Assembly (NCBI GenBank): GCA_903822595.1
Contig: CAIJPS010000034.1
Coordinates: 1 to 35,763 of the forward strand
Length of the DNA: 35,763 nt
Source: an uncultured Chlorobiaceae bacterium
Lineage (GTDB): Bacteria; Bacteroidota; Chlorobiia; Chlorobiales; Chlorobiaceae
Reading direction: 5' to 3'
Shown here: positions 1 to 35,763 of the stretch, one piece after another
How the letters are laid out: every line of letters starts with the position of its first letter
Position numbering within the stretch: position 1 is the stretch's first letter
Notes under the pieces: model-generated
The model's input: the letters and a program-made list of their open reading frames with translations, nothing else
Told to the model about the DNA's origin: nothing
The model's database searches: none
Position numbers and translations under genes: made by a program

Positions 1-1
1 C

Positions 2-445
2 AAACAGTATCGCCTGAAAATTGCTCAGGGCGATGAAAACAGCGTCAAGTTGTCCAGGGGATTTTTCCATATTACCCTGCGGGAAGAGCCAAATCCCGAA
101 AGAGCAAAAAAGCTGTTAAACAAATGGTATTCAGAGAAAGCTTTTCTTCAGTTCAATGAAAGCCTGGAGCGTTGCTGGCCAAGGTTTACTCGCTTTGCAT
201 TTCCAAAACCGGCAATATCTATCAAGCGGATGCAGAAGCGATGGGGAAGTCTGTCTGACAATGGCACGGTGACGCTCAATACAAATCTGGTCAAAGCACC
301 GAAGGAGTGCATTGATTATGTCGTAATCCATGAATTGTGTCACTTGAAGTATCGTGACCACAGCCCCGAGTTCTATAAACTTCTCGACGCTGTAATTCCC
401 GGCTGGGAAAAAGTAAAACACAAACTCGAGTTGGGTATGGTTTAG
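2..445 (+). CDS. YgjP-like (DUF45/WSS1-type) metallopeptidase, 5' partial
   Basis: This is the C-terminal 147 codons of a gene that enters from outside the window; the frame is open back to base 2, so the internal TTG at 50 is not its start. The zinc signature HELCH, followed ten residues later by the third ligand in RDHSPEFY, identifies the YgjP/DUF45 family. That family is related to WSS1/SprT-like metallopeptidases and is often found beside restriction or DNA-processing genes. The basic sequence KRMQKRWGS before the metal site is also typical of the family. Two His and the catalytic Glu are present, so the visible part looks functional. The substrate is unknown. The next gene converges on it from the minus strand, 137 bp away. 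Confidence 0.85.
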   Translation, partial: KQYRLKIAQGDENSVKLSRGFFHITLREEPNPERAKKLLNKWYSEKAFLQFNESLERCWPRFTRFAFPKPAISIKRMQKRWGSLSDNGTVTLNTNLVKAPKECIDYVVIHELCHLKYRDHSPEFYKLLDAVIPGWEKVKHKLELGMV

Positions 446-470
446 ATGGTATGAATTCCTTTATTTCGTT

Positions 471-498
471 GTCTCAAAAAACGGTCGTTTGATGAGAC
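471..498. terminator. Imperfect hairpin between convergent genes
   Basis: GTCTCA (471-476) pairs with TGAGAC (493-498), and inside these AAACG (479-483) can pair with CGTTT (486-490) around a two-base unpaired bulge on each side. It lies between the YgjP-like gene and nnr, which converge, so a shared terminator is plausible. There is no good T-run after either arm and the inner loop is too tight, so the call is weak. Confidence 0.25.
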
Positions 499-582
499 GC
501 TGAACGGTAAAGCACTTGCTTTGAGAACATGTTTGCTGCAAACCGTCAAATTGTTAGCTCGACAGACTGCTGGTCAATTTTG

Positions 583-2163
583 TTACTCTTGCCGTTCAAA
601 AATTTCTTCAATTGCCTGCTGGATCGTATCAACGACCATTCCTGACGAAACCAGGCTGGCGATGTCGCTTGCAAGGTCTCCGGCCCTGCCGTGAAACCAT
701 GCGGCTGCTCCTGCTGCGTTGAAGAGGGAGGCTCTTTTTGCCGCAAGTGCGGCTATCATGCCGGAGAGCACATCTCCTGAACCGGCCGTGGCGAGCGCTT
801 CCGTGCCGCTGGTGTTGAGGAGAGCGGGTCCTTCAGTTCCGGCAATAACCGTGGGAGCTCCTTTCAGAAGAACGGTTGCTCCATGGAGAGCAGCAAAGCT
901 TCTGGCGGATTCTATCGGGTCGGCAGCAATCATCTCAATCGGCATGTTGCAGAGGCGGCTGAACTCTCCGTAATGTGGAGTGAGCAAAACAGCGCGGCAC
1001 TGGCTCAACGCATCTGCTGTTCCAATAACCGAAAGGGCGTAGAGGGCATCGGCGTCAAGGATCAGTTTTGTTGAGTTGACGATGGAGTTTGCCAGCAGCT
1101 CTCTGACCAGATCAATGGCACTCTGGTCGCGTCCAAGGCCACACCCGATCAGGATGGTATCGGCCCAGCTTGCCTTTTCGGCAATGGTCGAAAGATCTCT
1201 TCCGATAACAACCGCTTCTGGTACAGCAATGTGCACGATGGCGGCAAGCGAAATCGGCAGAGAGATGCAAACGTACCCTGCGCCTGTTTTCAGGGCGGCT
1301 TTGGCGGAGAGAATGGCTGCGCCAACCATTGAGCTTTCGCTGCTTTGCGATCCGGCAATGATCAGTATCTTGCCGTTGCGCTGTTTTGCGCTTGAGGGTT
1401 CTCTCAGGATAAACTGTTCAGCCGCAAACTCCTGATCGACAAGCAGGCAGGAGGAGGGCTCAGCGAGAAAGCGGGGGATGGAGATTTCAGCCACGTGCAG
1501 CTCTCCGCAGCACTCCGGCCCCTTGTTCAGATAGAAGCCTCTTTTCAGGAAGGCCATGGTGATGGTCATATCTGCGAGGATGGACGGGGTGGCCGAGAAG
1601 CCGGTGGTTGCATCGAGCCCTGATGGCAGGTCAATGGCTATGAGCGGGGCACCCGTTCGGTCGCGGAGTGTATTGAGCAGTTCAATGCCTTCCGTAAGAG
1701 GTGAAGCAAGCGCCATTCCTGGTTTACTCAGACGAAGGCCGGTGCCAGTTATAGCGTCGATAAGGGCGTCGTAGCGGGTTTCGGCAACAAAGGGGAGTGC
1801 TTCGTCATGGCTGATGAAGATGCGCAGTTCGGCTTCGTGCTCGCTGTACGCTTCAAGAATGGCAAGTCCCTCCTGATTGACTCCTTGCAGCAGCGATTCG
1901 GGATAGAGCAGAACGAGATCGACCGAGGCTTCAAGGTTGAGGAGGTGGCGGGCGAGCACAAAGCCGTCACCGCCATTGTTTCCCTTGCCGCAGACCACAA
2001 GGAAAGAGGTGGCGGCAAGGGATTCCTTTTGCAGGCTCTCTCTGATAATGCGGAGGCATTCACGACCGGCAAGCTCCATAAGGCGGGTTTCGCCGATATG
2101 GAGCTCCTCAATTGCCGCCCTGTCGGCCATTTGCATCTCTTGCGCGGTTACAACAGGCAGCAT
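583..2163 (-). CDS. nnr: Bifunctional NAD(P)H-hydrate epimerase/dehydratase
   Basis: The 526-residue protein combines two domains that repair hydrated NADH and NADPH (NAD(P)HX) in the cytoplasm. The N-terminal YjeF_N epimerase domain (about 1-220) has the motif GKGNNGGDGF and interconverts the R and S hydrates. The C-terminal ribokinase-like YjeF_C domain (about 240-515) dehydrates the S form using ADP or ATP, and ends with the phosphate-binding motif GSGDVLSGM. Length matches fused bacterial Nnr proteins (about 500 residues). The ATG at 2163 has AAGGAG six bases upstream. It starts 32 bp after the purL stop and is probably cotranscribed with purL and secA. I see no missing motif. Confidence 0.95.
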   Translation of the reverse strand: MLPVVTAQEMQMADRAAIEELHIGETRLMELAGRECLRIIRESLQKESLAATSFLVVCGKGNNGGDGFVLARHLLNLEASVDLVLLYPESLLQGVNQEGLAILEAYSEHEAELRIFISHDEALPFVAETRYDALIDAITGTGLRLSKPGMALASPLTEGIELLNTLRDRTGAPLIAIDLPSGLDATTGFSATPSILADMTITMAFLKRGFYLNKGPECCGELHVAEISIPRFLAEPSSCLLVDQEFAAEQFILREPSSAKQRNGKILIIAGSQSSESSMVGAAILSAKAALKTGAGYVCISLPISLAAIVHIAVPEAVVIGRDLSTIAEKASWADTILIGCGLGRDQSAIDLVRELLANSIVNSTKLILDADALYALSVIGTADALSQCRAVLLTPHYGEFSRLCNMPIEMIAADPIESARSFAALHGATVLLKGAPTVIAGTEGPALLNTSGTEALATAGSGDVLSGMIAALAAKRASLFNAAGAAAWFHGRAGDLASDIASLVSSGMVVDTIQQAIEEIFERQE

Positions 2164-2195
2164 GGCAGCTCCTTGTTTTTCCTCAGTTGGAGGGG

Positions 2196-4478
2196 TTAGA
2201 GTTCGTCAAGGTGAAGAGAGTGCTCAAGTGCGTGATAGTATGCTCCCGAGAGCTCTTCAATGGTGAAATGAAGCACTTCCTCTCCGTTCATGGCGATAAA
2301 GGCATTCTCTTCAACAACTTTTCCGATGACGCGGATCGGTACATGGCTTGCTATAGCCTCATCGATCACCTCTTTGGTTTTTTCGGGAGAGCTGCTCACA
2401 ATGACCCGTCCCTGTGCTTCCGAAAAGAGCTGCAGCTGGATTGCGTAAGTGCTGCTGTTTGTATTTTCAAGATCAACGGAGAATCCGAGCGGGGCTTGAG
2501 CGTTCATGATGGATTTTTCGGCAAGTGCGACAAAGAGCCCGCCATCTGAAATGTCATGGGCGGAATGCACCAGTTTTTTTGCAGCAAGCGTCACAAGCAA
2601 ATCCTGAAGTTTTTTTTCATGTACCAAGTCGATCGCAGGAGCATCCTGGCCGGGGGTGCCGTACTGCATGACGAGGTACTCTGAAGCGTCAAGCGTAAGT
2701 TCCGGATAGCCCAGGAGAAGGATGGCGTCGCCGGGAGTGGTGAAGGTTGAACCTACAAGATTGTCGATATCGTCGAGAAGACCGATCATGCCTATGGTCG
2801 GAGTGGGGTAGATGGCCGTGCGCAGGCCGCCAATAAATGTTTCGTTGTAGAAACTGACATTTCCTCCTGTGACCGGGGTATTGAAGGCTCTGCACGCTTC
2901 GCCCATTCCCTGAACCGATGTTTTAAACTGGAAGTAAACCTCAGGTTTATAGGGATTGCCGAAATTCAGGCAGTTGGTTATGGCCAGCGGCTTTGCACCT
3001 GAACAGGCGATATTTCTGGCACATTCAGCCACGGCAATTTTGCCGCCAGCCAGAGGGTTCAGATAGACGTAACGGGCGTTACAGTCGGTTTTCATGGCAA
3101 GCGCTTTGCGCGTTCCCTTGATTCGGATAACGGCGGCATCGGTATGGCCTACCGGAGTGACGGTGTTGGTTTGCACCATGGAGTCATACTGGCGATAGAC
3201 CCACTGCTTGCTTGCAATATTGGGGCGTGAGAGCAGCTCAAGGCTGATTGAGCGGAAATCGAGATTCTGATCCGCTTCAAGTTTAGCGACAGGGGTATCA
3301 GGCTTTTTTTCGATAGCTTCGCGGATATAGACGGGTGCGCCTCCTCCAAGCACCAGCGTTTCGGCTGGAATTTCGGCGACAACTGCACCATGCTGTGAGA
3401 CCCTGAGCATGTTGTCGCTCGTGACTCGTCCGATGGTGACGGCAAGCACATCCCATTTGCGGTAGACCTCAATGATCTTCTCTTCAAATCCCTTTTCGGC
3501 GACGATCAGCATCCGTTCCTGAGATTCGGAGAGCATGATTTCATAAGCGCTCATGCCAACTTCGCGGATCGGAACAAGGTCGAGATCAATCTCTATGCCG
3601 CCTGACCCTGTTTTTTCGATCCCTCTCGCGCTCATTTCGGATGTTGAGCTGGTGATTCCGGCGGCACCCATATCCTGCAAGCCGACGACATAGCCAGTGG
3701 CAATGGCTTCGAGGGTCGCTTCAAGGAGAAGTTTTTCAGCAAAAGGGTCGCCAACCTGCACACTCGGCCTTTTATCTTCGGAGGCTTCGCTGAGATCTTC
3801 GGAGGCGAAAGTCGCACCGTGAATGCCGTCCCGGCCTGTCGAGGAGCCTACAATCAGTACGGGGTTGCCTTCACCGAGGGCGGTTGCGCTGACAGTTTTG
3901 TGGTGCTCGACAATGCCGACCGACATGGCATTGACCAATGGGTTGCCGGTATATCCCTCTTCAAAATAGATTTCACCACCGACGGTCGGAACGCCGAATG
4001 AGTTGCCGTAATCGCCGATGCCACGCACCACACCGTCAACCAGGTAGCGGACATGGGGGTCTTTGGGTGAGCCGAAGCGGAGCGAGTTGAGCGATGCCAC
4101 CGGGCGAGCCCCCATGGTAAAAATATCGCGATGAATTCCGCCTACACCGGTTGCCGCACCCTGGTAAGGTTCGACGGCGGATGGGTGGTTGTGTGATTCA
4201 ATTTTGAAGGCCACGGCAAGGTTGTCGCCAATATCGACCAGACCGGCGTTCTCTTCACCGGCACTGGTCAGAAGGGCTCCGCCGTCGCGGGGAAGGGTTT
4301 TGAGTACCGCTATGGAATTTTTATAGCTACAGTGTTCCGACCACATGACGGAAAAAATTCCCAGCTCCGTAAATGAGGGTACTCTTCCGAGAAGAGCACA
4401 TATTTTACCGTACTCTTCACTATTCAGGCCATGTTCTGCGGCAAGGGCAAGGGTGACTTCAACTTCAGTATGTTTCAT
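2196..4478 (-). CDS. purL: Phosphoribosylformylglycinamidine synthase subunit PurL
   Basis: This is the small, PurS/PurQ-dependent form of FGAM synthase. It catalyses ATP-dependent conversion of FGAR to FGAM in purine biosynthesis, using ammonia delivered by PurQ. Recognisable stretches are [11 protein letters not shown] (about 46-55, with the catalytic-site His), [18 protein letters not shown] (substrate and ATP site), [14 protein letters not shown], and the second-half motifs [10 protein letters not shown] and HDISDGGL. I start it at 4478 (760 aa), where AAAGGAG directly precedes the ATG and the protein begins MKHTEVEV, as in the family. The longer reading from 4535 would overlap secA and add non-family residues. 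The SD spacing is short (two bases). It lies 38 bp behind secA. Confidence 0.96.
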
Positions 4479-4516
4479 AACTCCTTTCGGTGGTTCATTC
4501 AAAGTATCATGATGGT

Positions 4517-7500
4517 TCAGGACTGCTGGCCGCAACAGTTTTTATATTTTTTTCCGCTTCCGCAAGGGCAGAGATCATTGCGGCCCGGCTTTTTTTCAGC
4601 TACCGCAGGTTGCTGAACGCTCTCTTCACCCTCATCCTCCTCATTCTCATTCTGTTCGACAATGGTGTAAACACTTCCCGCGGGGGAGTGCTGGGCAACC
4701 AGCTTATCTTGCCGAATCGCAGCTTTCCGCTGGCGCTCTTCCATCTCATGTGCTTCTTCAGGATCGACAGGAAAAAGCTTGAAGGCAAGTGAGAGGGTTT
4801 CGAGTTCTATGTCGCGCAACAGATCGATAAAAAGACGGAATGCCTCCTGTTTGTACTCAAGCAGGGGATCTTTCTGTCCATAAGCGCGTAAATTGATGCC
4901 TTCACGCAGGGAGTCGATCTCCCGGAGATGCTCTCTCCAGCGGAGGTCAATGACGCTGAGGACGGCATATTTTTCAATCTGCTGCATAATCTCTTCCGGC
5001 ACAGCCGCCTCTTTTCTGCGGTAAAAAGCGAGGGCTGTCTGGTAGAGTTTTTCGGCTGTGACATCTATGCCTTCGCGCTCAAAGCTCTCCCTTTCAGGTT
5101 TGAACTCAATGGAGAGTTCGCGCATCAGTTGTTCCTCAATAGCATCGACATCGAACTGCTTGTGGTACTTTTTGACGACCAGGTCACTGTAATCTTTGAG
5201 CAGATCAAGGATGTCACTGGTCAGACGTTCCTTGAGAAGGCCGTTGCGGCGTCGGGAATAGATTACCTCGCGCTGCTGGTTCAGGACGTCGTCATATTCA
5301 AGCAGCCGTTTACGGATTGAAAAGTTCTGTTCCTCAACTTTTTTCTGAGCCCGCTCGATTGATTTGGTGATCATGGAGTGCTCAATGACATCGCCCTCTT
5401 CATGCCCCAGACGATCCATAACCGAAATGACCCGGTCGGAACCGAACAAGCGCATCAATTCATCCTCAAGAGAGACAAAAAAGACCGACTCTCCCGGATC
5501 ACCCTGTCGTCCGGCACGTCCACGAAGCTGGCGGTCGATACGGCGTGATTCGTGACGTTCGGAACCAAGAATAAAAAGCCCTCCCAGTTCACGGACACCA
5601 GGGCCGAGCTTGATATCGGTTCCGCGTCCAGCCATATTGGTGGCGATGGTCACCGCATTTTTCTGACCTGCTTCGGCTACAATTTCTGCTTCACGATCAT
5701 TTTGCTTGGCGTTGAGCACATTGTGTGTGATTTTTCTGGCGCGAAGCATTCTTGAAAGGGTTTCCGAAACCTCGACACTTGTTGTGCCGACAAGCACGGG
5801 CTGTCCCTTTTTCTGCAACTCTTCAACCCTCAGTATAATTGCGTTATATTTTTCGCGGCGGGTTTTATAGACCAAATCGTCCATATCCTTTCGGATGATA
5901 CTTGCATTGGTCGGAATGACGACGACATCGAGCTTGTAGATTTCATAAAACTCTGAAGCTTCGGTTTCCGCTGTACCGGTCATTCCAGCGAGCTTTTTGT
6001 AGAGCCGGAAAAAGTTCTGGATGGTGACGGTTGCCATGGTCTGCGTTTCACCTTCAATCTTGACATTCTCCTTGGCCTCTATGGCCTGGTGCAGTCCGTC
6101 GCTGTAACGGCGGCCGGGAAGGATTCGTCCGGTAAACTCATCGACAATCATGACCAGCCCATTCTGTACCACATATTCGTCGTCACGCTCGAAGAGTGAG
6201 TAGGCTTTCAGCAATTGACTGATATTGTGCAGCCGCTCTGAACGGTCGGCAAAAAGGCGGTAGACCTCATCTTTTTTCTGGATTTTGTCGGCAACGGCTA
6301 CCGATGCGTCGCTCTCAATGATGGCGACTTCAGAGCCGACATCGGGCAGCATGAAGATATCACTGTCCTGGTGGCTGAGCTTGCTGAGAAACTCGCGTCC
6401 CTTGTCGGTAAGGTCAATCGTATTCGCTTTTTCGTCAACGGCGTAATAGAGCTCATCATCAACCTCCTGCATTCGGCTCGAATTGTCTTTCAGATATTCG
6501 TTTTCTGTACTCTGCACCAGTTTTGCCACGCCTGATTGGGAGAGCATCTTGATGTAGCGGGTGTTTTTTGGCTGTCCGCGTTTGACACGAAGCAGGGCAA
6601 GACCTGCTTCCGCATCACCCGGTTTGGTTTTCATCAGTTTTTCGGCCTCACCGAGGTATGTTGCCACCAGTTGCTGCTGGGCACGCACCAATTGCTCAAT
6701 CCAGGGTTTGATCTCCTGGAATTTGCTGTTGTCGGCATTGGGTACAGGTCCTGAAATGATAAGCGGCGTTCTGGCTTCATCAATCAGTACGCTGTCAACC
6801 TCATCAACGATGGCGTAGTAATAGTTCCGCTGCACCATCTCTTCCGGGGTACCGGCCATATTGTCGCGCAGATAGTCGAAGCCAAATTCGTTGTTTGTGC
6901 CGTAGGTGATATCACAGGCATATTGCTCCCTTCGTTCCTCCGGCCTCATGGTGTTGAGAATAACACCTACCGAGAGATGGTGAAAGTCAAAAACAGGGCT
7001 CATCCACTCTTTGTCTCTCTGCGCAAGGTAATCATTGACTGTTACGACATGCACGCCTCTTCCGGTCAGTGCATTAAGGAACACCGGCAGTGTGGAAACA
7101 AGGGTTTTGCCCTCACCGGTCGCCATTTCGGAGATTTTTCCGGAATGGAGCACAATTCCGCCGATAAGCTGGACATCGTAAGGCACCATGTCCCAGACCA
7201 TCTCTCTTCCCATGACCAGGTAGGAGAGTCCTTTAAGACGTACACAGGTCTCTTTTACAAGAGCAAAGGTTTCAGGAAGAAGCTCTTCAAGGATAGTGGC
7301 CGTAACCTTCTCATACTCTTCGGCCAGCACGTCGAGGCGGGCGTTGATGGTTTCCGCCTCTTCAAGATTGATATCCGGGTTATCCAGTTTCAGCGAGAGC
7401 GACTTTTTCTCCAGCTCATTGGGTTCAAGAGTGGTCCGGACCTTTTGCTTCAGCTTAAGTCCCCGTTCTCTCAACTGGTCGTCACTGAGCGATGCCATGG

Positions 7501-7597
7501 TAACCTGCAGTTCATTGATACTGCTGATAATGGGCTGGATTTTTTTGACGTCCTTTTCGTGCTTGGAGCCGAAGATCTTCTCAAAAATTTTCAACAT
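4517..7597 (-). CDS. secA: Preprotein translocase ATPase SecA
   Basis: SecA is the ATPase motor that pushes unfolded preproteins through SecYEG. The 1026-residue protein has the Walker A region MATGEGKTL (GEGKT 161-165), the DEAD-type box DEVD (264-267) followed by [11 protein letters not shown], the second-motor motif GRGTDI, and [12 protein letters not shown]. It ends with a SEC-C zinc motif, [13 protein letters not shown]. It is more than 100 residues longer than E. coli SecA, mainly through an insertion after the DEAD motif (roughly residues 290-420). From family knowledge, this insertion is usual in Bacteroidota/Chlorobi. The ATG at 7597 has AAAGG about seven bases upstream. secA leads the likely secA-purL-nnr transcript. 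Confidence 0.97.
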
Positions 7598-7736
7598 GTA
7601 CAGGCCTTTGTGATCTCTTAGGGGGTTTCAAATAATTTTTTTGATGAACAGGGGAGGTATTCCTCTCTCTATCCGCTATGTCCAATTGATGCTCAAGGTA
7701 TTGAATTAGACATTGAGAAAAAAGCGGGATGATTTG

Positions 7737-7768
7737 AAAAAAAACAGTGGCGGGGATTTCCCGCCACT
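7737..7768 (-). terminator. Rho-independent terminator
   Basis: Nine-base perfect stem, 7746-7754 with 7760-7768 (AGTGGCGGG on the plus strand), and a five-base loop. On the minus strand it is followed after one base by eight Ts (7737-7744). It lies about 40 bp past the stop of the SDR gene at 7810 and separates that gene from the secA transcript. Confidence 0.9.
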
Positions 7769-7809
7769 TCACGCTCAACTGCAACGCAGGGAATAGCTTT
7801 CTCCTTTAA

Positions 7810-8694
7810 TTATATATTGGCAGCAAGTTCCGTAAAAAAATCCTTCAGGTGACGGATTCCGCAAGCAGGCGCAATATGGTCAAATTTGAGCGCTTCAACG
7901 GCAAAGGAGAGAAGGTCGGCCAGATTGCGGTTGAAAAGCCCGGTTACCATAAGGCCACCTTCGGCAAGCCACATGGGGAGTGGCGTTATCCACGGGGTTT
8001 TCCCGCATGTATGGAATGCCAGCTCCATCACCTCCCGGAAGGTATAGATATCGGGGCCGCCGATTGCAATTTCACGACATTCTCCCTCCACTGCATCGGC
8101 ACAGACCTTCGCAAGGTCGGCGCCATGAACCGGGTTAATTTTTTTCTCCCCCTCGCCGACCATGAAGATGTGGCCGCTTTGAGCCATTGAAAAAAAACGC
8201 CCCATATCCGAAAAATAACCGTTGGGACGTATGACCGCCCAGGAAAGTCCTGATTTTTTGAGATCGGCGACAAAGAGTTCGTGAGCTTTTATTGAAGGTA
8301 TCTCGGCCATTTTATCCTGGTTGAAGACCGATACATAAATAAATCTTGATACGTTTTCCCGGATAGCCTGTTCAAGGATTCGACCGTTACCAAGGTGGTC
8401 GACATCAAAGCTGGTAAGGGTCGGGTCAGGAGATGTCAATCCGAGTGAAGAAAAAACAATATCGACTCCCTCGCAAAGACCCTTGATGCTTTCGGGATTG
8501 GTTACATCGCCAATAATCAGATCGTCAATGATATCATATATTGCCGGTTCTCCGTGAGGACCTGCAGTTTTTATTTTATCCGGGTTTCTGACCAGAGCTC
8601 GGACGGAATAGCCCCGCTCCTTGAATTCCTTGACAGCGTATCTGCCGAGGTAGCCGGAGGCTCCGGCTACCAGTACTTTTTTTGTGACGGTCAT
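7810..8694 (-). CDS. NAD(P)-binding SDR-family protein (NmrA/atypical SDR)
   Basis: This is a 294-residue atypical short-chain dehydrogenase. The N-terminal Rossmann motif GASGYLG and the basic stretch RALVRNPDKIK after strand two suggest NADP(H) binding. Further family features are DIVFSSLG, RFIYVSVF and WAVIRPNGYFSDM. There is no clear YxxxK pair at the usual place, as in NmrA-like and Ycf39-like proteins, so it may be a binding or assembly protein rather than an active reductase. I prefer the ATG at 8694, with GAGGAG ten bases upstream; the ATG at 8712 has no ribosome site. It follows the DNA glycosylase gene by 64 bp and ends before a strong terminator. The substrate is unknown; in phototrophs related proteins act in chlorophyll metabolism or photosystem assembly, but nothing here proves that. 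Confidence 0.8.
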   Translation of the reverse strand: MTVTKKVLVAGASGYLGRYAVKEFKERGYSVRALVRNPDKIKTAGPHGEPAIYDIIDDLIIGDVTNPESIKGLCEGVDIVFSSLGLTSPDPTLTSFDVDHLGNGRILEQAIRENVSRFIYVSVFNQDKMAEIPSIKAHELFVADLKKSGLSWAVIRPNGYFSDMGRFFSMAQSGHIFMVGEGEKKINPVHGADLAKVCADAVEGECREIAIGGPDIYTFREVMELAFHTCGKTPWITPLPMWLAEGGLMVTGLFNRNLADLLSFAVEALKFDHIAPACGIRHLKDFFTELAANI

Positions 8695-8758
8695 GGTTTT
8701 ATGGCTCCTCATTTCAGGTTTTATCGTTATGAACCTCTCAAGTCAAGCATTTTTTTTA

Positions 8759-9712
8759 CTAAAACGTTCGAAGCCGCTTTACCTCCCTGCGCCAGCAGTG
8801 AAAAAGGAGATGTCCGGCGTAGCCGGCAAGATCCGGGTTCAAAAAAGTACGAGCTTCCGCATCAAGGGCAAGATAGGTGGCCGGGCTCAGGGAGCGAAGA
8901 GCTGTTGAGCTGTTGAACCATTTTCCCAGGTACTGTTTGACGTGGGTATCAATCGGGAAGGCATCAAAACGGCCAAGACCGAAGAGCGCAACGCAATCAG
9001 CAATCTTATAGCCGATACCTCCGTTTTGGCACAGTATGCTGCGCAGTTCTGAAAGCGGAATTTGAGGATCACCCAAAGCTTCAAGATCAACTCTTCCTTC
9101 TGCTACACGCTGGGCAGCGAGAATAATATTGCGGGCCCTGATCCGATTATTGTTGGTGCAACTGCTGAGCAGAGCGGGATCGGCTGCAGCAAGTCGTTCG
9201 GGAGAGGGGAAGCTATGCAGAACGATCTCATTCCCCAGAAATGAAACGCACCTCTTTTCACCATAGGTTTGCACAAGCATTGCGACCTGTTTTCTGATCA
9301 GATGCATTCCAATGCCCTGGGCGCACATGAATGAGATCATGGTTTCAAAGGAATCCTGCCTCATGACCCGCAGTGAAAAATATGGCATCAACAGTTGCCA
9401 GATTTCCGGATAACGTTCAGGAAAATCCTTTGGAAATACCTTTTTCGTGTCAATATCAAGTGTGAAATAATGGGAAATAAAATCCTCTAATGGTACACCA
9501 TCAATGCATTTTGTTGTAGAATATATTTCGAATTCATGTTCTGATATCCCTTTTATAAGAACAGGATAAGATTGAATTATTGAAGAGTAAAACGTTTTTC
9601 CATAGTTATGAATATTCCACAAAAAAGTCTGGCCACTGAAGAGCGTATCTCTGATATTTAAGCAGATTTTTGAGTTTATTTTATAATGATATTTTAAAAT
9701 CAGTGAATTCAT
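8759..9712 (-). CDS. 8-oxoguanine DNA glycosylase-like HhH-GPD protein
   Basis: This 317-residue base-excision repair enzyme has the OGG1 architecture: an N-terminal beta-rich domain (about 1-110) followed by a helix-hairpin-helix GPD domain. The motif GGIGYKIADCVALF carries the catalytic Lys236, and FPIDTHV carries the essential Asp255. These are the equivalents of the OGG1 lysine and aspartate that form the Schiff base and activate the reaction. FETMISFMCAQG resembles the OGG1 helix preceding the recognition site, so removal of oxidised purines with AP-lyase activity is likely. No Fe-S cluster cysteines are seen. The first ~90 codons are clearly more AT-rich than the rest of the gene and continue into an extremely AT-rich upstream gap, suggesting mosaic history. 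It probably shares a transcript with the downstream SDR gene. Confidence 0.87.
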   Translation of the reverse strand: MNSLILKYHYKINSKICLNIRDTLFSGQTFLWNIHNYGKTFYSSIIQSYPVLIKGISEHEFEIYSTTKCIDGVPLEDFISHYFTLDIDTKKVFPKDFPERYPEIWQLLMPYFSLRVMRQDSFETMISFMCAQGIGMHLIRKQVAMLVQTYGEKRCVSFLGNEIVLHSFPSPERLAAADPALLSSCTNNNRIRARNIILAAQRVAEGRVDLEALGDPQIPLSELRSILCQNGGIGYKIADCVALFGLGRFDAFPIDTHVKQYLGKWFNSSTALRSLSPATYLALDAEARTFLNPDLAGYAGHLLFHCWRREVKRLRTF

Positions 9713-10215
9713 TTTATTTCTAAGATAACCTGTGCCTGTTTGGTTAATATTTTGTGTTTCATGGATTGCCTTAAATACTTAAAATGAAAGAAAATAAATA
9801 ATGTTGCTGAAAACTTTTATATGTAATTTTTTTTGTTGTTATTTTGTTTTTTATTGAACAGAAAAGAGCGATTATTGTTTATTTTTAATTTTGAGTAGTG
9901 ATGTAAGATTAGTTTTAATTGATTGTTTTAAATTTTATTTATCCGCTTCAATTTTTTTTATTGATGGATAGGCTTTTATTGTTTTTCTTTGTGCTCTATA
10001 AGTTATTTTATTAGCTTAATTCTGAATTTGGTGTAAAATAAGGTATACTTTATGCGCTAATCGAAAGATAGATATTTTTATTTTTAAGGTCTTGCTTTTT
10101 TTCTTTTTATTGTTATTAATCTGTGCAAATAATTGTTATAGGTGCTTGTGAATCCAGAGGAAATCCGGCAAAAAAACTGGATTTCCTCTGGACTCATGCT
10201 TCCTGTGGTGGGGTT
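9713..10215. other. AT-rich intergenic region without a gene
   Basis: About 500 bp of very low GC sequence with many T-runs on the plus strand (therefore A-rich on the minus strand, the sense strand of the glycosylase gene). I see no credible ORF, tRNA or repeat array. It must hold the promoter of the glycosylase gene, but the composition is too biased for me to pick -35/-10 boxes. The only defined structure is the hairpin at its right end (10153-10192). Confidence 0.6.
10153..10192. terminator. Long perfect hairpin, probable terminator
   Basis: A 14-base stem, TCCAGAGGAAATCC at 10153-10166 with its exact complement at 10179-10192, closes a 12-base A-rich loop. It begins 23 bp beyond the stop of the minus-strand SDR gene, the position expected for its terminator. 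There is no T-run after the stem on the minus strand, so it may act as a processing or 3'-end stabilising structure instead. Confidence 0.6.
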
Positions 10216-10917
10216 TCAGGATTGTACCTGCCTGAAAAAGTGGCTGAGTGAGGAGTGCTGAACAGCTTCAGACTGTATCAGTTCGAAGGTAAGATTATGG
10301 GCTTCGGGGGTAAAAAGGGAGGTGACCGCAGCTTCAGCAACATCACTCCGGTCGATAATTCCGGTAGCAATTTTGTCTCCGGTATCAAAGATCAGGGTAT
10401 GCATCAGAGGAGGGCCGTCAATCAGCCCCCCAGGACGGAGGATAGTATAGGAATATCCCTCTTCTGAGTAGAGTCGGCGAACCTCATTTTCACCCTCAAG
10501 TTTCATGGTGAGTACCTGGCCATATTTGTTCATGGGGTGGTCGGGCCTGGTAACTGCAAGTGAGCTGATGAGAATAAACTTTTTGATTCCGTACTCTTTG
10601 GCAAGTTCCGCCAGCCTTTTGACTCCGTCACGGTCGATGGCAGATGGTGGTGGAGCCTCAGGATCGGTTACCTTACCGCCGATTGTGCAGATTACGGCAT
10701 CAACATGGCTCAAGGCCGCCTTGATCTCTTCCGGATGTTCAACAGAGCCAATGGTCAGTTTATCGATGATTTCAGGGCCGAAAAGCTCGATTGCCTTTTC
10801 CCCTGATCGGACAAACAGATGGTAATCGATATGGTGGCTTTGCAGGCGTTTGACCACCCACTCGCCTGTTCTGCCGGTAGCTCCGACGACCAGAACGGTT
10901 CCGTTAAATGATGTCAT
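10216..10917 (-). CDS. NAD(P)-binding SDR-family protein (YwnB/NmrA-like)
   Basis: The 233-residue protein is a single Rossmann domain with the nucleotide-binding motif GATGRTG near the N-terminus (about 12-18). It also has DAVICTIGG after strand four, KKFILISSLAV after strand five, and YTILRPGGLIDG. This is the pattern of small atypical SDR proteins with NAD(P)-binding but uncertain catalytic function. It is more compact than the SDR encoded at 7810 and not a close copy of it, so they are not a recent duplication. The start at 10917 lacks a visible Shine-Dalgarno site, but the Rossmann fold begins right after it. No functional partner is apparent in the neighbourhood. Confidence 0.8.
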   Translation of the reverse strand: MTSFNGTVLVVGATGRTGEWVVKRLQSHHIDYHLFVRSGEKAIELFGPEIIDKLTIGSVEHPEEIKAALSHVDAVICTIGGKVTDPEAPPPSAIDRDGVKRLAELAKEYGIKKFILISSLAVTRPDHPMNKYGQVLTMKLEGENEVRRLYSEEGYSYTILRPGGLIDGPPLMHTLIFDTGDKIATGIIDRSDVAEAAVTSLFTPEAHNLTFELIQSEAVQHSSLSHFFRQVQS

Positions 10918-11043
10918 GAGTCTGTGTTCGTTTGAGTTGTGGCTTCACGGCACCTTGAAAAATTGTCATCAATACGTTCTTTCAAGGCACCCGTGAGGCG
11001 GGATATGTTGTCGGCGAGAGGCGCCAAAACCCGATAATAGCGC

Positions 11044-11640
11044 TTAGTTGAAGAGTGAAAATTTGACATTGCAGACCATGGTCAAGTCAACCAGTGCATG
11101 AAGGAAGATGACGCTTCTGATGTCGCGATACCAGAAAAAACTCAGAGCCCAGCTTGATGCGATCAGCATCTGGACAGGCATGAAAAAGGGTTTGTAGAGA
11201 CTTGTCTGAACGACATGTTGTGGTAAAATATTGATCCAGAAGAGACCGTGGACAAGACCGCTGTAGACCATGAAAAACAGAAAGCCAACAATAAAACTGC
11301 TTTGTTTGGGAATCAGTTGCCAGGTATCACTGGACATTTTATTGGCCAAGATTTCTCCGAGCCGAAAAACAGCATAGAACATGAAGGTTTCGGCAATTCC
11401 GTTACCGATACTGAATACCAGCACGGTCAACCAATCGAGTGCGCGTCCACCATCGGTGGTGGATTGGGAATAGACACAGGCATTTATTGCAACAACGATG
11501 ATCGAGGCAATCAGCAGGGTAATTCTCCTGGTATCGAATTCGCGGTTAAACGCAAGAATATCTTTTTTGAAAAAGATGATACCCACAAGAAAAGCAAAGG
11601 CCCAGTAGGCATAAATCATTATCGGTACCGATAGTTCCAT
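11044..11640 (-). CDS. Polytopic membrane protein with degenerate CPBP-like motifs
   Basis: This 198-residue, strongly hydrophobic protein has five or six likely membrane segments, for example near residues 5-25, 40-58, 70-92, 112-135 and 150-190. I do not recognise it firmly. The stretch AETFMFYAVFR, then SGLVHGLFW, then FLHALVDL near the C-terminus recalls the order of the three conserved motifs of CPBP/CAAX-type intramembrane proteases (EExxxR, FxxxH, HxxxN/D). However, the first motif has one Glu and wrong spacing, so it may be an inactive relative or a chance resemblance. It begins 21 bp after the lipA stop and is likely cotranscribed with lipA. No link to lipoate metabolism is evident. 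Confidence 0.65.
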   Translation of the reverse strand: MELSVPIMIYAYWAFAFLVGIIFFKKDILAFNREFDTRRITLLIASIIVVAINACVYSQSTTDGGRALDWLTVLVFSIGNGIAETFMFYAVFRLGEILANKMSSDTWQLIPKQSSFIVGFLFFMVYSGLVHGLFWINILPQHVVQTSLYKPFFMPVQMLIASSWALSFFWYRDIRSVIFLHALVDLTMVCNVKFSLFN

Positions 11641-11661
11641 GATTCGGGTGAGGTTAATGGG

Positions 11662-12537
11662 TTAACAAACTGTTTCCGCTTTATTTGTCAATGCTTCTGC
11701 ATGATAGGAGCTTCGGACGAAAGGGCCGGATTGCACATGGCGGAACCCTGCTGCTTCAGCAACACGTTGGTAGTGCTCAAACTCATCCGGGGTGATGTAG
11801 CGCTCGACCGGCAGATGCGAGGAAGAGGGTTGCAGATACTGGCCAATGGTCACCATGTCGCAGCCATGAAGGGTGAGGTCGCTGAGCGAGCGGGCAACCT
11901 CCTCAGCAGTTTCGCCCATGCCCACCATCAATCCTGACTTGGTGTTCAGGCCATGCTTCTGCTTTGCCCGCTCCAAAAGCTGAAGCGATTTGCTGTAGTT
12001 AGCCTGAGGCCGAACCTTTGAATAGAGGGATGGTACGGTTTCAATGTTGTGATTCAGTACTTCAGGTGCTTCTGCCATGACGAGGTCCATTGCATGTCCA
12101 TTACCCTGAAAGTCAGGGATGAGGCATTCGATTGTAACTGAAGGGGTCAGGGAACGGATGGCACGTATACTCTCTACCCAGTGACCAGCACCACCGTCAT
12201 GAAGGTCATCACGGGTTACACTGGTCAGAACGGCGTGCTTCAAACGCATTGCTTGAACCGCAAGTGCGATATTTTCCGGTTCAAGAGCGTCAGGGGATGG
12301 CGGGTTTGTTGCTTTGCCAACAGCGCAGAATCTGCAACTTCTTGTGCAGACATTGCCGAGCAAGAGGAAGGTGGCCGTACCGCGTGACCAACACTCCTGA
12401 AGGTTAGGGCACATTGCTGACCGGCATACGGTATGCAGGCTGTGACGGTTGAGCAGTTGCCTTGTTGCAGCAAACGCAGCACCTGAGGTCAATCGTATTT
12501 TCAGCCAGTCCGGTTTTTTTCCGGGTCCATGTTCCAT
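11662..12537 (-). CDS. lipA: Lipoyl synthase
   Basis: This radical SAM enzyme inserts two sulfur atoms into protein-bound octanoyl groups to make lipoyl cofactors for 2-oxoacid dehydrogenases and the glycine cleavage system. The 291-residue protein has both cluster motifs: the auxiliary-cluster cysteines C38, C43 and C49 ([12 protein letters not shown]) and the radical SAM triad C64, C68, C71 (CTRSCRFC). It also has [30 protein letters not shown], the LMVGMGET loop and the C-terminal [10 protein letters not shown] ending, whose Arg-Ser-Ser-Tyr is the family signature. No good ribosome site precedes the ATG at 12537, but the homology begins close behind it. No octanoyltransferase gene (lipB) lies in the window. 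Confidence 0.96.
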
Positions 12538-12629
12538 GAGCGTTGTGCAGCGTGAGAGTTAATGATTTCACGGGCCCAATATAGCGATTCGAGGAGTTTT
12601 TCCCGGACGAATAATCGTTGTATGCCAGC

Positions 12630-12663
12630 AAAAAAAAATCCATCACCTGCTTCCAGATGATGG
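12630..12663 (-). terminator. Rho-independent terminator of the HU gene
   Basis: A ten-base stem with one G-T pair (12640-12649 with 12654-12663), a four-base loop and, on the minus strand, an A followed by nine Ts (12630-12638). It lies about 35 bp past the stop of the HU gene and upstream of lipA, so the two are separately transcribed. Confidence 0.9.
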
Positions 12664-12697
12664 ACTTATAACCGACACAAACAGCGGAAGGTCATGA

Positions 12698-12973
12698 TTA
12701 TCCGCCAATCTCATCTTTCAGGAGTTTTCCTGGTTTAAACTTGACAACCTTTTTTGCTGCAATGGTAATGGCTGCACCAGTCATGGGATTGCGCCCTTCC
12801 CGTTCAGCCCGGTCGACAACGGCGAATGTTCCAAATCCTGCCAGGGGAACATCAATTCCCTCTTTTAAAGATTCTGAAACAACACTGATAAAGGCTTTTA
12901 GCGCGCGATCAGCATCACTTTTTGTCAGATTGGCCTGTTCGGCAATTTTCTCCACTAAAGCAGCTTTTGACAT
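12698..12973 (-). CDS. HU-family DNA-binding protein
   Basis: A 91-residue nucleoid protein of the HU/IHF family. It begins [21 protein letters not shown], then has the arm region [24 protein letters not shown], containing the conserved RxGRNPxTG-type sequence with the intercalating proline, and ends [12 protein letters not shown]. Length and motifs match HU homodimers that bend and compact DNA. It is a single-gene unit with its own terminator. Its promoter must lie in the 283 bp upstream, but I cannot place it confidently. No Shine-Dalgarno sequence is obvious in front of the ATG. Confidence 0.95.
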
Positions 12974-13256
12974 AATTCAGATTGTTTATGTTGTTGAAAT
13001 GAGTGTTGAAGAAAATGACTGCTGCGGTATAATCAAAAAATTTAAACCGTTTACAGCAAGCTTGTTAAAGGGTGACCGGAGTATCGGCCCCCTGCGTCGG
13101 CTGAGGCTCCTGGCGGTATGTTACCGGATTATGACACTCCTTTTTGAATAAAACACAATAATTCCATGTTTCCCAAGTTTCTACAGCAATTCTGCCATTT
13201 GAAGGGAATTTCTCTTTTTATTATGCGTTTTTTCGCACTTTTAAGGCTCTCTGTCC
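12974..13256. other. Divergent intergenic region, HU / sensor kinase
   Basis: It separates the minus-strand HU gene from the plus-strand kinase unit. On the plus strand TTGAAG (13006-13011) and TATAAT (13028-13033), with a 16-base spacer, form a plausible sigma-70 promoter for the kinase genes. It lies about 220 bp before the small upstream ORF. I saw nothing else definite here. Confidence 0.4.
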
Positions 13257-13382
13257 ATGATCTCCTGCTTCGGAATCCATGAGGGATATACCGAGCAGAT
13301 CATCGATTATTTTGCTACGTTTCAGGGTAGTCATCGACACCGATGGATGGGAATCGTTCATGGTGATCGTATGAGACCATGA
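13257..13382 (+). CDS. Possible 41-residue small protein coupled to the sensor kinase
   Basis: An ATG-initiated frame of 41 codons ends in a TGA that overlaps the kinase ATG (the ATGA at 13379-13382). That arrangement is typical of translational coupling. The frame is closed upstream by a TAA at 13242, so it is not the tail of a larger gene. The sequence (ISCFGIHEGYTEQI... HRHRWMGIVHGD) is rich in His and Arg and looks protein-like, with no signal peptide or membrane segment. A weak AAGG lies about ten bases before the ATG. I do not recognise a family. It could equally be a non-coding leader whose open frame is accidental. Confidence 0.4.
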   Translation: MISCFGIHEGYTEQIIDYFATFQGSHRHRWMGIVHGDRMRP

Positions 13383-15439
13383 AACGGGTTGTTATGATGA
13401 GAAAAAGAGAGGGGTCGAGGGTGGTATGGCCATTGATGCTCCCGTCCGGATATCTTGCCGGATTGTTTTTTGTTCTCATGGCGATTTTTCTTGGTACAAC
13501 ACTCTTTGAGTATCAATACCGGAAATCAGAGATTGAGCATCTCATGCGTGAAGAGGCGGCCGTGCTTGTTCATGCATTGAGCGAGGGGGCTGATAATGCA
13601 ATCTCGGGGTACAACGAGAATAGCTCACTGCTCACCAGCAGTCTTTTCAGCCAACTGCGCCTTCTTGACCGCATCGATAAAAAAAGTGCGCTGACCTCCG
13701 TCAATCTCACCGAAATTGCCGGATCGGGTACGATGTATCGAATCAATATTTTTGACCGTCATGGAAAAAGGATAGCATTCAATACTCCGCCCGATCATAA
13801 GCCCATGGCTCAGCAGCGCGATCAAAAATTGCAGTTGCAACCGATTTTTTCTCACCAAACCGATTCTCTTGTTATCGGGATCAGGGAGAGTGCATCCCGG
13901 AGGGGGCCACGGCTGGTTGTCGCCATTGCCCGGAGCCGGGGAGGCGCAATTACCGGTAATATTGATGCCTCAAGGTTAATCAATCTCCGCCGTCAACTTG
14001 GTGTGGGCCGCCTCATTCAGCACATCGGAGCGGATACGACCGGTATCGATTATATTCTCTGGCAGGATACGACGGCCATTTTGGCAGCCACGCCAAATGT
14101 TACGGGAGCAGCGCCACTTCTTTCCGACACTCTTCTTGCCAGGGCGCTGTTCCAGCGAAAACCAACAACCCGATTGACAATCTTTGACGGGCGTAAGGTT
14201 TTTGAAGTCGTCAAGCCATTTATCTATCGTGGCACCAATCTCGGGCTGCTGCGCATAGGTCTCAAAACCGATCACTTGACCGCTGCACTGACCAAACTGC
14301 GTACCCGATTTATTTTACTTGCTTTTCTGGCCTGTTTTGGCTGTGTTGTCATGCTTAGTCTGGTGATGACCCGCAGAAGTGAGGTGCGCATGGTACAAGC
14401 CTATGAACGTGCACAGGCTTTTTCATCAACCATACTGGAGAGTATGGCTGACGCTGTCGTAGCGGTCAATGCGGATGGTCACCTTACCCTTATCAATGGT
14501 GCGGCGGAGAGGCTTTTCGCCCTCTCCTCCCTCAATGCGATTGGCAAAGAGGTAAAGCTTCTCCTGCCTGATTGTGCAGAGTTTTTCTTGCTCATCATGG
14601 ATGAAGAAAGGGCTTCACTCCACAGGGAGTTTGAGTGCACAGCCAGCGGGAAGAACCTCTACCTGGCAGGAAATTTTACGCTCATCACGGGTGCTGATCA
14701 CCGTATCGAGGGAGCTTTGGGTGTATTGCGGGATTTGAGCCAGCAGCGCTCAATGCAGCGGGTCATCAATCGGCAGGAAAAGCTCAGCGCAATGGGGGAG
14801 CTTGCATCAGGAGTTGCCCATGAGATAAGAAACCCTCTTAACGCAATAGGGGTGCTTGCCCAGCGTCTTGATATGGAGTTCTCACCAACTGCGGATGAAG
14901 GTGAATACCGCCAGCTTGTCCGTGCCGTGGTCTCCGAGGTGCATCGTGTTAATGCCATTATTCAGCGATTTTTACAATTTGCCCGTCCACCTCAGCTCGT
15001 CATGGTCAAGAGTAATCTGGATGATTTCATGACCACCTATCGCCCTCTCCTGCAGGGTGAAGCTGATGCAAAAGGGGTCAGATTTACCCTGCAAACCGGA
15101 AGTGGTGCAACGGTACTTCTTGATAGGGAGCAGTTGCAGCAGGCACTGCTCAACATGGTGCAAAATGGTGTTGAAGCCACTGAGTCAGGAGGGATGATGA
15201 CGATTGCCCTCTTTCGCCGTGAAAACAGTGCGATTATTGAGATTACCGATACCGGGAGAGGGATTCCTGAAAAAGAGAGAGCCCGTGTATTCAACCTCTA
15301 TTATACCACAAAGGAGGATGGAACCGGGATGGGGCTGAGTATTGCCAACCAGATTGTGCAGTCACATGGCGGTATTATCGAAATCGAGAGCAGAGAGCCC
15401 AATGGCACATGCTTCAGAATTGTTCTGCCTCTGGCATAA
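13379..15439 (+). CDS. Membrane-bound PAS sensor histidine kinase (NtrB/ZraS-like)
   Basis: The 686-residue kinase has a first membrane segment at about 22-42 and an extracytoplasmic sensor region (about 45-308) of unknown ligand. A second membrane segment follows (about 310-332), then a PAS domain (about 345-450). The HisKA domain carries phospho-acceptor His481 in GVAHEIRNPLNAIG. The HATPase domain shows the N box (NMVQNGVEA), the G1 box DTGRGIPEKE and the G2 box GTGMGLSI. This class autophosphorylates and passes the phosphate to an NtrC-type regulator, here encoded 42 bp downstream. Its ATG overlaps the stop of a small upstream ORF. ATG codons at 13394 and 13397 are alternative starts that would not alter any domain. 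Confidence 0.93.
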   Translation: MKRVVMMRKREGSRVVWPLMLPSGYLAGLFFVLMAIFLGTTLFEYQYRKSEIEHLMREEAAVLVHALSEGADNAISGYNENSSLLTSSLFSQLRLLDRIDKKSALTSVNLTEIAGSGTMYRINIFDRHGKRIAFNTPPDHKPMAQQRDQKLQLQPIFSHQTDSLVIGIRESASRRGPRLVVAIARSRGGAITGNIDASRLINLRRQLGVGRLIQHIGADTTGIDYILWQDTTAILAATPNVTGAAPLLSDTLLARALFQRKPTTRLTIFDGRKVFEVVKPFIYRGTNLGLLRIGLKTDHLTAALTKLRTRFILLAFLACFGCVVMLSLVMTRRSEVRMVQAYERAQAFSSTILESMADAVVAVNADGHLTLINGAAERLFALSSLNAIGKEVKLLLPDCAEFFLLIMDEERASLHREFECTASGKNLYLAGNFTLITGADHRIEGALGVLRDLSQQRSMQRVINRQEKLSAMGELASGVAHEIRNPLNAIGVLAQRLDMEFSPTADEGEYRQLVRAVVSEVHRVNAIIQRFLQFARPPQLVMVKSNLDDFMTTYRPLLQGEADAKGVRFTLQTGSGATVLLDREQLQQALLNMVQNGVEATESGGMMTIALFRRENSAIIEITDTGRGIPEKERARVFNLYYTTKEDGTGMGLSIANQIVQSHGGIIEIESREPNGTCFRIVLPLA

Positions 15440-15481
15440 AGGGTTTCCGTCATGGTCAACAGAAGAAAAGGGAGATAAAAA

Positions 15482-16840
15482 ATGAGTCACACGATTCTTG
15501 TTGTTGAAGATGAGCAGGTGCAACTGGAGGCTATCTCCGGTTTTTTATGCAAACAGGGTTACGAGGTACTCCAGTCTTCCCGACCTATTGATGCGCTTGC
15601 GGTGGCAAGGGAGCGTGCGGTCGATATGGTGCTGACCGACTTCAAAATGCCCGCAATGAGCGGTGTTGAGCTGCTGGAAGCGCTCAAAAAAATAAATCCA
15701 GGCATTGAGGTGATCATCATGACCGCCTACGGAAGCGTGGAGTCAGCGACAGAGGCGATGAAACTTGGAGCGGTGGACTATATTACCAAACCCATTGATC
15801 TCCGTCAGCTTCAGCTCATGATTCGTAACACGCTTGAGCGAAAGCTGCTTGTCAGCGAAAACCGCCAGCTTCGCCGGCAGCTTTCAGAGCGGTTCAGTTT
15901 TGAGGGCATTGTATCGCAATCAACGGCCATGAGCCAGGTGCTCAACATTGCCGGACGGGTAGCCTCCAGCAACGCTCCCGTACTCATTACCGGCGAAACC
16001 GGCACCGGCAAGGAGCTTGTTGCCAAAGCGGTTCATTTTGCCGGATCCCGCAGTGAGAAGCCCTTTGTCGCCGTCAACTGTGCCGCACTCTCTGAAAATC
16101 TCCTTGAAAGTGAACTTTTTGGCCACGAAAAGGGAGCATTTACCGGAGCTGACCGTCAACGCAAAGGGCGTTTTGAATCGGCGGAAGGCGGTACACTCTT
16201 TCTTGATGAGGTCGGCGAGATTCCTCTTGCCCTGCAGGTAAAACTGCTCAGGGTCTTGCAGGAAAAATCCTATGAGCGTGTCGGAAGCTCTCACCCTATC
16301 CCGACGAATGTGCGCATAGTGGCGGCAAACAACCGCGACCTGGAGGCGATGGTGCGAGAAGGAAAATTTCGTGAAGATCTCTTTTATCGCCTGAACGTTG
16401 TTGCCATCCGCATTCCACCCCTTCGGGAGCGCCGTGAAGATATCCCGCCGCTTATTGATGCTTTTATCAAGCGCTTTGCCTCCGAAAACAGTAAAAAAAT
16501 TACCGGTATTTCAAGGGAGGCTATGGATCTGCTTATGAAGCACTCCTATCCCGGCAATGTCCGTGAGCTTGAAAATATCATGCAGCAATCCATTGTGCTC
16601 TGTCGTGGAGAGATGCTTGTCAGCGAGGATCTCCCCATGAGAGTACATGAACCCTTTTTTGAAAAACCCTCTTTTCTTGAAATGGAGGGAACATTCACTG
16701 AAAAGGTCGAGGCTTTTGAGAAATCATTGATTCTTGCGGCGTTGAAAGAGGCTGGCAATGTGCAGACACGCGCCTCTGAACGGTTGGGAATAGGCGAACG
16801 GCACTTGCGATACAAGTTGAAAAAATATGGGCTGAAATAA
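15482..16840 (+). CDS. NtrC-family sigma-54-dependent response regulator
   Basis: The 452-residue regulator has a receiver domain (1-120) with phospho-acceptor Asp53 in VLTDFKMP and the switch residues T81 and K103. The central AAA+ domain (about 142-370) carries Walker A GETGTGKE (171-178) and the sigma-54 contact loop GAFTGA (218-223). A C-terminal Fis-type helix-turn-helix (about 410-452) contains [21 protein letters not shown]. All elements needed for activation are intact. GGGAGA precedes the ATG. It is the cognate partner of the upstream kinase. A sigma-54 promoter and repeated boxes directly downstream make the next operon its likely target; this is inferred from position. Confidence 0.96.
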
Positions 16841-16870
16841 TTTGCATGTAGTGAGGTTGTTATTATGCGA

Positions 16871-16909
16871 TGGTCGACGATATGGTCGATTCAGCGACCG
16901 GCTGGTCGA
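16871..16909. promoter_or_regulatory. Candidate enhancer sites for the sigma-54 activator
   Basis: TGGTCGA occurs three times (16871-16877, 16883-16889, 16903-16909), and an inverted copy, CGACC (16895-16899), pairs with GGTCG (16884-16888) to make a dyad with a six-base centre. The cluster lies 90-130 bp upstream of the -24 element of the sigma-54 promoter, the usual distance for NtrC-family binding sites. Confidence 0.6.
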
Positions 16910-16997
16910 GATTCCGGAGAAAACCGGTATCTAAGATGATATTAATAATAAAAACAAAGTATTATTTATTATATGGTTACGGGTATTATATTTTTTG

Positions 16998-17013
16998 TGG
17001 CACGGTAATTGAT
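16998..17013 (+). promoter_or_regulatory. Sigma-54 (RpoN) promoter
   Basis: TGGCACG (16998-17004), four bases, then TTGAT (17009-17013). The -24 GG and the -12 element are separated by exactly ten bases, as sigma-54 requires. The -24 half is a perfect match to the consensus; the -12 half has GA instead of GC. A start about 12 bases further gives a leader of about 40 nt before the ATG at 17066. The gene immediately upstream encodes a sigma-54 activator. Confidence 0.65.
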
Positions 17014-17065
17014 TCTCTTACTGATGATAGTGGAATGGGGATTTGTTAAAAAGGGAAGCAGTGCC

Positions 17066-17428
17066 ATGAGTTTTTTCAAGATTTTGATTGTTGTTGTTGT
17101 TGTTGTTGTTCTGCATTCGGGCAGTTTTGTCCAGGAGGCATTCGCCGAAGCGCCGGTAACCATCAATCAGACGCAGCAAGGAGTGGTTGATGGATGCAGG
17201 GGAGATGGGGGGCAAAAAAAGGTCAGGTTTCTGGATGAAAATGGTGATGGTCTCAATGATCTGCTTCAGGACAGTGACGGTGATGGTATTCCTGATGGAA
17301 GGATGTGTGATGGATCAGGATATGGTACCGGTCGTGGAGGTTTTTACCGGCAGGGTGGCGGCGGTATGATTGAAGGCGCTGGTAGAGGTTCTGGCAACGG
17401 ATTCCGGCAGGGCCGTGGAAGAAGGTAG
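17066..17428 (+). CDS. Small secreted protein with calcium-binding-like DxDGDG repeats
   Basis: A 120-residue protein with a signal peptide: hydrophobic core of isoleucines, leucines and seven consecutive valines, and probable cleavage after AFAEA. The mature part has two tandem thrombospondin type-3-like acidic repeats, DENGDGLND and DSDGDGIPD, which normally bind Ca2+. Two cysteines (DGCRG and RMCDG) flank them, and the tail is rich in Gly and Arg. No known enzyme domain is present. The ATG at 17066 has AAGGGA nine bases upstream; an earlier TTG at 17009 lies inside the promoter and is rejected. It is the first gene after the sigma-54 promoter, 44 bp before a cytochrome c gene. A periplasmic metal- or partner-binding role is only an inference. 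Confidence 0.75.
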   Translation: MSFFKILIVVVVVVVLHSGSFVQEAFAEAPVTINQTQQGVVDGCRGDGGQKKVRFLDENGDGLNDLLQDSDGDGIPDGRMCDGSGYGTGRGGFYRQGGGGMIEGAGRGSGNGFRQGRGRR

Positions 17429-17472
17429 AAAAAGCTTTTGGTGTATAACCCAAAAAATCAAGTATTATCAGG

Positions 17473-17901
17473 ATGAAAAGATTGTTATTGATGGTGGGCG
17501 TGGGGTTGCTGTTCAACACGGCAGCAGACGCAGCAACAAAAGCCCTGGATGGTCAGGCAATTTTTGACAGAAACTGCACGGTGTGTCATGCAATGAATCC
17601 GCCGCCAAAATCAGCCCCCCCGATTATTGGGGTGATCTCCCGATATCACACAAAATTTCAGACGAAAGAGGATGGCGTCAATCATCTTGTCGCCTATTTG
17701 AAATTACCAGATTCGAAAAATGCTGTTGAGCCACAAGCCATAACAAGATTTGGGCTTATGCCTCCATCACCACTTTCTGACCCGGAATTGAAAGCTGTAG
17801 CGGGATGGGTGTGGGATCACTATGACCCGGCCATGGGTTCATGTGACGGTTTCAGAGGCCAGGGAAGAACGAACAACAATTGCAATGAAGGAATAAAATG
17901 A
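17473..17901 (+). CDS. Periplasmic monohaem c-type cytochrome
   Basis: A 142-residue precursor with a cleavable signal peptide (about 1-20, ending AADA). It has one haem-attachment motif CTVCH (C35, C38, H39) and a likely distal ligand Met96 in GLMPPSP, the pattern of class I cytochromes c. It is therefore probably a soluble periplasmic electron carrier or the electron-accepting subunit of a small enzyme. Its stop overlaps the start of the DUF4405 gene by four bases (ATGA), so the two are translationally coupled and may act together. The ATG is preceded only by a weak AGG. It differs clearly from cytochrome c-555 encoded at 22281. Confidence 0.88.
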   Translation: MKRLLLMVGVGLLFNTAADAATKALDGQAIFDRNCTVCHAMNPPPKSAPPIIGVISRYHTKFQTKEDGVNHLVAYLKLPDSKNAVEPQAITRFGLMPPSPLSDPELKAVAGWVWDHYDPAMGSCDGFRGQGRTNNNCNEGIK

Positions 17902-18731
17902 AAAAATCTTTTCGTTGGCGGGTATTTATAAGCTTCGGGCTTTTTATTGCACTCTTGATGATGCTTGTTTCGGGCGTCATCCTCTATATTTCACCTCCCG
18001 GCAGGGTCGCAAACTGGACGGATTGGCGATTGATCGGTCTTACAAAAACAGGCTGGCGAAATCAGCATCTTATTTTTGGATTTGCCTTTATTCTGCTCTC
18101 GCTCTTCCATCTTTTTCTGGTTAACTGGAAGGCGTTTTTGTGCTACCTCAAAACAAAAACAGCGGAAGGAGTCAAGCGTCCAATCGAGTTACTGGCCATT
18201 CTGCTGCTCTCATTTTTTTTCGGATTGGGGACCTATTATGGGCTCGAACCCTTTTCAGCAATCATACAGTTTGGCAACAGGATCTCCAGCTCATGGGAAG
18301 GCCAGGAGAAGAGAGCGCCCGTTCCTCATGCTGAGCTTATGACCTTGACAGAGCTTTCGCAGCAGCCGGGCATGGGCGGCGATCCTGAAGCCCTGAAAGC
18401 AAAACTTGAAAAAGCAGGGTTAAAAGTTACCTCATCGAAAGAGACCCTGGCAGTAATAGCCGAGGCAAACGGCATGGCGGCAGAAAAAGTGTACGAGATG
18501 CTTGCGCCCGAAGAACACGGGAAGTCGAAACTGAGTGGCAAGGGTTTTGGACAAAAAACCCTGCAACAGATAGCCGATGATGCGGGGGTTTCAGCCGTGT
18601 CACTGCAACTTGCACTCCGCCAGAAAGGGATTGAAGCAAAAACGGATACACCACTCAAAACGATTGTAGAAGAGAACGGTATTGAGATGAGGGAGTTGCG
18701 GCAACTGCTTGAAACGATGATCAGTCGGTAA
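17898..18731 (+). CDS. DUF4405 membrane protein with helical repeat tail
   Basis: The 277-residue protein has an N-terminal DUF4405-like membrane domain with three hydrophobic helices (about 8-30, 55-75, 95-115). Conserved histidines in WRNQHLIFG and LFHLFLVNW could ligate b-type haem, as in related membrane cytochromes. From about residue 150 it becomes soluble and contains repeated helix-turn-helix-like units of the form TLxxIAxxxGxxxxxVxxxL (near 180-205, 213-236 and 248-275). These resemble small ligand- or protein-binding modules found attached to this family in anaerobes. The start overlaps the cytochrome c stop. I infer that it passes electrons between the quinone pool and that cytochrome; the family has no proven function known to me. 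Confidence 0.75.
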   Translation: MKKSFRWRVFISFGLFIALLMMLVSGVILYISPPGRVANWTDWRLIGLTKTGWRNQHLIFGFAFILLSLFHLFLVNWKAFLCYLKTKTAEGVKRPIELLAILLLSFFFGLGTYYGLEPFSAIIQFGNRISSSWEGQEKRAPVPHAELMTLTELSQQPGMGGDPEALKAKLEKAGLKVTSSKETLAVIAEANGMAAEKVYEMLAPEEHGKSKLSGKGFGQKTLQQIADDAGVSAVSLQLALRQKGIEAKTDTPLKTIVEENGIEMRELRQLLETMISR

Positions 18732-18799
18732 AAAAGCCGCTTATATGTTATGATCGCGGGATATTGCACAACCTCATTTCCGCATTCAGGGCAAACACC

Positions 18800-18844
18800 A
18801 TGACCAGCAACAAGCTTGTTTTATTATGGTCATATGCTTATAAT
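18800..18844 (+). promoter_or_regulatory. Sigma-70-type promoter with overlapping operator-like dyad
   Basis: TTGTTT (18816-18821) and TATAAT (18839-18844) are separated by 17 bases. The -35 box lies inside nested dyads: ATGACCA (18800-18806) with TGGTCAT (18827-18833), and a perfect 12-base palindrome at 18809-18820. This suggests a repressed or activated promoter for the OsmC gene at 18885 and those after it. Confidence 0.6.
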
Positions 18845-18884
18845 GACTCTTTCAGTTTATTGCAACCAATTCATAAGGGTACCG

Positions 18885-19292
18885 ATGTCAATGCAAAGCG
18901 AAATGATTATTACGATCGGCGAAGGAAAGAAAGTTGATGCGGAGTTTAAAGGGTTTACCATCCATACAGACCAGTCTGTCCATGCAGGAGGCGAGGGTTC
19001 TGCTCCCGAGCCCTTCACCCTTTTTCTTGCCTCTATCGGCACCTGCGCCGGTATCTATGTCTCTTCATTCTGTCAAAGCAGGGGAATCCCTACGGATGGC
19101 ATACGTCTCGTTCAGTCCCATTTCGTAAAAGAGTCAGGTCGTGGTATAGGAAAAATTGAGCTGGCCATTGAATTGCCTGCAAGCTTTCCGGAAAAATACA
19201 AGGATGCTCTTATCAGTTCGGCAAATCTCTGTGCCGTTAAAAAGCACATCATGAATCCGCCTGAATTTGTTGTAAAAACAGTTACCGCATAA
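18885..19292 (+). CDS. OsmC/Ohr-family protein
   Basis: This 135-residue protein has the OsmC fold and the two cysteines expected for thiol-based peroxide or persulfide chemistry: one in SIGTCAGIY and one in ANLCAVKKH. OsmC-family proteins reduce organic hydroperoxides, and members beside sulfur-metabolism genes are often proposed to handle persulfides. The ATG at 18885 is chosen because AAGGGT lies five bases upstream and family similarity begins just after it; the longer frame from 18816 would run through the promoter. It is the first gene of the second transcription unit, 28 bp before an FAD-dependent oxidoreductase. Peroxide versus sulfur role cannot be decided from sequence. Confidence 0.88.
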   Translation: MSMQSEMIITIGEGKKVDAEFKGFTIHTDQSVHAGGEGSAPEPFTLFLASIGTCAGIYVSSFCQSRGIPTDGIRLVQSHFVKESGRGIGKIELAIELPASFPEKYKDALISSANLCAVKKHIMNPPEFVVKTVTA

Positions 19293-19320
19293 CGATCACG
19301 AAATCAACAGGGAGCTCTTG

Positions 19321-20472
19321 GTGAAAAAAGCACTCATTTTGGGAGGAGGAATTGCCGGTGTTGCGGCAGCAATCGCTTTTCGCAAAAAAGGGTTTGAGGT
19401 CGAGTTGGTTTCTGATCGGGACTATCTTTTTATCTATCCCATATCCATCTGGATTCCTTTTGGCACGGCAACGTTCAGGGATGTTTCATTACCGTTATCT
19501 GAACTTGCCTCCAAACATGACTTTTTGCTTACGATCGACAAGGTTCTTGCCCTGGATGGCATGCAAAAAACAGTCGTCCTTGAAAAAAAAGGCCTTCGAC
19601 ATACTCCACCTCTTGTTGTTGTCGCCCTTGGCGCCTCCAAAATGAAACATGAAGGCATTGAGCATACTTTTTCAATCTGCGGGAAACCTGAGGACTCCCT
19701 GCTGCTCAAGAAAAAGATTGACGAACTCGTTGTGCGGGGAAGTGGGAACATCGCTTTCGGATTTGGTGGTAACCCAAAAGATCCGAGTGGCGTACGGGGT
19801 GGTCCGGCATTTGAGCTTTTTTTCAATCTGCATCACCACCTGAAAAAGCTTGGTATCCGTGACCGTTACGAGATGACCTTTTTCGCTCCCATGGAAGAGC
19901 CCGGTGTCCGCATGGGAAAAAAGGCTTTTTTGGCGATGCAAGAGCTGTTTAAGGCAAACCGTTTCAGGACTTGTTACGGGAAAAAAATCAGCCATTTTGA
20001 ACCGGATGGCATTGTTTTCGAGGATCAGAGCAGGCTTCAAAGTGACCTCACCATGTTTATTGCTGCCAGTAGCGGACATGAAGTAATCAAGGCATCAACC
20101 CTGCATCAAAGCGAGGCCGGGTTTATCCGTATTGATAATTTCTGCAGAATAGAAGGGATATCGGGATGGTATGCTGCTGGCGATGTTGCCGCTCTTGAAG
20201 GCCCGGAATGGAAAGCAAAGCAGGGGCACCTGGCTGAATTGATGGCCGGAAATGCTGCATCCAATGCATCCATAGAGCATTTGGGCCAAAAGGGGGAGAT
20301 GAGAGGTTATCAGAAGCATCTGACCATCCTCTGTGTCATGGATATGGGGGATGGTGCCGGGTTTGTCTATAAAAACAGTGTCAGGGAGATTTTTATTCCC
20401 ATGCCGGTTGTTGGTCATTGGCTCAAGAAAAGCTGGGGCCATTATTACAAATTCTCAAAAAGGTGGTTATGA
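19321..20472 (+). CDS. FAD-dependent pyridine nucleotide-disulfide oxidoreductase (SQR-like)
   Basis: The 383-residue flavoprotein begins with the dinucleotide-binding motif GGGIAGVAAA and has a C-terminal flavin motif, GWYAAGDVAALEG. The overall layout is that of sulfide:quinone oxidoreductase and flavocytochrome c flavin subunits. Cysteines occur in SICGK, RTCYGK, NFCRIEG and ILCVMDMGDG; the last lies where SQR relatives have a C-terminal redox cysteine. The amphipathic tail (HWLKKSWGHYYKFSKRWL) could bind the membrane surface. I cannot say whether sulfide is the substrate; it does not match the classical SQR motifs well enough. GTG at 19321 is chosen over TTG at 19318 because GGAG is better spaced. 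The next gene starts within its stop codon. Confidence 0.82.
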   Translation: MKKALILGGGIAGVAAAIAFRKKGFEVELVSDRDYLFIYPISIWIPFGTATFRDVSLPLSELASKHDFLLTIDKVLALDGMQKTVVLEKKGLRHTPPLVVVALGASKMKHEGIEHTFSICGKPEDSLLLKKKIDELVVRGSGNIAFGFGGNPKDPSGVRGGPAFELFFNLHHHLKKLGIRDRYEMTFFAPMEEPGVRMGKKAFLAMQELFKANRFRTCYGKKISHFEPDGIVFEDQSRLQSDLTMFIAASSGHEVIKASTLHQSEAGFIRIDNFCRIEGISGWYAAGDVAALEGPEWKAKQGHLAELMAGNAASNASIEHLGQKGEMRGYQKHLTILCVMDMGDGAGFVYKNSVREIFIPMPVVGHWLKKSWGHYYKFSKRWL

Positions 20473-20936
20473 AAACCAACCGGGTCGGACGGCCGACTCA
20501 ATGCCGCAGCATTCAGGATATCCCTAAAATCACCTGTTTCAGACCGGATGGCGTTCCTCTTCATGAATTGCAAAGCATTGTGCTGACGGTTGATGAGCTG
20601 GAGGCAATAAGGCTGGCTGATAAAGAGGGATTATACCAGGCAGATGCAGCAATAAGGATGAATGTATCCCGTCCAACGTTTGGCCGTATCCTTGAGGCTG
20701 CCCATAAAAAAGTGGCTGAGGCAATTGTAGATGGCAAAAAACTTTGTATCCAGGGAGGGACGTTTCGCTCTCTTTGTGACACAGCCCCAACTGACCGTCC
20801 TGATATTTGTCTGTGTCCGGAATGCGGTTTTGAACTGCCGCACCTGAAGGGAGAACCTTGCAGGGAGAAAAGCTGCTCGCAGTGTGGTGCCACCCTGAAA
20901 CGCAAGGGGGGCTGCATGTCCGGGCAGCAACCCTGA
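20469..20936 (+). CDS. UPF0251/DUF134 DNA-binding protein with zinc-ribbon-like tail
   Basis: The 155-residue protein has the UPF0251 signature: PKITCFRPDGVPLHEL, then the sigma-like helix-turn-helix around VDELEAIRLADKEGLYQADAA and SRPTFGRILEAAHKKVAEA. It is therefore a predicted transcription regulator. Uncommonly, the C-terminus has two CxxC knuckles, CPEC and CSQC, plus further cysteines (CREKSC, GGC), suggesting a zinc ribbon or an iron/metal or redox sensor. The ATG overlaps the stop of the flavoprotein gene (ATGA). The likely targets are the promoter dyad at 18800 or the c-555 operator; this is inference from location. Confidence 0.85.
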   Translation: MKTNRVGRPTQCRSIQDIPKITCFRPDGVPLHELQSIVLTVDELEAIRLADKEGLYQADAAIRMNVSRPTFGRILEAAHKKVAEAIVDGKKLCIQGGTFRSLCDTAPTDRPDICLCPECGFELPHLKGEPCREKSCSQCGATLKRKGGCMSGQQP

Positions 20937-20973
20937 TTGCTTCTTATTTTATAAAATTTTACCTTTTGTTACT

Positions 20974-21633
20974 ATGGCTGATACATGGAACAGTGCCGAT
21001 AAATTCAATCGCGAAGCTTCGCAGTGGGATGAAAATCCGCAACGCAGAGCAGTCGCTCTCGGTGTTGCACAAGCAATCATAGCGGCTGTAAAGCCAAAGA
21101 AAACCATGCATGCTCTGGAGTTTGGGTGCGGTACAGGTCTGGTCAGCATGGAAATTGCACCGCTTGTGAAAACGCTTTCAGCAATTGACACCTCCCCGGA
21201 GATGCTTGCTGTGCTCCAAAAGAAAACCAATATTTCCGGAATAACGAATATCGAAACAAGCTGTACCAATCTTTCAGCATCCCCTGAAACCACACTCAAG
21301 GAAAAACGGTTTGAGCTGATTTACAGCAGCATGACGCTTCACCATATTGATGATACAGCATTGTTTTTAAACCGGCTGTCTGATCTCCTCTCTCCCGGAG
21401 GCATTGTTGCCCTCGCTGATCTTGATCTGGAAGATGGCCTGTTTCATGACGACCCGCTTGAAAAGGTTCATCATGGATTTGATCGCGCAGAGCTTGCTGC
21501 ATTACTGCAAGCTGTCGGGTTGCAGGTGACGACGTTTGAAACCATCTACACCTTCAACAAAACAAACCGGGCAGGCATAAGAGCAGCATATCCGGTATTT
21601 CTGGTGACTGCCATCAAAAAAGCAAAATCATGA
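20974..21633 (+). CDS. Class I SAM-dependent methyltransferase
   Basis: A 219-residue single-domain methyltransferase. Motif I is LEFGCGTGLVSMEIA (about residues 47-61), followed by acidic loop AIDTSPEM, motif II-like LIYSSMTLHHI and post-II GGIVALADLD. These place it in the Methyltransf_11/25 group, acting on small molecules. The N-terminus (WNSADKFNREASQWDENP) is typical of short members with no substrate clue. It lies 37 bp after the regulator gene and before a DUF2892 gene, so a role in methylating thiol, selenium or metalloid compounds would fit the neighbourhood but is only a guess. No Shine-Dalgarno site is visible before the ATG. Confidence 0.85.
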   Translation: MADTWNSADKFNREASQWDENPQRRAVALGVAQAIIAAVKPKKTMHALEFGCGTGLVSMEIAPLVKTLSAIDTSPEMLAVLQKKTNISGITNIETSCTNLSASPETTLKEKRFELIYSSMTLHHIDDTALFLNRLSDLLSPGGIVALADLDLEDGLFHDDPLEKVHHGFDRAELAALLQAVGLQVTTFETIYTFNKTNRAGIRAAYPVFLVTAIKKAKS

Positions 21634-21696
21634 TTTTTCCTTGTACCGATACCTTTCGAAGATCAACCACACATTAACCATTAACCTGTTTCTGAT

Positions 21697-21900
21697 ATGA
21701 ATATCGATCGCATTGTTTTTGCAATTGCAGGCGTTCTCATCTTTTCAAGCGTTCTGCTCTCCATCTATCACAACCAGAACTGGCTCTGGCTTACCGGCTT
21801 TGTAGGAGTAAATCTTTTTCAGACAGCCTTTACGGGCTTCTGCCCGGTTGCCAAAGTGCTGAAGGCTCTTGGCGTTGAACCCGGTAATGTGTTCAAATAG
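21697..21900 (+). CDS. DUF2892 small membrane protein
   Basis: A 67-residue protein with two transmembrane helices (about 6-24 and 29-47) and the family hallmark [13 protein letters not shown]. This DUF2892/YgaP-C domain occurs either alone or fused to rhodanese. The cysteine of the FCP motif is conserved. It is known to form membrane dimers in YgaP, where it is linked to sulfur or thiocyanate handling. It is the last gene of the plus-strand run and faces another DUF2892 gene across a shared terminator. Confidence 0.85.
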
Positions 21901-21943
21901 CAGTACCGCGATTTTTTGTTGATCCGAATGCCTCTCTGAAGCC

Positions 21944-21990
21944 AAACAGGCAGTAACCTTTGCATTCAAGCTTCAGGTTACTGCCTGTTT
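21944..21990. terminator. Bidirectional terminator hairpin
   Basis: A 16-base perfect stem, AAACAGGCAGTAACCT at 21944-21959 with its complement at 21975-21990, and a 15-base loop. It starts 44 bp after the plus-strand DUF2892 stop and 28 bp after the convergent gene's stop. The outer A-T pairs provide short T-runs on both strands, so it can end both transcripts. Confidence 0.85.
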
Positions 21991-22017
21991 TAAAGAAGTG
22001 GAACAGATCTCAGCCTG

Positions 22018-22245
22018 TCAGGATTTAACAGAGCGGCTTTTGCCAGGCTTTTCCTGGCGCTCACATTTTTCACATGTTGAAACCTTCAGCAGGGTATAGA
22101 GAGGACAAAATCCCGCCAGCGAAGTCAGAAGCGGAACAAGTCCAATTGCGCCCCACCACGACGGGATCATGATTCCCGCAAGAAGAATCGTCACACCGAT
22201 TACTGCACGGATAATCCTGTCAGTTTTCCCCATATTTTGTTCCAT
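22018..22245 (-). CDS. DUF2892 small membrane protein
   Basis: A 75-residue protein with two membrane helices and the family motif GFCPLYTLLKVSTCEKCE. It starts MEQNMGKTDRIIRAVIG, the usual DUF2892 N-terminus. It differs from the copy at 21697 by an extra CEKC pair and a basic tail, so it is a distant paralogue rather than a recent duplicate. GGAGG lies five bases before the ATG. It begins 35 bp after the cytochrome c-555 stop and is probably cotranscribed with it. The extra cysteines might take part in sulfur transfer or metal binding. Confidence 0.88.
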   Translation of the reverse strand: MEQNMGKTDRIIRAVIGVTILLAGIMIPSWWGAIGLVPLLTSLAGFCPLYTLLKVSTCEKCERQEKPGKSRSVKS

Positions 22246-22280
22246 TGATTCCTCCAGTTACAAGGTGAATTCAGGATAGC

Positions 22281-22616
22281 TTATTTGCTCTGCTGAACCA
22301 TATAGGCTGTGGCATTGCCGACCTGGGCATCAGTGAGCTTCGCATTGCCACCTTTTGGTGCCATAACCCCTTTTTTACCAGTAAAGCCTTTGATTGAGTG
22401 GCTTACAAGCAGAGCTTCGCCCTGAGCGATACGAGGGGCCCAAGCTGCTTTGTCGCCCAATTTTGGTGCACCCATGAGGCTGACTTTGTGGCAAGCCGCA
22501 CAATTTGCCTCATAAACTGCTTTGCCTGCAGCGGCATTATAGGCAGCCATGGCTTCGACAGAGCCTGCTGAAACAACAACGACAGCACAAAGTGCGGCTG
22601 TAATAAAACGAGACAT
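22281..22616 (-). CDS. Cytochrome c-555
   Basis: A 111-residue precursor with a signal peptide (1-25, ending AMAA). The predicted mature protein starts YNAAAGKAVYEANC and is 86 residues, the length of Chlorobium cytochrome c-555. Haem binding is at CAACH (C39, C42, H43), with the distal Met in the GVMAPKGG region. LTDAQVGNATAYMVQQSK is a family-typical C-terminus. This soluble carrier passes electrons from sulfur-compound oxidation (Sox, flavocytochrome c) to the photosynthetic reaction centre cytochrome. AAGGAG lies nine bases before the ATG. A palindrome-rich region upstream (22680-22718) is a likely control site. The family identification comes from memory of the c-555 sequence. Confidence 0.9.
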   Translation of the reverse strand: MSRFITAALCAVVVVSAGSVEAMAAYNAAAGKAVYEANCAACHKVSLMGAPKLGDKAAWAPRIAQGEALLVSHSIKGFTGKKGVMAPKGGNAKLTDAQVGNATAYMVQQSK

Positions 22617-22679
22617 AATCGGGTTCTCCTTAATGATTTTGTTTTTGTTTGTGCGAAAGGTTCCATGAAAAAATATGTA

Positions 22680-22718
22680 CCCTATTTTAACATTATAATG
22701 CGTTTAATCAAAATAGGG
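22680..22718 (-). promoter_or_regulatory. Nested dyad upstream of cytochrome c-555
   Basis: CCCTATTTT (22680-22688) is repeated inverted at 22710-22718, and a perfect ten-base palindrome CATTATAATG (22691-22700), containing TATAAT on both strands, lies between. It is 64 bp upstream of the c-555 start. No good -35 box is at the proper distance, which suggests activator-dependent transcription. Confidence 0.5.
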
Positions 22719-22780
22719 GTTTTGCTCACACCTCTTTCTCAACACATCATCCCTCTTTTTGCTTCAAATGAAATAATATG

Positions 22781-23071
22781 TTAACGGGCGATCTGCGGTT
22801 TTCCATTTTTTGCGAAAAAGTCGTTCAGCGCCTCTCCTACCATTTGCTGAATGGACATATCCTTGTCCAGGCCGATCATTTTCAGTTGCTTCAAAACATC
22901 TGCTTCAAACCAGCCCGTGATAGACTTTTTTCCAATCCGGTTTGACGGTGTCAATGAAGTCGTTCGCGGTTTTTCTGTCGGTTGCGTTGCGGCTTTGTCG
23001 GCCCCGGCACTCTCTTTTTGGCTATCTGATGACTGGCGCAACGCTGAGGCAAGGCTTGTTTTTTTTTGCAT
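22781..23071 (-). CDS. Ribbon-helix-helix partition/regulatory protein
   Basis: A 96-residue protein with a polar, probably disordered N-terminal half (1-45) rich in Ser, Lys and Thr. The C-terminal half, KKSITGWFEADVLKQLKMIGLDKDMSIQQMVGEALNDFF, has the strand-helix-helix pattern of ribbon-helix-helix (CopG/ParG-like) DNA-binding proteins. It starts 24 bp after the parA stop, with GGAG nine bases before the ATG. This is the usual place for the small DNA-binding partner of a ParA ATPase, which binds centromere-like repeats and represses the operon. Confidence 0.75.
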   Translation of the reverse strand: MQKKTSLASALRQSSDSQKESAGADKAATQPTEKPRTTSLTPSNRIGKKSITGWFEADVLKQLKMIGLDKDMSIQQMVGEALNDFFAKNGKPQIAR

Positions 23072-23095
23072 GGTATATTCTCCGTTCGCTGTAAA

Positions 23096-23722
23096 TTATT
23101 TTTTCATATTGATATAGCGGCAAATCCACTGATAAATAGCCTGTACCTCCTGGGCAGCTTTTCCGGAAGGCTCATATTCAATAACGGCCAGCCCAACCGT
23201 TAAAGAGTGCACAAATGCTGCTCGCTGGCCCAAATATTCGGGAATGATTTCCAGATCGTAACATTTTATCGCTTCAATAGCCTCATCTGTGAGTGACCCT
23301 CTTGGCGGCACGGAATTCAGAATGGCAACTGCCGGCTTTTTTGCCATGGCGGCAATATCGACCGAAGTGGCAATAGCTCGAAGATCAAGAATTGAGGGCT
23401 TGCAGGGAATAACCACCAAATCGGCTACCCTTGCAACCTGCAGTGCAGCAGCATCCGAGTGAGGCGCGGTATCGATAATAACGAGATCTGCCCCATGCTC
23501 ACGGGCCGTCTGCAGGATTGCATTAATGCGTACCGGTTGGGCTGAAATAACGACCGGACTCTCTTTTGTCCGGGTGTCTTGCCACCCTACCGCACTGCCC
23601 TGAGGGTCGATATCAATAACAACACAGGAATGCCCCTGGCTTTCAGCCGCAACCGCGAGATTGATTGCCAGTGTGGTTTTGCCTGCGCCGCCCTTCTGCG
23701 ATATCATGGCAATTATTTTCAT
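23096..23722 (-). CDS. ParA-family partition ATPase
   Basis: The 208-residue protein is a short type Ib ParA/MinD-like ATPase with the deviant Walker A KGGAGKTT (10-17, signature lysine K10), the GSAVGWQD switch region, LVIIDTAPHSDAAA (Walker B) and VVIPCKPSILDLRA. There is no N-terminal HTH. Such proteins position plasmids or other cargo on the nucleoid with a small RHH partner, encoded just downstream. No replication gene is present, so on a chromosome this is an orphan pair, either an integrated-element remnant or a cargo-positioning system. The ATG at 23722 has no convincing ribosome site. Confidence 0.92.
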   Translation of the reverse strand: MKIIAMISQKGGAGKTTLAINLAVAAESQGHSCVVIDIDPQGSAVGWQDTRTKESPVVISAQPVRINAILQTAREHGADLVIIDTAPHSDAAALQVARVADLVVIPCKPSILDLRAIATSVDIAAMAKKPAVAILNSVPPRGSLTDEAIEAIKCYDLEIIPEYLGQRAAFVHSLTVGLAVIEYEPSGKAAQEVQAIYQWICRYINMKK

Positions 23723-24706
23723 GGTGTCATGAAGGATTGTGTTCCTGAATGAAAGCTGTAATGTATTCTGTTAAACATAACGCCATTACACCAATAATGC
23801 AATACAGTGATCATGCAAAATAGTATTATGTCATGATGTAAATCTGTTTTTATAGAAAAACCTCAATAGGTATAGACCACTTGATTTTATTGCGTAGTTA
23901 CTTTATTATGGATTGAATTATAATTCAGTAACCTTATTAAATAAAAATAGTTAATTATCTGAGTCGTCCCGGTAAAAAGGGCTCTTTTAACTTTTTATGC
24001 TGCAAGGATGGTGCCGTGAAGGGGGAGGTCGCAAAAATTGCCGAGGGGTTGAATAGAAGGGGGCCTGATTTTTTTTTGATTTTTCCGGCAAAAACACCCG
24101 GAGCATTCGGAGATTTTTATCACGCAGCCGTGATAAGTCCGGGCTTCACGCATTTTTCGGAACGGTTGTCATCAAGTGACCAGTAATCACAAGGAATGAT
24201 CCGGGAGCGACAAGCCCCAGCTCGGCACATTAATTGTTTTTTTGTGTCGTTTTGTGGTATTGTAAGCATTATTTCATTACAGAATAATTTTAATACATAT
24301 TTTTTTAGCTCTTCCAGGATAACCATGTTACAGAAGCAGAGTATCAAACAGTGTGAATACAAATAAATAAGTGTATAAAGAAAATGATGTTAAGATTTAT
24401 TCAAATTGCTCGTTCTTCTTTCGTTTCTATAAAGTATTGAAAGAATGGTTGAAAAGGATTTTGTATTAAAGCTATCAGTTTGTCATGTGTTCAATCTGTT
24501 TTGTGTGATTTCAAACAAAATATATTGTATGAAAGATTCTATAAAGGGGAGGTGAATGGTTCAGGCGTTGATTGATCAACCTCTGTAATATTTGTATATT
24601 TTGATCGGTTTTTTTGTGGATTATATGAGTTAAGTCAATATCTTTAAGGTAATTTCGGGCTATCAAGCAAATTCAATAAATTATTAGCTGGTTTGGCAAG
24701 ATTTTC
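23723..24706. other. AT-rich intergenic region between parA and the accessory island
   Basis: Nearly 1 kb without a credible gene. It holds several small dyads. TGTCATGA occurs at 23725-23732 and 23829-23836. A 12-base perfect palindrome at 23915-23926 is flanked by GTTACT (23897-23902) and AGTAAC (23927-23932). An eight-base hairpin lies at 24117-24136. The first two lie in the parA promoter region and could be partition or operator sites. An 80-codon minus-strand frame (24120-24362) has no recognisable features. Confidence 0.5.
24572..24600 (+). promoter_or_regulatory. Candidate promoter of the DUF4062-NTPase-TPR gene
   Basis: TTGATC (24572-24577) and TATATT (24595-24600) are 17 bases apart; GTTGA/TCAAC arms (24567-24571 and 24576-24580) form a dyad over the -35 box. 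It predicts a leader of about 100 nt. In such AT-rich DNA a chance match is possible. Confidence 0.35.
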
Positions 24707-27700
24707 ATGCATAAGCAAGATGTTGATAGTTCTGATTCATTAAGAAGGGGATTTTTCTCTGAGAAGTCTGGAGAAGAATTTAACGCAAACACTCCAGCAC
24801 ACCACGTTCAGGGTCGCCAGATCAGAGTCTTTATCTCCTCCACATTCCGCGATATGCAGGCCGAGCGGAATTTGCTGGTGAAGAAGGTATTCCCGCAACT
24901 TCGTAAACTCTGTGAAGAACGCGCTGTTGCATGGACAGAGGTTGACCTGCGATGGGGAATCACCGAGCAAGAGTCATCGGAAGGTCAGGTACTGCCGCTT
25001 TGCCTTGCTGAAATCGAGCGATGCAGGCCCTACTTTATCGGGCTTTTGGGTGAGCGATATGGTTGGGTTCCAGATCCTGGCGAGATATCGAGTAACCTCA
25101 AGGAAGAACAGCCCTGGCTGAAAGAGCATCTCCAAAAGTCAGTCACAGAGCTTGAAATCATTCATGGGGTGCTGCAGAGCCCAAAGATGCGGGATCGTTC
25201 GATCTTCTATTTCCGTAATCCCGATTACCTGAACAAGTTACCCGCTGACGCTGATCCAAAGGATTTCCAGAGTGAATCACCCGAGTCTGCAGAGAAGCTT
25301 TTTGAGCTCAAGAACAAGATCAGAGCTGAATACACCGCTGGTAAACTGGACTATTCGCCTCGCGAAAACTATCCTGCTCCCGATGCTCTTGGTGAGCTTG
25401 TACTCGCAGATTTCACAGAGCTGATCAACAAGCTTTATCCAGAAAGTGAAACTCCCGATCCGATAGATCAGGAAGCCACGTTGCATGAGGCTTACGGTCG
25501 AAGCCGCAGGCTTGCTTTTGTTGGTCGAGAAGAGCTGCTGAACAAAATGGACAACCACGCAGCAACCTCCGGCGCGAAACCGCTGGTGCTGACCGGAGAG
25601 TCAGGTTGCGGCAAATCAGCCCTTCTTGCGGAATGGGCTGCGCGCTGGAAGGAGAGCCATTCTGATGATCTTGTCATCCAGCACTATATTGGCAGTACCT
25701 CTGAAAGCGCCGATTGGCAGGGTCTTGTTCGGCGTGTGCTTTCGGAGCTGAAGCGAGCATTCACTATTGCTGAAGAAGTCCCGATCCAGCCTGAAGCCAT
25801 GCGCACAGCAATGCAGGATTGGCTGGTGAAGAGCGCAGGCAAACGCCGGATAGTGCTGCTGTTTGACGCACTCAATCAACTCTCAAGCACGGATGCTGCT
25901 GCCCGTCAACTTGGCTGGTTGCCTTTTGCATTTCCGCCGAATGTCACTCTTATCGTTTCATCGCTCGAAGGTGAAAGCCTTGATGCGTTACGTAAACGAG
26001 AATGGCCGGAACTGTCCGTCCCGCTTTTTGGTCTCGACGATATTGCTCCCGCAGCAGTGTCCTACTTCGGAATTTTCAGCAAGAAACCTTCTGAAAAACT
26101 CCTTGGTGAGTTGACTAAGGCAGCACCGGCAACCTGCAATCCACTGTTCCTTCGTGCGGTGCTCGACGAACTCCGCCAATTCGGAGAGCATGAAAAAGTA
26201 GGAGCACGTGCATCGTATTATCTCGCATCACCAGACCTGCCGGGGCTCTTCGATCGAATCCTGGTCCGATGGGAAGAGGATTTTGATATTGAACTTGTCC
26301 GCCACAGTATGAGACTGATCAGATGTGCAAGGTTTGGGCTCTCAGAGACAGAGTTACTTGACTTGCTGGGAAAGAAAGATGCTGAAGGAAAATGCGAACC
26401 ACTGCCTCGTCGATACTGGACGCCGCTTTACCTTGCTGCAGAAAACGCCCTTGCCCAGCGATCGGGACTTTTGACCTTTGGTCATGACTACCTTCGAAAG
26501 GCGGTTGAAACCAGATATTTCAAGTCGCTGGACGACTGGGACGATGCCCGCCTGGAATTTGCCGACTGGTTTGAAGTAATTCCGGAACCAACTGACCGAA
26601 AGCTTGATGAACTGCCAGGCTTGCTCCGCGATACCAAGTCACATGAGCGTTTGGTCAGATTCTTTTCTGATATGCCGACTTTCCTGCGAATGTTCCAAGA
26701 TACTCGATTGAAGTGGGAACTACATGGGTATTGGCTGGCACTTGAAGGGCGATATGATCCTGTGGTGACCTATCAAAAAGCTCTGGATGCAATTGAAGGA
26801 GACCTTCCCGGTAATTCCTACGCCTACATTTTCAATGGAGTTGCACTGTTTCATCAGGATGCAGGCAGGTATGGAGTTGCAGAACCGCTTTTGCGCCGAG
26901 CGTTGGCGGATTATGAGCGAGTGCTGGGCAAAGAGCATCTCGCTACGCTATCGTGCTTGGACAACCTCGCGGTTCTGGTCATGCATAATGGAGACTACGC
27001 AGGCGCGGAACCTTTAGGCCGCCGGGCGTTGGAGGGTCGAGAGCGAGTGCTGGGCAAAGAGCATCCCTCTACTCTCAGTACCATGAACAACCTCGGGAGT
27101 CTGCTAAGTAGCAAGGGAGACTACGCAGGCGCGGAACTGCTCTATCGCCGTGCGCTGGAAGTTCAAGAGCGAGTGCTGGGCAAGGAGCATCCCGATACGC
27201 TCACGAGCATGAACAACTTAGCGGAATTGCTCCGTAGCAAGGGGGGCTACGCAGAAGCAGAACCGCTGTACCGTCGAGCGCTGGAAGGTAGTGAGCGCGT
27301 GCTGGGCAAGGAGCATCCCCAAACACTCACGTGCGTGGGCAACCTAGCGAGTTTGCTGTATGACCAGGGAGGCTATGCACAAGCGGAAAAGCTGTACCGT
27401 TGGGTGCTGGAAGTTCAAGGGCGAGTGCTGGGCAAGGATCATCCCGATACGCTCGGAAGCGTGAACAACCTCGCGCTTCTGCTCAAGAATAAGGGCGAAT
27501 ACGTAGGTGCGGAAGAGCTTTACCGCCGGGCGCTTGATTGTTGCGAGCGAGTGCTGGGTAAGGAGCATCCTCATACGCTTACTAGCATGAACAACCTTGC
27601 GGTTCTGCTAATGCGCAAGGGAGATTACGCAGGAGCAGAATCACTGAGCCGTCTAACGATAGAGGCTCAATATCGAGTTTTGGGGGAGGATCATCCCGAT

Positions 27701-28183
27701 ACTCTTATTGGCGTGATCAACCGAGCAAATCTGCTAATGCGCATGGGAAACTACGCAGGAGCAGAAGTGTTGTACCGCCGGTCGCTGGAGGGTCGAGAAC
27801 GAGTGCTGGGCAAGGAGCATCCCGATACGCTCACGAGCATGAACAACTTGGCGGCTCTGCTCTATAGCAATGGCGACTATGCAGGCGCGGAACCGCTGTA
27901 TCGCCGAGCACTGAAGACTCGAGAGCGAGTGCTGCGCAAGGATCATCCCGATACGCTCACGAGCGTGATCAATCTCGCGGTTCTGCTCGATAGCAAGAGG
28001 AATTACACAGAAGCGGAACCGCTTTATCGTCGGGCGCTGGGGGTATATGAGCAAGTACTGGGTAAGGAGAATCCCGATACGCTCTCAATCAAGAGTAATC
28101 TTGACGCCTTGTTAAAAAGAAAATCAGCAGATACCAAGAACGCAATATCTGACAAAAAACCTTGGTGGAAAAAGATATTCTAA
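24707..28183 (+). CDS. DUF4062-NTPase-TPR (STAND/NPHP3-like) protein
   Basis: The 1158-residue protein has three parts. A DUF4062 domain (about 38-175) starts with RQIRVFISSTFRDMQAER and includes LRWGITEQES and LLGERYGWVP. A P-loop NTPase follows (about 270-540), with Walker A GESGCGKS (297-304) and a Walker B-like LLFDALNQL (D387), and then a helical winged region. Ten kinesin-light-chain-type TPRs of 42 residues complete it (about 720-1139), with the consensus GDYAGAEPLYRRALE...RVLGKEHPDTL. The order is that of eukaryotic nephrocystin-3 and bacterial STAND proteins, in which TPRs sense a trigger and the NTPase oligomerises. DUF4062 at the N-terminus may be the effector or adaptor. There is no Shine-Dalgarno site. 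It converges with the SLOG gene with 5 bp between stops. Confidence 0.88.
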   Translation: MHKQDVDSSDSLRRGFFSEKSGEEFNANTPAHHVQGRQIRVFISSTFRDMQAERNLLVKKVFPQLRKLCEERAVAWTEVDLRWGITEQESSEGQVLPLCLAEIERCRPYFIGLLGERYGWVPDPGEISSNLKEEQPWLKEHLQKSVTELEIIHGVLQSPKMRDRSIFYFRNPDYLNKLPADADPKDFQSESPESAEKLFELKNKIRAEYTAGKLDYSPRENYPAPDALGELVLADFTELINKLYPESETPDPIDQEATLHEAYGRSRRLAFVGREELLNKMDNHAATSGAKPLVLTGESGCGKSALLAEWAARWKESHSDDLVIQHYIGSTSESADWQGLVRRVLSELKRAFTIAEEVPIQPEAMRTAMQDWLVKSAGKRRIVLLFDALNQLSSTDAAARQLGWLPFAFPPNVTLIVSSLEGESLDALRKREWPELSVPLFGLDDIAPAAVSYFGIFSKKPSEKLLGELTKAAPATCNPLFLRAVLDELRQFGEHEKVGARASYYLASPDLPGLFDRILVRWEEDFDIELVRHSMRLIRCARFGLSETELLDLLGKKDAEGKCEPLPRRYWTPLYLAAENALAQRSGLLTFGHDYLRKAVETRYFKSLDDWDDARLEFADWFEVIPEPTDRKLDELPGLLRDTKSHERLVRFFSDMPTFLRMFQDTRLKWELHGYWLALEGRYDPVVTYQKALDAIEGDLPGNSYAYIFNGVALFHQDAGRYGVAEPLLRRALADYERVLGKEHLATLSCLDNLAVLVMHNGDYAGAEPLGRRALEGRERVLGKEHPSTLSTMNNLGSLLSSKGDYAGAELLYRRALEVQERVLGKEHPDTLTSMNNLAELLRSKGGYAEAEPLYRRALEGSERVLGKEHPQTLTCVGNLASLLYDQGGYAQAEKLYRWVLEVQGRVLGKDHPDTLGSVNNLALLLKNKGEYVGAEELYRRALDCCERVLGKEHPHTLTSMNNLAVLLMRKGDYAGAESLSRLTIEAQYRVLGEDHPDTLIGVINRANLLMRMGNYAGAEVLYRRSLEGRERVLGKEHPDTLTSMNNLAALLYSNGDYAGAEPLYRRALKTRERVLRKDHPDTLTSVINLAVLLDSKRNYTEAEPLYRRALGVYEQVLGKENPDTLSIKSNLDALLKRKSADTKNAISDKKPWWKKIF
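26864..28123 (+). repeat. Ten tandem 126-bp repeats encoding TPRs
   Basis: The reading frame contains ten units of exactly 126 bp (42 codons) with no indels, starting at 26864, 26990, 27116, 27242, 27368, 27494, 27620, 27746, 27872 and 27998. Many neighbouring units share long identical DNA segments, for example around GAGCGAGTGCTGGGCAAGGA, so the array probably grew by duplication and is kept similar by recombination. Units 1, 7 and 10 are the most diverged. Confidence 0.9.
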
Positions 28184-28188
28184 AAACT

Positions 28189-29898
28189 TCACGCCACAAG
28201 CTCCGGTGAATTGAAGCTGATGAGTGCCCACCACTCGTATGTTTCGAGATTGATTGTTTGGACGGCCTGCTGAACGATCTCTCTGAGTTCATCGGGGGTT
28301 GTGCTCTCATTGGCAAGGGTGAGCAGACGGTCCAATTCTCCGGCCATTTTGTTTGAGCGTTCTGCAACGCGATCATACTCAAGTTGTTTGCCGATGGCGT
28401 GCAGAGCACCACCCCATGCGGGTAAGGTTATGGCTAAAAATTTCCCCCATTCGCTCAAATAAAAAATTTCTTGCCCCTCAGGAATTTGAGATTCCGGCTC
28501 AAGTATATGTAAAATTGCCATTGCAAGGGTAACACAGAAGAGCACGATTACAGCGGTATGCAGTTGATGTTCGGCATGTTTCTTTTTATGAGCGTTATTT
28601 TTATGCCACGTTTTCTGGGTGTCCAGCCAGCCTTCAACTACAAATTGTTTTACGGCGCTGAAGTGAGCCGGTTTGTCGGAATGGTTGAGCACTTTGCTGA
28701 TCTGGCGGTCAATGGAAAAATCAATCCAATTTTTCGGCTTGTTGTAGAAAGGCAACGTTTTTGTGGTGTGAATCGGGCCTGACAATGGATTCAGTTCGAG
28801 CACAACGGTATAGATTGCGGTGCGTAACTGCTCTGCAAGAAAGCGGTAATCGATCCATTTTCCATGCCAGGAAAACTGGCGACTGATCATCAGGGCAACA
28901 AGGACACCAACCATTGCACAGATTTCCAGGGCGATTATCTCTTTTTGCTCAGGGAAGAAGGTCACCTGAAAGACGACAACGGAAACGGCAATTGCGGAGA
29001 GAATATGAATGGCTTTGCTTAACAGGACGTGCTGTTTCTGATAGATCATGGAGAGCTCGTTGGCCCGCACATAGGTTGGTATCAGATAGTCCAATACCGG
29101 CGTCAGTTGGGCATCTGGCAATGCACTTTTTTTTGCCTGCTGCCGAATATCCTGAACGCACTCTTTTATCAAACTTGCCTCTTTTTCTTTGGATAACGAG
29201 GTGTCGCGACAAAACTCTAAAAACTGATGATAATTCAGGGAGAGCTTTTTTGCTGTGTCGGGCAGCGGGAGTTCCTGATAGTCGGGAGTGTTTGTTACTG
29301 CGTTCTTCTTTTTGGTTGGACGGAGTAGTGTGGCGGGAGATTTGGGGTTTTCTGCATCAATGCGGAGAATGGTTTTTCCGCGTTCAAGGGCATAACTCAC
29401 AATTTCGGCTGTTCCTCCCTTTCCCCGCGATGGCTTGCCGTCCCAGATGGCAATCAGGATTTCACATGCATCCACTACTTTTCGTCCAACAGGTAAATAT
29501 CCACGGGTACGAGGCTTCGAGTTGTTTTGATCGGCGTTCTTTTCGAGAGGTTCCGTCAAAGGTGGGTCTGCTTTTTGCAAAAGTTGATTGAACTCCAGCA
29601 AATCTTCCGGGTCGCTGAAGTCTTTGCGATACTCATCCAGAGGGAATGGAGTGAGTAGTTCCAGACGGGCGTTCTTTTTTTTCAGGATTGATTTTGCCAC
29701 AATGCGGTCTGAACCTTTTGCCAGAGGTGAAATGACGCACCATTCAATCGGAACATCTTCAGGGTTGGCTATAAGTTGGTCTATAGAGGCAACCAGCTTG
29801 TCTACAGCCTCTGCAACGGCAGACCCGTTTGACAGATTACGGTGTCCGGTTACTCCGATGCGGAGTTCATAGGAGAGTTGCTCTGATTTGTCGGGCAT
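28189..29898 (-). CDS. SLOG-like domain protein with membrane-embedded C-terminal half
   Basis: The 569-residue protein starts with a Rossmannoid SLOG/TIR-like domain (about 10-200). Visible motifs are LRIGVTGHRNLSNG, SPLAKGSDRIVA, LELLTPFPLDEYRKDF and CEILIAIWDGKPSRGKGGTAEIV, the last resembling the nucleotide-binding GGT loop of this superfamily. After a linker come two membrane hairpins (TMs near 297-315 and 320-340, then 447-467 and 485-503), each followed by amphipathic or coiled-coil helices. This matches the published idea of SLOG sensors coupled to 2TM membrane effectors. A nucleotide-derived ligand opening or disrupting the membrane would be the expected action, by inference. It follows the RyR gene by 41 bp; no Shine-Dalgarno site is seen. 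Confidence 0.75.
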   Translation of the reverse strand: MPDKSEQLSYELRIGVTGHRNLSNGSAVAEAVDKLVASIDQLIANPEDVPIEWCVISPLAKGSDRIVAKSILKKKNARLELLTPFPLDEYRKDFSDPEDLLEFNQLLQKADPPLTEPLEKNADQNNSKPRTRGYLPVGRKVVDACEILIAIWDGKPSRGKGGTAEIVSYALERGKTILRIDAENPKSPATLLRPTKKKNAVTNTPDYQELPLPDTAKKLSLNYHQFLEFCRDTSLSKEKEASLIKECVQDIRQQAKKSALPDAQLTPVLDYLIPTYVRANELSMIYQKQHVLLSKAIHILSAIAVSVVVFQVTFFPEQKEIIALEICAMVGVLVALMISRQFSWHGKWIDYRFLAEQLRTAIYTVVLELNPLSGPIHTTKTLPFYNKPKNWIDFSIDRQISKVLNHSDKPAHFSAVKQFVVEGWLDTQKTWHKNNAHKKKHAEHQLHTAVIVLFCVTLAMAILHILEPESQIPEGQEIFYLSEWGKFLAITLPAWGGALHAIGKQLEYDRVAERSNKMAGELDRLLTLANESTTPDELREIVQQAVQTINLETYEWWALISFNSPELVA

Positions 29899-29939
29899 AA
29901 CGATTGTGCAAAGGGATTATGAAAAAGCCTCATTCCAAT

Positions 29940-32645
29940 TCAATGCGAAAGTTTAACAATGGTATAGCCAGCTTCAGCCAATAACGTTGACATTATTGCA
30001 ATAATCTGCCGGTCTTTCACTTTATCTTCATTATGCAGCTTATCCCACTCTATGATCGATGCATGGTGTTTTTGCTCTTTATTGGTTTCAGGGGCGTACA
30101 CCCACATATCATCTCTTTTTGCTTCCATCCATCGCTCGTGTTCAAGCCTGGCCATGGCTTCCAGAACGTCTGGCGGGAAGACAAAATCAGGTTCGTTGTT
30201 GCGCCTTGGAACCATGGCATAGCCAAAAGTATTGAGCTTGGCTGGAATATCACGAACAGCTCCGCGATTCTGTTCCTTCTCGTGAGTTGACAGATCATCA
30301 TAATCGATCAGTGAGCTGTGCGTTTTTGGATCAGCATGCTCGTCGGTTATCTCCCCCCATACGTATCCTTTTTCTCTCTGACTCTGGCAAAAAAAGTCGT
30401 GATTCAACCTTGCCAATGTTTCGAGAAGTTCTCCCTCAAGTTCCAGGTGATGAAGCAGTGCGATAAAAGCTTTAGGGTCAACATGCAGTGAGAGTTGCTC
30501 TTCCGGAGGGAGGCTGGAGCGGGTGAAATGCGTGGCATTGCCAAGACGGCTCATGGCGATAATGGATTCCATTGAACGGGAGCCGTGGAGGTATTCGTCG
30601 ATCTGGAGAAATGCGCGAAGGATTCCGTTATCGATTTGAAGCAGCTTTTTTTCATTAAGCAATTGCGGGGTTTCTCTTTCAAAAAGGGAGCGCAGAAGGA
30701 GTGCGCGGCGAACAATATAGAATGGATCACCTTTTTTATCGGCGTTTTGAGGATTCGGGCCGAGCACATTGAGAAATCCTTTCAGTCGGCTGAGAAAGTC
30801 AGGGCCTTTTGCATCCGCAAGCTTTTTTGCCTCTTCGGGGTCTGTTGCTTCTGCAGGAAGGCTTGGGTTATCAGGTTTTTGTGCAAGTTTTTTTTCAGAG
30901 AACAGTTTAATAAAGGAATCAACGTTGGGAAAAGTACCGCCTGCAAAAACAAAAATAGCTTTGCCAATAGGGTGGGTGATTTGGCCTTCCTGAAATTTTC
31001 CATCCTGCATCGGTGCTAAAAAGAAGCGTAGCCAGCCGAGTTTTTTATTTTCAAGCGTCGAATCGAACTCATCCCAGAATACCAGCGGTATTTTTCCGGA
31101 TAATCCGATATCACGAATCTGGTGAAAAGCGTTGATCAGCTCGTCTGGGCCGTTAAATTGGGAGAGATTGAAGGTCAGCGTCTCCTTTGCAATCTTTTCC
31201 GGATTTGCAACTATGGCGATTTGCTCAACGGCAAATGATTTACCTGATCCGGGAGGGCCAAAAACAGCAATTGAAAGAGGTTTTTCTTTTTTCTGTGTGC
31301 AATATTCACCAATCAGACTCTGAATGCTTCTCAGTGACTCTATCTCCTGACGATCTACCGTTACAAGTTTTCCGAATTTTCCAATGGGAACATTTTTCAA
31401 CGTGTTTTTTGTTCCTTGAAGAACAATACTTTCACTTAATGATTCAAGGCTGTCATGAGAGCTTGCAGCAAGGATTGTCCATCGTGGCGGCAGAGATGAA
31501 TTGTTCATCGTACTTGCTTGTAGTTCAGCCTCTGCCAGCAGCGTTTCAGTGCTTTTCAGTTTAGAACTGACACCTTCGGCAGGGAAGCGCAAGCGGGTTG
31601 GTGATTTTGTTTTGCTTTCATACCCGGACTTTTGCAGGTGTCGCATCGCGGTTACACCGGACTGGATTCCTTGTTTAAAGTCTGGTGCATCACGATTGAG
31701 GATGGTCTGGCGAACGATGCTTGCCACCAAGGTCGATGTTTTGCCGATCATCATCCCTTTTCCCGGCGCCCATTCCCCCTCCATTAAAAGCGGATCAAAG
31801 AGAAGTGTTGGTTTTTTCCCTGAGTTGTGGCGCCCCGGTATAAGCAGCGCTCCGGTCGGGCCAAATGAGATGATACAGTATGCAGCATTGGTCAGGCCGT
31901 TCACTTCCGGGTTATGGGTAAGTTCCCAGATAAGTTCTTCCGCAGTTTTTTCCCATGAAATCCGGGCGCTGACCTGAATTTTTGACTGCCGCAAATCATC
32001 AATGGTCAGGACGACGACGAGACGATCAGGAGCTGTGGTGACAAGATGCTTCCACAAATTTCCTTTTGCGACAGGCGATGACATCTTTATAATAATCCAG
32101 GGAGTATTCTCATTCCTTTTCTTGGCAGAATCACTGATTGCTTGAGGCCAATGCGCTTTTTTATCCCTGAAGCCAAGGTTACTGTCATCAATAACAATGA
32201 TATCAGTGTTCGAAAGCTCTTTCTGTGTATTGTTTTCCAGGTGTTTTGCGGCTCCTCCGGAGGGAAGGTCAAGACCGAGAAAACGCTCAACCCTCCAGCG
32301 AGGTTTGCTCAGTTCAGTTTTCTCCAGTTCTTTGTCGCGGTATTGAGACCAGACTGCATAGCTATGGACAAAGCGAGGATCGAAAAGAGTGACAGAGTCT
32401 TGCGTGGGAATATTGTGACTTAGCACTTCAACAGGATGGGGGAGGTCGCTTTTCTGCTGCTTCGTCATGGTTGTGATGATGTCAGCAAGCAGAGCAGCGC
32501 TGCCGTACTGCCAGTTGATATTGCTCCTCGCCTCACCAGTCCAGTCGGTTGGTTCGCGCAATGCGTGTGCCTGGTGCGCAATGTTCCAGTCAATTGTAAC
32601 ATCGCCTGTGACAAGTACAGACAAGGGATTTTGTTTTTTCGGCAT
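29940..32645 (-). CDS. PfkB-like / AAA+ ATPase / double RyR-domain protein
   Basis: A 901-residue multidomain protein. Residues 1-340 show the strand order of a PfkB/ribokinase fold: VLVTGDVTIDWN at the start, YGSAALLADI, DIIVIDDSNLGF, CIISFGPTGALLI; the catalytic GAGD loop is not recognisable. Residues 430-720 are an AAA+ domain with Walker A GPPGSGKS (463-470) and Walker B VFWDEFD (D525, E526). The C-terminus holds two RyR repeats (about 740-815 and 828-901), recognised by LARLNHDFFCQS and MARLEHERWMEAKR, each followed by a YDDLS or WDKL segment and ending GYAMVP or GYTIVK. RyR domains are proposed ligand-binding modules in bacterial nucleotide-centred conflict systems. It is the first gene of an operon with the SLOG gene. 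Confidence 0.8.
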   Translation of the reverse strand: MPKKQNPLSVLVTGDVTIDWNIAHQAHALREPTDWTGEARSNINWQYGSAALLADIITTMTKQQKSDLPHPVEVLSHNIPTQDSVTLFDPRFVHSYAVWSQYRDKELEKTELSKPRWRVERFLGLDLPSGGAAKHLENNTQKELSNTDIIVIDDSNLGFRDKKAHWPQAISDSAKKRNENTPWIIIKMSSPVAKGNLWKHLVTTAPDRLVVVLTIDDLRQSKIQVSARISWEKTAEELIWELTHNPEVNGLTNAAYCIISFGPTGALLIPGRHNSGKKPTLLFDPLLMEGEWAPGKGMMIGKTSTLVASIVRQTILNRDAPDFKQGIQSGVTAMRHLQKSGYESKTKSPTRLRFPAEGVSSKLKSTETLLAEAELQASTMNNSSLPPRWTILAASSHDSLESLSESIVLQGTKNTLKNVPIGKFGKLVTVDRQEIESLRSIQSLIGEYCTQKKEKPLSIAVFGPPGSGKSFAVEQIAIVANPEKIAKETLTFNLSQFNGPDELINAFHQIRDIGLSGKIPLVFWDEFDSTLENKKLGWLRFFLAPMQDGKFQEGQITHPIGKAIFVFAGGTFPNVDSFIKLFSEKKLAQKPDNPSLPAEATDPEEAKKLADAKGPDFLSRLKGFLNVLGPNPQNADKKGDPFYIVRRALLLRSLFERETPQLLNEKKLLQIDNGILRAFLQIDEYLHGSRSMESIIAMSRLGNATHFTRSSLPPEEQLSLHVDPKAFIALLHHLELEGELLETLARLNHDFFCQSQREKGYVWGEITDEHADPKTHSSLIDYDDLSTHEKEQNRGAVRDIPAKLNTFGYAMVPRRNNEPDFVFPPDVLEAMARLEHERWMEAKRDDMWVYAPETNKEQKHHASIIEWDKLHNEDKVKDRQIIAIMSTLLAEAGYTIVKLSH

Positions 32646-32915
32646 TGTTCGTGGAAATCATGTTTAATAAACGAATGCTGATAAAGGGGGTGCTCGATGC
32701 AACGTATTCAATAGAGCATAAGCGTATAATACAAAAAAGATTGTGTTAACTCAGCAGAGGTCTGTTTGTATGATGCGGTTTATTGGCAGATCAGAAATAT
32801 TAGTTTACACACACTCTTCTTGTTCCATCGTGATATTTTAACTACCGTTTAAGGTTGGCACTCAGCCGTTGCCTTTACTGTCGTCCTTGTTCCCTAACCC
32901 TTGAGCGATTGCGTT

Positions 32916-34175
32916 ATGTTCACCTTTCTTCATGCGGCAGATATCCATCTCGACAGTCCGTTGAAGGGGCTTGAAGCGTATCAGGATGCTCCGCTGGAGC
33001 AGATACGGCTGGCGGCCCGACGGGCTTTTGACAACCTCGTAGAGTTGGCTCTCGATGAAAAGGTTGCGTTTGTTTTGCTGGCAGGTGATCTCTATGATGG
33101 CGACTGGAAGGACTATAACACCGGCATCTTTTTTGTGAACCGGATGGGACGGCTGCGCGAGGCGGGTATTCCGGTTGTCATGGTCTCCGGAAACCACGAT
33201 GCGGCAAGCCAGATCACCAGGTCACTGAAACTGCCTGATAATGTCACCCTCTTTCCGCACCGGAGTGTTGGAACCCTTTTTCTTGATCAGTATGGTGTTG
33301 CCATTCATGGCCAGAGTTTCTCTTCCCGATCGGTGATGGATGATCTGGTTCGCAACTATCCCCAGGGTGATCCGGCGCTCTTCAATATCGGGCTTCTCCA
33401 CACCAGCCTGAATGGTCGTCCAGGCCATGAGCCTTATGCTCCTTGCACGCTTGATGCGCTCCGTTCAAAGGGTTACCACTATTGGGCGCTTGGCCATATT
33501 CATCAGCGAGAAGAGATCTGCCGTGATCCATGGGTGGTTTTTTCCGGCAATATTCAGGGACGTCATATTCGCGAAACCGGTACCAAAGGTTGTACGCTGG
33601 TTTCGGTCGATGAGGGGCGTGTTGTCTCTGTTGAGGAGCGGGAGCTTGACGTTCTTCGTTGGGCACTCTGCCGGGTTGATCCTGCCCGATGCGAAACCGT
33701 TGACTCTCTCTGCGACCTTGTCCGTGAGGCGTTTGAAGAGGAGAGGGTAAAGGCGGATGGCCGTCCACTTGCTGTGCGATTGATCATAGAGGGGAAAACC
33801 TCGTTCCATGGCGAGCTTCATGAGGATGCGCTTCAATGGAGTGAGGAGTTTCGGGCTGTTGCAGCGAGCCTTGGTGACGTCTGGATTGAGAAGATCGTTA
33901 TGAAGACACTGAAGAGTGGAGAACCAGGGGAGCGTGGGGCGGATGATTCTCCGGTAGAGGATTTGCTGCAATCGGTTGAAAATCTTCAGTTTGAACAGTC
34001 AACCTTTGTCGGGCTTGTGCCGGAATTTGAAAAACTGCACAGCAAACTTCCTTCTGAGCTGTTGAATGAAGGAGACCCTTTTAAACCGGACGAGGAGGAG
34101 CTTGCAGCCCTGCGTGAAGAGGTGAAGGAGCTGCTGATGGCAAAGATAGGGCAGGGAGGGCGTCATGAAAATTAA
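32916..34175 (+). CDS. SbcD-like DNA repair exonuclease (metallophosphoesterase)
   Basis: The 419-residue protein has the calcineurin-like phosphoesterase motifs of the SbcD/Mre11/YhaO family: HAADIHLDSPL (D9, H11), LLAGDLYDGDW, MVSGNHDAA, LLHTSLNG and YWALGHIHQRE. These residues bind two Mn ions for endo/exonuclease action on double-strand ends and hairpins. The remainder forms the capping and partner-binding regions. I start it at the ATG at 32916, since the protein then begins MFTFLHAADIH as in relatives; the TTG at 32901 adds five residues and neither has a strong ribosome site. It overlaps the ATPase partner gene by 11 bp, so the two form a complex-encoding operon. Confidence 0.92.
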   Translation: MFTFLHAADIHLDSPLKGLEAYQDAPLEQIRLAARRAFDNLVELALDEKVAFVLLAGDLYDGDWKDYNTGIFFVNRMGRLREAGIPVVMVSGNHDAASQITRSLKLPDNVTLFPHRSVGTLFLDQYGVAIHGQSFSSRSVMDDLVRNYPQGDPALFNIGLLHTSLNGRPGHEPYAPCTLDALRSKGYHYWALGHIHQREEICRDPWVVFSGNIQGRHIRETGTKGCTLVSVDEGRVVSVEERELDVLRWALCRVDPARCETVDSLCDLVREAFEEERVKADGRPLAVRLIIEGKTSFHGELHEDALQWSEEFRAVAASLGDVWIEKIVMKTLKSGEPGERGADDSPVEDLLQSVENLQFEQSTFVGLVPEFEKLHSKLPSELLNEGDPFKPDEEELAALREEVKELLMAKIGQGGRHEN

Positions 34176-35763
34176 ACGATTGGAGCTGAAAGCGTTCGGC
34201 CCTTTTTCCGGCCAGCTTCTTGATTTTTCTTCCCCACTTCCCGGCTTGCACATTGTGTATGGCCCTAATGAAGCGGGGAAAAGCAGCGCCATGAGAGCGC
34301 TTCAGGCTCTTTTCTTTGGTTTTCCCGTGCGTACTGCCGACAATTTTCTCCACCAGAATCAGCAGCTTCTGGTGGGTGGGTGCCTGGCGGGAAAAGATGG
34401 CGGGGAGTTTACCTTTTTCCGCCGGAAACGAAGCGTTAAGGATCTCTTCGACCAGCGCGACAATCCGATTGAGCCATCAGCACTGACGCCCTGGCTGCAT
34501 GGTATTGAAAAAGAGCTTTTTCTGGCGCTTTACGGTATTAATCATGAGACGCTGGTTATGGGAGGCCAAGGCATTCTTGACCAGCAGGGAGAGGTGGGCA
34601 AGGCGCTTTTCGCTGCTGGCGCCGGGCTTGCCTCTCTGAAACCGGTCATTGATGCGCTTGAACGGGAAGGGGAGAGCCTCTTCAGACCCCAGGGTTCAAG
34701 CAGGTTGATCAATGAGGCTCTGGCTTATCACAAAGAGCTCCTGAAACAATCGAAAGAGGTCACCCTTTCCGTCCGTGAGTGGGAGGAGCAACGTCAGGCT
34801 CTCGACGAGGCGCTGAAGAGACTGATGGAGAGGCAAAAGAGCAAGCAGGAGCTGGAGACGGAAAAAAGAAGACTTGAGCGTTTGCAGCAGGCGTTGCCGG
34901 ATCTTTCGGATCGTAATAACCTGCTGCGGCAACTGGCTGAACTGGGAGAGGTTACCCCTCTTGCTGCCGACTTCAGCGAGCGCCGCGCAACCCTTGAACA
35001 GAGGGAGAGAGAGGCCCGCATTCACCATGAACAGGTAAGTGCAAGAGTTCAGGCGCTTCGTGAAAAAATGGGCGGACTATCACTGAACCAGGCTCTGCTC
35101 GACGAAGCTGTAGAGATTGATGAACTCTATCAGCGGCTTGGCGAGTACCGGAAAGGCAAAAGTGACCGCCCGCTGCGTGAGGGGCAGCGCATGAGCGCCC
35201 GAACGGCTGCGGCATCTCTTCTTCGGCAGATCAAGCCGGAAGTAACCATCAATGACATTGAAAGCCTCCGTCCCGGCTTGTCGAAGCGCAGGAGGGTGCA
35301 GGAGCTTGCTTCACGTCTTGAAGCTCTTCAACAGGGACGCCGTAACGCCCAGATTCAGTTGCAGGAGATTGAAAAGGCGTTGGAGAGGCTTGAAGGTGAA
35401 AGGCTGAAGTTTCCGCCTGTTGTGGAAAGTGCTCTGCTTTCCCGGGCACATCTTGCGGCCGAAAGGGTCGGAGATATCGATGCGCAGATCATGGGTCTGG
35501 AGCAGGAGCGGCAGAGAGGCGAGCGTGACTGCCATGCCGCATTGAACCGTCTCGGACTGTGGAAAGGATCGCTGGAACTCGTGCTTCATCTGACGCTCCC
35601 TTTAGTGGAAACGGTAAACCTCTTTGATGAGGAGTTCCGTACTTTGAACGACAATAAACGGCAGCTTCAGGCAGAGAGGGAGGAGTGTGAAAAGCAGCAG
35701 AAAGAGGTTGCCGAACAAATTCAAACACTGATCTTTGCCTCTGATGTTCCAGGTGAAGAGGAG
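34165..35763 (+). CDS. YhaN/SbcC-like AAA ATPase, 3' partial
   Basis: 533 codons are visible and the frame runs off the window. It begins MKIKRLELKAFGPFSGQ and has the ABC-type Walker A GPNEAGKS (33-40). ALYGINHETLVMGGQGIL and LFAAGAGLASL identify the YhaN branch of SbcC/Rad50-like ATPases. From about residue 185 onward it becomes heptad-rich (many Leu, Glu, Arg), the ascending arm of a long coiled coil. The signature motif and Walker B must lie beyond the window. GGAGG five to six bases upstream supports the ATG at 34165, inside the end of the nuclease gene. The expected function is ATP-controlled DNA end processing with the nuclease. Confidence 0.92.
   Translation, partial: MKIKRLELKAFGPFSGQLLDFSSPLPGLHIVYGPNEAGKSSAMRALQALFFGFPVRTADNFLHQNQQLLVGGCLAGKDGGEFTFFRRKRSVKDLFDQRDNPIEPSALTPWLHGIEKELFLALYGINHETLVMGGQGILDQQGEVGKALFAAGAGLASLKPVIDALEREGESLFRPQGSSRLINEALAYHKELLKQSKEVTLSVREWEEQRQALDEALKRLMERQKSKQELETEKRRLERLQQALPDLSDRNNLLRQLAELGEVTPLAADFSERRATLEQREREARIHHEQVSARVQALREKMGGLSLNQALLDEAVEIDELYQRLGEYRKGKSDRPLREGQRMSARTAAASLLRQIKPEVTINDIESLRPGLSKRRRVQELASRLEALQQGRRNAQIQLQEIEKALERLEGERLKFPPVVESALLSRAHLAAERVGDIDAQIMGLEQERQRGERDCHAALNRLGLWKGSLELVLHLTLPLVETVNLFDEEFRTLNDNKRQLQAEREECEKQQKEVAEQIQTLIFASDVPGEEE

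Follow-up and report, generated by a model that had tools for sequence, protein, structure and literature searches.

Control of sigma-54 transcription by NtrC-type regulators follows an established scheme in which the regulator loops the DNA and remodels the sigma-54 closed complex, and the enhancer of NtrC itself has the form TGCACC-(A/T)4-TGGTGCA (PMC4987338). In the enterobacterial ZraSR-ZraP system a membrane kinase and an NtrC-type regulator control a small periplasmic protein via sigma-54, the zraP and zraSR promoters being divergent (PMC4987338). On sigma-54 regulons of Chlorobium, the literature searched (a search that lay outside subscription journals and RegPrecise itself) gave nothing beyond a class-level remark on nitrogen fixation. 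The window analysed here, 35,763 nucleotides of a contig from an uncultured Chlorobiaceae bacterium, carries a locus that, by every feature testable in sequence, is an NtrC-type sigma-54 two-component circuit. It resembles the NtrBC type in its receiver-AAA+-Fis HTH regulator, its GAFTGA motif, its −24/−12 promoter and its dyad enhancers about 80-150 bp upstream. By contrast, its half-site is TCGACC/GGTCGA, its two dyads are locked 20 bp apart and its targets are different; no nitrogen link of the circuit was found. The kind of system is known, while its regulon and target proteins appear to be undescribed within the literature searched, which agrees with the proposal in a first-pass annotation that the target is new: no description of this gene set was encountered there. 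For sigma-54 control among green sulfur bacteria, the locus offers an exact and testable enhancer code and a regulon.

The source assembly comprises 3.04 Mb in 109 contigs with a completeness of 97.6%. It encodes the FMO antenna protein (E 2e-223), and one gene of the window specifies a cytochrome c-555-like protein, for which entry 4j20 is the best solved relative; this marks the organism as a Chlorobium-like green sulfur bacterium. The first-pass annotation had proposed a complete circuit running from kinase through activator, enhancer and promoter to a target operon, with rpoN to be looked for, and in outline this proposal holds: a profile search of the genome found rpoN (PF04552, E 3.7e-51), the boxes are conserved, and all parts of the circuit are present in the window (Table 1). 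According to the standard NtrC/sigma-54 mechanism, the membrane kinase would sense an extracytoplasmic signal and phosphorylate the regulator at D53, after which regulator dimers, using the Fis-type HTH, would bind the tandem dyads (16874-16909) and form an AAA+ oligomer. The AT-rich linker of roughly 90 bp would then loop, allowing the GAFTGA loop to remodel sigma-54 RNA polymerase in the closed complex at 16998-17013, and a transcript from about 17024 would cover the genes for the secreted protein, cytochrome c and the DUF4405 membrane cytochrome. We consider it very likely that the kinase/regulator pair activates the predicted operon 17066-18731 by this mechanism.

Table 1. Predicted components of the circuit, with positions in the window
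Feature	Position	Strand	Basis or features
Sensor histidine kinase, 686 aa	13379-15439	+	Pfam, motifs, hydropathy; gene pair conserved in relatives
NtrC-type response regulator, 452 aa	15482-16840	+	Pfam, motifs; orthologue in 36/65 genus genomes
Putative enhancer dyad 1, TCGACGATATGGTCGA	16874-16889	.	1 mismatch to TCGACC-N4-GGTCGA; kept in relatives
Putative enhancer dyad 2, GCGACCGGCTGGTCGA	16894-16909	.	Start 20 bp after dyad 1; kept in relatives
Putative sigma-54 promoter, −24/−12 TGGCACG-GTAA-TTGAT (TGGCACGGTAATTGAT)	16998-17013	+	Motif match and conservation in relatives
Small secreted protein, 120 aa	17066-17428	+	Signal peptide, two D-x-[ND]-G-D-G loops, Gly/Arg-rich tail
Secreted monohaem c-type cytochrome, 142 aa, CTVCH at residue 35	17473-17901	+	Pfam Cytochrom_C
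DUF4405 membrane cytochrome-like protein, 277 aa	17898-18731	+	Pfam DUF4405

A TGGCACG-N4-TTGAT element had been placed 52 bp before the ATG at 17066, and the sequence check located it at the promoter position of Table 1. Comparison with relatives shows the GG of this element to be invariant and its TTG at −12 to be conserved. The textbook −12 element is TTGC(A/T), whereas the element here is TTGAT, with A after the G where the consensus has C; this A is common to 31 of the 46 catalogued dyad-promoter sites. The exact pattern TGGCACG-N4-TTGMW has only four occurrences in the 3.04-Mb genome. Of the other three, one precedes nifH and provides an internal positive control of the motif, another lies ahead of a cation-efflux-like operon downstream of a further NtrC-type regulator, and the last is followed by an unknown gene. 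Transcription would be expected to start near 17023-17025. If instead a sigma-70 promoter read the operon and the −24/−12 match were incidental, the near-fixed distance of the −24/−12 box from the dyads would be hard to understand, because it persists where regulator identity has fallen to 67% and the surroundings have diverged. A −24/−12 match with one mismatch is not rare in DNA of the window's size, and a weak sigma-70-like match does lie at 16936-16965; however, sigma-70-like matches in the region (11) barely exceed those in shuffled sequence (6.9), and we regard this reading as very improbable.

Two further exact boxes were seen elsewhere in the genome. At G000:C102 ~42766-51249 (locus L222, 4767-13250), an exact −24/−12 box, TGGCACGATTTTTGAA, stands downstream of a second kinase/NtrC-type pair and heads an operon of TolC-like, membrane-fusion and CusA-like efflux genes; this is apparently another sigma-54 circuit, which probably serves metal efflux. 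The other, at G000:C103:65134-65149 (locus L224), lies ahead of an unknown gene (MTTVSTMYGDLSGVEFRSLYSNGKTDG...) in a fimbria-like-looking neighbourhood.

Upstream of the predicted promoter, three TGGTCGA boxes and one inverted CGACC had been reported. Their positions were confirmed (16871, 16883 and 16903, with CGACC at 16895-16899; 89-127 bp above the −24 box), but the unit proved to be a different one, namely two tandem 16-bp dyads of the form TCGACC-N4-GGTCGA. Three direct TGGTCGA boxes were rejected as the enhancer unit because the TGG of the first box (16871-16873) varies among relatives; the first TGGTCGA amounts to no more than dyad 1's left arm preceded by bases that are not conserved. 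TGGTCGA by itself is weak evidence, with 8 copies in the window against about 3.9 expected. A genome scan for single dyads was uninformative, with 141 matches compared with 190 for the control pattern. The tandem pair CGAC-N6-GTCG-N6-CGAC-N6-GTCG, by contrast, is matched here without mismatch, and the genome scan for dyads suggested in the first-pass annotation found it at this place only, no other genomic site having fewer than 2 mismatches; the best of 5000 dinucleotide shuffles of the intergenic region had 3. The dyads start 20 bp apart in 44 of the 46 catalogued sites and 21 bp apart in two, both in G011. That the dyads are terminator or attenuator hairpins after the regulator gene is extremely improbable: the stem that CGACC-GGCT-GGTCG could form directly past the regulator stop codon is followed by no T-run and is absent from the terminator scan list, the same dyad pair stands upstream of other operons without a preceding regulator gene, and the dyads keep a fixed spacing from the promoter rather than from the stop codon of the regulator gene.

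The geometry of the region was compared among the catalogued sites. The distance from dyad 2 to the T of the TGG in the −24 box was 101-105 bp in 40/46 sites, and the off-mode distances were 92-94 bp in four sites, 90 bp in one and 113 bp in one. The 92-94 bp sites are about one helical turn shorter, and the 113 bp site about one turn longer, than the 101-105 mode; the dyad-promoter distances of G024 and G084, which are closely related, are exactly 20 bp apart. This distribution, with few off-mode sites in the sample, points to a role of helical phase, which looping would lead one to expect. The linker here is 75% AT, and a scan of the dyad-promoter linkers gave no consistent IHF site.

That the boxes would be conserved in relatives was borne out across the genus, where the dyads are retained and inherited together with the regulator orthologue. 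With the dyad pair counted at ≤1 mismatch, it was found in 36 of 65 genus genomes and the regulator orthologue likewise in 36; 35 genomes had both, 28 had neither and there was one exception in each direction (Fisher 4e-16, a value that overstates the number of independent events since the species are related and the co-inheritance is phylogenetically correlated). Both exceptions, G072 and G064, are fragmented assemblies of ~450 and ~520 contigs, respectively. In G034 and G011 the counted match is a coding coincidence, but genuine sites exist in each, with 3 mismatches or a spacing of 21 bp; with both scored as misses, the Fisher value is still 6e-14. Pattern matches of the dyad pair in the genus numbered 52 against 9 for a reversed control; of the 52, five fall within long reading frames and appear fortuitous. 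The gene following the site encodes a small secreted DxDGDG protein in 37 of the 46 dyad-promoter sites and cytochrome c-DUF4405 in 9, five of the 46 having been assigned by reading (secreted-protein family, FVDADNNGINDR); the catalogued loci were gathered partly via regulator and target homology, and the genus-wide dyad scan is the unbiased part.

These distributions also bear on whether the adjacent kinase/regulator pair controls something else while another activator binds the dyads of a working sigma-54 region. The genome has strong matches to NtrC-type activators in seven places, and cross-talk within the family is possible. However, genomes without the regulator orthologue also lack the dyad pair, with one exception (G064, which is 82% complete), and those checked retain other NtrC-type activators. 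Moreover, in several species the sites precede the kinase-regulator operon itself. Control by another activator is therefore improbable in our estimation, and the adjacent regulator is the preferred candidate. In those several species the site lies upstream of an operon with the order cytochrome c-DUF4405-kinase-regulator, and since the operon runs into the kinase and regulator genes, the system is probably autoregulated there; in the window's species no dyad-promoter site was found upstream of the kinase-regulator genes. A different condition was seen at L175 (G067:C42), 6600-9911, in a genus genome without kinase, regulator and cytochrome c at the locus, where the secreted-protein gene is a broken remnant and DUF4405 and OsmC/DUF134/methyltransferase genes are retained.

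The kinase and regulator genes adjoin each other, and the pair is conserved in relatives. In the kinase, hydrophobic segments at residues ~15-45 and 306-333 flank an extracytoplasmic sCache_3-like domain, followed by PAS, HisKA (H481) and HATPase_c; structure prediction of the sensor domain gave a mean pLDDT of 53.5, too low for a structure search. The regulator consists of a receiver (D53), a sigma-54 AAA+ domain (Walker A, GAFTGA at residue 218, FLDEV) and a Fis-type HTH_8, and its recognition-helix region is invariant or nearly so in six orthologues with identity down to 67%. A likeness to ZraSR had been pointed out, and it holds for the architecture, with ZraR and ZraS among the better solved-structure matches of the two proteins and autoregulation in some relatives; it fails at the level of equivalog scores, target and layout. 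Among NCBIfam equivalogs the regulator scored 438 of 760 cut-off bits for ZraR and 523 of 714 for AtoC, and the kinase 190 of 479 for ZraS and 275 of 646 for AtoS. AtoC and AtoS are the best-scoring equivalogs, but no acetoacetate genes were seen among the targets, and membership in either ZraSR or AtoSC was rejected because both proteins fall below the cut-offs. The pair being a ZraSR orthologue, that is, a zinc/envelope-stress system with a displaced target, is accordingly very doubtful, the more so as the target lacks a ZraP-type domain, contains cytochromes, and lies downstream and co-directional rather than divergent.

Within the predicted target operon, the cytochrome c gene ends 4 bp into the DUF4405 gene. 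The secreted protein matched no Pfam or NCBIfam family at cut-off, the nearest weak matches being TSP3 and EF-hand. Haem b binding has been shown for another DUF4405 protein, and the third gene of the operon shares its DUF4405 domain with ferrosome FezC and the DUF4405 cytochromes (PMC11334425). Unlike ferrosome FezC, the DUF4405 protein here accompanies secreted proteins and a c-type cytochrome, and the annotated genes surrounding the operon include no recognised apbE or fez gene. In view of the c-type cytochrome and the acidic secreted proteins that accompany DUF4405, our best guess, a tentative one, is that the operon serves electron or metal-ion handling in the cell envelope or at the surface. 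One mutant or expression experiment could reveal the signal and function of the module. Two side observations were made in the window. At 17090-17110, seven GTT triplets in the signal-peptide region encode a valine stretch that is only four long in the close relative G002; in-frame slippage is possible. Further downstream, the 1158-aa product of 24707-28183 has a P-loop-like segment and numerous tetratricopeptide-like repeats.

Related arrangements extend beyond the genus. Regulator orthologues of 50-59% identity in other families of the phylum lie near DxDGDG secreted-protein genes with −24/−12 boxes, and several of these distant loci carry CGAC-N6-GTCG dyads spaced 20-22 bp, while at several others dyads were not found near the −24/−12 boxes. 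A contig scan of regulator relatives of ~40-49% identity gave no comparable dyad-promoter-secreted-protein arrangement. A SlipAM (DUF560)-like outer-membrane barrel of ~375 aa is present in most relatives and is a frequent neighbour of their secreted-protein genes (L290:8650-9801, L295:8432-9550 and homologues), so the small secreted proteins may be exported cargo of the barrel; a search of the window's genome, run without a positive control, found no homologue of it. In one distant relative (L302) the gene order is secreted proteins, barrel, DUF4405, kinase and regulator. An orphan secreted-protein family is in this way tied to cytochromes and a dedicated sensor, and the module occurs across several of the phylum's families. 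It is conceivable, though on balance we doubt it, that these loci represent an old regulon whose dedicated kinase/NtrC-type pair governs an envelope module made up of DxDGDG proteins, SlipAM-like barrel, cytochrome c and DUF4405, perhaps an unrecognised surface redox or metal-handling system with the secreted proteins as barrel cargo. In some relatives, genes for DUF2202 proteins (L301, L306) or for other small helical proteins (L264, L265) adjoin the secreted-protein genes, which may hint at metal handling.
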